DNA of 64,000 nucleotides, from contig NC_017278.1 of assembly GCF_000236585.1 (NCBI RefSeq), positions 1,426,001 through 1,490,000 on the forward strand. Reading direction: 5' to 3'. Below the pieces are notes generated by a model, which had not been told where the DNA came from, did not search any database, and saw only the letters and a list, made by a program, of their open reading frames with translations. The stretch comes from Thermus sp. CCB_US3_UF1. Lineage in GTDB: Bacteria > Deinococcota > Deinococci > Deinococcales > Thermaceae. The translations under genes were made by a program, and so were the position numbers. Below, piece by piece: positions 1-64,000 of this stretch. The number at the start of each line of letters is the position of its first letter. The first letter of the stretch is position 1.

Positions 1-712
1 GGACTTCCGCGCGGCCAGCCTGCCCGAGGCCCTGCGCCAGGCGGGCCTGAGCCCGGAGACGGAGCGCCTCGAGCCCGGCCCCCGGGTCCAGGTGGCCCGT
101 TTCCTCACCAGCTCCACCGTGGCCGGCCTCCTCCTGGCCCTGGGGCTTCTCCTCTTGCTCCTGGAGCTCTTCACCCCCGGCTTTGGGGTCATGGGGGCCC
201 TGGGCTTGGCCTTCTTGGCCCTCTACTTCGCTGGGGGTTGGCTGGCGGGGCTTTCTGGGGCCTTTGAGCTCCTCCTCTTCTTCCTGGGGGTGGCCCTCCT
301 GCTGGCCGAGGCCTTCCTCTTCCCCGGCTTCGGCCTGGCCGGGGCCCTGGGGGTGGGGGCCATCCTGGCCTCGGTCTACTTCACCTTTGGGGAGAACGCC
401 CTGGTGGTGATCGCCATCGCGGTGATCGCCCTGGGCCTAGGGCTTCTTCTCGTTTTCCGCTTCCTGCCCAGGACCCGCCCGGCCAGGGCCTTGGTGCTGG
501 AGAGCGCCATCTCCGAGCACGCCACGGAGGAGGCGGTGGCCGTGGGTTCGGTGGGCACCGCCCTCACCGACCTGAGGCCGGGGGGCGTGGCCCGCTTTGG
601 CGGGCGGCGCGTGGACGTGGTGGCCAACCGGGGCTTCATCCCCAAGGGCACCCCCATCCGGGTGGTGGAGGTGCGGGGGCCCACGGTGCTGGTGGAGGCA
701 TTGGAGGAATAG
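1..712 (+). CDS. NfeD-family membrane protein, C-terminal part (5' end outside window)
   Basis: The reading frame is open from base 2, so the gene starts upstream of the window; 236 codons are visible. After a short soluble stretch come several closely packed hydrophobic segments (roughly visible residues 35-155) and then a C-terminal NfeD-type OB-fold domain with the GxxGxAxTDLxPxG pattern. In the long form of this family an N-terminal ClpP-like serine protease precedes the membrane domain, and the visible first residues fit the end of such a domain, but the protease itself is not in view. The stop is two bases before floA, the usual partner: NfeD and flotillin-like proteins work together in membrane microdomains. 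Confidence 0.85.
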
Positions 713-714
713 GT

Positions 715-1692
715 ATGGAAGGACTCGGTGTGCTCTTTTTGGCCTTTATCGTTCTCATCCTGGTGTTTCTCTTCTTCAGCTTCATCCCCGTGGGCCTGTG
801 GATCTCCGCCTGGGCCGCGGGGGTGCGGGTACCCCTCCTGACCCTGGTGGCCATGCGCCTAAGGCGCGTCCCCCCGGCCAGGATCATCTACCCCCTCATC
901 AAGGCCACCAAGGCCGGGCTGGACGTGCGGCTGGACCGCCTCGAGGCCCACTACCTGGCGGGGGGGAATGTGGACCGGGTGGTGGACGCCCTGATCGCCG
1001 CCGACAAGGCGGGCATCAAGCTCACCTTTGACCGGGCGGCGGCCATTGACCTGGCGGGGCGGGACGTGCTGGAAGCGGTGCGGGTTTCCGTGAACCCCAA
1101 GGTGATCCAGACCCCCATGGTGGCCGCGGTGGCCAAGGACGGGATCCAGCTTTTGGCCACGGCCCGGGTGACGGTGCGGGCCAACATCGACCGCCTGGTG
1201 GGCGGGGCCGGGGAGGAGACCATCATCGCCCGGGTAGGCGAGGGCATCGTGACCACCATCGGCTCCGCCCTCTCCCACAAGGAAGTGCTGGAAAACCCCG
1301 ACCGCATCTCCAAAACGGTCCTGGAAAAGGGGCTGGACGCGGGCACCGCCTTTGAGATCCTTTCCGTGGACATCGCCGACGTGGACGTGGGCAAGAACAT
1401 CGGGGCCCAGCTGCAGATCGACCAGGCGGAGGCCGACAAGAAGATCGCCCAGGCCAAGGCGGAGGAACGCCGGGCCATGGCCGTGGCCGCGGAGCAGGAA
1501 AACCGGGCCCTGGTGGAGGCCATGCGGGCCAAGCTGGTGGAGGCCCAGGCCCAGGTGCCCCTGGCCCTGGCCGAGGCCCTGCGGGAGGGGAACCTGGGGG
1601 TTATGGACTACTACCGCCTGAAGAACATCGAGGCCGACACGGACATGCGGGAGTCCATCAGCCGGGCGGCCAAGCCCGAGGGTGAGGAATGA
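715..1692 (+). CDS. floA: Flotillin-like protein FloA
   Basis: 325 aa. An N-terminal hydrophobic hairpin (about residues 5-40) anchors the protein to the membrane. It is followed by the SPFH-like domain ([31 protein letters not shown]) and a charged Ala/Glu-rich helix (about 245-300) typical of the oligomerising flotillin tail. The length fits the FloA/YqfA family. The ATG is preceded by GGAGGAATAGGT and starts two bases after nfeD, so the two are co-translated. FloA organises membrane microdomains; its exact clients here are unknown. The stop overlaps the next start (ATGA). Confidence 0.93.
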
Positions 1693-2087
1693 GCCTGGAC
1701 GACCTCCTGGGCCTCCTCTTCCTCCTCTTCTTCATCGTGATCCCCGCCCTTCAGGGCCTGACGCGGAAACCCCCCCCTGTCCCCCCGGGCTTCCCCGAGG
1801 ACCTGCCCCCCCCCGAGGCCCCGCCCCGCCCCCGGCCCAAGGCCCGGCCCAAAGCCAAGCCCAAACCCGCCCCACCCCCTCCCCCACCCGCCCCAGGCCG
1901 GGAGGGGGATAGCCTGGAGCGGCTGCCAAGCCCAGAGCGGACCCCCCTCGAGGTCCGCTTCCGGGAAACGCCTCCCGAGGAAGCCCCTCCCAAGGCCCGG
2001 CGCAAGGGGCTGGTCCAAACAGACCGGGAAGGCCTCCTGAAAGGGGTGATATGGCACGAAATCCTGAAGAAGCCCAAAGGCTGGTAA
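1689..2087 (+). CDS. Proline-rich single-pass membrane protein of the floA operon, function unknown
   Basis: 132 aa. One hydrophobic helix near the N-terminus (about residues 5-25, Leu/Phe/Ile-rich) is followed by a long Pro/Lys/Ala-rich linker (about 28-68) and a charged C-terminal tail. I do not recognise a named domain. The start overlaps the floA stop as ATGA, and the C-terminal 37 bases overlap phoH, so it is translationally coupled on both sides and probably real. The layout (anchor, extended linker, basic tail) suggests a tether or adaptor for the FloA/NfeD complex; that is inference from position only. Confidence 0.7.
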
Positions 2088-3046
2088 TCCCCCTGAAGCC
2101 CGAGGAAACCCTGGCCTTTTTGGGCCAGGCCGACCGCAACCTAAAAAAGCTCCGCAGCCTCCTGCGCGAGGCCTTTGGCGAAGGCCTGAAGCTGGTGGTG
2201 CGGGGGGAGGCGGTGGAGCTTTCCGGGGACAAGGAGGCGGTGGCGGTGGCGGAAAGGGCCATCCGCGACCTCTTGGCCCTCCTGCGCCAGGGGGCGGAGC
2301 TGGACGAGCCCACCCTGGAGCAGGCGGTGGGCCTGGCCCTCCAGGGGGAGGGGCTGTACCGGGCCACCACCCCGGAGACGGAGCTGGCCTTGCCCGGGCG
2401 GCTCCGCCCCAAGACCCCGGGGCAGAGGCGGTACGTGGAGGCCATCGCCGCCCACGACATCACCTTCGGCGTGGGCCCGGCGGGCACGGGCAAGACCTAC
2501 CTGGCGGTGGCCATGGCCGTGAGCCACCTGCGCGCCCGCAAGGTGAAGCGCATCGTCCTCACCCGGCCCGCGGTGGAGGCGGGGGAGAAGCTGGGCTTCT
2601 TGCCCGGGGACATCCAGGCCAAGGTGGACCCCTACCTACGCCCCCTTTACGACGCCCTCTTTGACATGATCGACGCCGAGCGCTTTGAGCAGTACCTGCA
2701 GTCGGGCATCATCGAGGTGGCCCCCCTGGCCTTCATGCGGGGGCGGACCCTGAACGACGCCTTCATCATCCTGGATGAGGCCCAGAACACCACCCCGGAG
2801 CAGATGAAGATGTTCCTGACCCGCATGGGCTTCTCCTCCAAGATGGTCATCACCGGGGACGTGACCCAGATCGACCTGCCCAAGCACCAGAAATCCGGCC
2901 TCATTGAGGCCACAAGGATCCTCAAGGGCATTGAGGGGATCGCCTTCATCTACTTCAAGGAGTCGGACGTGGTGCGCCACCCCCTGGTGGCCCGCATCAT
3001 CAAGGCCTACGAGGACGCCGAGCGTGGTGGAGATCGTAGCCAATAA
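2051..3046 (+). CDS. phoH: PhoH-family ATPase (PhoH-like protein)
   Basis: 331 aa. A KH-like N-terminal part (about 25-100) precedes the PhoH ATPase domain with Walker A GPAGTGKT at residues 142-149 and Walker B IILDEAQN near 237-245. Length and motifs fit the YbeZ/PhoL group, which is normally encoded just before ybeY, as here, and is linked to rRNA and ribosome quality control. The start has AAAGGGGTGAT upstream and lies inside the preceding gene. The last 23 bases overlap ybeY. Confidence 0.93.
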   Translation: MARNPEEAQRLVIPLKPEETLAFLGQADRNLKKLRSLLREAFGEGLKLVVRGEAVELSGDKEAVAVAERAIRDLLALLRQGAELDEPTLEQAVGLALQGEGLYRATTPETELALPGRLRPKTPGQRRYVEAIAAHDITFGVGPAGTGKTYLAVAMAVSHLRARKVKRIVLTRPAVEAGEKLGFLPGDIQAKVDPYLRPLYDALFDMIDAERFEQYLQSGIIEVAPLAFMRGRTLNDAFIILDEAQNTTPEQMKMFLTRMGFSSKMVITGDVTQIDLPKHQKSGLIEATRILKGIEGIAFIYFKESDVVRHPLVARIIKAYEDAERGGDRSQ

Positions 3047-3443
3047 GAGGCCCCCCCGGGGCCTAAGGCCCAGGCTCCGCCGGGCCCTCGCCGCCCTCAT
3101 GGGCGAGCTCGGGGTGGGGGACAAGGCGGTCACGGTGATCCTCACGGGGGACCGCCGCCTTAGGGCCCTCAAGCGGGCCTGGTGGGGGGAGGACGAGGCC
3201 ACGGACGTCCTCTCCTTCCCCCACTACGAGCCCGGGGACCCCTTCATCCCCCCCCACCTGGGGGACATCTGGATCAGCCTGGACACGGCCAAGAAGCAGG
3301 CGGAGGCCCGGGGGGCCTCCTTGGAGGAGGAGGTCCTGGTCTTGGCCGCCCACGGCCTCTTCCACCTCCTGGGCCACGACCACCAGAAGGAGGAGGATTG
3401 GGCCGGGTTCCACCGCGTCCAAGAGAGGATCCTCACCCTCTAA
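3024..3443 (+). CDS. ybeY: Endoribonuclease YbeY (rRNA maturation)
   Basis: 139 aa from the GTG at 3024. The frame stays open further upstream, but that part overlaps phoH deeply and does not look like YbeY. The C-terminal HGLFHLLGHDH motif supplies the three zinc-binding histidines of the UPF0054/YbeY family, and the ATDVLSFP segment is the family signature. YbeY is a single-strand RNase involved in 16S rRNA 3' processing and late 70S quality control. Overlap with phoH implies coupled translation. Confidence 0.93.
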   Translation: MVEIVANKRPPRGLRPRLRRALAALMGELGVGDKAVTVILTGDRRLRALKRAWWGEDEATDVLSFPHYEPGDPFIPPHLGDIWISLDTAKKQAEARGASLEEEVLVLAAHGLFHLLGHDHQKEEDWAGFHRVQERILTL

Positions 3444-3448
3444 AGGGG

Positions 3449-3796
3449 GTGGTCCGCTCCTTCGGCTACGCCTGGGAAGGGGTGGTCTACGCCTGGCGGG
3501 TGCAGCGCAACTTCCGCCTCGAGGTCTACCTGGGCCTCCTGGCCCTGGGCCTCAGCCTTTGGCTTGGGGTGAGCCCGGTGCCCGTCCTCCTCCTCATCGC
3601 CCTGGTCCTTTCCCTGGAGCTCCTCAACACCGCCCTCGAGGCCCTAACCGACCTGGCGAGCCCCGTCTACCATCCCCTGGCCAAGCGGGCCAAGGACACC
3701 GCCGCAGCCGCCGTGCTCCTGGCCAGCCTCCTGGCCCTCCTGGTGGGCCTATACCTCTTCCTCCCCCCCCTGCTGGGCCGCCTTGGGCTAAGCTAG
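3449..3796 (+). CDS. dgkA: Diacylglycerol kinase / undecaprenol kinase, DgkA type
   Basis: About 115 aa. Starts at or near a GTG five bases after the ybeY stop; the exact start is uncertain because the purine run AAAGGGG lies directly against it. The sequence shows an N-terminal amphipathic segment (FGYAWEGVVYAWRVQRNFRLE), three membrane helices, and the family signature LELLNTALEALTDL with the catalytic and metal-binding glutamates, followed by AKRAKDTAAAAV. The family phosphorylates diacylglycerol or undecaprenol in the inner membrane. ybeY-dgkA is a common gene order. Confidence 0.9.
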   Translation: MVRSFGYAWEGVVYAWRVQRNFRLEVYLGLLALGLSLWLGVSPVPVLLLIALVLSLELLNTALEALTDLASPVYHPLAKRAKDTAAAAVLLASLLALLVGLYLFLPPLLGRLGLS

Positions 3797-3800
3797 GGGC

Positions 3801-4163
3801 ATGGACCACGAAGAACGGGAGATGATCCTGGAGCTCTTTCCAGGCACCTCCCCTGACCTCCTTCCCCTCGGGGAAATCCTCTACTACCGGGATGGGGAGG
3901 GCCGGGTGGTCATCCTGGAAAAGGGCCCCCCGGAACTCCGCCTGGAGCTGGAACCCCTCCCCGGCTCGGCCACCACCCCCCAGGTGTGCGAGGCTTGCCG
4001 CCGCCACCTTTCGGGAAGCGCCCTGGGCTTCTTCCGCCACCCCGTGGGGGGAAGGGCCCACCACCTCCGCTACCTGGTGCTCTGCCTGGACACCGCCTCC
4101 TGCGCCAGCCATGCCGAACCCGAACGTTTGAGGGAAATCCTCCTTCGGGGTATACTCACCTGA
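3801..4163 (+). CDS. Small protein with a four-cysteine zinc-finger-like C-terminus, function unknown
   Basis: 120 aa. The N-terminal half is acidic and shows nothing recognisable. The C-terminal half has CEAC (near residue 59) and a later CLDTASC pair in the spacing C-x2-C ... C-x5-C, with basic residues between them. This resembles the zinc-binding C-terminal domain of FBP/FusB-type EF-G-binding proteins, but the match is by eye and weak. It starts four bases after dgkA and ends where a strong promoter for gfh1 has already begun (-35 and -10 lie inside its 3' end). Confidence 0.7.
   Translation: MDHEEREMILELFPGTSPDLLPLGEILYYRDGEGRVVILEKGPPELRLELEPLPGSATTPQVCEACRRHLSGSALGFFRHPVGGRAHHLRYLVLCLDTASCASHAEPERLREILLRGILT
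4128..4156 (+). promoter_or_regulatory. Promoter of gfh1 (-35 TTGAGG, -10 TATACT)
   Basis: TTGAGG at 4128-4133 and TATACT at 4151-4156 are separated by exactly 17 bases. Both lie inside the end of the preceding gene. The predicted transcript starts near 4163 and has a leader of about 65 bases before the gfh1 ATG. Confidence 0.6.
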
Positions 4164-4183
4164 GAAGGGGGCCCTTGGGCCAA

Positions 4184-4207
4184 GGAGGTCGGCGTTGGCC
4201 GGCCTCC
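4184..4207 (+). promoter_or_regulatory. Stem-loop in the gfh1 leader
   Basis: GGAGGTCGGC (4184-4193), loop GTTG, GCCGGCCTCC (4198-4207): ten base pairs with one G-U. It lies between the promoter and the Shine-Dalgarno (GAGGTGA, about 4217-4223). No U-run follows, so it is not an obvious terminator; it could be a pause or stability element. Confidence 0.45.
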
Positions 4208-4226
4208 ATGACTTACGAGGTGAGCT

Positions 4227-4697
4227 ATGGCGCGCGAAGTGAAGCTGACCAAGGCCGGGTACGAACGGCTCATGAAGCAGCTGGAGCAGGAGCGGGAACG
4301 GCTGCAGCAGGCCACCCAGATCCTGCAGGAGCTCATGGAGTCCTCCGACGATTACGACGACTCGGGCCTGGAGGCAGCCAAGCAGGAAAAGGCCCGGATT
4401 GAGGCCCGGATTGACTCCCTGGAAGACGTCCTCTCCCGGGCGGTCATCCTGGAAGAGGCCACGGGCGAGGTCATCGGCCTGGGCTCGGTGGTGGAGCTGG
4501 AGGACCCCGTCACTGGGGAGCGCCTCTCCGTCCAGGTGGTCTCCCCGGCAGAGGCCAGCGTCCTGGAAGTCCCCATGAAGATCTCTGACGCCTCCCCCAT
4601 GGGCAAGGCCCTCCTCGGCCACCGGGTGGGGGATGTCTTGTCCTTGGAAACCCCCAAGGGCAAGAAGGAATTCCGCGTGGTGGCCGTGCACGGTTAG
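4227..4697 (+). CDS. gfh1: Transcription inhibitor Gfh1 (Gre-factor homologue)
   Basis: 156 aa, the size of GreA/GreB. The N-terminal coiled coil carries the tip DDYDD at residues 41-45, a run of four aspartates, in place of the GDLSENAEY region of true GreA. That tip is the mark of the Thermus anti-Gre factor Gfh1, which enters the RNA polymerase secondary channel and inhibits catalysis instead of stimulating transcript cleavage. The C-terminal FKBP-like domain ([13 protein letters not shown] ... [18 protein letters not shown]) is typical. It has its own promoter and a structured leader. Adjacency to lysS matches the arrangement I recall for Thermus. Confidence 0.92.
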
Positions 4698-4702
4698 CCT
4701 CC

Positions 4703-6178
4703 ATGAACGAGCAGACGCGCCAACGTCTCCTGAACCTGGAAGCCCTGGTGGAAGAGGGCTTTGAGCCCTACCCCTACCGTTTCCCCAAAAGCCATAGCGC
4801 CCAGGAGATCCTCGCGGCCAAGGCCGGGGCCCCCCCGGAAACGGAATGGGCGGAGGAGGTGGCCCTGGCCGGGCGGATCGTGGCCCTCAGGCGCATGGGC
4901 AAGGTCACCTTCGCCCACCTCCTGGACGAGAGCGGCCGGATCCAGCTCTATTTCCAGAAGGACCTCACCCCCCGGTACGAGCTTCTAAAAAAGCTGGACG
5001 TGGGGGACATCCTGGGGGTCAAGGGCCCGGTGTTCACCACCAAAACCGGGGAGGTCACGGTCAAGGTCCTGTCCTGGACCCCCCTGGTAAAGGGCCTCCA
5101 CCCCCTGCCCGACAAGTGGCACGGCATCAAGGACAAGGAGGTGCGCTACCGCCAGCGCTACCTGGACCTCATCGTCAACCCCGAGGTGCGGGAGGTCTTC
5201 CGCCGGCGCACCGCCATGGTGCGCTACATCCGCCGCTTCTTTGAGGAGCGGGGGTTTTTGGAGGTGGAGACGCCCATCCTCCAGCCCACCACGGGGGGAG
5301 CGGAGGCCCGGCCCTTCAAAACCTTTCACAACGCCCTGGACCACGAGTTCTACCTGCGCATCTCCTTGGAGCTTTACCTCAAGCGGCTCCTGGTGGGCGG
5401 GTTTGAGAAGGTCTTTGAGATCGGGCGCAACTTCCGCAACGAGGGCATTGATCACAACCACAACCCCGAGTTCACCATGCTGGAGGCCTACTGGGCCTAC
5501 GCCGACTACCAGGACATGGCGGCGCTGGTGGAGGAGCTCCTTTCGGGTTTGGTCCTCCACCTCTTCGGCACCTACCAGGTGCCCTACCAGGGGCGGATCG
5601 TGGACTTCACCCCGCCCTTTAGGCGCATCTCCTTCGTGGAGGCCCTGAAGGAAAAGGCCGGCCTCTCCTTTGACCCCCTGGACCTCGAGCGCCTCCGCCT
5701 CTTCGCCGACGCCCACCACCCAGAGCTTTCCGGAGTGCCCAGCTACAAGCTCCTGGACAAGCTCTTTGGCCTCTACGTGGAACCCGAGCTCTGGAACCCC
5801 ACCTTCGTCCTGGACTTCCCCCTGGCCATCAGCCCCCTGGCCAAGCGGCACCGGGAGAAGCCGGGCCTCACCGAGCGCTGGGACCTCTACGCTGCCGGGA
5901 TGGAGCTGGCCCCGGCCTACTCCGAGCTCAACGACCCCCTGGACCAGCGGGAACGCTTCCTGGAACAGGCCAAGCGCCGCCGGGAGGGGGACGAGGAGGC
6001 CCCAGAGCCCGACGAGGACTTCCTCCTGGCCCTGGAGTACGGCATGCCCCCCGCCGCAGGCCTGGGCCTGGGCCTGGACCGCCTGGCCATGATCCTCACC
6101 GACCAGCCCTCCTTGCGGGATGTCCTCCTCTTCCCCCTCCTCAAGCCCAAGCGGGAGCTGGCGGAAGAAGAGGCCTAG
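4703..6178 (+). CDS. lysS: Lysyl-tRNA synthetase, class II
   Basis: 491 aa, the usual bacterial length. An N-terminal OB-fold anticodon-binding domain (about 55-150) is followed by the class II catalytic core. Motif 2 ([22 protein letters not shown]) and motif 3 ([15 protein letters not shown], near 460) are intact. It charges tRNA-Lys. It starts six bases after gfh1 and is probably co-transcribed with it. Confidence 0.97.
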
Positions 6179-6179
6179 G

Positions 6180-7046
6180 GTGGCAGCCCAAGCGGCCCGC
6201 CTGAGCCTTGGGGTGGCCCTCCTGGTCCTGGGGCTCAAGACCCTGGCCTACCTCCTCACGGGCTCCGTGGCCCTCCTCTCCGATGCCCTGGAGTCCACGG
6301 TGAACGTGGCCGCGGCCCTGGCGGCCCTGGCGGCCATCCGCTACGCCCAAAAGCCCCCGGACGACACCCACCCCTTCGGCCACTCCAAGGCCGAGTACTT
6401 TTCCGCGGTGCTGGAAGGGGTCCTGGTGGTGCTGGCCGCCCTCCTCATCGCCAAGGAAGCCCTGCCCAAGCTCCTCCGCCCTACCCCCCTGGAGGGCCTG
6501 GGCCCTGGTCTTCTGGTCAGCCTCCTGGCCTCGGGGGCGAACGGCCTCCTGGCCTACCACCTCATCCGGGAGGGGCGCCGCCACCGCTCCCCCGCCCTCA
6601 CCGCCGACGGGTACCACGTCCTCTCCGACGTCCTGACCTCCGCAGGGGTCCTCCTGGGGATAGGCCTGGCCTGGCTCACGGGGTTCTGGGCCCTGGACCC
6701 CCTTTTGGCCCTGCTGGTGGCGGGGAACATCCTCCTCATGGGCTTCCGCCTGGTGCGCCACTCCGTGGGGGGGCTGATGGACGAGGGGCTTTCCCCAGAG
6801 GAGGTAGAGGGGATCCGGCGGGTGATCCAGGAGCGGCTTTCCGGGAGGGCCCTCGAGGTCCACGACCTCAAGACCCGCCGGGCCGGCCCCCGGACCTTCC
6901 TGGAGTTCCACCTGGTGGTCCCGGGGAGGATGAGCGTGGAGGAGGCCCACCGCCTCTGCGACGAGCTGGAAGGGGACCTGGAAAAGGCCTTCCCTGGCCT
7001 GGTGGTCACCATCCACGTGGAGCCGGAAAGCGAGCGCCAGCGCTGA
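6180..7046 (+). CDS. Cation diffusion facilitator (CDF) family efflux protein
   Basis: About 288 aa from the GTG at 6180, two bases after lysS; an upstream extension would run into lysS. Six membrane helices are followed by a cytoplasmic C-terminal domain. [10 protein letters not shown] in helix 2 and [11 protein letters not shown] in helix 5 are the two halves of the transport metal site (Asp/Asn and HxxxD), and [13 protein letters not shown] is the conserved loop. The C-terminal domain has the histidines expected for regulatory metal binding ([18 protein letters not shown]). The metal is likely zinc or another divalent cation; specificity is not readable from sequence. Confidence 0.9.
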
Positions 7047-7085
7047 ACGGGGTATAACGCTCTTTTCCTCCCCCGCAAAAAAGCG

Positions 7086-7091
7086 TACACT
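7086..7091 (+). promoter_or_regulatory. -10 TACACT upstream of the methylmalonyl-CoA mutase gene
   Basis: TACACT at 7086-7091 would start transcription near 7098, just ahead of the Shine-Dalgarno GGGAGG (7101-7106) and the ATG at 7111. No clear -35. A second candidate, TATAAC at 7053-7058, lies upstream. Confidence 0.4.
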
Positions 7092-7110
7092 GGGGACAAA
7101 GGGAGGGTCC

Positions 7111-8409
<1,299 letters not shown>

Positions 8410-8427
8410 CTATGTACACGTCAAAAC
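8410..8427. repeat. IS left terminal inverted repeat
   Basis: CTATGTACACGTCAAAAC; matches the reverse complement of the right end at 16 of 18 positions. The outermost three bases CTA form, on the minus strand, the TAG stop of the transposase. Confidence 0.92.
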
Positions 8428-9501
8428 CTCCATAGGGCATAACCCCAAGGGACTTCCGCGCCTTCCTCCCCCTGCACCCCAGAGGGCAAGCGCCCAAAGG
8501 GTGAGCAGGTCCAGCCCCGCCCGGAAGAGGCTCTGTCCCAGCCTCCCGTGCTTCTTGGGCCTCACCGGACGCACCCGGTGCAGCACAAGCCCCGTCCGAA
8601 ACGCCCACACGAAGGCCAGGCTCAAGGGGACCAAAAGCCGCGAAAGCCTCTCCCCCCGCGTCACGTGCGTGGCCTCCAGGTCAAATCCCCGCCCCTTCAG
8701 GGCCCCAAAGAGCCGCTCTATCCCCCACCTGAGCCCGTACACCTCCAGCACCCGGTGAGGGTCCAGGTCCGTAGCCACAATCAGCCACTCCCGGACCCCA
8801 AGGCGCAACCCCACCACCCACATGCGCCGCCCGTAGACCCAGTACCGCCGCCTGGGCACCCGGCTCTCTCCCACCTTCAGGGAGGCAAAGAGCTCCCAGG
8901 CCCGAGGGCCCGAGCCCAACCGCCACATCCGGGTGTTGGCCTTGATTCGGATGCACCGGGGGATGCCCTTCTCCTCCAGGTACCGGAACCACGCCTCCCC
9001 TATGAACTCCCGATCCGCCAGGAACCCCTCCACCCGGAGGTGGGGGAAGTGGGCCCTCAGGAAAGCCAAGGCCCTCTCCATCAGGGCGATGCGTTCGGGG
9101 GTGGAGGAGTTGCCGTCGTGGGGAAGGAAGCTCCAGAACAGGGGGACGGCCAGGCCTTGGTACAGGAAGGCCAGCATCAGGAGGTTGACCTTGCTCTTCC
9201 CCAGCTCCCACTCGGTCCGGTCCATGACCAGGAGGAGCCCTTGGGGTCGGAGGAGGGCGAAGATGAAGCGGGCATAGCCCTCCCCGTCCAGCCCCGGCCA
9301 GGCCAAGAACCGCTGGAACCTTCGGTAGGCGGAGCGGGGGTCAGGGCTGGCTATGGAGCCGAGGGAAAGAGCGAGTCTGGGGCCGCTTGTGGTGCGGGCG
9401 GTGACCAGAGCCATCACCAGGGCGGCCAGGAAGGTGAGGCGCCTGAGGTCGGCCTTCCAGTATCGCTTCAAGGCGTTGATGAGTGGGGTAAGCTGTTCCA
9501 T
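8410..9501 (-). CDS. IS4-family DDE transposase
   Basis: 363 aa from the ATG at 9501; AGGAGGTGG lies just upstream of it. The GTG three codons earlier overlaps that Shine-Dalgarno and is less likely. Catalytic features: first Asp in LLVMDRTEW, second Asp in FLADREFIG, and the C-terminal [15 protein letters not shown], which fits the IS4 Y-(2)-R-(3)-E-(6)-K signature exactly. The protein appears intact. The coding region extends to the last base of the element, its stop codon being part of the terminal inverted repeat. Confidence 0.95.
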
Positions 9502-9570
9502 GGGGACCACCTCCTATGGGTACCTGCCCATCCACGTGGGCGCAGGTCCATCCTAAAGGGGTGGTCCCAC

Positions 9571-9588
9571 GTTTTGACGTGTACTGAG
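9571..9588. repeat. IS right terminal inverted repeat
   Basis: GTTTTGACGTGTACTGAG, the inverted partner of 8410-8427 (mismatches at the third and fourth base from the end). Confidence 0.92.
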
Positions 9589-9597
9589 GAGGAGGGG
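9589..9597 (+). repeat. Right copy of the 9-bp target-site duplication
   Basis: GAGGAGGGG; identical to 8401-8409. After it the mutase frame resumes with TAC TTC CTC CGG (Tyr-Phe-Leu-Arg). Confidence 0.93.
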
Positions 9598-9954
9598 TAC
9601 TTCCTCCGGGAATTGGCCGAGGCCAGCTACCGCTACCAGCAGGAGGTGGAGCGCAAGGAGCGGATCATCGTGGGGGTGAACGCCTTCACCGACGAGATCC
9701 CCCTAAAAGTGCCTATCCAGCTGGTGGACCCAGAGGTGGAGCGGGTACAGGCGGAGCGCCTGGCCCGGGTGCGCCGGGAGCGGGACCCCAAGCGGGTGGA
9801 GGAGGCCCTCTCCGGCCTGCGCCGGGCAGCGGTGGAGGGGCAGAACACCATGCCCCACTTCGTGGAATGCGCCCTGGCCTACTGCACCCTGGGGGAGATG
9901 ATGGACGTCTTGCGGGAAGTGTACGGGACCTACCAGGAACCAGCTTACGTCTGA
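9598..9954 (+). pseudogene. Methylmalonyl-CoA mutase large subunit: 3' part, separated by the IS
   Basis: 118 codons plus stop, continuing directly in frame from the part before the IS (YFLRELAEASYRYQQEVE ... NAFTDEIPLKVPIQLVDPEVE ... RAAVEGQNTMPHFVECALAYCTLGEMMDVLREVYGTYQEPAYV). The mutase family has exactly this C-terminus. No start codon or ribosome-binding site of its own is evident; any upstream extension would be IS sequence read backwards. It shows no further decay, which fits a recent insertion. Confidence 0.95.
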
Positions 9955-9960
9955 TCTGAA

Positions 9961-9966
9961 TAGAAT
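9961..9966 (+). promoter_or_regulatory. -10 TAGAAT for a leaderless mRNA of the B12-binding subunit
   Basis: TAGAAT lies six bases before the ATG at 9973, so transcription should begin at or next to the start codon. It gives this gene a promoter independent of the interrupted upstream gene. Confidence 0.55.
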
Positions 9967-9972
9967 CGGGAT

Positions 9973-10392
9973 ATGGACAGGCGCATACGGGTGCTCATCG
10001 CTAAACCTGGGTTGGACGGCCACGACCGGGGGGCCAAGGTGGTGGCCCGGGCCCTAAGGGATGCGGGCATGGAGGTCATCTACACCGGGCTACGCCAGAC
10101 CCCGGAGATGATCGTGTCCGCCGCCATCCAGGAGGATGTGGACGCCATCGGGCTTTCCATCCTCTCCGGGGCCCACATGCACTACTTCCGGGAGGTCAAG
10201 CGCCTCCTGGAAGAGCAGGGTGCCTCCGACATCCTCCTCTTCGGGGGGGGCATCATCCCCGACGAGGACGTGCCCAAGCTGAAGGACCTGGGGGTGGCCG
10301 CGGTCTTCGGCCCGGGGACCAGCACCCAGGAGATCGTGGACTTCCTCAAAGGGGCCGTCCCCGAGCGCTGGCGGGCCCAGGGGCTGGCCTAG
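9973..10392 (+). CDS. Methylmalonyl-CoA mutase, small (cobalamin-binding) subunit
   Basis: 139 aa. A complete B12-binding domain: [21 protein letters not shown] contains the DxHxxG motif whose histidine (about residue 18) ligates cobalt, followed by GLSILSGAH and [12 protein letters not shown], which hold the nucleotide tail. It pairs with the separate TIM-barrel subunit to convert methylmalonyl-CoA to succinyl-CoA. The gene is intact although its partner is cut by an IS, so unless a second large-subunit gene exists elsewhere it has no catalytic partner. Confidence 0.95.
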
Positions 10393-10403
10393 GGGCTCCT
10401 CCC

Positions 10404-10892
10404 ATGAAGGCCATCCAGCTCTACTACCCCCCCGCGTGGGCCCACTGCTACGGCTGCGGCTACCTCAACCCCATGGGCCTGCACCTGAAGACCTACTGGG
10501 ACCCAAAGCGGAAGGAAAGCCAGACCCGGTTTACCCCCAGCCCCCACCACACCGCCATCCCCGGCTTTGTCTACGGGGGGCTTTTGGCCTCCTTGGTGGA
10601 TTGCCACGCCACCGCCACCGCCGCCGCCGCCAAGGCGGATGCGGAGGGGATCTCCTTGGAGGAAAACCCCTTGCGCTTCGTCACCGCCAGCCTCAAGGTG
10701 GACTACCTCAAGCCCACTCCCTTGGGCCCGGAGCTCCTCCTCCTCGGGCGGGCCAAGGAGGTCAAGGGCAAAAAGGTGGTGGTGGAGGCGGAGCTCTACG
10801 CCCAAGGAACCCTCACCGTGCGGGGGGAGGCGGTGCTGGTGCAGATCAGCGAGGGTTTTGGTCAAGGAGGAAGCGCTCCAGGCGGCGGATAA
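10404..10892 (+). CDS. PaaI-type hotdog-fold thioesterase
   Basis: 162 aa. The central hotdog helix motif (GFVYGGLLASLVDCHATATAAAA) and the following strands (VTASLKVDYLKPTPLGPELLLLGRAKEV) are those of the PaaI/4HBT acyl-CoA thioesterase superfamily. The N-terminal CYGCGxxNPxGLHL pattern is common in this branch. The substrate is unknown; its position after the mutase suggests an acyl-CoA of branched- or odd-chain metabolism, which is inference. The 3' end overlaps the convergent coiled-coil gene by 47 bases; the Gly-rich last residues lie in that overlap. Confidence 0.85.
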   Translation: MKAIQLYYPPAWAHCYGCGYLNPMGLHLKTYWDPKRKESQTRFTPSPHHTAIPGFVYGGLLASLVDCHATATAAAAKADAEGISLEENPLRFVTASLKVDYLKPTPLGPELLLLGRAKEVKGKKVVVEAELYAQGTLTVRGEAVLVQISEGFGQGGSAPGGG

Positions 10893-11190
10893 TCCCAGAA
10901 AGCGCCTCCGCCCGGGGGGAAGCCATCAGGACCAGCTCCAACCAGGCTTCCTCCAGGGTCCCTTTCACCTCCGCCCAGGCTTCCTTGGGAAAAGCCTGGC
11001 CCACCAGCAGGGCCTGCAGCTGGTCCCGCAGCTCCTGGTTCTCCTTCTTGAGGTAGCCCAGCTGCTGGCGCAGGTGGAAAACCTCCAGCTCTAGTTCCCG
11101 CAGCCGTGCCCTCAGGGGGCTTTCCTCCCAGTGCTTGCGGGCCAGCTCCTGCTGGATGCGGCGCTCCAACTCGTCATCCCAATGAAGCAT
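10846..11190 (-). CDS. Small coiled-coil protein, function unknown
   Basis: 114 aa, no signal peptide. Residues about 5-70 form a long charged coiled coil (RIQQELARKH ... LRELELEVFHLRQQLGYLKKENQELRDQLQALL), followed by a shorter helical tail. The pattern resembles cell-division or nucleoid-associated coiled-coil proteins, but I cannot assign a family. TAGGCT at 11197-11202 lies six bases upstream of the ATG and could be the -10 of a leaderless mRNA. It overlaps the thioesterase gene tail to tail. Confidence 0.7.
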   Translation of the reverse strand: MLHWDDELERRIQQELARKHWEESPLRARLRELELEVFHLRQQLGYLKKENQELRDQLQALLVGQAFPKEAWAEVKGTLEEAWLELVLMASPRAEALSGIIRRLERFLLDQNPR

Positions 11191-11242
11191 GGTTCCAGCC
11201 TAGGCCTCCCCCAGGGAAAGCCGCGTGATCCTTGCACATCAC

Positions 11243-12160
11243 CTAAAACTCAAAGAAGGCAGGGACGAACTCGTACCCCTCCCCTGCCCGGCGGATGCGC
11301 CCCACCGCGGGCCACGGGAAGTGGTAAGCGGTGACCAGGTGGCCTTCCTGGGCCACCTTCTGGAAAAGCCGGGCCCGGGTGCGCACCACCCCTTCCCGGT
11401 CCATGTCAAACCCCAGGTAGGCCTGGGGGAAGCGCAGGGAGAGGAGGTGGTGCCCGGCGGCGTCCCCGAAGACGAAGAGGCGCTGGTTCTGGGAGAGGAC
11501 CTCGAGGCTCATGTGCCCCGGGGTATGGCCGAAGGAGGCCACCGCCCGCACCCCGGGGAGGATCTCCTCCCCGTCCTTCACGGGGCGGATGCGCTCCCGC
11601 AAGGGAACGAGGTTGCGGGTCACCGCCGGGGAAGGGTTTTTCAGCCAGTGGTCCAGGTCCACCTCCCCCATGAGGTGCTGGGCCCGGGGGAAAAGGGGCC
11701 TCCCCCCCTCGTCCACCAGGCCGCCGATGTGGTCGGGGTGGCCGTGGGTGAGGAAGACATGGGTGATCTCCTCCGGGGCGTACCCCGCCAGGGCCAGGTG
11801 CTCTAGAAGCCTCCCCCCCGAGGCCGCCCCCCGCCCCGTGTCCACCAGGAGCCGGGCCGTCCCCAGGTCCAGGAGGACGGGGTTGAAGTTGTTGCGGGTG
11901 GCCTCGGGGTTCAGAAAGTTTTCCAGAAGGGTCTGGCGGAAGCGGTCCTGCAGCTCAGGGTTCGCCCCCCAGTTGGGCAGGAGGGGCCCCGGGGCCGACT
12001 GGCCGTCGGAGAGGACCACCACCCCCACCTGGCCCAGGGCCAGGCGGTAAAACCCGCCCCCGTTCACCCCCCTAGGGGGGCGGCCCTGGGCCAGGCCCTG
12101 GCCCAGACCCCCTGCCAAAAGCCACACGCCCGTCCCCTTCAGAAAGGCCCTGCGTTCCAT
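11243..12160 (-). CDS. Exported metallo-beta-lactamase-fold hydrolase (Tat signal)
   Basis: 305 aa. The N-terminus MERRAFLKGTGVWLLAGGL has the RRxFLK twin-arginine motif and a hydrophobic core ending near the Ala-Gln-Gly at 24-26, so folded export is likely. The MBL-fold metal site follows: THGHPDHIGG (HxHxDH), GHTPGHMSLE, and FGDAAGHH, then a late His in TAYHFPW. The length and the LLVDTGRG segment fit the MBL hydrolase group that includes quorum-lactonase-like and N-acyl amide enzymes; the substrate is not determinable. It lies on the minus strand after the vWA gene, 23 bases apart. Confidence 0.88.
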   Translation of the reverse strand: MERRAFLKGTGVWLLAGGLGQGLAQGRPPRGVNGGGFYRLALGQVGVVVLSDGQSAPGPLLPNWGANPELQDRFRQTLLENFLNPEATRNNFNPVLLDLGTARLLVDTGRGAASGGRLLEHLALAGYAPEEITHVFLTHGHPDHIGGLVDEGGRPLFPRAQHLMGEVDLDHWLKNPSPAVTRNLVPLRERIRPVKDGEEILPGVRAVASFGHTPGHMSLEVLSQNQRLFVFGDAAGHHLLSLRFPQAYLGFDMDREGVVRTRARLFQKVAQEGHLVTAYHFPWPAVGRIRRAGEGYEFVPAFFEF

Positions 12161-12183
12161 AGCCTACCCCCTTGGCCTCAAGG

Positions 12184-14316
12184 CTATTTCCCCAAGGGGC
12201 GGGGAAGTGTGCCTGGGCTTACCCGGGCCTCGAGGACCCGCTCCAGGAGGAAGAGGAGGAGGGCCAAGGCCAGGAGGTAGGGACGTAGGGGAAGGGCGGC
12301 CACCGGGGGCGGAGGGGACTCCCCTGGCCGCAGCAGCCGTCCCCCACTTCCCTCGGCCATGGCCCGGAGGACCGCCTCCCCGTCCCTCGGGGTCCACTCC
12401 CCCGGCAGGGGAAGGCTTAGGGGCAGGCGGCGCTTCCCGTCCAGGAGAACCCCCTCCGCCCGGGTCCAGGCCTCATACCGCCCGGGGCCCGCGGGCACCA
12501 AGGGCACCTCCTCCCCTCCGGCCAGGAGGAGGGGGCTTTCCCACCCCCCCAGGGCCACCACCCGCACCCCCTCCCCCTCGGGGTAGGCCTGGAGGGCCAG
12601 GGCCCGCCTGCCCCCCATGAGGTAGCGGGCCAGCCCCCCCAGGAAGGCCGCCGCCCCCTCCCAGTCCCGCCAGGAGCGGGAGAGGTCCGTGGCCAAGGCC
12701 GCCACCCGCCCCTCCCCCCGCTCCCCCAGGGCCAGGACCGCCCGCTCCCCGCTCTTAAGGAGGACCTCGGCCCAGGGCTCGGCCCGGGCGGGGAGGAGGA
12801 GGGCCAAGGGGGGAAAGGCCTGGCCCTGGACCAGGGGATGGGGGGCGGCCTGCAGGGGAAACCGCCCCTCCAGGCTTCCCCCCTGGAAGACCTCCTGCCC
12901 CTCCTTCAGGAAGAGGCGGGGGAGCTCCCTGGGGCTTGCCGCCCGGTAAAACCGCCCCCCGCCCCGCCGGGCCAGGGCCTCCAGGAAGGCGGCGTCCGCA
13001 TCCTCCCCCAGGGCCAGGGCGCTCACCTCCAGCCCCGAGGCCCCGGCCAGGTCCAGGATGGGACCCTGGGGGTCGGAGATGAGGCCATCGGTGAGGACCA
13101 GCACCCCCTTCCGCTCCGCCGGCACCCCTTGCAAAAGGCGCACGGCCTCGCGAAAAGCCCCCCCCAGGACGGTGCCACCCCCTGCCCTCACGGAAAGGAG
13201 GAGGCTTTCCGCCTCCTTCTTGGCCTGGGCGGTCATGGGCCTGGGGGGGAAGAGGACCCGGTGGCCGGAGGAGAAGAGCACCACCCCCAGGTAGTCCTCG
13301 GGGGCCGCGGAGCGCACCAGCTCCAGCGCCCCCGCCACCGCCAGGGAGAGCTTCTCCCCCTCCATGCTCCCCGAGACGTCCAGGACCAGGACCAAGGCTG
13401 CCCCCTTGCGCCCCAGGGGCTTCAGGGGCAGGTCCTCGGGCAGGGCCCGGTCCCACCCCCCCAGGAAAAGCCCCCTAGGGGTGGCGGTGAAAAGAAGCCC
13501 CCCGCCCTGGCGCAGGAAGTCCCGGAGGGCTTCAGGAGCCCCTTCCGGCAGGTCCAACACCCCCAGGCCCACGGCCACCAGGTCGGCTTCCAGGGGCAGG
13601 CGGAAGGGGCCTTCCTCCACCGCAAACCCCTGGGCCTCGAGGTAGCGGGCCAGGGCCGGGTCCCCCAGGACCAGGGCCTTGCCCCGGTCCGCAGGGGCCA
13701 GGCGGGCCTCGGCCTGGCTCCTCCCCCACACCCCCTCGGCCACCGCCACCACCCGCGCCTCCCCGGTGAGGGGGAAGGTGTAGGTGAGGACCCGCCGCCC
13801 CGCCACCCGCAGGTTGCGGACCAGGGGCCCTCCAGGCCCTTCCACCCGGAGGCGGGCCTCCGTGGGCACCGGGGCCTCCAAGACCACCCCCACCCCCACG
13901 GTCTCCCCGTAAAGGGGGTAAGGCGGGGGCACCAGGCGCACGGCCACGTGGGGCCTTGGGGAAACAGGAAGAACGTCTAGGGGAAAGGGGGGAGCCAGAG
14001 GGGGAAAAAGCCCGTCGGAAACCAGGACCACCCGGGCGGGCCGCAGCCGCTCGGCCTCGCGGAAGGCCGCCCGCAGGTCCGTCCCCTCCCCCAGGTCCAG
14101 CCGGCGGGCGGTGGGGGTGGGAAGGCGCACCACCCGTTCGGCAAAGGCCAGGTACACCCCATCCCGGGGAAGGGTTCCCGCCAGGGCAAACACCCCTTCC
14201 CGGGCCGAGGGGGAGAAGTCCAGGAGGTAGACCACCCGCCCCCTTAGGGGCCATCTGGGGTCCAGGAAGGCCAGGAGGAGGAGAAGGAGGAGCCCCCCCC
14301 TCAGGACCCAAAGCAT
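12184..14316 (-). CDS. Large vWA-domain membrane protein
   Basis: 710 aa. An N-terminal hydrophobic segment (about 5-20) is followed by a degenerate vWA-like region (VVYLLDFSPSAREG ... ARVVLVSDGLF). A middle part contains a flavodoxin/amidotransferase-like fold (LVLGDPALARYLEAQGFAV ... LRDFLRQGGGLLFTATPRG). Then comes a full vWA domain whose MIDAS motif DVSGSMEG lies near residue 311, and a C-terminal membrane helix (LLALALLLFLLERVLEAR). This architecture is that of the membrane-anchored vWA proteins near MoxR/Bat clusters, but no MoxR ATPase is present in the window. The extracytoplasmic partner or function is unknown. Confidence 0.85.
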   Translation of the reverse strand: MLWVLRGGLLLLLLLAFLDPRWPLRGRVVYLLDFSPSAREGVFALAGTLPRDGVYLAFAERVVRLPTPTARRLDLGEGTDLRAAFREAERLRPARVVLVSDGLFPPLAPPFPLDVLPVSPRPHVAVRLVPPPYPLYGETVGVGVVLEAPVPTEARLRVEGPGGPLVRNLRVAGRRVLTYTFPLTGEARVVAVAEGVWGRSQAEARLAPADRGKALVLGDPALARYLEAQGFAVEEGPFRLPLEADLVAVGLGVLDLPEGAPEALRDFLRQGGGLLFTATPRGLFLGGWDRALPEDLPLKPLGRKGAALVLVLDVSGSMEGEKLSLAVAGALELVRSAAPEDYLGVVLFSSGHRVLFPPRPMTAQAKKEAESLLLSVRAGGGTVLGGAFREAVRLLQGVPAERKGVLVLTDGLISDPQGPILDLAGASGLEVSALALGEDADAAFLEALARRGGGRFYRAASPRELPRLFLKEGQEVFQGGSLEGRFPLQAAPHPLVQGQAFPPLALLLPARAEPWAEVLLKSGERAVLALGERGEGRVAALATDLSRSWRDWEGAAAFLGGLARYLMGGRRALALQAYPEGEGVRVVALGGWESPLLLAGGEEVPLVPAGPGRYEAWTRAEGVLLDGKRRLPLSLPLPGEWTPRDGEAVLRAMAEGSGGRLLRPGESPPPPVAALPLRPYLLALALLLFLLERVLEARVSPGTLPRPLGK

Positions 14317-14322
14317 AGCCCC

Positions 14323-14328
14323 ATGCTA
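14323..14328 (-). promoter_or_regulatory. -10 TAGCAT for the vWA gene, leaderless
   Basis: On the minus strand TAGCAT is followed by six bases and then the ATG at 14316. This places the transcript start at the start codon and separates the vWA gene from the rib operon upstream. Confidence 0.5.
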
Positions 14329-14338
14329 TCCCGGGCCC

Positions 14339-15538
14339 CTAGTCCATCCAGTGTCCCAGCTTCTCCTTCTTGGCCTGCAGGTAGCGCTCGTTGTGGGGGT
14401 TGTCCCCGGCCCGCAGGGGCACGCGCTCCACGATCTCTATGCCGAAACCGGAAAGGGCCTTGACCTTGCGGGGGTTATTGGTGAGGAGGCGCATCTTCCG
14501 CACCCCCAGGTCGTAGAGGATCTGCGCCCCCACCCCGTAGTCCCGCAGGTCCGGGGGGAAGCCCAGGGCCAGGTTGGCCTCCACGGTGTCCAGGCCCTGG
14601 TCCTGGAGGCGGTAGGCGCGGATCTTGTTGACGAGGCCGATCCCCCGCCCTTCCTGGCGCAGGTAGACCAAGACCCCCTTCCCCTCCCGGGCGATGCGCT
14701 CCAGGGCCAGGTCCCGCTGGAAGCCGCAGTCGCAGCGCAGGGAGTGCAGGGCATCCCCGGTGAGGCACTCGGAGTGCATGCGCACCAGCACCGGCTCCTC
14801 GGGGGCCCAGGAGCCCATGACCAAGGCGGCGTGCTCCTCCCCCGTAAGGGCATCCCGGTACCCCAGGATGCGAAACTCGCCGAAGCGGGTGGGCAGGAGG
14901 GCCTCCGCCTCCCGCCGCACGTAGAGATCCCCCTTCTCCAGGCGGTAGCGGATCAGGTCGGCGATGGTGCCCACCTTGAGGCCATGCCCCTCGGCGAAGG
15001 CCAGGAGGTCGGGCAGGCGGGCCATGGTGCCGTCTTCCTTGAGGATCTCAATCAGGCTCCCCACCGGGGTCAGCCCCGCCAGGCGCAGGAGGTCCACCGT
15101 GGCCTCGGTGTGGCCCGCGCGGCGCAAGACCCCCCCGGGCCGGGCCACCAGGGGGAAGATGTGCCCCGGGCGGCGGAAGTCCTGGGGGCCGGCCTCCGGA
15201 TCGGCCAGGAGCCTTATGGTGGCCGCCCGCTCAAAGGCGGAGATCCCGGTGGTGGTCCCCCGGGCGTCCACGCTCACGGTGAACCGGGTACCCTGGGGAT
15301 CCTGGTTCCGCTCCACCATGGGGGGGAGGTCCAGGGCCTTGGCCCTTTCCTCGGGCAGGGCCACGCAGAGAAGCCCCCGGCATTCCTTCAGCATGAAGTT
15401 CACCCACTCCGGGGTCACGTGCTCCGCGGCCATGATGAGGTCGCCCTCGTTCTCCCGGTCCTCGTCGTCCACCAGGATCACCGGGCGGCCCTGGCGAAGC
15501 TCTTCCAGAAGTTCTCCTATGCTGGCCAGTCCTGCCAT
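14339..15538 (-). CDS. ribBA: Bifunctional 3,4-dihydroxy-2-butanone-4-phosphate synthase / GTP cyclohydrolase II
   Basis: 399 aa. The N-terminal half (about 1-200) is RibB, with the acidic metal site DDEDRENEGDLI and the RAGHTEATVDL signature. The C-terminal half is RibA, with zinc cysteines in HSECLTGDALHSLRCDCG and the RQEGRGIGL catalytic loop. It makes both precursors of riboflavin, from ribulose-5-phosphate and GTP. I start it at the ATG at 15538 because it overlaps the ribE stop as TGATG and begins the RibB domain; the open frame upstream is just ribE out of frame. Third gene of the FMN-riboswitch operon. Confidence 0.96.
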   Translation of the reverse strand: MAGLASIGELLEELRQGRPVILVDDEDRENEGDLIMAAEHVTPEWVNFMLKECRGLLCVALPEERAKALDLPPMVERNQDPQGTRFTVSVDARGTTTGISAFERAATIRLLADPEAGPQDFRRPGHIFPLVARPGGVLRRAGHTEATVDLLRLAGLTPVGSLIEILKEDGTMARLPDLLAFAEGHGLKVGTIADLIRYRLEKGDLYVRREAEALLPTRFGEFRILGYRDALTGEEHAALVMGSWAPEEPVLVRMHSECLTGDALHSLRCDCGFQRDLALERIAREGKGVLVYLRQEGRGIGLVNKIRAYRLQDQGLDTVEANLALGFPPDLRDYGVGAQILYDLGVRKMRLLTNNPRKVKALSGFGIEIVERVPLRAGDNPHNERYLQAKKEKLGHWMD

Positions 15539-16122
15539 CACTCCCCCCTCATGAGGCGCTCCAGGTAGCGGGCGATCAGGTCCACCTCCAGGTTCACCCG
15601 GTCCCCCGGGCGCAGGCGGCCCAGGTTGGTCACGCCAAGGGTGTGGGGGATGAGGGTGACGAAGAACCCCTCCCCCACTAGGCCCGCCACGGTGAGGGAA
15701 ACCCCGTTCAGGGCCACGCTTCCCTTCTCGGCGATGTAGCGGGCGTACCCCTTGGGAGGGCGGAAATGGTAGTTTCTGGCCCCGGGCGCTTCCTCTACCC
15801 GGAGAAGGTCCGCCACCCCATCCACGTGCCCGGTGACGAAATGCCCCCCGAGCCGGTCCCCCACCTTGAGGGCCCGCTCCAGGTTGGGCCGGTGCCCCAC
15901 CCGCCAGGTGGGGGCGGTGCGGGCCAGGGTTTCCTGGCTCAACTCCACCCAAAACCCCTCCCCGTCCACGGCCACCGCCGTGAGGCAGGCGCCGTCCACC
16001 GCCACCGAGTCCCCCACCTTCAGGTCAGAAAGCACCTCCCGTGCGGCGATGCGCACCCGCAAGAAAGGGCCTTCCTCCACCTCCACGATCTCGCCCGTTT
16101 CCTCAACCAGTCCCGTGAACAC
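15538..16122 (-). CDS. ribE: Riboflavin synthase, alpha chain
   Basis: 194 aa. Begins MFTGLVEETGEI, the invariant N-terminus of the family, and contains two lumazine-binding barrel repeats (about 1-95 and 96-190; GDSVAVDGACLTAV and GSVALNGVSLTV are the equivalent segments). It dismutates two 6,7-dimethyl-8-ribityllumazine molecules to riboflavin. The GTG start follows the ribD stop directly, with GGAGGTG just before it. The lumazine synthase ribH that often completes this operon is not in the window. Confidence 0.96.
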   Translation of the reverse strand: MFTGLVEETGEIVEVEEGPFLRVRIAAREVLSDLKVGDSVAVDGACLTAVAVDGEGFWVELSQETLARTAPTWRVGHRPNLERALKVGDRLGGHFVTGHVDGVADLLRVEEAPGARNYHFRPPKGYARYIAEKGSVALNGVSLTVAGLVGEGFFVTLIPHTLGVTNLGRLRPGDRVNLEVDLIARYLERLMRGE

Positions 16123-17256
16123 CTACACCTCCAGGTATCCTTCCAGCCAAAGGTCCTCGGAAAGCCACTGCCGGCGCACCAGGCGAAGCCTAAGGGCCTC
16201 GGCCATGCGCGCCCGCACCAGGCCCTCCAGCATCCCCCGCCCCTCCCCTAGGAGCTTGGGAGCCAGGAAGAGGGCCACCTTGTCCACCAGGCCCCGTTCC
16301 AGGAAGGCCCCGGCCACCCTGGGCCCCCCCTCCAGCAAAAGGCCATCCAGGCCCTCCTCCAGGAGGAAGGCCAAGGCGGCCTCGAGGCCCACCCGCCCCC
16401 CTTCCCGGGGGAGTTCCACCACCCTGGCCCCGGCCCGCTCCAGGGCGGAAAGCCGGGCCTTGGGGGCCCCCCTTCCCGCCAGGATGTAGACCCGGGCCTC
16501 CTCCCCCCGGGGGCCGGGGCGGAAAAGCCGGGCCGTGGGCGGGGTGCGGGCCTCGGTGTCCAGCACCACCTTGGCCGGATCCCTCAGGGGCGGGGGCTCC
16601 AGCATCCAGGGGAAGGGGCGGAAGTCGGGCTGGCGCACGGTGAGCTCGGGATCGTCCTGCAGGACGGTCCCTACCCCCACCACCACCGCGGGGAGCCACT
16701 GGCGGTAGGCCTGGGCCAGGCGGCGGCTCTCCTCCGAGGAAACGTAGCGGGCATCCCCAGAAAGGGCCGCCACCTTCCCGTCCAGGGTGAGGGCGGCCTT
16801 GAGGAGGACGAAGGGCCGTCCCTTGCGCTGGGCGGTAAAGAAGGCCTCGTTCTGCGCCCAGGCCTCCCCTTCCAAAAGCCCGGCCTCCACCTGCACCCCC
16901 GCCGCCCGCAGGCGCTCCAGGCCGCCTTTGGCCCGCGGGTTCTCGTCCCGGGCCGCCACCACCACCCGGGCCACGCCCGCCTGGAGCAGGGCCAGGGAAC
17001 AAGGAGGGGTGCGGCCAAAGTGGTCGCAGGGCTCCAGGGTGAGGTAGGCCGTGGCCCCCCGGGCCAGCTCCCCCGCCTGGCGCAGGGCGAAGACCTCGGC
17101 GTGGGGCTCCCCCGCCCGGGGGTGGAACCCCTCGCCCACGATGCGGCCCTCCCGGACCAGCACCGCCCCCACCATGGGGTTGGGATGGGTGTGCCCCCGG
17201 GCCCTTTCCGCCAGCTGCAAGGCTCTACCGAGAAAACGCTCGTCCAGGTCTCGCAA
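16123..17256 (-). CDS. ribD: Bifunctional riboflavin deaminase/reductase
   Basis: 377 aa from the TTG at 17256. The N-terminal deaminase (1-145) has the zinc site HAE (GEPHAEVFAL) and PCDHFGRTPPC; the C-terminal reductase (about 150-377) has VKxx-type NADPH binding and GGPRVAGAFLERGLVDK. It carries out steps two and three after GTP cyclohydrolase. The start is a TTG five bases downstream of GGAGG. That Shine-Dalgarno is the 3' strand of helix P1 of the FMN riboswitch, so FMN should repress translation directly. Confidence 0.95.
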   Translation of the reverse strand: MRDLDERFLGRALQLAERARGHTHPNPMVGAVLVREGRIVGEGFHPRAGEPHAEVFALRQAGELARGATAYLTLEPCDHFGRTPPCSLALLQAGVARVVVAARDENPRAKGGLERLRAAGVQVEAGLLEGEAWAQNEAFFTAQRKGRPFVLLKAALTLDGKVAALSGDARYVSSEESRRLAQAYRQWLPAVVVGVGTVLQDDPELTVRQPDFRPFPWMLEPPPLRDPAKVVLDTEARTPPTARLFRPGPRGEEARVYILAGRGAPKARLSALERAGARVVELPREGGRVGLEAALAFLLEEGLDGLLLEGGPRVAGAFLERGLVDKVALFLAPKLLGEGRGMLEGLVRARMAEALRLRLVRRQWLSEDLWLEGYLEV

Positions 17257-17261
17257 ACGGC

Positions 17262-17383
17262 CCTCCTTCTCCCATCCGGACTTTCACCGTCGGCCCCGGA
17301 GTTCCACCGGGTCGGGCCCCTGTAGGGCTTCGCGGGCTTTCACCGCCGGTGGGGACTTCCACCCCGCCCCGAAGGAGGTGCCC
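17262..17383 (-). promoter_or_regulatory. FMN riboswitch (RFN element) controlling ribDEBA
   Basis: The minus strand carries the conserved RFN segments in order: GGGGCGGGGTGGAAGTCCCC, ACCGGCGGTG, AAAGCCCGCG, a variable arm, CCGGTGGAACTCCGGGGCCG, ACGGTGAAAG and TCCGGATGGG. The closing helix P1 is CCTCCTTC (5' strand, 17371-17378) with GAAGGAGG (3' strand, 17262-17269). The second strand contains the ribD Shine-Dalgarno. Confidence 0.95.
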
Positions 17384-17440
17384 CTAGGCACCAAGTCCAC
17401 TTTAGCAGCCCGGGCGGGGGAGGAATGTCCGAAGGGGTAC

Positions 17441-17472
17441 GGAAAAAGGGAAAGGCGCCCCTCGGGGCGCCC
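17441..17472 (-). terminator. Rho-independent terminator of tmRNA
   Basis: Directly after the tmRNA CCA end, the minus strand has GGCGCCCC / GGGGCGCC (17454-17471) with a tight loop, then TTTCCCTTTTTCC. It separates tmRNA from the riboflavin operon. Confidence 0.85.
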
Positions 17473-17475
17473 TTT

Positions 17476-17825
17476 TGGTGGAGGTGGGGGGAGTTGAACC
17501 CCCGTCCGAAAGTCCCTACGGTGGGCCTCTACGCGCGTAGTCCGCGTTTGGGATGTCCCCTGGGCTTAGCCCGCGGACGGGCGGCCCAGGGTGAGCCCCG
17601 CGCGTGTTCGCCTCAGGCTACGGGGCCTGGCCTTCGGCTAGCCGGGTTTGGTGTCCCCGCGCTGGCGAGCCCCCGGCAGGGCTTCCAGGCGAGGTCGCGG
17701 GCGTTAAGCCGCGAGGGCGTAAGCAGGCTTGTTGGCCTTTATTCTTTTGCGGGTTTTTCCGGGGCCACCCGCACCCCGGCGCGCAGCCGCACCCTCGGCG
17801 ACCCCCGTCGAGACCGTTCACCCCC
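17476..17825 (-). ncRNA. ssrA: Transfer-messenger RNA (tmRNA)
   Basis: 350 nt. The ends fold into a tRNA-like domain: 5' GGGGGUG pairs with CACCUCC ahead of the encoded ACCA, and the T arm GGGGG-TTCAACT-CCCCC is intact. The 5' part has the conserved GUCUCGACGGGGGU. The tag frame is at 17704-17736 on the minus strand and reads ANKPAYALAA followed by UAA, probably with an extra first Ala from the charged tmRNA. The GC-rich segments after the tag fit the pseudoknots. It rescues ribosomes stalled on broken mRNA. No smpB is present in the window. Confidence 0.96.
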
Positions 17826-17859
17826 ATGGATTTGGGCCGGGATAGGACCGGCAACCTTG

Positions 17860-17889
17860 AGTCTACCAGGCTAAAGGGGTTGTGGTCAA
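17860..17889 (-). promoter_or_regulatory. Promoter of ssrA (-35 TTGACC, -10 TAGACT)
   Basis: On the minus strand TTGACC (17884-17889) and TAGACT (17860-17865) are 18 bases apart. The transcript would start near 17853, giving a 5' extension of about 28 bases to be removed from the mature tmRNA. Confidence 0.65.
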
Positions 17890-17909
17890 GGGCCCCTCAG
17901 GTGTAGACT
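17880..17909 (+). promoter_or_regulatory. Promoter of the rimP-nusA-infB operon (weak -35 TTGTGG, -10 TAGACT)
   Basis: TAGACT at 17904-17909 with TTGTGG 18 bases upstream (17880-17885). It overlaps the divergent tmRNA -35 region. The leader of about 65 bases contains the hairpin at 17935-17952. Confidence 0.5.
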
Positions 17910-17934
17910 AGGGCCAGTGCTCCCAAGGGAGGGG

Positions 17935-17952
17935 GGTGGGTGTAAACCCACC
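17935..17952 (+). promoter_or_regulatory. Leader stem-loop before rimP
   Basis: GGTGGG-TGTAAA-CCCACC, six base pairs, followed by the pyrimidine run CTTCCTTT. It resembles a weak attenuator in the leader of the nusA operon; function not shown. Confidence 0.35.
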
Positions 17953-17979
17953 CTTCCTTTGTGAAGGGAGGTGCGAAAG

Positions 17980-18411
17980 GTGCCTTTAGACCTTTGGCGG
18001 CTAGTGGAGGAAGCGGTGGAACCCTTGGACCTCGAGGTCCTGGAGGTCAAGGAGGCCCCGGGGGAGGTGTTGGTGCGCCTGGAACGCAAAGACGAGCGGC
18101 CCATCTCCGTGGCCGACCTGGAACGGGCCAGCCGGGCCATCGAGGCGGCCCTGGACCGGGAAGACCCCATCCCCGGCAGCTACCGCCTCCTGGTGGAGTC
18201 CCCCGGACCCAAGCGGCCCCTCTTCACCCGCCGCCACTTTGAGCGCTTCCAGGGCCTGAAGGCCAAGGTACCGGGCCCCGAGGGGTTCACCGGGAGGATC
18301 CTCCGCCTGGAGGGGGAGGAAGTGGTCTTCCAGGTGGGCCCTGAGGAGAAGCGCCTCAAGATCGGCACCTTCCGCGCCCAGCTGGCCGAATGGCCTGAGG
18401 AGCCAAGGTAG
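17980..18411 (+). CDS. rimP: Ribosome maturation factor RimP
   Basis: 143 aa from the GTG at 17980, placed eight bases after GGGAGG; an alternative GTG at 17971 would overlap that Shine-Dalgarno. The N-terminal alpha/beta domain (LEVLEVKEAPGEVLVRLERKD, SVADLERASRAIEAALD ... YRLLVESPGPKRPL) and the C-terminal SH3-like barrel are typical. RimP is needed for 30S assembly. First gene of the conserved rimP-nusA-ylxR-infB operon. Confidence 0.95.
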   Translation: MPLDLWRLVEEAVEPLDLEVLEVKEAPGEVLVRLERKDERPISVADLERASRAIEAALDREDPIPGSYRLLVESPGPKRPLFTRRHFERFQGLKAKVPGPEGFTGRILRLEGEEVVFQVGPEEKRLKIGTFRAQLAEWPEEPR

Positions 18412-18419
18412 GAGGAAGC

Positions 18420-19583
18420 ATGAACCGGGAGTTCATAGACGCCATGCAGCAACTGGCCCTGGAGCGCGGGGTCACCACGGACGAGGTTCTGGAGGCCTTT
18501 AAGGAAGCCCTACGCAAGGCCTACATCAAACGACAAAAGGGCTACCGCAAGGAGGAGATCGACGAGGGCAAGGGGCCCGTGGTGGACGTGTACATTGACC
18601 CCCAGACGGGGCGGATCGAGATGGTGGAGGTCCGCACCGTGGTGGAGAAGGTGGAGGACCCCGATAAGGAGATCGCCCTAGCCGAGGCCCTGCAGTACGA
18701 CCCCGAGGTCCAGTTGGGCGACGAGATGGAGTTCCCCATTGACCCCGAGGCCCTCTCCCGCATGGCCATCCAGGACCTGCGCCAGATCCTCACCCAGCGC
18801 CTCAAGGAGTCCGAACGCAACCGCATCTACAACGAGTACAAGGACAAGGAAGGGCAGGTCCTCACCGGGGTGGTGACCCGGGTGGACAACCGGGGCAACG
18901 TCTTCGTGGAGCTGGGCCGGGGAGAGGCCTACCTGCCCAAAAGCGAGCAGATCCCCACGGAGAAGTACTACCCGGGCCAGCGCCTCAAGGTCTACCTGAA
19001 GAAGGTGGACCGCTCCGCCAAGGGCCCTTCCCTCATCGTGAGCCGGGCCCACGAGAGGCTTTTGGAACACCTCCTCAAGCAGGAGGTGCCGGAGATCGCC
19101 GAGGGCATCGTGGAGATCAAGGCCATCGCCCGCGAGCCGGGCCGCAGGAGCAAGGTGGCGGTGATGAGCCACAACCCCAACGTGGACCCCATCGGGGCCT
19201 GCATCGGCCACAAGGGGCAGCGCATCCAGGCGGTCTCCGCCGAGCTGGGCCGGGAGAAGGTGGACATCATCCAGTGGGCCAAAGACCCCAAAGACTTCAT
19301 CCGCAACGCCCTTTCCCCCGCCCAGGTGGGCTCCATTGAGCTGGAACCCGAGGGCAAGAAAGCCCGGGTCAAGGTGACCAAGGACCAGCACTCCTTGGCC
19401 ATCGGCACCGGGGGGCAGAACGTCCGCCTGGCCTCCAAGCTCACGGGCTACGACATCCACTTTGAGGAGGCGGAGATCTCCGACCTGGACGAGGCCATCC
19501 GCCGGGCCGCCCTGGAGGAGGCGGAGGCTCCCTCCCGGGCCAAGGAGGAGTTTGAGAAGCTCTTCAAGGACCTTTCGGAATGA
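18420..19583 (+). CDS. nusA: Transcription termination/antitermination factor NusA
   Basis: 387 aa. N-terminal RNA-polymerase-binding domain (1-130), S1 domain (about 135-200, GQVLTGVVTRVDNRGNVFVELG), then two KH domains (about 230-375, with IGACIGHKGQRIQAVSAEL and LAIGTGGQNVRLASKL). It has no C-terminal acidic repeats, as usual outside proteobacteria. It modulates pausing and termination. The stop overlaps ylxR by four bases. Confidence 0.97.
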   Translation: MNREFIDAMQQLALERGVTTDEVLEAFKEALRKAYIKRQKGYRKEEIDEGKGPVVDVYIDPQTGRIEMVEVRTVVEKVEDPDKEIALAEALQYDPEVQLGDEMEFPIDPEALSRMAIQDLRQILTQRLKESERNRIYNEYKDKEGQVLTGVVTRVDNRGNVFVELGRGEAYLPKSEQIPTEKYYPGQRLKVYLKKVDRSAKGPSLIVSRAHERLLEHLLKQEVPEIAEGIVEIKAIAREPGRRSKVAVMSHNPNVDPIGACIGHKGQRIQAVSAELGREKVDIIQWAKDPKDFIRNALSPAQVGSIELEPEGKKARVKVTKDQHSLAIGTGGQNVRLASKLTGYDIHFEEAEISDLDEAIRRAALEEAEAPSRAKEEFEKLFKDLSE

Positions 19584-19826
19584 CGCGCCACGTCCCCTTG
19601 CGCATGTGCGTGGCCTGCCGCAAAAGGCGGCCCAAAGGGGAACTCTTGCGCATCCTCCTCACCCCCGAGGGGTTCCGCATGGACCCCACGGGCAAGCTTC
19701 CGGGCCGGGGGGCTTACGTCTGCCCCGACAACCCGGACTGCTGGACGGAAAAGAAACTTAGGCGCTTTGCTGGGGGCCGGGCCAAGGCCCTTGCCGAGGC
19801 CCTGGCCGCCCTCTTAGGAGGTCAGA

Positions 19827-21542
<1,716 letters not shown>

Positions 21543-21550
21543 GAGGAAGA

Positions 21551-21847
21551 GTGGCTGGGGGGCGCATCCTCCCCTTTTGGGCCATCCTGGCCCTCCTCCT
21601 CCAAGGGGCAGCCCTCCCCACCCCCAAGGAGGAGAAGGGCGCGGGGTTCCTGGCCCATGCCCCCACCCTGGCCCTCAAGGAGGACCGGGGTAGCAAGGGG
21701 CCCCAACCCCTTTTCCTCCCTTCCCCCAAGCCCCCAGAAGGCCCGGCAAGGCCCGAAGAGCCCTCCCTTTCCCTCCCCCTCCTCCCCCCTCCCCCATGGC
21801 AAGCCCTTTACCTCCTCTACCGCCGCCTGCAGCTGGAGGGGGGCTAG
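21551..21847 (+). CDS. Small exported proline-rich protein, function unknown
   Basis: 98 aa. GTG start after AGGAGGA, eight bases past infB. A hydrophobic N-terminus (ILPFWAILALLLQGAALP) looks like a signal peptide or anchor; the rest is rich in Pro, Leu, Lys and Glu with no recognisable fold. Position and ribosome-binding site support it as the last gene of the infB operon; low complexity makes homology by eye impossible. Confidence 0.6.
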   Translation: MAGGRILPFWAILALLLQGAALPTPKEEKGAGFLAHAPTLALKEDRGSKGPQPLFLPSPKPPEGPARPEEPSLSLPLLPPPPWQALYLLYRRLQLEGG

Positions 21848-21854
21848 GGCCCCT

Positions 21855-21895
21855 GCCCCATGCCCCGCACCGCGGGAAGGGGTGCGGGGTGGGGC
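21855..21895 (+). terminator. GC-rich stem-loop between the infB operon and secDF
   Basis: CCCCGCACC (21863-21871) pairs with GGTGCGGGG (21881-21889); GCCCC/GGGGC (21855-21859 / 21891-21895) extends the stem past a small internal loop. There is no U-tract, so termination strength is uncertain. Confidence 0.5.
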
Positions 21896-21948
21896 AAGGG
21901 AGGCGCCTTCCCCGGCCTTAGGAACCCTTCTTTCCTCGGAGGAACCTG

Positions 21949-24156
21949 ATGAACCGAAAGCTTTTCAACGGTCTCTTTCTGCTGGGGATCTTCCTGGCAT
22001 CCCTCCTCTTCCTTTGGAAGCCCTGGGCTCCCACCGAACCCAAGGTCAAGCTGGGCCTGGACCTGAAAGGGGGCCTGCGCATCGTGCTGGAAGCGGCGGT
22101 GGATAACCCCACCCCCGACGACCTGGAAAAGGCCCGCACCGTCCTGGAAAACCGCATCAACGCCCTGGGGGTGGCCGAGCCCCTCATCCAGATCCAGGGG
22201 CAGAAGCGGATCGTGGTGGAGCTTCCCGGCCTCTCCCAGGCCGACCAGGACCGGGCCCTTAAGCTCATCGGCCAGCGGGCCGTCCTGGAGTTCCGCATCC
22301 TCAAGGAGGGGGCCACGGGCACCACCGTGGCCCAGATCAACCAGGCCCTGCGGGAAAACCCCCGCCTCAAGCGGGAGGACCTGGAAAAGGACCTGATCAA
22401 GCCCGAGGACCTGGGCCCTGCCCTCCTCACCGGCTCGGACCTGGCCGACGCCCGGGCGGTCTTTGACCAGTTTGGCCGCCCCCAGGTGGCCCTCACCTTC
22501 ACCCCCGAAGGGGCCAGGAAGTTTGAGGAGGTCACCCGGGCCAACGTGGGCAAGCAGCTGGCCATCGTCCTAGACGGCAAGGTCTACACCGCCCCCGTGA
22601 TCCGCCAGGCCATCAGCGGGGGGCAGGCGGTGATCGAGGGGCTTTCCGGCCTCGAGGAAGCCAGCGAGATCGCCCTGGTCCTGCGCTCTGGGGCCCTGCC
22701 CGTGCCGCTTCAGGTGGCGGAGATCCGGGCCATCGGCCCCACCCTGGGGCAGGACGCCATCCAGGCCGGCATCCGCTCGGCCCTCATCGGCACCTTGGCC
22801 ATCTTCCTCCTCATCTTCGCCTACTACGGGGCAAGCCTGGGCCTGGTGGCCTCCTTGGGCCTCCTCTACACCGCGGTCCTGATCCTGGGCCTCCTCTCGG
22901 GCCTGGGGGCCACCCTGACCCTGCCTGGCATCGCCGGCCTGGTCCTCACCCTGGGCGCAGCGGTGGACGGAAACGTCCTCTCCTTTGAGAGGATCAAGGA
23001 GGAGCTGCGGGCGGGCAAGCGCTTCCGCCAGGCCATCCCCGAGGGCTTCAAGCACTCCACCCTCACCATCCTGGACGTGAACATCGCCCACCTCCTGGCC
23101 GCGGCGGCCCTGTACCAGTACGCCACCGGGCCGGTGCGGGGGTTCGCCGTGATCCTGGCCATCGGGGTGGTGGCCAGCGTCTTCTCCAACCTCATCTTCA
23201 GCCGCTACCTCCTGGAACGCCTGGCCGAGAGGGGGGAGATCCGCCCCCCCATGTGGCTGGTGGACCCCCGGTTCAACTTCATGGGGCCGGCCCGGTACAT
23301 CACCGTGGCCACCCTGCTCCTGGCGGTGGCCGCGGCTGGGGTGGTCTTCACCAAGGGCTTCAACTACTCCATCGACTTCACGGGGGGGACGGCCTACACC
23401 CTGCGCACGGACCCCGAGGTGGGGGTGGACACCCTACGGCGCTTCCTGGAGGCCAAGGGCTTCCCCGCCAAGGAGGCGGTGATCACCGAGGTCCAGGCCC
23501 CCACCGCCGACCACAAGGAGTTCTCCCTAAAGCTCCCGCCCCTGACCGACGCCAAGCGCCTAGAGCTGGAAAGGCTCTTCGCCTCCGAGCTCAAGGCCAC
23601 GGTCCTCACCTCGGAGACCGTGGGCCCGGCCATCGGGGCCGAACTTAGGCGGGACGCGGTGATGGCCGTGCTGGTGGGCCTGGGGCTCATCCTCATCTAC
23701 GTGGCCTTCCGCTTTGACTGGACCTTCGGGGTGGCCAGCGTCCTGGCTGTGGCCCACGACGTGGCCATCGTGGCCGGGATGTACAGCCTCCTGGGGCTGG
23801 AGTTCTCCATCCCCACCATCGCCGCCCTCCTCACCATCGTGGGCTACTCCATCAACGACTCCATCGTGGTCTCCGACCGGATCCGGGAGAACCAGAAGCT
23901 CCTCCGGGGCCTGGCCTACCGGGAGCTGGTGAACCGCTCCATCAACCAGACCCTCTCCCGCACGGTGATGACCAGCCTCACCACCCTCTTGCCCATCCTG
24001 GCCCTCCTCTTCCTGGGGGGAAGCGTGCTCCGCGACTTCGCCCTGGCCATCTTCGTAGGCATCTTCGTGGGCACCTACAGCTCCATCTACGTGGTGAGCG
24101 CCCTGGTGGTCTTCTGGAAGGACCTGAGGAGGAAGGAGGCCAAGGGGGCGGCCTAA
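21949..24156 (+). CDS. secDF: Protein translocase SecDF, fused
   Basis: 735 aa. SecD (about 1-420) and SecF (about 430-735) are on one chain, with twelve membrane helices and two large periplasmic regions (P1 after helix 1, P4 after helix 7). KLGLDLKGGLRIVLEA, GAAVDGNVLSFERIKEELRAG and FNYSIDFTGGTAYTL, GYSINDSIVVSDRIRE are the conserved segments; the intramembrane Asp and Arg that pass protons are in the DGN/DS motifs. It uses the proton gradient to pull preproteins across after SecYA. Length equals the Thermus protein of known structure, as I remember it. GGAGGA precedes the ATG. Confidence 0.97.
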   Translation: MNRKLFNGLFLLGIFLASLLFLWKPWAPTEPKVKLGLDLKGGLRIVLEAAVDNPTPDDLEKARTVLENRINALGVAEPLIQIQGQKRIVVELPGLSQADQDRALKLIGQRAVLEFRILKEGATGTTVAQINQALRENPRLKREDLEKDLIKPEDLGPALLTGSDLADARAVFDQFGRPQVALTFTPEGARKFEEVTRANVGKQLAIVLDGKVYTAPVIRQAISGGQAVIEGLSGLEEASEIALVLRSGALPVPLQVAEIRAIGPTLGQDAIQAGIRSALIGTLAIFLLIFAYYGASLGLVASLGLLYTAVLILGLLSGLGATLTLPGIAGLVLTLGAAVDGNVLSFERIKEELRAGKRFRQAIPEGFKHSTLTILDVNIAHLLAAAALYQYATGPVRGFAVILAIGVVASVFSNLIFSRYLLERLAERGEIRPPMWLVDPRFNFMGPARYITVATLLLAVAAAGVVFTKGFNYSIDFTGGTAYTLRTDPEVGVDTLRRFLEAKGFPAKEAVITEVQAPTADHKEFSLKLPPLTDAKRLELERLFASELKATVLTSETVGPAIGAELRRDAVMAVLVGLGLILIYVAFRFDWTFGVASVLAVAHDVAIVAGMYSLLGLEFSIPTIAALLTIVGYSINDSIVVSDRIRENQKLLRGLAYRELVNRSINQTLSRTVMTSLTTLLPILALLFLGGSVLRDFALAIFVGIFVGTYSSIYVVSALVVFWKDLRRKEAKGAA

Positions 24157-24170
24157 GGCCCCTCGCCCCA

Positions 24171-24199
24171 CCCCGGGTCCCCACGGGGGCCCGGGGTTT
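24171..24199 (+). terminator. Terminator after secDF
   Basis: CCCCGGG-T-CCCC (24171-24182), loop ACG, GGGG-CCC-GGGG (24186-24196), then TTT. Eleven base pairs with one bulged T; the U-run is short. Confidence 0.6.
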
Positions 24200-24202
24200 G
24201 GG

Positions 24203-24208
24203 CTATGC
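24203..24208 (+). promoter_or_regulatory. -10 TATGCT before the exported unknown gene
   Basis: TATGCT just after the secDF terminator; the transcript would start near 24215, immediately upstream of the AAGGAG ribosome-binding site. No -35 visible. Confidence 0.4.
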
Positions 24209-24226
24209 TGGGGGCAAGGAGCGGCC

Positions 24227-25153
24227 ATGGCGGTTTGGCCTTTGCCCCTGGTGGTGGGGCTTCTGGGCCTGGCCCTGGGCCAGCCCCTCCTGCTGGCCCG
24301 GGAGGAGGAGGTGCGCCTTCTCTGGGCGGGGGAAGTGGCCCGGGCGGCCCTGGAGGCCTTGGCCGAAGCCCCTTCCCCGGAGGCCCTGGCCGCCCTCGAG
24401 GAAGGCCTGGCCCTGCTGTCAGGACGCCTCGGCCCCTACCCCGGCCTCCTTTCCCGGCTGGAGGCCCTGGGGGCCGAGGCCCGCCGGGCAGGGGAGGAAG
24501 CCGGCGGGCTTCGGCCCCTCCTGCCCCAGGCCTTCTCCCTCCTGGAGGCGGTGCAGGAGGCCCTGGTTCCCCGGGTAGACCCCCCCTTGCGGGCCGGGCT
24601 CATGGCCCAGATGGCCCTGGGGGCGGAGGGGGTGGCGGCCCGCTACCGCGAAGGCTTCCTGTTGGGCAGGGAAGCCTACCGCCTGGGGTTTTTCCTCCTC
24701 TGGCGGCTCTGGATCCACGCGGACGCCCTCCGGCCCCACCTGCCCCCGGCGGCCTGGGGACGGGTGCGGGAGGGCCTAAGTCTCCTCCAGGGCCTCTACC
24801 CCAGCTCGGCCTTCCCCCCCTACTTCCGCGACCCCGAGGAGGCGCGGCAGGCGGCCTTGGACCTGGTCTACGCCCTGGAGGCCGGGCTGGGGGTGGACCT
24901 TCTCCCCCGCGACCCCCGGGCCAATCTGGCCTACCTGCTCGGGCTTGCGCAAAAGGCCTGCCAAGGACCCCAGGCCAGGGAGGGCTGGCAGGCCACCCGG
25001 CTCTTTTTCCACTCCCATCTCCTGCCGGTCCTGGGCGCCACCTTCCCTAGCCTGGCCGAGCCCCTGGCCCGGGCCCTGGGGAAGCCCTTCCCCGACTGCG
25101 GTCAGGTGTTCTCCTGGCTTCAGGAGGCCCTCGAGGCCCCCGGTTGGGAATAG
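24227..25153 (+). CDS. Exported alpha-helical protein, function unknown
   Basis: 308 aa. Signal-peptide-like start (LPLVVGLLGLALGQPLLLA, likely cleaved near residues 18-25). The rest is almost wholly helical and leucine/alanine-rich, without repeats strong enough to call TPR; two cysteines near 245 and 290 could pair. Preceded by AAGGAG and its own -10 behind a terminator, so it is a separate unit. I cannot assign a family. Confidence 0.7.
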   Translation: MAVWPLPLVVGLLGLALGQPLLLAREEEVRLLWAGEVARAALEALAEAPSPEALAALEEGLALLSGRLGPYPGLLSRLEALGAEARRAGEEAGGLRPLLPQAFSLLEAVQEALVPRVDPPLRAGLMAQMALGAEGVAARYREGFLLGREAYRLGFFLLWRLWIHADALRPHLPPAAWGRVREGLSLLQGLYPSSAFPPYFRDPEEARQAALDLVYALEAGLGVDLLPRDPRANLAYLLGLAQKACQGPQAREGWQATRLFFHSHLLPVLGATFPSLAEPLARALGKPFPDCGQVFSWLQEALEAPGWE

Positions 25154-25156
25154 GGG

Positions 25157-25162
25157 TAGACT
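25157..25162 (+). promoter_or_regulatory. -10 TAGACT for 3-hydroxybutyrate dehydrogenase, leaderless
   Basis: TAGACT ends seven bases before the ATG at 25170. There is no Shine-Dalgarno, which fits a leaderless transcript. Confidence 0.55.
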
Positions 25163-25169
25163 TGGGCCT

Positions 25170-25925
25170 ATGGGCAACCTGGCAGGAAAGACGGTCCTCG
25201 TCACGGGTGCGGGAAGCGGCATCGGCCTGGCCATGGCCCGGGCCTTCGCCCGGGAAGGGGCCAGGGTCCTGGTCCACGACGTGAGGGACGCCTCGAGGGT
25301 GGCGGAGGAACTGGGAGGGGTTTTCCTCCAAGCCGACCTCGCGGACCCGGAGGCGGTGGCCGCCCTGGGCCAGAAGGCCGCGGAGCTGGGGGCGGGGATC
25401 CTGGTCAACAACGCCGGTTTCCAGCACATTGACCCGGTGGAGGCCTTCCCCCTGGAGGTCTGGCAAAGGATGCTCCAGGTGATGCTCACCGCCCCCTTCC
25501 AGCTCATCCGGGCCCTCCTGCCGGGGATGAAGGCCAGGGGCTGGGGGCGGATCCTCAACATCGCCAGCGTCCACGGCCTGGTGGCCAGCCCCTACAAGAG
25601 CGCCTACATCGCTGCCAAGCACGGCCTCTTGGGCCTGACCAAGACCGTGGCCCTCGAGGCCGGCCCCTTCGGCGTCACCGTAAACGCCATCGCCCCCGCC
25701 TACGTGCGCACCCCCCTGGTGGAAAACCAGGTCCAGGACCAGGCCCGCACCCTGGGCCTCCCCCCGGAGGAGGTGGCGGCCAAGGTCTTCCTGGCCCAGG
25801 CAGCCATCCCCCGCCTCATTGAGCCCGAGGAGGTGGCCGAGCTGGCCCTCTTCCTGGCCTCGGAAAAGGCCAGCGCCATCACCGGGGCGGTCTTCCCCAT
25901 TGACCTGGGCTGGACGGCCCGCTAA
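25170..25925 (+). CDS. 3-hydroxybutyrate dehydrogenase (short-chain dehydrogenase)
   Basis: 251 aa. Rossmann motif TGAGSGIGLAMARAFA (TGxxxGIG), NNAG, catalytic Ser in NIASVHGLV, and YxxxK in SAYIAAKHG. GFQHIDPVEAFP and NAIAPAYVRTPLVENQVQDQA match the D-3-hydroxybutyrate dehydrogenase subgroup rather than generic SDRs. It interconverts 3-hydroxybutyrate and acetoacetate with NAD. The ATG at 25170 begins the domain; the reading frame upstream belongs to the preceding gene's strand but another frame. It converges on the acyl-CoA operon, overlapping it by four bases. Confidence 0.88.
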   Translation: MGNLAGKTVLVTGAGSGIGLAMARAFAREGARVLVHDVRDASRVAEELGGVFLQADLADPEAVAALGQKAAELGAGILVNNAGFQHIDPVEAFPLEVWQRMLQVMLTAPFQLIRALLPGMKARGWGRILNIASVHGLVASPYKSAYIAAKHGLLGLTKTVALEAGPFGVTVNAIAPAYVRTPLVENQVQDQARTLGLPPEEVAAKVFLAQAAIPRLIEPEEVAELALFLASEKASAITGAVFPIDLGWTAR

Positions 25926-26755
25926 CCCCGCACCGCCCGCAAAGGAAGGCCCTCTTCCCGGGCCCAGGCCTCCCAATCCCAGGCGGTCCTCTCCCGGAAA
26001 AAGGCAAGCAGCCGGGCGCAGGCCGGGTGTTCCGGGTCCCTCGGGCTAAAGGCCGAGGGGAGAAGCTCCTCTAGCCCCGCCTTCTGGCAGAACCGGGCCC
26101 AGAGGTGGGGCTCCAGGGCCGCCAGGGCCACCTCCCCCTCCCGGGCCGGGTAGACCCCGTAGCAAAGGACCGAGCCGTCCAGGAAGGGTAGGGGCGGGTA
26201 GGCGATGGCCTCCACCGCCTGGGAGAGGGCCACCTCGTAGACCCCGCCCCCCAGGAGAAGCCCCTTTAGGACGCTGAGGGCCAGGGCGTAGGCCCCCGCC
26301 AGGTCGGCGAACTGGAAGGCCCGCCAGGGGAAGCGGCCAAGGAGGCCGGCCTCCGCCAGGTAGGTGAGGTCGTGGCCGGGATCGGGGGTCTCGGGGTAGC
26401 CGCGCAGCCGGGCATAGACCAGCCGAGGGTTGGCCTCCAGAAGGACCTCCGGCCCCAAGCCTAGCCGCTCCATCACCCCCGGGCGGTTGGACTCCAGGAG
26501 GACCGCGGCTTCCCGGGCCAGCGCCAGGAGCCGGGCCCTCCCCTCCTCGGCCTTGAGGTCCAGGACCAGGACCTCCTTCTTGCCGTTCAGGAAGCGGTAG
26601 GCCTCTGGGGCCAGGGCGGCCAGGGGGTCGCCGCCTGGGGGCTCCACCTTGAGGACGGGAAGGCCCAGCTCGGCCAAAACCTTTCCCGCCAGGGGCCCGG
26701 GGAGGAGGCGGGTCAGGTCCAGGACCCTACCGGGGGGCCATGCGCAAGGCGCCAT
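25922..26755 (-). CDS. Family III CoA-transferase / 2-methylacyl-CoA racemase-like protein, short
   Basis: 277 aa. [21 protein letters not shown] and [10 protein letters not shown] are the CaiB/BaiF N-terminal signatures; [11 protein letters not shown] and [16 protein letters not shown] follow. [14 protein letters not shown] contains the catalytic aspartate position. The protein is about 100 residues shorter than typical members (about 380), with the small domain reduced. Last gene of the minus-strand acyl-CoA operon; it overlaps the SDR gene by 29 bases. Racemase or transferase activity cannot be told apart by eye. Confidence 0.82.
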
Positions 26756-27452
26756 CCAGGCGGATCACCTCCCCGTTGAGCATGGGGTTTTCCAGCACGT
26801 GGAGGACCAGGCGGGCGTACTCCTCGGGGCGGCCCAGGCGCCGGGGAAAGGGCACCTGCTCCGCCAAAGAGGCCTTGGCTTTCTCGGGAAGCCCCTGGAG
26901 CAGAGGGGTGTCAAAGAGGCCCGGGGCCACGGTCACCACCCGGACCCCCCACTCCGCCAGCTCCCGGGCCAGGGGCAGGGTCAGGGCCGCCACGCCCCCC
27001 TTGCTAGCGGCGTAGGCCGCCTGGCCGATCTGCCCCTCAAAGGCGGCCACGCTGGCGGTGTTCACCACCACCCCCCGTTGCCCCTCGGCGTCCGGGGGGT
27101 TTTCCCGCATGCGCCAGGCGGCCAGGCGGACCACGTTGAAGGTCCCCACCAGGTTGACCTCCAGCACCCTACGGAAGCTTTCCAGGTCGTGGGGGCCTTC
27201 CCGCCCCAGGACCTTCTTGGCCAGGCCGATCCCGGCGGCGTTCACCACGGCGAAGGGGGGTTGGGGAAGGGCCTCGAGGGCCCGGAGCACATCCCCTTCC
27301 CGGGTCACGTCCCCCACGGCGTAGAGAAGCCCCTCGTCCCCCCCCTCCTTCAGGTCCAGGACCACCACCCGGTACCCCTTGGCCTTGAGGGCCAGGGCCG
27401 CCGCCCGCCCCAGCCCCGAGGCCCCGCCCGTCACCAAAGCGCTCCGCTCCAT
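26727..27452 (-). CDS. 3-hydroxyacyl-CoA dehydrogenase type II (SDR family)
   Basis: 241 aa from the ATG at 27452. [43 protein letters not shown] (Ser, Tyr and Lys catalytic residues) and [13 protein letters not shown] ... [14 protein letters not shown] are those of the HSD17B10/type II HAD group. That group oxidises 3-hydroxyacyl-CoA, including 2-methyl-3-hydroxybutyryl-CoA of isoleucine breakdown. The operon (acyl-CoA dehydrogenase, thiolase, this gene) supports a beta-oxidation role. Confidence 0.88.
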
Positions 27453-27460
27453 ACTCCCCC

Positions 27461-28615
27461 CTAGATCCTTTGCAGCACCGTGGCCGTGGCCTGGCCGTGG
27501 CCGATGCACATCACCTGCAGGCCGAACTCCCCCCCGGTGCGCTCCAGCTCGTGGAGGAGTTTGGTCATGAGGATGGCCCCCGTGGCCCCCAAGGGGTGGC
27601 CGTGGGCGATGGCCCCCCCGTTGGGGTTCACCCGTTCCGGATCGGGGTTGAAGGCCCGGAGGAAGGCCAGGACCACGCTGGCAAAGGCCTCGTTGATCTC
27701 AATCACGTCCAGGTCCTTTAGGGAAAGCCCCGCCCGCGCCAGGGCCTTCTGGGTGGCGGGGATCACCTCCAGAAGCTGCAAGGTGGGGTCCCCCGCCACC
27801 ACCACCCGGGCGCGGAAGCGGGCCCGGGGGCGGAGGCCCAGGGCCTCGGCCTTCTCCCTATCCCCCAGGAGGAGGGCCGCCGCCCCATCGGAGATCTGGC
27901 TGGCGTTCCCGGCGGTGACCACCCCGTTTTGGCGGAAGACGGGCTTGAGGGCCAGCATCCGCCCGTAGTCCGCATCGGGGCGGATGCCCTCGTCAAAATC
28001 CAGGAGAAAAGGACGCCCTTCGGCGTCCAGGCCCTCCAGGGGGACCATCTGGGCCCGGAAGCGGCCCTCCTGGGTGGCCTGGGCCGCCCGCCGGTGGGAG
28101 AGGTAGGCCCACCCGTCCAGCTCCTCCCGGCTAAGCCCATACCGCTCGGCGATGCGCTCGGCGCTCTCCCCCTGGTGGACCAGCTCGTGCCTCTGGAAGA
28201 GGGCAGGGTTCAGGGTGTGGAAGCCGCCCCCGATATCGGAGAACATGGGGGCCCGGGTCATGCTCTCCACCCCCCCGGCGATGGCGAAGTCCAGGTCCCC
28301 GGCGGCGATGGCCTGGGCGGCGAAGTGGACCGCCTGTTGGGAGGAACCGCACATGCGGTTCAGGGTCACCGCCGGCACCTCCCGGGGCAGGCGGGAGAGG
28401 AGGACCGCAAGCCGCCCCAGGTTGGCCCCCTGCTCCCCCGCTTGGGTCACGCACCCCGTGACCACGTCCCCCACCAGGGCGGGATCGATCCCCGTCCGCT
28501 CCAAGAGGGCGTCCAGGACCCGGGCGTAAAGGGCATCGGGCCGCCAGTCCCTCAGGGCCCCGTTCCGCTTGCCGATGGGCGTGCGCACCGCCTCGAGGAT
28601 CACCGCCTCCCTCAT
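27461..28615 (-). CDS. Acetyl-CoA acyltransferase (thiolase)
   Basis: 384 aa. N-terminal nucleophile Cys in [19 protein letters not shown] (about residue 90), [16 protein letters not shown] with the catalytic His, and the C-terminal Cys in [15 protein letters not shown]. It cleaves 3-ketoacyl-CoA to acetyl-CoA, or condenses in reverse. The start overlaps the acyl-CoA dehydrogenase stop as ATGA. Confidence 0.95.
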
Positions 28616-29718
28616 GACCGCCTCCGCAAAAGCTCCCGCAACACGATGAGCCGCTGGATCTCCGAGGTCCCCTCATAGATCCGGAGGACCTTGGCGTCCC
28701 GGTAAAGCTTGGCCACGGGGTACTCCTCGCTGTAGCCGTTGCCCCCGAAGACCTGGACCGCCTCCGCCGCCCCCCGTTCCGCGGCCTCGGCCGCAAAGGC
28801 CTTGGCGGCGGCGGCCATGAAGGCGTTATCCTCCCCCCTTTCGGCCTGTTCGGCGGCCTTTCGGGCCAGGAGGCGGGCGGCCTCGAGGTCCACCGCCATC
28901 TCCGCCAGCTTGAACCCCACCCCCTGGTGTTCCACCAGGGGCCGGCCAAAGGCCTCCCGCAGGGTGGCGTAGGCCAGGGCCTCGTCCAGGGCCCGGCGCA
29001 AAAGCCCCACGGCCAAGGCCGCCACCATGGGCCGGGAGCGGTTGAAAACCCGCATGGCCAGCCGGAAGCCCTCCCGGGCGATCAGGCCCTCCTCGGGCAC
29101 CAAGACCCCCTCCAGGGCCACCTCCGCCGCCGGGGAGGCCTTCTGGCCCAGCTTGGGCAAGGGCGGGCCCACCTCCACCCCCTCCCCCCGCTCCAGGAGG
29201 AAGGCGGCGATCCCCTCCCGGCCCTCGGCCACCCGGGCGAAGACCACGAAGAAGCGGGCCTCGGGGGCGTGGCTGATCCAGGTCTTGCGGCCCCAAAGGC
29301 GGTACCCCCCGGGCACCTTCTCCGCCCGGGTGCGCAGGGCGGCCACGTCCGAACCGGCGTGGGGCTCGGTGAGGGCGTAGGAGGCCACCTCCTCCCGAAG
29401 CCGGGGGAGGAAGCCCTGGGCGTAGGGGCTTCCCGAAAGGAGGAGGGCGTCGGCCACCAGATTGTTGAGGAGGAGGGCCGCCGCCAGGCCGGTACAGGCG
29501 TAGGCCAGCTCCTCGGCCACCCCCGTCAGGGCCACAGGGCCAAGCCCCACCCCGCCCAGCTCCTCCGGCACCAGCAAAACCGGGAAACCCAGCCGGGCCG
29601 CCTCCCGGAAAAGGGGCCAAGGGAAAACGGCCTCCCGGTCGTAGCGGCTGGCCTCGGGAAGAAGCCTCTCCCGGGCAAAGCGCCGGGCCAGCTCCTCCAA
29701 GGAACGGTCCAGGCTCAA
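28612..29718 (-). CDS. Acyl-CoA dehydrogenase
   Basis: 368 aa from the TTG at 29718, chosen because GGAGGT sits five bases upstream; the open frame extends 15 codons further. [22 protein letters not shown] and [12 protein letters not shown] bind FAD, and [18 protein letters not shown] carries the catalytic glutamate. It introduces the 2,3-double bond in acyl-CoA. First gene of the minus-strand operon. An enoyl-CoA hydratase is missing from the operon. Confidence 0.95.
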
Positions 29719-29798
29719 GGGAACCTCCGAGGAAAGTTTACCCAGTCCAAGGCGGGGGCACAAGGGCCGGCTTGACTTTGCCCCCCATACCCCGGACG

Positions 29799-31625
29799 AT
29801 GGGAAGGATGGCAGGCCACCTGATCCGCAACTTCTCCATCATCGCCCACGTGGACCACGGGAAGTCCACCCTGGCCGACCGCATCCTGCAGATGACCCAT
29901 GCCGTGAGCGAGCGGGAGATGCGGGAGCAGTTTCTGGACTCCCTAGAACTGGAGCGGGAACGGGGGATCACCATCAAGGCCAGCGCAGTGCGGGTGAACT
30001 ACCGGGCCAAGGACGGGCAGGAGTACATCTTCAACCTCATCGACACCCCCGGGCACGTGGACTTCACCTACGAGGTCTCCCGGGCCCTGGCGGCGGTGGA
30101 GGGGGTCTTGCTGGTGGTGGACGCCAGCCAAGGGGTGGAGGCCCAGACCATCGCCAACTTCTACCTGGCCCTGGAGCACGAGCACACCATCATCCCCGTG
30201 GTCAACAAGATTGACCTGCCCAACGCCCGCCCCCTCGAGGTGGCCCTGGAGGTGGAGGAGGTCCTGGGCCTCCCCGCCGACGAGGCCATCTTCGCCTCCG
30301 GCAAGACGGGGGAGGGGGTGGAGGCCATCCTGGAGGCCATCGTGGCCCGCATCCCACCCCCCAAAGGGGACCCCGCGGCCCCCTTGAAGGCCCTGATCTT
30401 TGACTCCCTCTACGACGCCTACCAGGGGGTGATCCCCTACCTGCGCCTCTTTGAGGGCCAGGTGCGGCCAGGGGACCGGATCCGGGTCTGGTCCACGGGG
30501 CGGGAGTTCACCGTGGACAAGGTGGGGGTCTTCACCCCCCAGGGCCTGGTGCCCAAGGAGGCCCTGGTGGCCGGGGAGGTGGGGTGGCTCACCGCCGCCA
30601 TCCGCGACATCCACGACGTGCAGGTGGGGGATACCATCACCCTGGCCGAAAGGCCCACGGACGCCCCCTATCCTGGCTTCCGCCCGGCCAAGCCCGTGGT
30701 CTTCGCCGGGCTCTACCCGGTGGACTCTGGGGACTACGGCAAGCTCCGGGATGCCCTGGAGAAGCTGAAGCTGAACGACGCCGCCCTGGCCTTTGAGCCG
30801 GAAACCTCCTCCGCCTTGGGCTTCGGCTTCCGCTGTGGCTTCCTGGGGCTTTTGCACGCCGAGATCGTCCAGGAGCGCCTAGAAAGGGAGTTCGGCCTCT
30901 CCCTTATCGCCACCGCCCCCAGCGTGGTCTACCGGGTGCGGCTCAAGGGAGGGGAGGAGGTGGAGATCCACAACCCCGCGGACCTGCCCGACCCCACCCG
31001 GATAGAGGAGGTCCTCGAGCCCTACGTGAAGCTCACCATCTTCACCCCCGAGGAGTACGTGGGAAGCATCATGCAGTTGGTCCAGGAAAAGCGGGGCAGG
31101 CTACTGAACATGAACTACCTGCCGGGCTCGCAAAAGCGGGTGGAGCTGGTCTACGAGGCCCCCTTCGCCGAGATCCTCTACGATTTCCACGACCGCCTGA
31201 AAAGCCTTTCCCGGGGGTACGCCTCCATGGACTACGAGCAGATCGGCTACCAGCCCGGGGACCTGGTCAAGGTCAACGTGCTGGTGCACGGGGAGGTGGT
31301 GGACGCCCTCACCTTCATCGCCCACCGGGAAAAGGCCTACAGCCTGGCCCGGGCCATCGTGGACAAGCTGGCCGAGGTCATCCCCCGGCAGCTCTTTGAG
31401 GTGCCCATCCAGGCGGCCATCGGGGGCAAGATCATCGCCCGGGCCACGGTGAAGGCCCTGAGAAAGGACGTGCTGGCCAAGTGCTATGGCGGGGACGTCA
31501 CCCGCAAGAAGAAGCTTTTGGAAAAGCAAAAAGAAGGCAAAAAGCGCCTGAAGGCCATCGGCAAGGTGGAGGTGCCCCAGGAGGCCTTCTTGGCGGTGCT
31601 CTCGGCGGGAAGGGATGAGCCTTAG
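29799..31625 (+). CDS. lepA: Elongation factor 4 (LepA)
   Basis: 608 aa from 29799, or 605 from the ATG at 29808; neither has a good Shine-Dalgarno. GTPase motifs [16 protein letters not shown] and NKIDLPNA, then EF-G-like domains and the LepA-specific C-terminal domain ([32 protein letters not shown]). It binds the ribosome and affects initiation or back-translocation. The last 11 bases overlap the histidine kinase gene. Confidence 0.96.
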
Positions 31626-32598
31626 AACCAGGCTGGCCCTGGTCATCGCCCTTTTGGCCTTTCTGCCCAACCTGGTCCTGGCCCTCACCTTGGGGATCCT
31701 GGGGGCGGGGTGGTGGCTTCCCCTCTTCCTCTGGCTCCTCCTCCTGGCCCTGGTATCCGGCCTGGTGGGCTACTTCCTGGCCCAGGGCCTCCTCCGCCCC
31801 CTGGAGGAGCTCACCCGGGCCCTGGCCTACCTCTCCCTGAAGGAGGGGCCGGTGAGCGAGCTACGGCTTCCCCGTCCCCAGGAGCCCCCACCCCAGGAGA
31901 TCGCCCTCCTCCGGGATCGGTTTGAGGAGCTTTTGCAAAGGCTCCGGGGCCTCATGGAGGCCCGGGAGGCCTTCTACGGGGCCCTGGCCCACGACCTCAA
32001 GACCCCCCTCCTTTCCGCCATCCGCACCCTGGCCTACCTGGAGCGGGCGGACGGGCTGGGCAAGGAGCGCCGGGTGGAGCTCTTGCAGGGCCTAAAGGGG
32101 GAGCTGGCCGGGGCCCTGGAGCTTTTGGAAAACCTCCTGGCCCTCTCCCGCCTCGAGGCCCGCAGCCCCGCACGGGAAACCCTGAACCTGCGGGCCCTGG
32201 CGGAAGACCTCCTCCTGCGCTACCAGGAGGAGGCGAAGAGGCGGGGCTTGGCCCTGGAGGTGGAGGGGGCGGGGCTGGCCCGGGGGGAGCGGCTTTTGGT
32301 GGAAAGGGCCTTGGCCAACCTCCTGGACAACGCCCTGCGCCACGCCCGGAGCCGGGTGCGGATCCGGGTGGCGGAGGGGGCCTTGGCGGTGGAGGACGAC
32401 GGGCCCGGGCTTCCCCTGCCCCTGGAGGCCCTGGCCCTGCCCTTCCGCCAAGGCTCGGGCAACCGGGGCCAGGCGGGGCTTGGCCTCTACACCGCCAAGC
32501 GGGTGGCCGAGGCCCACGGGGGAAGGCTTGGGGTGGAGGAAAGCCCCTTGGGCGGGGCCTGCTTGCGCCTGGAACTCTCCCCCGCCACCTCCTTCTAG
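31615..32598 (+). CDS. Sensor histidine kinase, orphan
   Basis: 327 aa. Two membrane helices at the N-terminus (about 5-30 and 35-60) with almost no loop between, so no real periplasmic sensor domain. A short HAMP-like linker leads to the H-box [13 protein letters not shown] (phospho-His about 125). The N-box [11 protein letters not shown]1 VEDDGPGLP and G2 GQAGLGLY are intact. No response regulator lies beside it. It begins inside lepA (11-base overlap), so it is co-expressed with a translation factor. The stop is shared with sdaAB as the palindrome CTAG. Confidence 0.92.
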
Positions 32599-33257
32599 TC
32601 CATCACCGGGGGGATCTGCCGCACCCAGAGGATGTAGGAGAGATACTCCAGGTACTCCAGGGGCTTGGCGGTGAGGGCCCGGTCCATCTCAATGCTCATC
32701 ATGGCCTCGCCGCCCCGCTTCTTTCGGCTCACGGTGAGGTGGGCGATGTTCACCTCGTCGTCGGCCAGGATCCGGGCCACCCGGGCCACCACCCCCGGGG
32801 TGTCCACGTTGCGCACCACCAAGGTAGGGGCGGCCCCGGTGATGCGCACCTCAAACCCCTCCACGTCAAAGACCCGCACCAGCCCCCCGCCCAGGGAGCT
32901 CCCCGTCACCAAAAGGCGCTCCTTCTCTCCCTCCAGGGCCATGCGCACGGTGTTGGGGTGGACATCCCCAAGCTCCACCTCCCGGAAGACCACCTCCACC
33001 CCTTCCCTCTCGGCCAGGGCCAGGCTCTCCTTGAGCCTTTCGTCGTCGGGCCTCAGGCCCAGGATCCCCGCGGCCAGGGCCAGGTGGGTCCCATGCCCCT
33101 GGCCGGTCTTGGCGAAGGAGCCATGGAGGCCAAACTCCACCCGCTTGGGCTTTTCCCCCAAGAGGTGGCGGGCCAGGAGGGCCAGGCGGCAGGCGCCGGC
33201 GGTGTGGCTGGAAGAAGGTCCCACCATCACCGGCCCGATCATGTCTAGAAGACCCAT
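32595..33257 (-). CDS. sdaAB: L-serine dehydratase, beta subunit (iron-sulfur type)
   Basis: 220 aa. MIGPVMVGPSSSHTAGACR is the family N-terminus, with the SSSHTAG substrate loop. The C-terminal part (about 140-215, PTLVVRNVDTPGVVARVARILADDEVNIAHL) is an ACT domain. It deaminates serine to pyruvate together with the alpha subunit, which is not in the window. TATTCT on the minus strand, six bases before the ATG, is a leaderless -10 that overlaps the -10 of the divergent gene. Confidence 0.93.
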   Translation of the reverse strand: MGLLDMIGPVMVGPSSSHTAGACRLALLARHLLGEKPKRVEFGLHGSFAKTGQGHGTHLALAAGILGLRPDDERLKESLALAEREGVEVVFREVELGDVHPNTVRMALEGEKERLLVTGSSLGGGLVRVFDVEGFEVRITGAAPTLVVRNVDTPGVVARVARILADDEVNIAHLTVSRKKRGGEAMMSIEMDRALTAKPLEYLEYLSYILWVRQIPPVMD

Positions 33258-33274
33258 GCCTGTAGAATAACGCC
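33258..33274. promoter_or_regulatory. 17-bp bidirectional leaderless promoter
   Basis: The whole spacer between two divergent ATG codons is GCCTGTAGAATAACGCC. Plus strand: TAGAAT (33263-33268) then six bases then ATG. Minus strand: TATTCT (33269-33264) then six bases then ATG. The two -10 hexamers overlap by five bases. Confidence 0.65.
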
Positions 33275-35191
33275 ATGCGCGCGCTTTTGGCCGCCTTGGC
33301 CCTCCTCTCCGCCGCCTGGGCCCAGACCCTGGTGGTGCCCCCGGAGGTGCCGGCGGGCTCCCCCCTTACCCTCGAGGGCCAGAACCTCCCCCAAGGCCGC
33401 TTTCCCCTGGTGGTGGAGGGCCCCACGGGCCGCACCTCCTTGGAGGTGGAACCCCAAGGGGGAGGTTTCCGCCAGACCTTCGTCCCCCAAGCCCCAGGGG
33501 AGTACCGGGTGCGCCTCTCCCTGCCCTCGGGGCCCCTGGAAGCCCGCTTCGCCGCCCTGCCCCCCGTCCAGCCCGAGCTCACCCCCGAGGGCCTGCGCCT
33601 GCCCTGGGGGGTCCTTCCCCTGCCCGGGGGCTCCTGGCTGGGCCCCTTGGTGCAGGGGGAAAGGGTCTTCGTGGCCCAGGGGCTTTTGGTGGTGGAGGTG
33701 AGCCTCCGGAGCCAGGAGGTGGCCTACCACTTCGCCCCGGCCCGGGTGGTGGCCCTGCGCCCGGGGCCGGAGGCGGTGCTCCTGGGGGAGCGGGTGCTGC
33801 CCATCCCCTTCCCTCCCCTGCCCTTTGAGGGCACCGAGGCCGACCTAAGGGCCCTGGCCCCCCTCCTTCAGGCCCTAAACCCCCCCAAGCCCTGGCCCTA
33901 CTTCGCCTACTGGACCCAAGACCCCAAGGAGCTCAGCCCCGAGGACCTCGCGGCCTACGGCCAGGACCTGAAGGCCCGGCAGCACCGCCCGGAGCTCTTC
34001 TTCGGCCAGCCCGGGGTGCGGCGCATGGCGGAGGCCTCGAGGGCCCTGCGGCAACAGGACCCCGCCAAGGCCCGCCTCCTGGCCCAGACCCTCCTGGAGC
34101 ACACCCCCCTTTTCCCGGACTCCCTGGCCTTCTTCCAAGAAACCGCGGCCTTCCTGGAGGCCCAGGGCCAGCCCGCAGAGGCCCTGCGCTTCCGCGAGGC
34201 GGAGAAGGTGCTCCGCACCTGGCTTCCCCCTAACCTGAGCGCCCTCCCGACCACCCTAGGGGTCCTGGCCCTGGCCTACCTCCTCCTCCTGGCCTACCTC
34301 TTCCTCTTCTACCTCCCCGCCCAGCTCCGGGACCTTAGGGCCCTGGGCGGGTACCTGGGGGGCTTTCTGCGCCACCCCCTTCTGCGCCTAAGGCACCTGC
34401 ACCTGGCCTACGCCAGCCTAGGGGAGCGCTTCCTGGCCCTTTTGCTCCTCTTGGCCCTCCTCAGCCTCCTCTTTTTGGCCGGGTTCCACCAACGGGTACG
34501 GCAAAGCCTTCTGGCCCCACCCCTGGACCAGGGCACCCTGCGCAGCGAGGCGGCCTTGGAGTGGCTGCGCCAACTCCCCCCCCTTCCCGAAAGCAAGGGC
34601 CTTTTGGGCTACGCCCTCCTGCCGCAAAACCCCAAGGAGGCCCAGGCCCTCCTGAAGGCCTCCCAAGCCCCCTTCGCCCTGGCCCTGCGGGGCGAGGAGG
34701 AGGCCCTGGCCCAGGCCTACCTGAGGGCCCCCCTGGCCGGGCCCATCCGCACCGCCTTGGGGCTGGGCGAGGACCCCTGGGGGGAACGGGAGGCTGGGCC
34801 CAGCCTGCGGGACCTCTACCTGGCCCTGTTGCGGGTGGAGCTGGCCCGCTTCCAGGAAGACCCCTGGAAGGCCTTCCTCAGCCTGCCCCTGCCCCTTCCG
34901 CAAGGGCTTAGGCCCTGGGCCTTTGCCGGCCTCCTTCTCCTCCTCCTTCTCCACCTACTGGCCTTCTTCCTCCCCCGGCGCAAGGGGGCGGTGCCCCCCT
35001 CCTGGGCCCTGGCGGTGCGGCTTTTCGTCCCAGGAAGCCTCGGCTTTTCCGCAGGGGTGGGCCTCCTCCTCCTCCTCCTGGCGGCCTATGGCCTCACCGG
35101 CCTCCTCCGGGGCCAAGGGCCCTGGCCCCTCCTCCTGGCCTACGGCCTCCACCTCTTGGCGGTAGTCTGGAGCCTAAGGAGGTCCCCGTGA
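33275..35191 (+). CDS. Multi-pass membrane protein with an N-terminal exported region, function unknown
   Basis: 638 aa. Signal peptide (MRALLAALALLSAAWA|Q). An extracytoplasmic, beta-rich part (about 18-130, with an Ig-like/IPT look: VPAGSPLTLEGQNLPQGRFPLVVEGP) and a helical part (about 200-325) come next. Then there are five likely membrane helices (about 328-352, 384-405, 545-565, 585-608, 615-634) with a soluble helical insert between the second and third. I know no family with this layout; the N-terminal part hints at carrying a ligand or polymer to a transporter-like membrane part. Leaderless start. Confidence 0.8.
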   Translation: MRALLAALALLSAAWAQTLVVPPEVPAGSPLTLEGQNLPQGRFPLVVEGPTGRTSLEVEPQGGGFRQTFVPQAPGEYRVRLSLPSGPLEARFAALPPVQPELTPEGLRLPWGVLPLPGGSWLGPLVQGERVFVAQGLLVVEVSLRSQEVAYHFAPARVVALRPGPEAVLLGERVLPIPFPPLPFEGTEADLRALAPLLQALNPPKPWPYFAYWTQDPKELSPEDLAAYGQDLKARQHRPELFFGQPGVRRMAEASRALRQQDPAKARLLAQTLLEHTPLFPDSLAFFQETAAFLEAQGQPAEALRFREAEKVLRTWLPPNLSALPTTLGVLALAYLLLLAYLFLFYLPAQLRDLRALGGYLGGFLRHPLLRLRHLHLAYASLGERFLALLLLLALLSLLFLAGFHQRVRQSLLAPPLDQGTLRSEAALEWLRQLPPLPESKGLLGYALLPQNPKEAQALLKASQAPFALALRGEEEALAQAYLRAPLAGPIRTALGLGEDPWGEREAGPSLRDLYLALLRVELARFQEDPWKAFLSLPLPLPQGLRPWAFAGLLLLLLLHLLAFFLPRRKGAVPPSWALAVRLFVPGSLGFSAGVGLLLLLLAAYGLTGLLRGQGPWPLLLAYGLHLLAVVWSLRRSP

Positions 35192-36039
35192 TCCTGCCCC
35201 CCATCCCCACCCCCTTTGACCGGCAAGGAAGGCTGGATCCTGCGGCCTTCCGGGAACTGGCCCAGGCCCTGGAGCCCCTGGTGGACGGGCTCCTCATCTA
35301 CGGCTCCAACGGGGAAGGGGTCCACCTGTCCCCCGAGGAAAGGGCCCAGGGCCTCAGGGCCCTCTCGCCCAAGAAGCCCTTCTTGGTGGGCCTTATGGAG
35401 GAAACCCTGCCCCAGGCGGAACGGGCCCTCCTCGAGGCCCAGGAGGCCGGGGCCATGGCCCTCCTGGCCACCCCACCCCGGTACTACCACGGAAGCCTGG
35501 GGGAAGGCCTTCTCGCCTACTACCGGGCCCTGGCCGAGCGGATGCCCCTTTTCCTCTACCACGTGCCCCAGAACACCCGGGTGGACCTGCCCCTCCCCGC
35601 GGTGGAGGCCCTGGCGGCCCACCCCCAGATCCAGGGGATCAAGGACTCCAGCGGGGACCTGGGCCGCCTGGCCTTCTACCAGGCCCGCCTAAAGGGGTTT
35701 AGGGTCTTCACCGGCCACGCCCCCACCTTCCTGGGGGCCTTGGCCCTGGGAGCGGAGGGGGGCATCCTGGCCGCGGCCAACCTGGCCCCCCGGGCCTACC
35801 GGAGCCTTCTGGAGCACTTCCGGGCCGGGAGGATGGAAGAGGCACAAGCCCTGCAAAAGCGGCTTTTCCCCCTTGGAGACCTCCTCTCCAAGGGCGGGGT
35901 GCCCCTCCTCAAGCAGGCCCTGCGGCACCTGGGCCTGCCCGCGGGCTACCCCAGGCCCCCCTACCCCGGGGAAAGCCCCCTTTGGGGGGCCTTCCGGCCC
36001 CTGCTGGAGGAGCTCAAGGAGGAAGGATGGCTCTTGTGA
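35188..36039 (+). CDS. DapA-family aldolase, 4-hydroxy-2-oxoglutarate aldolase-like
   Basis: 283 aa. The beta/alpha-barrel of the DHDPS/NAL family. The Schiff-base Lys is in IQGIKDSSGD (about 152) and the Tyr in LFLYHVPQNT. The phosphate/carboxylate loop reads YGSNGEG rather than the GTTGES of true DapA; that and overall similarity favour the 4-hydroxy-2-oxoglutarate/2-keto-acid aldolase branch, so lysine biosynthesis is unlikely. The GTG start overlaps the preceding stop by four bases, tying it to the membrane protein. Confidence 0.85.
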   Translation: MILPPIPTPFDRQGRLDPAAFRELAQALEPLVDGLLIYGSNGEGVHLSPEERAQGLRALSPKKPFLVGLMEETLPQAERALLEAQEAGAMALLATPPRYYHGSLGEGLLAYYRALAERMPLFLYHVPQNTRVDLPLPAVEALAAHPQIQGIKDSSGDLGRLAFYQARLKGFRVFTGHAPTFLGALALGAEGGILAAANLAPRAYRSLLEHFRAGRMEEAQALQKRLFPLGDLLSKGGVPLLKQALRHLGLPAGYPRPPYPGESPLWGAFRPLLEELKEEGWLL

Positions 36040-36689
36040 GGCTCTTGTCCCTCTTCCTGCTGGGGTTGGCCGCCTGTGCCCCCCGGGTCCTGCCCCCTGA
36101 GGCCCGCCTCCAAGGGGCCGAGCTTCAGGGGCTTGCAACCCAGCCCTCCCCGGCCCTCCTCCTGGGCCTGCGGGTGGCCTTCCAGAACCCCAACCCCTTC
36201 CCCTTGCCCCTGGCCACCCTCGGCACCCGGCTCCGGGTGGGGGAGGTCACCGTGCCCCTAGAGCTCACCCTCCCCCCAGGGAGCACGGAGGCGGTTCTCC
36301 CCGTGCGCCTCACCCCCCAGGGAGCCCTGGCCACGGCCCAGGCCCTCCTCTCCCGGGAGGGGGTGGAGGTGGCCCTGGAGGGCCGCACCCTGGGCCAGGA
36401 CCTCACCTTCTTCCGCACCCGCCTGGCCTTTCCCCTGGAGCCCCCAAGGGTGCGCCGGGCAGGGGTGAACCTCTTCCTGGAAAATCCCAACCCCTACCCC
36501 CTCCGGGCCGAAGGCCGGCTGGTCCTCCTGGGACAGACCCTGGCCGTGCGCCTGGAGCTTCCCGCCCGCGGGGAAGGCCGGCTTCAGGTGGTGGGCTTCC
36601 GCCCCGGGCTGGAAGGGGGCGGGGGCCGGCTGGAACTGGACCTCGAGGTGCCCGGCTTCTTCCGGCAGCGCCTGGTCCTTCCCCTCTAA
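36027..36689 (+). CDS. Lipoprotein with two LEA-2/WHy-type domains
   Basis: 220 aa from the ATG at 36027, which has AAGGAGGAAGG before it and overlaps the aldolase by 13 bases. Lipobox LGLAAC (Cys about 12) makes it a lipoprotein. Two repeats carry the WHy/LEA-2 motif: VAFQNPNPFPLPLATLGT and LFLENPNPYPLRAEG, each followed by beta strands. Such domains are linked to stress protection in plants and bacteria; the role here is unknown. Ends tail to tail with cdd. Confidence 0.88.
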   Translation: MALVRLLSLFLLGLAACAPRVLPPEARLQGAELQGLATQPSPALLLGLRVAFQNPNPFPLPLATLGTRLRVGEVTVPLELTLPPGSTEAVLPVRLTPQGALATAQALLSREGVEVALEGRTLGQDLTFFRTRLAFPLEPPRVRRAGVNLFLENPNPYPLRAEGRLVLLGQTLAVRLELPARGEGRLQVVGFRPGLEGGGGRLELDLEVPGFFRQRLVLPL

Positions 36690-37054
36690 AGCCGGAAGGC
36701 CAGGGGCAGAAGCTCGGAAAGCCGCCATACCACGTACCCCTCGGGGCCGTGGAGGAAGACCTCGGTTTCCGGGTGGCCGAACTCGGCCAGGACCTGGCGG
36801 CACCCCCCGCAAGGGGGGATGGGGCCCTTGGGGCTGTACACGTGCACCCGGTCCAAGCGCCTTTTCCCCGCCAGGACCATGGCCGCCACCGCGTTGCGCT
36901 CGGCACACTGGGCAAGGGGAAAGGCGGCGTTTTCCACGTTAACCCCCAGGAAGGCCTCCCCTTCTGCCTCCACCAAGGCCACCACGGGGAAACCCGAGTA
37001 GGGGGCGTAGGCCCGCTCCACGTGGGCCTGCAGGATCTCCCTAACCTTCTCCAT
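36686..37054 (-). CDS. cdd: Cytidine deaminase
   Basis: 122 aa from the ATG at 37054. Zinc site NVENAAFPLAQCAERNAV (Cys-Ala-Glu) and PCGGCRQVLAEF. Tetrameric short-form CDA, which converts cytidine to uridine in salvage. It overlaps the end of the upstream corC-like gene by 14 bases. Confidence 0.96.
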   Translation of the reverse strand: MEKVREILQAHVERAYAPYSGFPVVALVEAEGEAFLGVNVENAAFPLAQCAERNAVAAMVLAGKRRLDRVHVYSPKGPIPPCGGCRQVLAEFGHPETEVFLHGPEGYVVWRLSELLPLAFRL

Positions 37055-38366
37055 GTTCCACCAACCGCTCCACGCGGACCCGCTCGATGCGGCGCTGGCT
37101 TGCGCTTTCCACCAGGAAGCGGAAGCCCTGCCACTCCACGCTCTCCCCCACCCCGGGGATGCGGCCAAACCGCTCGTAGAGGAAGCCGGAAAGGGTATCG
37201 TACTCCCCATCGGGCAGCTCCACCCCCAAGGCCTCGGAAACCTCGTCCACGGGGGTTTGCGCCTGGATGGAGAAGGAGCCGTCGGGCAGGCGGCGTATGG
37301 GGGCATCCTCGGGCTCGTCGGTCTCGTCGTAGATCTCCCCCACGATCTCCTCCATGACGTCCTCCAGGGTCACCAGGCCGGCCGTGCCCCCGAACTCGTC
37401 CACCACGATGGCCATGTGCACCTTGCGCCGGCGCAGCTCGCGCAGGAGGGTCCAGGCGTCCATGTTCTCGGGCACGAAGTAGGGGGGATGGGCGATGGAG
37501 GCCACGGTGCGCCCCTTGAGGTCCTCCTCGCAGTGGTAGTCCAATAGGTCCTTGGCGTAGGCCACCCCCACGATGTGGTCCACGCTCTCCCGGTAGACGG
37601 GCACCCGGCTATAGCGGTGCTCGCGGAAGAGGTGGAGGAACTCCTCCAGGGTGGCCTCGGCCTCGAGGGCCACCATCTCCACCCGGGGGGTCATGATCTC
37701 CCGCACCGGGGTTTCCTCCAGCTCCAGGATGGAGTGGATCATCTCCTCCTCCTGGGCCTCAATGGTCCCCGACTCCTCGGCCCCGGCCAGGATCAGCTTG
37801 AGCTCGTGCTCCGACACCAAGGGGGTATCCCGGGGCTCCAGGCCGAAGGCCCGGAGGAGCAGGCCGGAAACCAGGCTGAAGAAACGGCCCACGGGGTAGA
37901 GGAGGACGGAAAGGAGGTAGATGGGCCAGGCCGCCACCCGGGCCAGGGCCTCGGCGTGGTGCACGGCCAGGGACTTGGGGGTGATCTCCCCGAAGAAGAG
38001 GACCAGGAAGGTCATGAGCCCCGTGGCCAGCCCCACCCCCACCGAGCCGAAGGCGCGGGTGGCGAGGTCCGTCACCAGGGCGGTGGCGGCGATGTTGACC
38101 AGGTTGTTGCCCACCAGGATGGTGGTGAGGAAGCGGGTGATGTCCTTGGCCAGGAGGCGGAAAGGCCCCCCCTGGAGCTCGGAAAGCTCCCGCACCTTCC
38201 AGGGGTAAAGGGTGGTGAAGGCGGTTTCGCTGGCGGAGAAGAAGGCGGAAAGCCCCAGGAGCAGGACCAAAAGAAAAAGGTCCCCAGGGGCTGGGGCTTG
38301 GGCTTGGGCCAGGGCTAGGGAACCGAAGGGCAAGAGGAAGAGCCACCGACTGGGAGGTCTGTCCAT
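37041..38366 (-). CDS. CorC/HlyC-type CNNM transporter (DUF21, CBS pair, CorC domain)
   Basis: About 441 aa from the ATG at 38366; an ATG five codons earlier is less likely because the probable -10 overlaps it. A hydrophobic segment (about 15-35) and the DUF21 membrane domain (FFSASETAFTTLYPWKVREL ... GEITPKSLAVHHAEALARV) are followed by two CBS domains (about 200-320) and the CorC_HlyC domain (SFSIQAQTPVDEVSEALGVELP). The family exports Mg2+ or Na+/Mg2+. The older name hemolysin is misleading. Confidence 0.93.
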   Translation of the reverse strand: MDRPPSRWLFLLPFGSLALAQAQAPAPGDLFLLVLLLGLSAFFSASETAFTTLYPWKVRELSELQGGPFRLLAKDITRFLTTILVGNNLVNIAATALVTDLATRAFGSVGVGLATGLMTFLVLFFGEITPKSLAVHHAEALARVAAWPIYLLSVLLYPVGRFFSLVSGLLLRAFGLEPRDTPLVSEHELKLILAGAEESGTIEAQEEEMIHSILELEETPVREIMTPRVEMVALEAEATLEEFLHLFREHRYSRVPVYRESVDHIVGVAYAKDLLDYHCEEDLKGRTVASIAHPPYFVPENMDAWTLLRELRRRKVHMAIVVDEFGGTAGLVTLEDVMEEIVGEIYDETDEPEDAPIRRLPDGSFSIQAQTPVDEVSEALGVELPDGEYDTLSGFLYERFGRIPGVGESVEWQGFRFLVESASQRRIERVRVERLVEHGEG

Positions 38367-38379
38367 ATCACCTTCCGCC

Positions 38380-38385
38380 ATTCTA
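38380..38385 (-). promoter_or_regulatory. -10 TAGAAT of the corC-like gene
   Basis: Minus strand TAGAAT, 13 bases before the preferred start at 38366. Between them lies GGAAGGTGAT, a ribosome-binding site. Confidence 0.5.
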
Positions 38386-38425
38386 CACCATGGGGGAGTG
38401 TGGGCCGGCCTCCCCTTTTCCTTTG

Positions 38426-38448
38426 ACGGGTCTGTATAGTTGAACCGT
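38426..38448. promoter_or_regulatory. marR promoter with overlapping operator
   Basis: TATAGT at 38435-38440 is eight bases before the ATG at 38449 (leaderless). It is flanked by an inverted repeat, ACGGGTC (38426-38432) and GAACCGT (38442-38448), matching at six of seven positions. A MarR dimer bound here would cover the -10. Confidence 0.5.
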
Positions 38449-38883
38449 ATGAATGGTCCCCCCGCCCCCCTGGTGGAAGAGCTTTCCCGGCTGGGCTACG
38501 CCCTGATGCGCCTCCTTTTGTCCCAGGCCAAGGAGGTCTTCGCCCGGGAGGGCCTATCCCTCCAGCAGGCGGAGGTGCTGAGGCTGGTCAAGGAGGGGGT
38601 TCTCCTCCCCTCCCGCCTGGCGGAGCACCTGGAGGTCCTGCCCTCCCAGGTCTCCCACCTCCTGGCCTCCCTGGAGGAGGCGGGCCTCCTGGAGCGGAGC
38701 CCGGACCTCGAGGACCGCCGGCGGGTCCACCTGCGCCTCACCCCCAAGGGGGAGGCGGTACAGGCCCGGATGCAGGCGGCCTGGCTCCAGGTCTTCGGCC
38801 AGCAACTCTCCCGGCTGAACCCCGAGGAGGTCCTCCTCTTCCGCGACCTCCTCAGGAAGCTCACGGAGGTGGGGCGTGGCTAG
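38449..38883 (+). CDS. MarR-family transcription regulator
   Basis: 144 aa from the ATG at 38449 (a TTG three codons upstream is possible). The winged helix is clear: LSLQQAEVLRLVKEG, SRLAEHLEVLPSQVSHLLASLEEAGLLERSPDLEDRRRVHLRLTPKG, the MarR DxRxxxxxLT signature. Likely repressor of the efflux genes that follow; the next gene overlaps it by eight bases, so it is autoregulated with them. Leaderless promoter with an operator-like inverted repeat. Confidence 0.92.
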   Translation: MNGPPAPLVEELSRLGYALMRLLLSQAKEVFAREGLSLQQAEVLRLVKEGVLLPSRLAEHLEVLPSQVSHLLASLEEAGLLERSPDLEDRRRVHLRLTPKGEAVQARMQAAWLQVFGQQLSRLNPEEVLLFRDLLRKLTEVGRG

Positions 38884-40144
38884 GCTTTGGGCCCTCGCTT
38901 TCCTCTTCCTCCCTGCCCTAGGGCAAAGCGCCCTAAGCCCGGTGCGGGACCATCCACTGGCCCGCCAGGCCCAAGCCCTCCTCCAGGCCGCGGAAAGCGC
39001 CCTCCAAGCCCAGGCCTCCCCCCTGGCCCTAAGCCTCCAGGGGAACTACGCCCGCCTGGGCTATGAGTGCACCCCCCAGGCCCTCTGCTCCAGCCTCCCC
39101 GCCACGGGGGGAAGCCTGACCCTGGCCCTGGTCCTCACCCCCTTCCCCTTGGGGGATACCGCCGACGGGGTGGAGCGGGCCCGCCTGGCCCTGAGGCGGG
39201 CCGAGCTGGGCTACCGCAAGGCCCTCACCGCCCTGCAGGCCCAGGCGGTGGCCGCCTGGGGGCGGTACCGGCAGGCCCTCCTGGCCCAGGCCCTGGCGGA
39301 AAAGGGGGTGGAGCTGGCAGAAAAGGCCCTGGAGGCGGCGCAAAGGCGCCAGGCCAACCCCAAGGAGCTGCGGGAGGCAGCGCTTTCCCTCAAGGAGGCG
39401 CAGGCCCGCCTGGAGGAGGCCCGGCGGGGCCTGGCCCTGGCCCGCAAGGGGGCGGAGGGCCTGGTGGACCCGGAAAGCCCCCTGCCCGAGATCCCCCCGC
39501 CCAAGGGGACCACCCCCTTGGCCGTGGAAGAGGCCCGGCTGGCCCTGGCCGAGGCCCAGATCGCCCGCCAGGCGGCTTGGCGCGCCCTCTGGCCCCAGCT
39601 ACAGGCCAGCTACCTCCTTTACCCAAGCGGCAACGATACCCTAAGCCTAAGCCTCTCCAGCCGCACCCTGCAGCCCACCCTGGCCTACACCCGGCAAGAC
39701 CCCGCCCGCCAGGCCACCCAGGTTCCCGGGGTGGGGAGCTACCGCACCGCCGAGGAGCTCAGGGTTTCCCTTTCCCTCACCCTCTCCCCGGGGCTTTTCG
39801 CCGCCCTGGAAGGGGCCGAGGCCCAGGTGCGCGGGGCGGCGGAGGCCCTGAGGGCGGCGGAGGCCCAGGCCCAGGTGCAAGGGGAAAGCCTCAGGTTAGC
39901 CCTCGAGGGCGCCCAGGCCAGCCTGGCCCTGGCGCAAGCCCGCCTCCAGTCGCAGGAGAAATCCCTGGAAGAGGCCAAGAGGCGGCTAGAGCTGGGGCTG
40001 GAAAGCCCCCTAGGCCTCCTCCAGGCCGAGCTCAGCCTCCTCCAAGCCCGGCTGGCCCTGGCGCAAGCGGAGAACGATCTCAGGAACCGGATCATGGAAC
40101 TCTACCAGTTTTACGGCGAACTCTTACCGGAGGTATCCCCATGA
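38876..40144 (+). CDS. TolC-like outer-membrane efflux protein
   Basis: 422 aa, GTG start. Signal peptide (MARLWALAFLFLPALGQS). Two tandem TolC repeats. Each shows beta strands (LALSLQGNYARLGYE ... SLTLALVLTPFPL in the first; LQASYLLYP ... ELRVSLSLTLSPGLF in the second) between long coiled helices rich in Ala, Leu and Glu. Forms the outer-membrane channel of the efflux pump encoded after it. Confidence 0.92.
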   Translation: MARLWALAFLFLPALGQSALSPVRDHPLARQAQALLQAAESALQAQASPLALSLQGNYARLGYECTPQALCSSLPATGGSLTLALVLTPFPLGDTADGVERARLALRRAELGYRKALTALQAQAVAAWGRYRQALLAQALAEKGVELAEKALEAAQRRQANPKELREAALSLKEAQARLEEARRGLALARKGAEGLVDPESPLPEIPPPKGTTPLAVEEARLALAEAQIARQAAWRALWPQLQASYLLYPSGNDTLSLSLSSRTLQPTLAYTRQDPARQATQVPGVGSYRTAEELRVSLSLTLSPGLFAALEGAEAQVRGAAEALRAAEAQAQVQGESLRLALEGAQASLALAQARLQSQEKSLEEAKRRLELGLESPLGLLQAELSLLQARLALAQAENDLRNRIMELYQFYGELLPEVSP

Positions 40145-41106
40145 ACAAGGCCCTCATCGCCCTCCTTCTCCTGGCCCCAGCCCTGGCCCAACCCCTACCG
40201 GAGGCCCTCAAGAAGGCCCCGGGGGTGGGGGCGGTGGTCACCGCCCGGCTGGAATACGAAAGGGAACAGAAAAACCTGGCCCGCACCCTGCAAGACCCCT
40301 TGCGCACCCTCCTCGTGGAGCTCCAGGCCCGCCAGGCGGCGGCCCTGGCCGAGGCCCGGCTGAAGCGGGCCCTGGCCCAGGCGGAAAGCGAGATCGCCTC
40401 CGCCTACGCCCAGGCCCGGGAGGCGGCCCTGCAGCTGGCCCTGGCAGAGAAGGCCCAGGAGGTGGCCGAGCTGGGGCTGAGGGCTGCGGAGATCCGGGTG
40501 CGGGGAGGCGGGGCCACCCCCTTGGACCTCCTGGAGGCGCAAAACCGCCTGCTGGAGGCAAAGAAGAACCTGGAAGCGGCCAAGCGGGGCCAGGAAAGCG
40601 CCCTGGCGGCCTTGGCCAACCTGGTGGGTCCCTGGAAGCCGGAGCCCATCGGGGAGCTTCCCCCCTTGCCGGGAAGGGAAGTCCTGGAAACCCTCCTCAG
40701 GGAAAACGCCGACCTGTTGCAGCTCCGGCAGTCCCTAGAACTCCTCCGCTTCCAGCGGGGTCTCCTGGAGGAAAGCTTCACCCCCAAAAAGGACCTCGAG
40801 GCCCTGGAGGACCAGGCCAAGAGCCTGGAGGAGAACCTGAAGAACCTGGAGCGCTCCCTGCGGGTGGGCCTCGAGGCCCGCTGGAACCAGCTTTCCCCCC
40901 TGCTCCAGGGGGTGCGGGCGGCAGAGGAGGCCCTACGGGCGGCCAAGGAGCGGTACGGGGCGGAGGAAAAGCGCTTCCAGGCTGGCCTTTCCAGCCGCCT
41001 TACCCTCCTGCAGCAGGAGCTGGCCCTGAAGCAGGCCGAGCTCTCCTGGGAGCAGGCCAAGCACGCCTACCTGAAGGCCTACTACGGCCTCCTGGCCACG
41101 AGGTGA
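40141..41106 (+). CDS. Second TolC-like protein, apparently without beta-barrel strands
   Basis: 321 aa. Signal peptide (MNKALIALLLLAPALA|Q). The rest is two sets of long coiled helices like TolC (LKRALAQAESEIASAYAQAREAALQLALAEKAQEVAEL ...; LRAAKERYGAEEKRFQAGLSSRLTLLQQELALKQAELSWEQAKHAYLKAYYGLL). At the two places where TolC has barrel strands there are only short links (LARTLQDPLRTLL; LLEESFTPKKDLEALE), and the protein is about 100 residues shorter than its neighbour. It overlaps the first gene as ATGA. It may be a periplasmic coiled-coil part of the pump rather than a pore. Confidence 0.85.
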   Translation: MNKALIALLLLAPALAQPLPEALKKAPGVGAVVTARLEYEREQKNLARTLQDPLRTLLVELQARQAAALAEARLKRALAQAESEIASAYAQAREAALQLALAEKAQEVAELGLRAAEIRVRGGGATPLDLLEAQNRLLEAKKNLEAAKRGQESALAALANLVGPWKPEPIGELPPLPGREVLETLLRENADLLQLRQSLELLRFQRGLLEESFTPKKDLEALEDQAKSLEENLKNLERSLRVGLEARWNQLSPLLQGVRAAEEALRAAKERYGAEEKRFQAGLSSRLTLLQQELALKQAELSWEQAKHAYLKAYYGLLATR

Positions 41107-41109
41107 GGG

Positions 41110-42291
41110 ATGAGGCGGCTTTGGTTGCTTTTCCCCCTCCTCCTCTTCGCCTGCGCCCCCCAAAAGGCCGAAACCCCGGCCCCTGAGGCCCAGGCCCCCC
41201 TGGCGGTCCAGGTGCGCACCCTCACCCCCAACCGGGGGACGCTGGAACGGGAGGTGCGGGCCTCGGCCACCCTGCAGGCGGAGCGGGACAGCCTAGTGGC
41301 TGCCGGGGCCTCCGGCCGGGTCCTGCGCACCCTCCCCCCGGGAAGCCGGGTGGGAAGGGGGGAAGGGGTGGTCTTCCTGGACCCCGCTCCCTTCCAAGAA
41401 GCCCTGGAGGCGGCCCGCCTCAACCTGCGCCAGGCCGAGGCCAACCTGGAGCGGGCGCAAAACCAGACCCAAGGAAGCCGGGCGGCCCTCCTGGCCCAGC
41501 TCCAAGGGGCGGAGGCTCAGCTGCAAAGGGCCAAGCGGCAGTACGAGGAAGGCAAGGCCCTCCTGGAGGCCGGGGCCCTGGCCCCCCTAGACCTCAAGGC
41601 CCTGGAGGCCCAGCTCCGCCAGGCGGAAAGCGCCTACCAAAACGCCAAGGAGGCCCTGGCCCGGCTGGAGCGGGCGGAGGACCTGCGCCTCTTGGCCCTC
41701 CAGGTGGAGGCGGCCCGGCTCCAGGTGCGCCAGGCGGAGCGGAACCTGAGGGAAAGCGTGGTGCGGGCCCCCTTTGCCGGGGAGGTGGTGGAGGTCTACG
41801 CCAAGGAAGGGGAGTTCCTAGGCACCGGCAGCCGCGCCTTCCGCCTGGCCACCACGGAGAACCTTCTGGCCAAGCTCTACCTGCCCCCGGAAAAGGCCCA
41901 CGCCCTCACCCCGGAAACCCCCTTCACCCTACGGCAAAACGGCCAGGAAGCCCGGGCCCGCCTCCTGCGCAAGACCGACCTCCCCGGCCAGACCCGGCTG
42001 GTGGAGGTGGTCCTAAAGCCCGAAACCCCCCTCCTGCCCGGCCCCGCCGAGGCCCGCTACCGGGAGAAGGTAGCGGAAGGCCTCCTCCTACCCGCGGGGG
42101 CGGTGCGTTCCCAGGAGGGGCAGGCCGTGGTCTACCTGGCCGAAGGGGGGCGGGCCAAGGGGGTGGCGGTGCGCCTGGTGGCCCAGGAAGGGGGCAAGGC
42201 GGCGGTGGAAGGCCTCCCCGAAGGGGCCAAGGTGATCTTCCCCGTGCCGGAAGGCCTTAGGGACGGGGACCCCGTGGAGGTGCTCCCGTGA
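41110..42291 (+). CDS. RND efflux periplasmic adaptor (membrane fusion protein), lipoprotein
   Basis: 393 aa. Lipobox LLLFAC (Cys about 15). A lipoyl half-domain (LVAAGASGRVLRTLPPGSRVGRGEGVVFLD) is followed by a long coiled hairpin (about 100-205) and the second lipoyl half (VRAPFAGEVVEVYAKEGEFLGTG), then beta-barrel and membrane-proximal domains. It links the inner-membrane RND pump to the TolC channel. Three bases after the second TolC-like gene; its stop overlaps the pump start. Confidence 0.93.
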   Translation: MRRLWLLFPLLLFACAPQKAETPAPEAQAPLAVQVRTLTPNRGTLEREVRASATLQAERDSLVAAGASGRVLRTLPPGSRVGRGEGVVFLDPAPFQEALEAARLNLRQAEANLERAQNQTQGSRAALLAQLQGAEAQLQRAKRQYEEGKALLEAGALAPLDLKALEAQLRQAESAYQNAKEALARLERAEDLRLLALQVEAARLQVRQAERNLRESVVRAPFAGEVVEVYAKEGEFLGTGSRAFRLATTENLLAKLYLPPEKAHALTPETPFTLRQNGQEARARLLRKTDLPGQTRLVEVVLKPETPLLPGPAEARYREKVAEGLLLPAGAVRSQEGQAVVYLAEGGRAKGVAVRLVAQEGGKAAVEGLPEGAKVIFPVPEGLRDGDPVEVLP

Positions 42292-45200
42292 GGGAAAACC
42301 CCTTGGTGGCCTTCTTCGTAGAGCGCTTCGTCTTCGCCACCGCCATCTTCGTGGGCCTGGTGCTGGTGGGCCTCCTCCTGGGCCTGGGGCTTGGGGTGGA
42401 GCTCCTTCCCCGCTTCAGCGTCCCGGTGGTGGCGGTGTCCACCAGCTACCCCGGGGCAGGGCCCGAGGAGGTGGCGGAACAGGTTTCCAAGCCCCTGGAG
42501 GACGCCCTCTCCACCCTAAGCGGGGTGGACACCCTAGGTTCCAGCTCCACCGAGGGCTTCAGCCTGGTCTTTGTCCAGTTCCAGCAGGGGGTGGACGTGG
42601 ACCGGGCGGCGGTGGAGGCCAGCCAGAAGGTGGCCGCGGCCCGGGCCCAACTGCCCAAGGACGCCTCCCCCCCGGTGGTGCAGAAGTTTGACCCCGCGGC
42701 CAGCCCCATCCTCTACCTGGCCCTCGAGGCCCCAGGGGAGGACCTCTCCAAGGTGCTGCGCTACGCCGAGCGCACCCTGAAGCCCAGGCTCCAGCTGGTG
42801 CCCGGGGTGGCGGACATCCGCCTGACCGGGGCCCCCAGGCGGGCCATCCGGGTCTACCTGGACCCCGACCGCCTCCAGGCCCTGGGCGTGGCCCCGGGGC
42901 AGGTGGTCCAGGCCCTTTCCGCCTCGGCCCTGAACCTGCCCCTGGGGAACCTCACGGAGGCGGAGCGCCGCCTGGTCTACACCCTGCGCGCCACCCCGGC
43001 CACGGCGGAGGAGGTGGCCGACCTCCTCCTGGACCCCTCCCGGGGCCTGCGGGTGCGGGACGTGGCCCGGGTGGAGGAAGGGGCCGAGGCCCCCACCACC
43101 CTGAACCGGGTCAATGGCCGCCCCGCCGTCCTCCTGGCCGTGGTCAAGACCCCGGACGCCAACGCCGTGGCCGTGGCCGACGGGGTCAAGCAAGCCCTGG
43201 CCCAGATCCAGCTCCCCCAGGGCTACCGGGCCGAGGTGGCCCTGGACTCCACCCGCTTCATCCGCGCCGCGGTGGAGGACACGGTGCGGGAGGCTTTTCT
43301 CGCCGCCCTGGCCGTTTCCTTGGTGGTCCTGGTCTTTCTGGGCAAGCTCAACTCCGTCTTCTCCGTCATCCTGGCCATCCCCATCACCCTTTCCGGGGCC
43401 ATCCTCCTCTTTGGAGTCCTGGGCTTCACCTACAACCTCATCAGCCTCCTGGCCCTCACCGTGGCGGTGGGCATCGTGGTGGACGACTCCATCGTGGTGG
43501 CGGAGAACATTGACCGCTACCGCCGCCTGGGCTTCGGCCTGAAGGAGGCCGTGCTCCGGGGGGCCTCGGAGGTGAGCGTGGCGGTGGCGGCCGCCACCCT
43601 GAGCCTCCTGGCCGTCTTCCTGCCCATCAGCTTCCTCCCGGGGATCATCGGCCAGATCTTCCAGCAGTTTGGCCTGGGCATGGCCGCGGCCATCGCCGTG
43701 AGCTGGCTGGAGGCCCTCCTCTTCCTCACCGTACGCCTGGCCTACTTCCCCGACCCCGAGCCCCCAAGCCTTAGGGTTGCCCTCCAGGCCCTCCGCCTCC
43801 TGCCCCAGGACCTGGCCTGGGCCTACCGCAAGGGGTTCTACCGCCCCACGGGCCTCCTCCTGGGGGGCGTGGCCGCCTTCCTCCTCTACCGGCAGGGCCT
43901 TTCCTACCTCCTTCTCCTCCCCCTCTACCCCCTGGCCCTGGGTCTGGGGCGGTACCTGGGCCGCTTCCTCCTGGACCTGGCCGGGGCCCTCACCCGGGGG
44001 CTCCACGGGGCCGCGGAGGCGGGGATGGAGCGCCTCACCCAGGCCTACGCCCGAAGCCTGCGGCGGGTCCTGGGGCGGCCCGCCTGGGTGCTCGGGGTGG
44101 CGGGGCTGGCCTTCCTCTCCATCTTCCCCCTTCTTCCCCGGATCCCTTTCAACTTCACCCCCCGCTCCGACACCGGGGTCCTGACCGCCACCCTCCTCCT
44201 GCCCAAGGACACCCCCCTGGCCGTCTCCGACCGTGCAGCTAGGGTCCTGGAGGCTTACTTCCTGGCCCACCCCGCGGTGAGCCGGGTGGTGACCACGGTG
44301 GGGGCCAGCGCCACCGGGGGGGCCCAGGTGGGGGACCCTTCCCGGGTCCAGCTCCAGATCGTCCTCAAGCCCAAGGGGGAACGGGAGGACATCTTCGCCC
44401 TCACCGAGGCCTTCAACCGGGAAGGGAAGGCCTTGTTGCGGGACTTCCCTGGGGCCGACCTCCGGGTTTTGGCCCAGACGGGCCCCGAGGCCGGGGACGC
44501 GGACCTGCAGTTCTTCCTCACCAGCCCCGACCGGGCCCTATTGGAGAAGCGGGCGGAGGAGATCACCGCCCTCATCGCCCAGAAGCCCTACGTGCTCAAC
44601 GTGAAGAGCACCCTCGAGGCCACCCAGCGGGAAAGGGTCTTCGTCCCCGACCCGGCGCGGCTTTCCGGCACCGGCCTCACCCCCGCCGACCTGGCCCAGG
44701 CCCTAAGGCTTTACCTCTCCGGCACCCAGGCGGCCACCGCCCGCCGGAGCGGGGAGGAGTTCCCCATCGTGGTCCAGGCCGACCCCTTGCGCCTAGGGGG
44801 CGAGGCTGACCTCCTCTCCCTCCCCGTCTACGCCCCGGCCCTGCAGGCCTTCCTGCCCCTTTCCAGCCTGGGCCGTTTCGTGGAGCGGCCCGGCCCCACC
44901 CTCATCTCCCGGCGCAACCAGGCCTACGCCGCCGGCATCAACCTCAACCTCAAGCCCGACGCCCCGGGCAGCTTCCAGATCCAGCAGGAGCTGGAGGCGG
45001 AGCTTAGGGAAAAGGGCCTCCTAGGGGATGGGGTGGAGCTGATCGCCACCGGCCTCGGCTCCTTCACGGGGGAGCTGGCCCGCTTGGCCCCCCTGGCCTT
45101 CGCCCTGGCCCTGGTCCTCAACTACCTGGTGATCGCCAGCCAGTTCAACGCCTGGCGCTACCCCCTTTACCTCCTCCTGCCCGTCCCCCTCTCCCTGGTG

Positions 45201-45587
45201 GGGGCCTTCTGGCTCACCTACCTCCTGGGAACGGGGCTGGACGTGATCAGCGTCCTAGGGGTGGTGATGCTCATCGGCCTGGTCACCAAGAACGCCATCC
45301 TCCTCCTGGACTTCGCCGTGAAGCGGATGGGGGAGATGCCCCTTAGAGAGGCCCTGGTGGAGGCGGCCCGGCTCCGCCTCCGCCCCATCCTCATGACCAC
45401 CCTCACCGTGCTCATCATCAGCCTCCCCCTCCTCCTGGGCACCGGGGAGGGGGCCGAGTACCGCCGGCCCCTGGGGGTGATCATCCTGGGGGGCCTCCTC
45501 TCCTCCACCCTCCTCACCCTCTTCGTGGTCCCCGCGGCCTTCTTCGCCTTTGAGGGCCGTAAGGTTAAGGAGCCCGTCCTGAGGTAG
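42288..45587 (+). CDS. RND multidrug efflux permease (AcrB/HAE type)
   Basis: 1099 aa. Twelve membrane helices with two large periplasmic loops (about 35-330 and 600-880). TM4 has VAVGIVVDDSIVVAENIDR, the proton-relay aspartates of the family, and STSYPGAGPEEVAEQVSKPLED is the conserved porter start. A slightly extended stretch between the halves (about 500-570) carries extra hydrophobic segments. Pumps drugs or lipids with the proton gradient. GTG start overlapping the adaptor as GTGA. Confidence 0.96.
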   Translation: MRENPLVAFFVERFVFATAIFVGLVLVGLLLGLGLGVELLPRFSVPVVAVSTSYPGAGPEEVAEQVSKPLEDALSTLSGVDTLGSSSTEGFSLVFVQFQQGVDVDRAAVEASQKVAAARAQLPKDASPPVVQKFDPAASPILYLALEAPGEDLSKVLRYAERTLKPRLQLVPGVADIRLTGAPRRAIRVYLDPDRLQALGVAPGQVVQALSASALNLPLGNLTEAERRLVYTLRATPATAEEVADLLLDPSRGLRVRDVARVEEGAEAPTTLNRVNGRPAVLLAVVKTPDANAVAVADGVKQALAQIQLPQGYRAEVALDSTRFIRAAVEDTVREAFLAALAVSLVVLVFLGKLNSVFSVILAIPITLSGAILLFGVLGFTYNLISLLALTVAVGIVVDDSIVVAENIDRYRRLGFGLKEAVLRGASEVSVAVAAATLSLLAVFLPISFLPGIIGQIFQQFGLGMAAAIAVSWLEALLFLTVRLAYFPDPEPPSLRVALQALRLLPQDLAWAYRKGFYRPTGLLLGGVAAFLLYRQGLSYLLLLPLYPLALGLGRYLGRFLLDLAGALTRGLHGAAEAGMERLTQAYARSLRRVLGRPAWVLGVAGLAFLSIFPLLPRIPFNFTPRSDTGVLTATLLLPKDTPLAVSDRAARVLEAYFLAHPAVSRVVTTVGASATGGAQVGDPSRVQLQIVLKPKGEREDIFALTEAFNREGKALLRDFPGADLRVLAQTGPEAGDADLQFFLTSPDRALLEKRAEEITALIAQKPYVLNVKSTLEATQRERVFVPDPARLSGTGLTPADLAQALRLYLSGTQAATARRSGEEFPIVVQADPLRLGGEADLLSLPVYAPALQAFLPLSSLGRFVERPGPTLISRRNQAYAAGINLNLKPDAPGSFQIQQELEAELREKGLLGDGVELIATGLGSFTGELARLAPLAFALALVLNYLVIASQFNAWRYPLYLLLPVPLSLVGAFWLTYLLGTGLDVISVLGVVMLIGLVTKNAILLLDFAVKRMGEMPLREALVEAARLRLRPILMTTLTVLIISLPLLLGTGEGAEYRRPLGVIILGGLLSSTLLTLFVVPAAFFAFEGRKVKEPVLR

Positions 45588-45590
45588 ACC

Positions 45591-46343
45591 ATGGATGCCC
45601 GCAAACTCCTCCTCCTCTTCCTGGTGGCCGCCACCCTCCTGGCCGGGGGGGTGGTGGGGGTGGCCTTCTACTTCCTCCGGCCCCTGAGGGCCGAGCCCCT
45701 GGCCCAAGAAGCCCTAAGGAGGCCCGGCCTCCAGGTGCGGGAAGCCCCTTACGGGCTGGAGCTCTCCCCCAAGGCCCCCAAGGCCCTCCTGGCCTTCTAC
45801 CCTGGGGCCCGGGTGGAGCCCTTGGCCTACGCCCCCGTCCTGGCCCCCGTGGCCGAGGCCGGCTACCTGGTGGTCCTCCTGCGGGTCCCCTCGGGCATCG
45901 CCCTCTTGGGCAAGGAGCGGGCCCTCGAGGCCAAGGCCGCCCACCCCGCCCTCCCCCTGGTGGTGGGCGGGCACAGCCTGGGTGGGGTGGCGGCCGCTGA
46001 GCTGGCTGCCCGGGAGAAGCTCCCCTTGATCCTCTTCGCCAGCTACCCGGAAGGGGACCTTTCGGGAGAAAGCCTGCCCACCTTGGCCCTTTACGGGGCC
46101 GAAGACGGCCTCCTGCCCCTGGCCGAGGCCCGGGAAAAGGCCAAGAGGCTCCCCGCCCAGGCCCGGGTGGTCTTTCTAGAAGGCCTGAACCACGCGGGCT
46201 TTGGGGCCTATGGCCCCCAGAAGGGGGACCGCCCCGCCCAAAGGCCCCGGGAGGCCCTCTGGCAAGAGATCGCCCAGGAGGTCCTCCTCTTCCTGGAAAG
46301 CCTGGGCTGGGACACCCCTCCCCCACCCCAGGCGGTACGCTAG
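45591..46343 (+). CDS. Membrane-anchored alpha/beta hydrolase
   Basis: 250 aa. An N-terminal helix (about 5-28) anchors it outside the membrane. Nucleophile elbow GGHSLGG (Ser about 127), acid in YGAEDGLLP, and His in [10 protein letters not shown] form the triad of the alpha/beta-hydrolase_5 group. Three bases after the pump gene and so part of the efflux operon. Its TAG stop is followed in the same frame by 59 more sense codons (see 46344-46523). The substrate is unknown. Confidence 0.85.
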
Positions 46344-46523
46344 CGCGCCCACGCACGCCTCCTGCGGGCCACGGGGGAAAACCTGGGGGAGGGCCTCGAG
46401 GGGCCATCCCCCTCCTGGCGGAAAAGGCCCAAGGAAGCCCTGCTGGAAACCCTGAAGATCGCCCGCCAGGCCCAGGCCAAAGCGGTTTTAGGCCACGCCA
46501 CACCCCTGCTGGAAGTGTTATAG
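46344..46523 (+). pseudogene. Open frame without a start codon after the hydrolase, coding-like remnant
   Basis: 59 sense codons and a TAG, in frame with the hydrolase stop. The product would read [17 protein letters not shown] ... [17 protein letters not shown] ... [10 protein letters not shown]. Third positions are nearly all G or C, as in real Thermus genes, but no ATG, GTG or TTG start is present. It is either a former C-terminal extension of the hydrolase cut off by a TAG, or the tail of a deleted gene. The end of the frame overlaps the aconitase -10. Confidence 0.4.
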
Positions 46524-46524
46524 T
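46516..46524 (+). promoter_or_regulatory. Extended -10 promoter of aconitase
   Basis: TGTTATAGT: TG, one base, TATAGT (46519-46524). The transcript would start near 46531 with a leader of about 90 bases. The leader holds a small CCCCCTGGGGG stem shortly before the AAAGGAG ribosome-binding site. The 278-bp gap contains nothing else beyond the remnant frame. Confidence 0.55.
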
Positions 46525-46621
46525 GGGAAAGGCCGGGGCGGGCGCCCCCCCTCGGAACACTTCCCCCCAAAACCCGAAACCCATCGCCCTTTGCCCCCTG
46601 GGGGAAGGGAAAGGAGTCCGC

Positions 46622-49327
<2,706 letters not shown>

Positions 49328-49334
49328 ACGGCAT

Positions 49335-49370
49335 CCGCCCCCCCGAACCCCTAGGGGTTCGGGGGGGCGG
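49335..49370. terminator. Bidirectional terminator, perfect 36-base palindrome
   Basis: CCGCCCCCCCGAACCCCT followed by its exact reverse complement. It lies between the convergent acnA and V-ATPase operon stops and can end both. Flanking U-runs are short. Confidence 0.85.
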
Positions 49371-49378
49371 CCTTGGGC

Positions 49379-50047
49379 TTACAGCCCAGCCCCGATCTCC
49401 AGCTGGGGGTTGGGGCGGCCCCCTTCCTCGGCCTCCCGGGCCTCGATCTTGCCCTTGATGCGCTTCAGGCGGAAGGTATCCTCCCGCTCCCGCTGCTCCA
49501 GCACCTGCTGGATGAAGCGGATCTGGCCGCGGATCCCGGGAATGACCACCTGCTCCAGGGCGTTGACCCGGCGGGTGGTCTTCTTGATCTCCTCCCCGAG
49601 CTTCTTCAGCCGGGTCTCGGTGTTGGCCACCCGGACCAGGGCCTCGGCGTAGCGGCGGAAGGCGCGGGCCGCCTCCAGGGTGTAGGCGGGCGTGCCCACG
49701 GGGGAAAGGAGGGCCCCGTCCGAGAAAGCGGCCCGCAGACGGGGCACTTTGCTCCCCCAGACGTTCTCCACCTCCGCCTCCACCCCCTCCAGGGACGGCA
49801 CCCCCAGGGCGGCGGCGGCCACGCTCTCCGGGCCGTCAAAGGCCTGGGCCAGGAGAAGGGCCCCGTAGGCTTCCTGGGCCGCCTGGTTCAGGGCCTTGCG
49901 GGCCTCGAGGGCCTCCCGCACCAGGCCGAAGAACTCGGCCACCAGGGCGTCCCGCTTCTTCTTCAGGAGGTCCACCCCCTTCTGCGCCAGGCGCAACTGG
50001 CCGCGCCGTTGCAGAAGGTTCATGCGGGTGGGGCTGACCTGGCTCAT
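49379..50047 (-). CDS. atpD: V/A-type ATPase subunit D (central rotor)
   Basis: 222 aa. Begins MSQVSPTRMNLLQRRGQLRLAQKGVDLLKKKRDALVAEF, the long N-terminal helix of the D subunit, which pairs with the C-terminal helix (RVNALEQVVIPGIRGQIRFIQQVLEQREREDTFRLKRIK) as the rotor coiled coil. Last gene of the operon, ten bases after atpB. Confidence 0.97.
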   Translation of the reverse strand: MSQVSPTRMNLLQRRGQLRLAQKGVDLLKKKRDALVAEFFGLVREALEARKALNQAAQEAYGALLLAQAFDGPESVAAAALGVPSLEGVEAEVENVWGSKVPRLRAAFSDGALLSPVGTPAYTLEAARAFRRYAEALVRVANTETRLKKLGEEIKKTTRRVNALEQVVIPGIRGQIRFIQQVLEQREREDTFRLKRIKGKIEAREAEEGGRPNPQLEIGAGL

Positions 50048-50056
50048 GCGCCCTCC

Positions 50057-51493
50057 TTAGTCCAGCGCCTGGGGTGCGCCCCAGATCTCCTCCAGCTTCT
50101 GCCCGTAGTACTTGCCGATGTGGTCCTTGGAAATCCGTTTCAGCTCGCCCTGAGGGAGCATGGAAAGCAGGGCCCAGGCGATCTGCAAGCTCTCTTCAAT
50201 GGAACGGTTCTGCTGCCCCTGGTTGATGAAGTGCCGCTCAAAGGCGTCGGCGAACTGCAGGTAGCGGCGGTCGTTCTCCGTGAGGGCGTCCTCGCCGATG
50301 ATGGCCACCAGCTTGCGGATGTCCACCCCGTTGGCGTAGGCGGAGTAGAGCTGGTCGGAAACCTGCTTGTGGTCCTCCCGGGTCTTGCCCTTGCCCACGC
50401 CGTTGTTCATCAAGCGGGAAAGGGAGGGCAGGGGGTCAATGGGGGGGTAGATGCCCTTGCGGTGGAGCTCCCGGGAAAGCTGGATCTGCCCCTCGGTGAT
50501 GTACCCGGTGAGGTCAGGGATGGGGTGGGTGCGGTCGTCGTCGGGCATGGAGAGGATGGGGATCTGGGTGACGGAACCCTTCTTCCCCACCACCACCCCG
50601 GCCCGCTCGTAGATGGTGGCCAGGTCGGTGTACATGTACCCGGGGTAGCCGCGGCGGCCCGGGATCTCCTCACGGCTGGCCCCGATCTCCCGCAGGGCCT
50701 CGCAGTAGTTGGTCATGTCCGTGAGGATCACCAGCACGTGGTAGTCGTGCTCAAAGGCCAGGTACTCGGCCACGGTGAGGGCCATCCGGGGCGTGAGGAT
50801 GCGCTCAATGGTGGGGTCGTCCGCCTTGTTGAGGAAGAGAACGGAGCGGCTTAGGGCCCCGGTGCGCTCAAACTCCTGGATGAAGTAGGAGAGCTCCCGC
50901 TGGGTGATGCCCATGGCGGCGAAGACCACGGCGAAGGGCTCTTCCTCCTCCCCTTCCCCGGAGAGGTCGGGGCGGACCGTGGCCTGCCGGGCGATCTGGG
51001 CGGCGATCTCGTTGGCCGGGAGGCCCGAGCCGGAGAAGATGGGGAGCTTCTGCCCCCGCACCAGGGTGTTCATCACGTCAATGGTGGAGATCCCGGTCTG
51101 GATGAACTGCTCCGGCTTCTTCCGGGCCACGGGGTTCAGGGGCAGGCCCACGATGGGCAGCCGCTTCTCCGGGGTGATGGGGGGCAGGCCGTCAATCGGC
51201 TTGCCGATGCCGTTAAAGCGGCGGCCCAGCATCTCCTTGGAAACCCCCAGCCGGGCCACATCCTCCACCAGGCTGACGCTGGTGGTGGCCAGGTCCAGGC
51301 CCGTGGTCTCCTCAAAGACCTGGATGACCGCGTACTCCTCGGAAACCTCAATCACCTGGCCGCCCCGCACCCGGCCGGAGCCGTCCTTGATGTCCACGAT
51401 GGCCCCGTAGGCCAGGTCCTTGGCGTTCTCCACGAAGAGGAGCGGCCCGGAGATGTAGGTGATGCCGGTATATTCCTTCTTCAGAAGGTCCAT
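50057..51493 (-). CDS. atpB: V/A-type ATPase subunit B (non-catalytic)
   Basis: 478 aa. V-type B chain: no Walker A lysine loop, but the conserved nucleotide-interface parts ([64 protein letters not shown]). It forms the A3B3 hexamer with subunit A. Twelve bases after atpA. Confidence 0.97.
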
Positions 51494-51505
51494 CGTTCCT
51501 CCCCT

Positions 51506-53242
<1,737 letters not shown>

Positions 53243-53254
53243 CTTCCCTCCATC

Positions 53255-53575
53255 CTACAGCTTGATGTCAAAGCCGATGGTGCGGCGCACCAACTCCCGC
53301 ATGTAGCCTTCCACGTCGGGGTTTTGGAAGGCCTCCCTCAGGCCGGCGATGGGCAGCAGCACGGGGAGGTCCTTGCCCCGCATGAGCTTTTCCACCGCCT
53401 TCTCCGGTTCGGGCAGAAGCCCCCCATCCACGGCCACCAAGGCGTACCCCCCCGCCTGCACCAGGCGCTCCAGCACCGCCTTGGCCTCCTCTGGGGAGAG
53501 GGCGGCGTGGGCCTCGAGGCCCGCCAGCCCAAACCCCTGGGCCGCCTCCGGATCGGCGATCACCGCGATCTTCAT
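53255..53575 (-). CDS. atpF: V/A-type ATPase subunit F
   Basis: 106 aa. MKIAVIADPEAAQGFGLAGLEAHAALSPEEAKAVLERLV is the CheY-like N-terminal domain; a C-terminal helix (MRELVRRTIGFDIKL) inserts along subunit D. Rotor subunit. The start overlaps the atpC stop. Confidence 0.95.
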   Translation of the reverse strand: MKIAVIADPEAAQGFGLAGLEAHAALSPEEAKAVLERLVQAGGYALVAVDGGLLPEPEKAVEKLMRGKDLPVLLPIAGLREAFQNPDVEGYMRELVRRTIGFDIKL

Positions 53576-54543
53576 GGGCAGACCACCTCCTCCTCCACCT
53601 GGGCCCGGGGAAGGCCGAAGTAGGCCCGCCGCGCCAGAAGCCTAAGGCGCATGGCCTCCCACTCCCGCTCTTTCACGTAGGCCAGGACCAAACCCGCCCC
53701 CAAGGGGTCGGCCGCCCCCTTCCGGGACTCCTTGAGGAGGGTGCAGCGGAGGCGCTTTTCCAGTTCCTTCAGGTCCCGCACCCCGGAAAGGCCGGCAAAG
53801 GGCGTGCCCGCAAGCTCGTCCAAGACCGCATAGTCCCCCTCCAGGAGCCTGGCGAAACGCACCCGGTCCACGAAACGCCCCCCGCGGATGAAGACCCCCT
53901 CCAGGGGCACCTCCTGTCCCTGAAGCTTGAAGGCGGTGCGCAGGTTCTCCGCGTCCACCTCGAGAGCCAGGTAGTCCCGCAGGGCAGGCTCCTCCAGGAC
54001 CTTGGCCGCCTTGGCCACGCCCTCAAAAAAGCGCTTGGCCAAAAGGGCCTCCACCCGGGCCAGGTCCTGGGTTTCCCGCAGCACGCCCCTCAGGGCCCGG
54101 GCCAGGGGATGGCCGGGGACAGAGAGGACCTGGGCCACGCCCGCCGCATCCTGGGCCTCGTAGGCCTGCTGCCAGAGGCCCTCCTTGAGGGTGCCGGGCA
54201 GGAGGAGCACCTCGGCGAAGGGGCGGCCCGTGCCCTTGGCCCTGAGGATGGCCTGCAGGTTGGTGAGGTCGTTCCTTAGGAGCAGAAGCCGCACCGCCTC
54301 CCGGGCCTCCCCGCTTGCCAGCCGGGGCAGGTCCCCCACCAGCCTGGCCTGGGCGCGGCCAATGGCCTGGTCCACATCGGGTAGGGCCTGGCCCGAGAGC
54401 TCCTGTCCGTAGACGCTTTCGGAAAGGAGGCGCAGGAAATCGGGGAAGGAGAGGTCCATGGCCTCCTGGAAAAAGCTTTCCTTCAGGAGGGTACCCCTCC
54501 GGGCCCGCACCCGGGCGTTCAGGTAGCCGAAATCGTCCGCCAT
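53572..54543 (-). CDS. atpC: V/A-type ATPase subunit C (d-type, rotor to ring link)
   Basis: 323 aa. The V-ATPase subunit C/d (AC39) family: FGYLNARVRARRGTLL, DLTNLQAILRAKGTGRPFAEVL, LRDYLALEVDAENLRTAFKLQ, and MRLRLLARRAYFGLPRAQV. It sits as a funnel on the L ring and holds the D/F shaft. Confidence 0.95.
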   Translation of the reverse strand: MADDFGYLNARVRARRGTLLKESFFQEAMDLSFPDFLRLLSESVYGQELSGQALPDVDQAIGRAQARLVGDLPRLASGEAREAVRLLLLRNDLTNLQAILRAKGTGRPFAEVLLLPGTLKEGLWQQAYEAQDAAGVAQVLSVPGHPLARALRGVLRETQDLARVEALLAKRFFEGVAKAAKVLEEPALRDYLALEVDAENLRTAFKLQGQEVPLEGVFIRGGRFVDRVRFARLLEGDYAVLDELAGTPFAGLSGVRDLKELEKRLRCTLLKESRKGAADPLGAGLVLAYVKEREWEAMRLRLLARRAYFGLPRAQVEEEVVCP

Positions 54544-54546
54544 GGC

Positions 54547-55113
54547 CTAGCCCCAAAGCGCCTGGGCCACCTGGGAGGAAAGGGCATCCCAAGCCCGCTC
54601 CAGGCGGCTTTCCAGGGCGTTTTCCACCTGGGCCTTACCCCCCTTGCCGAGCACCCGCACCCCCAGGCGCAAAGCCGGGTCGGGGCGCAGCTCCAGGCCC
54701 CGTTCCCGGGCCAGGGGCTCCAGGTGGGGTAGGTTCTCGGGGTGGGAAACCAAGGCCTCGGGCTCCGCCAGGGCGGCCAAGGCCTCTTCCGAGAGCTTCC
54801 TCAGGACCTCCGGCCACTCGGGCTTGCCCGGGAGGGCCCCAAGGGCCTCCCGCGCCTTGGCCTTCACCTGGGCCAGCACCTCCCCCTTGGCCTCGGTGCG
54901 GGCGGTGGCCAAGAGGAGTTCCCCAGCGCTTTCCGCCCGGCGGATGGCCGCCTGGAACTGGGCCTCAAGGGCCCGCTTCTTGCCTGCCAGGAGGGCTTCC
55001 GCCTTGGCCTTGGCCTCGGAACGCAGGGCCTCGGCCTTGGCCTTGGCCTCGCCCAAGAGGCCCTGGATCTCCGCCTCCACCTCCTGGCTCAGGATGGCTT
55101 CCAGTTTGGACAT
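54547..55113 (-). CDS. atpE: V/A-type ATPase subunit E (peripheral stalk)
   Basis: 188 aa. The N-terminal half is a long right-handed coiled coil with Ala/Glu/Lys heptads (EAEIQGLLGEAKAKAEALRSEAKAKAEALLAGKKRALEAQFQ); the C-terminal globular half binds the B subunit. With subunit G it forms the two peripheral stalks. Confidence 0.95.
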   Translation of the reverse strand: MSKLEAILSQEVEAEIQGLLGEAKAKAEALRSEAKAKAEALLAGKKRALEAQFQAAIRRAESAGELLLATARTEAKGEVLAQVKAKAREALGALPGKPEWPEVLRKLSEEALAALAEPEALVSHPENLPHLEPLARERGLELRPDPALRLGVRVLGKGGKAQVENALESRLERAWDALSSQVAQALWG

Positions 55114-55168
55114 CGTCCCTCCTTGGGAAAAGGCCCCGCCCCCATAGGGGCAGGGCCCAAGAAGCCCA

Positions 55169-55471
55169 TTAGAGCTTGCCGTTCAGGATGAAGGCGATGA
55201 GCAGGCCGAAGATCACCAGGGTCTCGGGCAGGAGCAGGAAGATCAGGGCGGTACCGAAGTTGCCCCGGTCCTCGGCGATGGCCCCCACGCCCGCCGCACC
55301 GATGCGGGCCTGGGCCACGCCGGTGCCAAGGGCGGCTAGGCCCACGGCCAGGCCCATGCCCACCGCGATGAGACCCCGGTCCAGACCCCCAGAGGCAGCC
55401 GCCTCCTCCGCCGCAAAGGCCAGCGCGCCAAAGACCGCCACCAGAACCAGAACCAAAAGCTTCTTCATCAT
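55169..55471 (-). CDS. atpK: V/A-type ATPase proteolipid subunit L (K), rotor ring
   Basis: 100 aa from the first of two adjacent ATGs (GGGAGG five bases before). Residues 1-20 look like a cleavable signal peptide (MMKKLLVLVLVAVFGALAFA), then two membrane helices. The ion-carrying glutamate is Glu83 in LLPETLVIFGLL. GTGVAQARIGAAGVGAIAEDRG is the polar loop signature. The ring subunit with a leader peptide is known for Thermus. Confidence 0.95.
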   Translation of the reverse strand: MMKKLLVLVLVAVFGALAFAAEEAAASGGLDRGLIAVGMGLAVGLAALGTGVAQARIGAAGVGAIAEDRGNFGTALIFLLLPETLVIFGLLIAFILNGKL

Positions 55472-55481
55472 CTTTCCCTCC

Positions 55482-57437
55482 CTATTGCGTCTCGCGGACG
55501 CTTTTGAACGGCCGGTAAGGCCTGCCGTTCTCCTCGTAGAAACCGAACTTGGTGAAGAACTCCACCCAGATGAGACGGATGGGCTGGAGCATGTGGCCCA
55601 AGGTGGTGAGGAGAAGGATGAGAAGGTGCAAGAGGGCCGCCACCGCCAAGCCCAGCAGGGTGCCGATGAGGCCCAGCTCCGCCATGGCGAAGCCCACATC
55701 GGTCAGGAGGCCCGCCAGGATGCCTCCTGCCGCCCCCACGGCATAGATACGGATGTGGGAGAGGATATGGCCCGCCTGGGTGAAGATCTCCGGGATCATG
55801 AGCCAGATGCGGCTCATGAGGACCGACAAGAAGAAGACCGCAAAGCCCAGGTACATGAGGGCCGTCAGCCAGCCCGCCTGGAGGTTACCCAGGTAGCCCG
55901 CCGCCAGGGCCAGGATGCCCACCAGCCCGCCCAAGTAGCCCACGCCTTCCCAGAAGTGGGCCATGTGGTGGTGCTTGAGGCCCAGGTAGGCCCTAAGGAG
56001 AAGCCCCCAGAAGACCATCACCACCCCGAAGGCCACGGAGAGGAGGATGAGGAGGTTGGCGGTCTTGGCGGTGTCAATGCGGTGGATGAGGATGGGGATG
56101 AGGCCGGGGTGCTCGGGGGTGCCGAAGACCCCCAGGTGCTCCAGGAAGGTGCCGAAGAACTCCCCATAGACCACCCCCCAGACCACGGTCCAGAAAACCA
56201 TCCAGTTCAGGATATAGACCAACTTGGAGAGGACAGGGGGCTTAAGCTTGAGGGCAAAGAGGTCAATGACCAGGGGCTCGTTGCGCTTGACATAGCCCGA
56301 AAGCCAGCGCCCGAGGAGGAGGAACAAAAGGGCATACCCGATGTCCCCCACGATCATGCCGAACCAGAAGGGGAAGAAGATGGGGACCACCGGGGTAGGG
56401 TCCAGGGAGCCGTACTTGGGGGTGTTGAGGAAACTCACCAGGAGCTCAAAGGGCCGCACCCAGGGCGGGTTGTCCAGGGCCACCGGCACCCGGTCGGCCT
56501 CGTGGTGCTCGTCCACGGGCTCAAAGGCGTAAACCACCCCGTCCTTGTGCCGGGCCAGGGCCTCCTCCACCCGGCCCTTGGCCTTCACGGGCACGTATCC
56601 CAAGAGGGCGAAACCGAAGCGCCCCGAGGCCAACTCCTCCAGGGCCTTGAGCCGGGCCACCTCGTCCTTGGCCCGGGTCCAGAGGCTTTGCAGGGTGGAA
56701 GTGGCCTCGGCGGCCAAGCGGAAGAGGGCCTGCCGCACCTCGGAAAGCTCCCGGGGGGCAGCCTCGGCCCGCTCCTTGAGCCTTTGGGCCGCCTGGGAGA
56801 GGGGAAGTTCCCCGTAGGCCCCGGGGAGGCGGAGCTCGGCCATGCCCGCGCGGGAGAGGGCGGCCTTGGCCGCCTCCAGGTCCTTGCGGTGGACCACCAA
56901 GAGGGCGGCCAGGCCCTTGGCGTAAGCCTCGGTGGCCAGGAGGAAACGGTCCTCCAGGGCCCGCTTCAGGGCCTCCTCCACCAGGGGAAGCTCCTTTTCC
57001 GTGAGCAAGAAGGCCAGGACGCGGAAAAAGGGGCTCTGGTCCAGGCCCTGGGCCAAGGCGGCCAGCTTGCCCAAGGGCTCCAGGTAGGCCTGGGCCAGGG
57101 CCAGCTCCTCCTCCAGCTCCTGTTTCTGCCGGGAAAGCCCTTCGGCGTGGCCCTGGATGGGCGCAAGAGCCCTTTCCGCCGCCTCCAGCCCCTCCGGGAA
57201 GGGCCTTGCGGGCTCAGCTTCCCGACCCAGGAGGGCCAGGCTGTGCTCCGCCCCCGCGGCCACCGCCTCCCAGCGCCTCAGCTCTTCCCGCTCCCCGGGG
57301 GAGAGCCGGTACTCGGCAAGCTCCTCCACCCGGAGGGTTTCCAGGTGGACCACCCCTGCCCCCTGGAGGCTTTGGAGAAGCTCCTTGGCCCGGCCCTTGG
57401 GCCCAGCCAGGACCAGCTTCTCCATGGGGGCGATCAC
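55482..57437 (-). CDS. atpI: V/A-type ATPase subunit I (stator, a-type)
   Basis: 651 aa from the GTG at 57437, which follows GGAGGT and overlaps the atpG stop as GTGA; the frame stays open far upstream over atpG and intergenic DNA, but this is not coding. The N-terminal half is soluble and coiled; the C-terminal half (about 320-650) has eight membrane helices, with the conserved arginine in HILSHIRIYAVGAAGG. It carries the proton half-channels and the stalk base. Confidence 0.96.
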   Translation of the reverse strand: MIAPMEKLVLAGPKGRAKELLQSLQGAGVVHLETLRVEELAEYRLSPGEREELRRWEAVAAGAEHSLALLGREAEPARPFPEGLEAAERALAPIQGHAEGLSRQKQELEEELALAQAYLEPLGKLAALAQGLDQSPFFRVLAFLLTEKELPLVEEALKRALEDRFLLATEAYAKGLAALLVVHRKDLEAAKAALSRAGMAELRLPGAYGELPLSQAAQRLKERAEAAPRELSEVRQALFRLAAEATSTLQSLWTRAKDEVARLKALEELASGRFGFALLGYVPVKAKGRVEEALARHKDGVVYAFEPVDEHHEADRVPVALDNPPWVRPFELLVSFLNTPKYGSLDPTPVVPIFFPFWFGMIVGDIGYALLFLLLGRWLSGYVKRNEPLVIDLFALKLKPPVLSKLVYILNWMVFWTVVWGVVYGEFFGTFLEHLGVFGTPEHPGLIPILIHRIDTAKTANLLILLSVAFGVVMVFWGLLLRAYLGLKHHHMAHFWEGVGYLGGLVGILALAAGYLGNLQAGWLTALMYLGFAVFFLSVLMSRIWLMIPEIFTQAGHILSHIRIYAVGAAGGILAGLLTDVGFAMAELGLIGTLLGLAVAALLHLLILLLTTLGHMLQPIRLIWVEFFTKFGFYEENGRPYRPFKSVRETQ

Positions 57438-57748
57438 GGCACGACCTCCTTCAGGACCAGGGCCACGGCCTCCTCCAGGCGGGAGGCGGCCTTTTCCCGA
57501 ACCCTTTCGGCCTCCGCCGCAGCCTGGGCCCGGTAACGGGCCAGGATGGCCTCGGTCTCCTTGGCCTCCTTGTCCCGGTGCTCCGCCTCCAGGGCTTTGG
57601 CCTTGGCCTCCGCCTCCGCCAGGAGGGCCTTGGCCTCGGCCTCCGCTTGGCGCACCAGGCCCGCGGCCTCCTCCTTGGCGGCCTCGAGGCGGGCAAGGAG
57701 CTCCCTCTCCTTCTCCGCTAGGGTCTTGATAAGTCCCAGGCCTCCCAT
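57434..57748 (-). CDS. atpG: V/A-type ATPase subunit G/H (peripheral stalk)
   Basis: 104 aa. Entirely coiled coil with an Ala/Glu/Lys pattern (AKEEAAGLVRQAEAEAKALLAEAEAKAKALEAEHRDKEAKETEAILARYRAQAAAEAERVREKAASRLEEAV), ending VALVLKEVVP. Pairs with subunit E. First gene of the nine-gene operon; AGGAGGGG precedes the ATG. Confidence 0.93.
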   Translation of the reverse strand: MGGLGLIKTLAEKERELLARLEAAKEEAAGLVRQAEAEAKALLAEAEAKAKALEAEHRDKEAKETEAILARYRAQAAAEAERVREKAASRLEEAVALVLKEVVP

Positions 57749-57770
57749 TGCCCCTCCTATGTGAAAAGAT

Positions 57771-57783
57771 GCGCAAAATGCGC
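57771..57783 (-). promoter_or_regulatory. Stem-loop at the 5' end of the V-ATPase mRNA
   Basis: GCGCA-TTT-TGCGC on the minus strand, beginning a few bases after the predicted start, followed by ATCTTTTC. It could stabilise the 5' end or act as a weak attenuator. Confidence 0.4.
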
Positions 57784-57792
57784 CCGCCAGCT

Positions 57793-57821
57793 ATGCTACC
57801 GACCCTTGGGGCATGCGTCAA
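57793..57821 (-). promoter_or_regulatory. Promoter of the V-ATPase operon (-35 TTGACG, -10 TAGCAT)
   Basis: Minus strand TTGACG (57816-57821), 17 bases, TAGCAT (57793-57798). Predicted start near 57786, leader about 38 bases. It overlaps the region where the divergent rlmO -35 would be. Confidence 0.7.
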
Positions 57822-57836
57822 CCAACCCCGCCTAAG

Positions 57837-57842
57837 TATACT
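57837..57842 (+). promoter_or_regulatory. -10 TATACT of rlmO, leaderless
   Basis: TATACT ends six bases before the GTG at 57849. The -35 zone (57814-57819) falls on the V-ATPase -35, so the two promoters may compete. Confidence 0.55.
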
Positions 57843-57848
57843 GAAGCG

Positions 57849-58994
57849 GTGAGGATTCTCGTCAACGAACGCGGGGCCGAGCGCCTCCTCTCCCGCCACC
57901 TCTGGGTCTTCCGCCGCGACGTGCTCTCGGGCCCGGACGAGCCCGGGCTTTTCCCCGTCTATTGGGGCAGGCGCTTCCTGGCCTTGGCCCTGTACAACCC
58001 CCAAAGCGACCTCACCGTGCGGGCCTACCGCTTCCGCCCTGCCCATGACCCGGCCCAGGCCCTTCTGGAAAACCTGGAACGGGCCCTCCTGCGGCGGCAA
58101 GAGGCCCTGGAACGGGAGCCGCAAGGGGGTTTCCGCCTGGCCCACGCCGAGGGGGACTTCCTGCCCGGGCTGGTGGTGGATTACTACGGCGGCCACATCG
58201 TGGTCCAGGCCACCGCCCACGCTTGGGAGGCCCTCCTCCCCGAGGTGGCCGCCCGGCTCAGGCCCCTGGCCCAAAGCCTCCTGGCCAAACACGACGCCAA
58301 GGCCCGCGCCCTGGAGGGCCTTCCCCTCTACGTGCGCCCCCTATGGGGCCAGGTGCCGGAGCGGGCCGTGGTGCAGGAGGGGAGGGTGCGCTACCTGGTG
58401 GACCTCCAGGAGGGCCAGAAGACCGGGGCTTACCTGGACCAGCGGGACAATCGCATCCTGATGGAAGGCTACAGGGGGGAACGGGCCCTGGATGTTTTCA
58501 GCTACGCCGGCGGGTTTGGCCTGCACCTGGCCCTGGGGTTCCGCGAGGTGGTGAGCGTGGACAGCTCCGCCGAGGCCCTGAAGCGGGCCGAGGAAAACGC
58601 CCGGCTCAACGGCCTGCCCCTCAAGACCGTCGAGGCCAATGCCTTTGACTACCTGCGGGAGCTGGAAAGGGCGGGGGAGCGGTTTGACCTCATCGTCCTG
58701 GACCCTCCGGCCTTCGCCAAGGGGCGGAAGGACCTGGAACGGGCCTACCGGGCCTACAAGGAGGTGAACCTCAGGGCCATCAAGCTCCTCAAGGAGGGAG
58801 GGCTTTTGGCCAGCGCCAGCTGCAGCCACCACCTGACCGAGGCCCTTTTCTACCAGATGCTCACCGAGGCGGCCCAGGACGCCCACCGGGCCCTCCGGGT
58901 GGTGGAGCGGCGGGGCCAGGGGTGGGACCACCCCATCCTCCTTACCCATCCGGAGACCCATTACCTGAAGTTCGCCCTGCTAGAAGTTCTTTGA
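57849..58994 (+). CDS. rlmO: 23S rRNA (cytosine-5-)-methyltransferase, RlmO/RlmI family
   Basis: 381 aa from the GTG at 57849, which starts the PUA domain ([24 protein letters not shown]) and sits six bases from a -10; an ATG 12 codons upstream would lie before that -10. After the PUA domain (1-70) and an EEHEE-like part come the SAM-binding motif [16 protein letters not shown], motif [11 protein letters not shown] and the catalytic Cys in [10 protein letters not shown]. Length and gene position beside the V-ATPase match the Thermus enzyme RlmO as I recall it. Confidence 0.92.
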
Positions 58995-59361
58995 GCCTCT
59001 CGGCCACCTCCCCGGGGTTGGGCAAGGGCAGGGGAAGGCACTCCCCGCTCCAGAGGAGCAGAAACAGGACCCGTCGCCCCCGGGAAAGGGGACCTGCGGG
59101 CCAGAACCCCTCCTCTACCCCCTGGATCTGGTCCAAGGGCAGGGTGCGGGATAGCCCCAAGGGGGGTTGGAGGTGGAGCCGGTCGGGAAAGAGGCGGAAC
59201 CGCCACCCCCGCCCTAGCCGCCACCAGGGGTAGAGGAGGAAAAGGGCCAAGGGGGAAGCCTCCCCCACCAGGACCCCCAGGACAAGAAGGAGCACCCCGC
59301 CCCAGAAGGCCCAGGGGGCCAGTCCGGCAAAGGCCAGGTCCAAGAGGGGCATCCGCCCCAT
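58942..59361 (-). CDS. Small membrane protein with a PH-like domain, function unknown
   Basis: 139 aa from the ATG at 59361; another ATG lies three codons later. Two hydrophobic helices (about 8-45) are followed by [34 protein letters not shown], the strand pattern of bacterial PH-like (YdbS/YdbT type) domains, and a hydrophobic strand. It overlaps the rlmO 3' end by 53 bases tail to tail. Moderate support: domain look only. Confidence 0.55.
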
Positions 59362-59382
59362 TATCCCACGGGGGCCAGGGGG

Positions 59383-59388
59383 TAGACT
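59383..59388 (+). promoter_or_regulatory. -10 TAGACT, leaderless, possibly bidirectional
   Basis: TAGACT ends six bases before the GTG at 59395. On the opposite strand TAGTCT (59389-59384) overlaps it and points to the minus-strand gene starting at 59361. Confidence 0.45.
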
Positions 59389-59394
59389 AAGGGG

Positions 59395-59604
59395 GTGGAG
59401 AAGGACCTCTTGGAAGCCCTGGGCCAGCACCTGGTGTGGCGCATTGGCCGGGCGGAGGAGGAGGAGGTGCTGGTGGTCCGGGTGGGCCTGGCCTCGGCCA
59501 CGCCCCGCTTCCGGGAACTCCCCCGGCTGGTGAACATCCCCGATGCGGAGATCTCCCGCCTGGCCCAGGAGGGCCGGATACGGGTGGAATGGGTGGAAGG
59601 ATGA
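59395..59604 (+). CDS. Small acidic protein, function unknown
   Basis: 69 aa, GTG start. LEALGQHLVWRIGRAEEEEVLVVRVGLASATPRFRELPRLVNIPDAEISRLAQEGRIRVEWVEG: alternating strands and helices in a compact small fold, no known motif. Leaderless promoter; overlaps the next gene as ATGA. Conservation cannot be judged without a search. Confidence 0.65.
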   Translation: MEKDLLEALGQHLVWRIGRAEEEEVLVVRVGLASATPRFRELPRLVNIPDAEISRLAQEGRIRVEWVEG

Positions 59605-59972
59605 AGGCCCGGCTCCGCCTCACCCTCAACGGACACCCCCCGGGGGACCTGCCCCTCGAGGCCCACTGGGAAAGGGACCGGCTCCAGGGCGTGCTGCGCC
59701 AGGAAAACCCGGTCCTGGGCGAGCTGGTCCTCCCCTTCGCCTGCCGGCTGGAAGGGGAACGGCTCCGTCCCCTCCCCCTACCCCCCCCTTGCCTGCGGCT
59801 GGAAGGCCGGGCCCGTCCGGTCCGGGAGGGCCTGGAACTGGACCTGGACTTGGAACTGGTCCTCCCCCCGGGGCGCACCTGGGGGGAACGGGCTTTCGCC
59901 CGGATCGTGGAAACCCTCTTCCTGCGCCACCTGGCAAGCGCCCTTTCCCCAAGGGCGGGCTCTCCGGTATAG
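59601..59972 (+). CDS. Small protein of unknown function (possibly DUF3809-like)
   Basis: 123 aa. Beta-rich, with LRLTLNGHPPGDLPLEAHWERDRLQGVL at the start and RTWGERAFARIVETLFLRHLASAL as a C-terminal helix, the look of small polyketide-cyclase/START-like proteins. DUF3809 of Deinococcus-Thermus is a candidate family by memory only. Coupled to the preceding 69-aa gene. Confidence 0.65.
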   Translation: MKARLRLTLNGHPPGDLPLEAHWERDRLQGVLRQENPVLGELVLPFACRLEGERLRPLPLPPPCLRLEGRARPVREGLELDLDLELVLPPGRTWGERAFARIVETLFLRHLASALSPRAGSPV

Positions 59973-59973
59973 T
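59968..59973 (+). promoter_or_regulatory. -10 TATAGT of the UPF0173 hydrolase
   Basis: TATAGT overlaps the stop codon of the preceding gene; transcript start near 59980, just before AAAGGAGGT. Confidence 0.5.
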
Positions 59974-59993
59974 GCCCTCTAAAGGAGGTGCCT

Positions 59994-60668
59994 ATGCTGG
60001 AGATCCGGTACCTGGGCCACTCGGCGGTCTGGCTTTCCGACGGCAAGACCAAGGTGGTCGTTGACCCCTTCCTCACGGGAAACCCCATGGCGGCCCTAGG
60101 GGTGGCGGAGGTACAGGCGGACCTGATCCTGGTCACCCACGCCCATGGGGACCACTTTGGCGACAGCGTGGCCCTTTCCAAAAAGGGCGGGGTGGTGGTC
60201 TCCACCTTTGAGATCGCCACCTATGCGGAAAAGCACGGGGCCAAGAGCGTGCCCATGAACCTCGGCGGCACCTACCGCTTCCCCGGAGGGTGGCTCAAGT
60301 GGGTCCCGGCCTGGCACTCCTCCAGCTTCCCCGACGGCACCTACGGGGGGATGCCCATGGGGGTGGTGGTGGAACTGGGAGGCAAGCGGGTCTACCACGC
60401 GGGGGACACCGCCCTCTTTTCCGACATGCGCCTGGTGGGAGAGATGGGCCTGGACCTGGCCTTCTTGCCCATCGGCGACCACTTCACCATGGGCCCGGAA
60501 GACGCCCTAAGGGCCCTGGAACTCCTGAGGCCCAAGGCGGTGGTGCCCATCCACTACAACACCTTCCCCCCCATCCAGCAAGACGGGGAGGCCTTCGCCC
60601 AAAAGGCCCAGGAAAAGGGCGTGGCCGGCCACGCCTTGAAGCCGGGAGGGGTCCTGGTCCTTGAGTAG
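59994..60668 (+). CDS. UPF0173-family metallo-beta-lactamase-fold hydrolase
   Basis: 224 aa from the ATG at 59994 (AGGAGGTG upstream; the in-frame GTG overlaps that site). LEIRYLGHSAVWLSDGKTKVVVDPFLTGNP, THAHGDHFGD (HxHxDH), VPAWHSS, YHAGDTALFSDM and PIHYNTFPPI are the UPF0173/RnzL-like signatures. Cytosolic, two-metal; the natural substrate is not known. Overlaps the kinase gene by eight bases. Confidence 0.93.
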   Translation: MLEIRYLGHSAVWLSDGKTKVVVDPFLTGNPMAALGVAEVQADLILVTHAHGDHFGDSVALSKKGGVVVSTFEIATYAEKHGAKSVPMNLGGTYRFPGGWLKWVPAWHSSSFPDGTYGGMPMGVVVELGGKRVYHAGDTALFSDMRLVGEMGLDLAFLPIGDHFTMGPEDALRALELLRPKAVVPIHYNTFPPIQQDGEAFAQKAQEKGVAGHALKPGGVLVLE

Positions 60669-61488
60669 CCTAAGGCGCAAAGACTTCCGCCTCCTCATGC
60701 TCCTGGGCCTGGGGCAGACCGCCCAAGTCTACCTGGCAGAAGGCCCCAAGGGGGAGCGGGTGGCCCTCAAGCTGCCCCGCAAGGAGGTGCGCCAGAACCC
60801 GAAGCTGGCCGAGCGCTTCGCCCGGGAGGTGGCCTTCGCCCTTTCCCTCAAGCATCCCCACCTGGTGCGGGGCCTCCACGGGGTGCCCGTGGGCGAGGAG
60901 GCCTTTTTGGCCCTGGAGTACCTGGAAGGGGGCACCCTGGAGGAGCGCCTCCTCCAGGGCCCCCTGCCCCGGGAGGAGGCGGTGAGGGCCCTCCTGGAGG
61001 TGGGAGAGGCCCTCCTTTTCCTCCACAGCAAGGGCCTCCTCCACCAGGACGTGAAGCCCTCCAACGTCTTCGTCACCCCTGAGGGGTACAAGCTGGGGGA
61101 TCTGGGTACCCTGCGCCTCCTGGAGGACCGGAGTCCCGAGTACGCGGGAAGCCCCCACTACCTGGCCCCCGAGCTCTTCCTGGGTGGCCTGCCCACCCCC
61201 AAGAGCGAGGCCTACAGCTTCGGCGTCATGGCCTACGAGCTTCTCACGGGCCGCCGGCCCTTCCGGGGAGAGAGCCTCGAGGAGCTGAGGAACGCCCACC
61301 TCTTCCTCCCCCCACCCCCCACCCACCTCCCCCCGAGGCTGGACCGGGCCCTAAGGCGCCTCCTGGCCAAGCGCCCAGAGGAACGCTTGGACCTCAAGGA
61401 GTTCCTAGAGGTGCTGCGCTACCCCGAAGGCCCCCCTAAGGGGGAAAACCCACAAAAGCCCCGGCGGTTTCCCTTCTGGAGGAAATAG
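60661..61488 (+). CDS. Serine/threonine protein kinase with altered HRD and DFG motifs
   Basis: 275 aa, TTG start. Gly loop LGLGQTAQVYLAEG, Lys37 in VALKLP, catalytic loop LLHQDVKPSNVF (residues 126-137) with Gln instead of Arg in HRD, metal motif DLG (147-149) in place of DFG, short activation segment, then SPHYLAPE and a DxxSFG-like segment (EAYSFGVMAYELLTGRRPF). All catalytic residues (Lys, Asp, Asn, Asp) are present, so it may be active. No membrane helix and no PASTA domains: a small soluble kinase. The C-terminal tail is basic. Confidence 0.92.
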   Translation: MSSLRRKDFRLLMLLGLGQTAQVYLAEGPKGERVALKLPRKEVRQNPKLAERFAREVAFALSLKHPHLVRGLHGVPVGEEAFLALEYLEGGTLEERLLQGPLPREEAVRALLEVGEALLFLHSKGLLHQDVKPSNVFVTPEGYKLGDLGTLRLLEDRSPEYAGSPHYLAPELFLGGLPTPKSEAYSFGVMAYELLTGRRPFRGESLEELRNAHLFLPPPPTHLPPRLDRALRRLLAKRPEERLDLKEFLEVLRYPEGPPKGENPQKPRRFPFWRK

Positions 61489-61490
61489 GT

Positions 61491-63389
61491 ATGGAACCCG
61501 TCTGGTACCCCGATCCCCAAGCCGCCCAAGACACCCGGCTTTTCCGCTTCATGGCCTCCTTGGGCTTCCAGGACTACGAGGCCTTCTACCGCTACAGCGT
61601 GGAGGAGGCCGAGGACTTCTACCGCCGCTTCTTCGCCCAGCTGGACCTGCCCTGGCGCAGGCCCTACGCCCAGGTGCTGGAGGGAGGTTTCCCCTTCCCC
61701 CGGTTTTTCCCCGGGGGAAGGCTCAACCTGGTGGAGGCGGCCCTGCGCCACCCCGAGGACCGGCTGGCCCTCCTGCACGAGACGGAGGAAGGAGAGGTCC
61801 GCGCCCTCACCTACGGGGAGCTCAAGGCCGAGGTGGCCCGGGTGGCCGCGGGGCTCCGGGCCCTAGGGGTAGGGCGGGGGGAGCGGGTGGGGCTTTGGCT
61901 GCCCATGGGCCTCGAGGCCGCCGTCCTCCTCCTGGCCACCGCCTGGCTTGGGGCCATCGCCATCCCCATCTTCTCCGGCTATGCCGCCGAGGCCGCCGCC
62001 TTACGGCTAAGGGACGGGGAGGCCAGGCTCCTGGCGGTGCAGGACGGCTTCCACCGCCGGGGCAGGCGGGTGGAGCTCCTGGGGGAGGCCCGCAAGGCCC
62101 TGGGCCTCGCGGGGACCCCCAGCCTCCTGGTGGTCCGCCGCCTGGGCCTACCCCTCCAGCCGGGGGAGGCGGACTACGGGGCCCTGGCCGGGGAGGCCTT
62201 CCCCCCGGAGGAGATGGAGAGCATGGACCCCTTCATGCTCATCTACACCTCGGGGACCACGGGCCGGCCCAAGGGTACGGTCCACTACCACGCGGGCTTC
62301 CCCCTGAAGGCCGCCCTGGACCTGGCCCTCCTCTTTGACCTCCGGGAAGGGGACCGCCTCTTCTGGTTCACCGACCTGGGCTGGATGATGGGCCCCTGGG
62401 CCATCCTGGGAGGGCTCCTTTTGGGGGGGACGGTTTTCCTTTACGACGGGGCCCCCGACCACCCGGGGCCCGGGCGCCTGTGGCGGATGGTGGAGGCCCA
62501 CCGCCTCACCCACCTGGGCCTCTCCCCCACCCTGGTGCGGGCCCTCCTTCCCTTGGGGGAGGAACCGGTGCGGGGCCACGACCTCTCCTCCTTGCGGGTC
62601 TTGGGCTCCACCGGGGAGCCCTGGAACCTCGAGGCCTACCTCTGGTTCTTCCGGGTGGTGGGGGAGGGGAAGCGGCCCATCGTCAACTACTCTGGGGGCA
62701 CGGAGGTCTCGGGGGGGATCCTGGGGAACGTCCTCCTCAAACCCATCAAGCCCATGGGCTTCAACACCGCCGTTCCCGGCATGCGGGCCGCCGTCTTGGA
62801 CGAGGCGGGCAGGCCGGTGGTGGGCCGGGTGGGGGAGCTGGCCGTCCTTGGGCCCTGGCCGGGGATGACCCGGGGCTTCTGGCGGGACGAGGCCCGCTAC
62901 CTGGAGGCCTACTTCGCCAAGATCCCTGGGGTCTGGGTCCACGGGGACTTCGCCCTTATGGACGAGGAGGGGCATTTCTTCATCCTGGGCCGCTCCGACG
63001 ACACCCTGAAGGTGGCGGGCAAGCGGGTGGGGCCAGCCGAGGTGGAGACCGCGGCCACCGGCCACCCCGCCCTTAGGGAGTGCGCCGCCATCGGCATCCC
63101 TCACCCCGTCAAGGGGGAGGCCATCGTTCTCTTCGCCGTGGTCAAGCCAGGGGTGGAACCCGGGCCCGAGCTGGCGGAGGCGGTGGCCGACCGGGTGGCC
63201 GAGGCCCTGGGGAAGCCCCTCAGGCCGGAGCGGGTCCTTTTCGTGCCCGACCTGCCCAAGACCCGCAACGCCAAGGTGATGCGCCGCCTGATCCGCGCCG
63301 CCTACCTGGGCCAGGACCCCGGGGACCTTTCCGCCCTGGAAAACCCCGAGGCGGTGGAGGCCATCCGGCGGGTGGCCCAAGGGGGTTAG
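61491..63389 (+). CDS. AMP-forming acyl-CoA synthetase (acetyl-CoA synthetase-like)
   Basis: 632 aa. N-terminal ACS-type cap (about 20-60), P-loop-like YTSGTTGRPKG near 252, GGTEVSGG, HGDFALMDEEGHFFILGRSDDTLKVAGKRVGPAEVE (hinge and A8) and C-terminal KTRNAKVMRRLIR with the adenylation lysine near 593. ADP/AMP ligase that makes acyl-CoA via acyl-AMP; closest by eye to the acetyl/propionyl/acetoacetyl-CoA synthetase group. Three bases after the kinase gene, so a kinase-linked control is possible but unproven. Confidence 0.93.
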   Translation: MEPVWYPDPQAAQDTRLFRFMASLGFQDYEAFYRYSVEEAEDFYRRFFAQLDLPWRRPYAQVLEGGFPFPRFFPGGRLNLVEAALRHPEDRLALLHETEEGEVRALTYGELKAEVARVAAGLRALGVGRGERVGLWLPMGLEAAVLLLATAWLGAIAIPIFSGYAAEAAALRLRDGEARLLAVQDGFHRRGRRVELLGEARKALGLAGTPSLLVVRRLGLPLQPGEADYGALAGEAFPPEEMESMDPFMLIYTSGTTGRPKGTVHYHAGFPLKAALDLALLFDLREGDRLFWFTDLGWMMGPWAILGGLLLGGTVFLYDGAPDHPGPGRLWRMVEAHRLTHLGLSPTLVRALLPLGEEPVRGHDLSSLRVLGSTGEPWNLEAYLWFFRVVGEGKRPIVNYSGGTEVSGGILGNVLLKPIKPMGFNTAVPGMRAAVLDEAGRPVVGRVGELAVLGPWPGMTRGFWRDEARYLEAYFAKIPGVWVHGDFALMDEEGHFFILGRSDDTLKVAGKRVGPAEVETAATGHPALRECAAIGIPHPVKGEAIVLFAVVKPGVEPGPELAEAVADRVAEALGKPLRPERVLFVPDLPKTRNAKVMRRLIRAAYLGQDPGDLSALENPEAVEAIRRVAQGG

Positions 63390-63393
63390 GCCG

Positions 63394-64000
63394 GTGCGCC
63401 CCTGGGCCCTCCTCCTCCTGCTGGGCCTGGCCTGGGCCGCCCCCCTGGAGGAGGCGCGGGCCCTCTACGCCCGGGGAGAGGTGGGGGCGGCCCTGGAACG
63501 CCTCCTGCCCCTCCTGGAGGGGTATGACCCCCCGGAGGAGGCCCTCTTGCTGGCGGGCTTGGCCCAATACCGCCTGGGGCGCCTGGAGAAGGCCCTCTTC
63601 ACCTTCAGCCGCCTGGTGGGCCTCCTGAAGGGCGGGGGCGAGGCCCTCTACGGCTTCGGCTTGGTCCTGAGGGCCCTAGGGGACCTCGAGGGGGCAAGAA
63701 GCGCCCTGGAGGGGGCGAGGAGGCAGGGCTACCCGGAGGCCGAGGCCATCCTGAAAACCCTCCCCCCACCCCTGCCCCCCAGCCCCAAGGCCCGGAAGGC
63801 CCCACCCCCCTTCGCCGCCCAAGAAGGGCGCTTCCTGGTGGGGGGGCAGCCCCTCCAGGTGCGGGGGGTGAACCTGGGGGTGGCCCTGCCGGGGCGTTTC
63901 CCCGCCGAGTTCCCCGAGGAAGAAGCCCTTTACCGGGCCTGGCTAGAGCTCCTCTCGGCCATGGGGGCCAACGCCGTACGCACCTATACCCTGCTGCCCC
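63394..64000 (+). CDS. Exported TPR-like protein with a glycosidase-like domain, 5' part (3' end outside window)
   Basis: The GTG at 63394 starts a frame open to the window end (202 codons). Signal peptide MRPWALLLLLGLAWAAP. Residues about 18-115 form two or three TPR-like helix pairs (EEARALYARGEVGAALERLLPLLEG; EEALLLAGLAQYRLGRLEKALFTFSRLV; GEALYGFGLVLRALGDLEGARSALEGARRQ). A Pro-rich linker (about 120-140) leads to PLQVRGVNLGVALPG ... WLELLSAMGANAVRTYTLLP, the usual start of a glycoside-hydrolase TIM barrel (GH5/GH2-like). An unusual fusion. Confidence 0.75.
   Translation, partial: MRPWALLLLLGLAWAAPLEEARALYARGEVGAALERLLPLLEGYDPPEEALLLAGLAQYRLGRLEKALFTFSRLVGLLKGGGEALYGFGLVLRALGDLEGARSALEGARRQGYPEAEAILKTLPPPLPPSPKARKAPPPFAAQEGRFLVGGQPLQVRGVNLGVALPGRFPAEFPEEEALYRAWLELLSAMGANAVRTYTLLP

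Follow-up and report, generated by a model that had tools for sequence, protein, structure and literature searches.

A 17-bp divergent spacer in Thermus as a probable -10-only bidirectional promoter of two leaderless genes

Bidirectional promoters of bacteria have transcript starts that lie 7–25 bp apart, most often 18 bp, and at the 18-bp spacing the -7T on either strand pairs with the -11A on the other strand, and the +1A of each start faces the -18T of the opposite promoter (PMC10268837; PMC12825309). The leaderless genes of Deinococcus-Thermus have a published signature of their own, which is a TANNNT motif located 6–7 bp before the start codon (PMC3160421; PMC12340547). In Deinococcus radiodurans the -10 motif alone, without a -35 element, suffices for expression, and transcripts of T. 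thermophilus rise right after the -10 motif (PMC12340547); the words bidirectional, divergent and palindrom- are absent from that study. No published transcript-start maps for Thermus were found in the literature searched.

Geometry of the sdaAB spacer and comparison with described promoters

We analyzed a window of 64,000 nucleotides from Thermus sp. CCB_US3_UF1 (contig NC_017278.1, positions 1,426,001–1,490,000), in which the ATGs of sdaAB (minus strand) and of the gene for a 638-aa membrane protein (plus strand) are separated by only 17 bp, GCCTGTAGAATAACGCC (Table 1). Two predicted -10 hexamers, TAGAAT towards the membrane-protein gene and TATTCT towards sdaAB, overlap by five bases (33264–33268) and are fused into the heptamer TAGAATA, a pseudo-symmetrical near-palindrome. 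This arrangement, with six bases between each hexamer and its ATG, had been described in the first-pass annotation and is exact in the sequence. Each arm has one private base (T33263 in the plus arm, A33269 in the minus arm), while the bases at 33264 and 33268 are shared. On both arms the gap between -10 and ATG is too short for any leader, and the predicted starts at 33257 (minus) and 33275 (plus) are 18 bp apart.

Table 1. Coordinates of the spacer, its predicted promoter elements, the flanking genes and further fused sites. Positions without a prefix refer to the window.
Feature	Position	Strand	Remarks
ATG-to-ATG spacer, putative bidirectional promoter core	33258..33274	.	Same length in G071 and in each of the 26 Thermus genomes where the genes are adjacent
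TAGAAT, predicted -10 of membrane-protein gene	33263..33268	+	Followed by AACGCC and ATG; gap 6; invariant in 27 genomes
TATTCT, predicted -10 of sdaAB	33264..33269	-	Followed by ACAGGC and ATG; gap 6; invariant in 27 genomes
sdaAB start codon (CAT on + strand)	33255..33257	-	A is the complement of 33257, the predicted minus-strand transcript start
Membrane-protein start codon ATG	33275..33277	+	A33275 is the predicted plus-strand transcript start; ATG in 27/27
sdaAB, iron-sulfur L-serine dehydratase beta subunit, 220 aa, ACT domain	32595..33257	-	TIGR00719, PF03315, PF01842
638-aa membrane protein	33275..35191	+	Predicted signal peptide, beta-rich N-terminal part, helical repeats, C-terminal hydrophobic helices
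Phosphoglucose isomerase / ManA-like (GTG on ManA side)	G000:C2:1820151-1820175 (L190:2245-3892)	divergent	Fused TAGCATA, 19 bp; recurs in most Thermus genomes
PurU / RraA-like	G000:C2:670754-670777 (L191:1512-2876)	divergent	Fused TATAGTA, 18 bp; recurs in ~20/27 Thermus genomes
Diacylglycerol kinase (GTG) / histidine phosphatase (ATG)	G000:C2:2194708-2194730 (L198:1586-3156)	divergent	TATTCTA, 17-bp spacer

With the starts taken at the ATGs, 33257 is a T on the plus strand and corresponds to position -18 of the plus promoter, and A33275 pairs with the -18T of the minus promoter; the T is present in 26 of 27 genomes and the A in all 27. The sdaAB start is GTG only in Thermus composti (G010). 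The -10 elements overlap with reciprocal -7T/-11A bases, since A33264 and T33268 serve both strands, and both are invariant in 27 genomes. Given the 18-bp distance of the predicted starts, the reciprocal pair at 33264/33268 and the A/-18T pairing, the most likely reading of the spacer is a -10-only bidirectional promoter that drives two leaderless mRNAs (probability about 0.83). Under this bidirectional reading, the primary sigma factor and RNA polymerase would bind TAGAATA in either orientation. A33264 would be the -11A of the plus promoter and pair with the -7T of the minus promoter, T33268 would be the -7T of the plus promoter and pair with the -11A of the minus promoter, and T33263 and A33269 would supply the two -12T positions. 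Transcription would begin at the A of each ATG, at 33275 on the plus and 33257 on the minus strand, yielding two leaderless mRNAs. One polymerase would occupy the site at a time, and strong exclusion between the genes would be absent.

Both arms carry TANNNT at a gap of 6 bp, which is within the 6–7 bp distance typical of leaderless genes in this lineage. For a census, genes were called by simple codon usage in stretches of the window's own genome totaling 460 kb, which gives approximate counts: TANNNT preceded the 430 candidate ATGs 48 times at gap 6 and 31 times at gap 7, as compared to 0–6 times at gaps 0–5 and 8–16. At 16–18 bp spacing, neither arm has a clear -35 hexamer (mostly 2–3 of 6 matches versus a background mean of 2.1), and a sigma-70 consensus scan detected no promoter. 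As predicted from the -10-to-ATG spacing, both genes are probably leaderless, and the initial proposal of two overlapping -10 elements for two divergent, probably leaderless genes is supported. Both ATG starts appear believable, because the alignment of SdaAB to TIGR00719 begins at residue 4 and the signal-peptide-like helix of the membrane protein is shared by its orthologues.

Compared to the bidirectional promoters with a shared pseudo-symmetrical -10 of Warman et al. 2021, as these are presented in the publications citing that work (PMC10268837; PMC12825309), the locus is alike in the 18-bp distance of the predicted starts, the reciprocal -7T/-11A bases and the +1A/-18T pairing. It differs from them in that both predicted transcripts are leaderless mRNAs, so that the start codons would supply the +1 and -18 bases, and in that no -35 is evident on either side. 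Relative to the leaderless genes of Deinococcus-Thermus (PMC3160421, PMC12340547), each arm by itself is standard (TANNNT, gap 6, ATG, no -35), whereas here two such elements on opposite strands have five bases in common.

Conservation of the heptamer and ownership of the two hexamers

The 17-bp spacer length and the heptamer TAGAATA are identical in all Thermus genomes in which the two genes are adjacent (n = 26), among them Thermus igniterrae, brockianus, arciformis, parvatiensis, scotoductus, and composti, and also in a genome of the sister genus (G071). Conservation of the spacer across other Thermus genomes, which the first-pass annotation had proposed as a check, was thereby confirmed. 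All seven heptamer columns are invariant in these 27 genomes versus 11 of 66 four-fold degenerate sdaAB sites in the same genomes, and the heptamer is hence constrained beyond shared ancestry. Its invariance could also derive from one strongly constrained direction, as the arms have two of the four key bases in common. The invariant middle triplet GAA was considered as proof of two-way constraint and rejected, because a one-sided site elsewhere in the genome (G000:C2:1499572) keeps its middle triplet too.

Genomes in which the boxes are not shared indicate which hexamer belongs to which gene. In family f4 of the same order, sdaAB and the membrane-protein gene are also divergent neighbors, with 41–73 bp between the ATGs and separate boxes. 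TANNNT is located six bases before the sdaAB ATG in all nine f4 cases and xANNNT six bases before the membrane-protein ATG in eight of nine; in the ninth sequence (L171), for which the script took an out-of-frame ATG, GAGAAT was identified by eye six bases before the next ATG. Meiothermus-type genera have the membrane-protein gene without an adjacent sdaAB; in several of these genomes TAAAAT or TAGAAT lies six bases before the membrane-protein ATG. In one Thermus genome (G014), a rearrangement of ~17 kb separates the two genes, and the membrane-protein gene retains TAGAAT and sdaAB TATGCT, each at gap 6. Because of these own gap-6 boxes in f4, Meiothermus-type genomes and G014, each hexamer can be assigned to its own gene, and the overlap is a trait of Thermus and its sister genus. 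The sdaAB side of the G014 breakpoint (L074, L075) also retains a decayed copy of the entire spacer, including the former membrane-protein start.

A single change on the SdaAB tree accounts for the fused state (support 98/93). The root of this tree was drawn at midpoint and the tree does not settle the ancestral state; f4 branches at two positions around the fused clade (91/87), which favors separate boxes as the putative ancestral state. The first-pass annotation had regarded the proposal as dependent on spacer conservation wherever gene order is kept. This holds in Thermus and the sister genus, where the spacer is fixed, but not in f4, which keeps the pair at 41–73 bp with separate boxes, and overlap is therefore not needed to keep the pair.

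Further fused sites in the genome and the genus

The 460-kb sample contains 52 divergent pairs, of which eight show a candidate leaderless -10 on each side; only in the sdaAB/membrane-protein pair are the two boxes fused. The pair is not unique in the genome as a whole, which has three more two-gene fused sites (Table 1). These likewise contain TANNNTA between two start codons that are 17–19 bp apart and recur in the genus; unlike the sdaAB site, they have one GTG start, or at least one of their two gaps is 7. A divergent AlaX-like/HEPN pair in another genome (G019) is also fused, at 18 bp. The description of the sdaAB spacer as strikingly compact was thus overstated, given these further two-gene examples and that 18 bp is the commonest spacing of divergent starts (PMC10268837; PMC12825309).

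The pattern CAT-N5-TANNNTA-N5-ATG occurs at 63 places over 27 Thermus genomes, versus ~2.4 expected from mononucleotide composition, none for the reversed pattern and one for a TA-to-AT control; the 63 places include one-sided sites such as G000:C2:1499572 and overstate the number of true pairs. Look-alike fused sites recur in most of the 27 Thermus genomes, with gene content checked for a few of them. Outside Thermus, within the window's own order, the pattern is only slightly above the reversed control. It is a tentative and rather unlikely extension that Thermus harbors a small, genus-conserved class of double-leaderless bidirectional promoters, built as a single 23–25-bp unit CAT-N5/6-TANNNTA-N5/6-ATG, in which the choice of polymerase orientation would couple the paired genes.

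One candidate sister pair, G000:C2:1499572-1499594 (L058:3001-3023), was rejected as one-sided, because its second ATG opens an 11-codon frame antisense to the apparently conserved end of the neighbor gene. No RNA was found at this site with Rfam. The leaderless -10 (TACGCT) of the 198-aa gene at this location appears to overlap the stop codon of the upstream gene and is conserved in the genus.

Gene products, competition and alternative explanations

SdaAB matches TIGR00719 (sda_beta) with 210 bits over residues 4–197 (cut-off 161). The 638-aa membrane protein has no Pfam or NCBIfam match and belongs to no recognized family, and its orthologues are present across the whole family; its predicted structure (mean pLDDT 88.5) gave no informative match to solved structures. 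In one genome (G017, L025) the frame from the membrane-protein ATG ends after 192 codons and homology resumes in another frame, due to mutation or sequencing error. The gene for the alpha subunit of serine dehydratase (G000:C2:1076986-1077744) is not linked to sdaAB and lies ~382 kb away. With the alpha subunit gene that distant and a membrane protein without family or fold match, the divergent genes encode no obvious partners. At its stop codon the membrane-protein gene shares 4 bp (35188–35191) with the GTG start of a DHDPS-family gene; these two genes therefore probably form one operon that would be transcribed from the bidirectional promoter. Downstream on the other side, sdaAB and a histidine kinase gene (plus strand, 31615–32598) are convergent and their 3' ends overlap by 4 bp (32595–32598).

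The first-pass annotation had argued that RNA polymerase can use the shared bases in either direction but not both at once, which holds for one DNA molecule, and that the two genes may hence be mutually exclusive. The latter is unsupported. Each of the five E. coli bidirectional promoters examined is too weak at basal level to cause competition; knocking down one direction scarcely helps the other, and interference was observed only when one arm was strongly activated (PMC12825309). Weak activity of both arms is also the default expectation here, because -35 elements are missing on both, and we found no evidence for a gene-pair switch. It thus seems unlikely that competition for polymerase makes sdaAB and the membrane-protein gene mutually exclusive and that the overlap was selected for this effect. 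Such a coupled switch would fit an overlap that is fixed in Thermus and its sister genus with a single origin on the SdaAB tree, and activation of one direction can repress the other in E. coli (PMC12825309); against it, neither arm has a clear -35 and both should therefore be weak, f4 retains the pair with separated boxes, the genes are no longer adjacent in G014, and no functional link between them is known.

The remaining alternatives question whether both hexamers, or either, function as promoters. One direction alone might be a real leaderless promoter, the other hexamer being incidental and its gene read from elsewhere. The conservation of one arm partly explains that of the other, as two of the four key bases are common to both hexamers, and another conserved site (G000:C2:1499572) has a spurious second ATG; yet T33263 and A33269, which serve a single arm each, do not vary, both genes have their own gap-6 -10 where the boxes are unshared, and an alternative promoter would have to sit inside the opposite gene, which makes this explanation improbable. 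That the near-palindrome is a regulator binding site and not a promoter is suggested by the pseudo-symmetry of TAGAATA and is very improbable, because seven base pairs are short for a dimeric regulator, and both the gap of exactly 6 on each side and the TANNNT peak at that gap across the genome fit a sigma factor. Chance juxtaposition has in its favor that a gap-6 -10 precedes ~11% of candidate ATGs, from which 0.65 two-sided cases would be expected among the 52 divergent pairs if independent and over all spacings. For the fused register, in contrast, the one occurrence of CAY-N5-TANNNTA-N5-RTG in the window compares to 0.03 expected from dinucleotide shuffles, and the register is conserved in 27/27 genomes with the adjacent pair, which leaves chance an extremely small probability.

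Read as a -10-only bidirectional promoter, the locus is a tidy and strongly conserved example of an already described type of two-way promoter, and its mechanism is not surprising; the leaderless genes of this lineage make such tidiness easy. It combines two known features, the leaderless -10-only promoter and the symmetrical bidirectional promoter, with the greatest economy: four specified bases and two start codons make two promoters and two translation starts. From the pattern search, a Thermus genome would contain several sites of this type. With one base private to each arm (33263, 33269) and two that are shared (33264, 33268), the site lends itself to tests of gene coupling by bidirectional promoters in a bacterium with many leaderless mRNAs.
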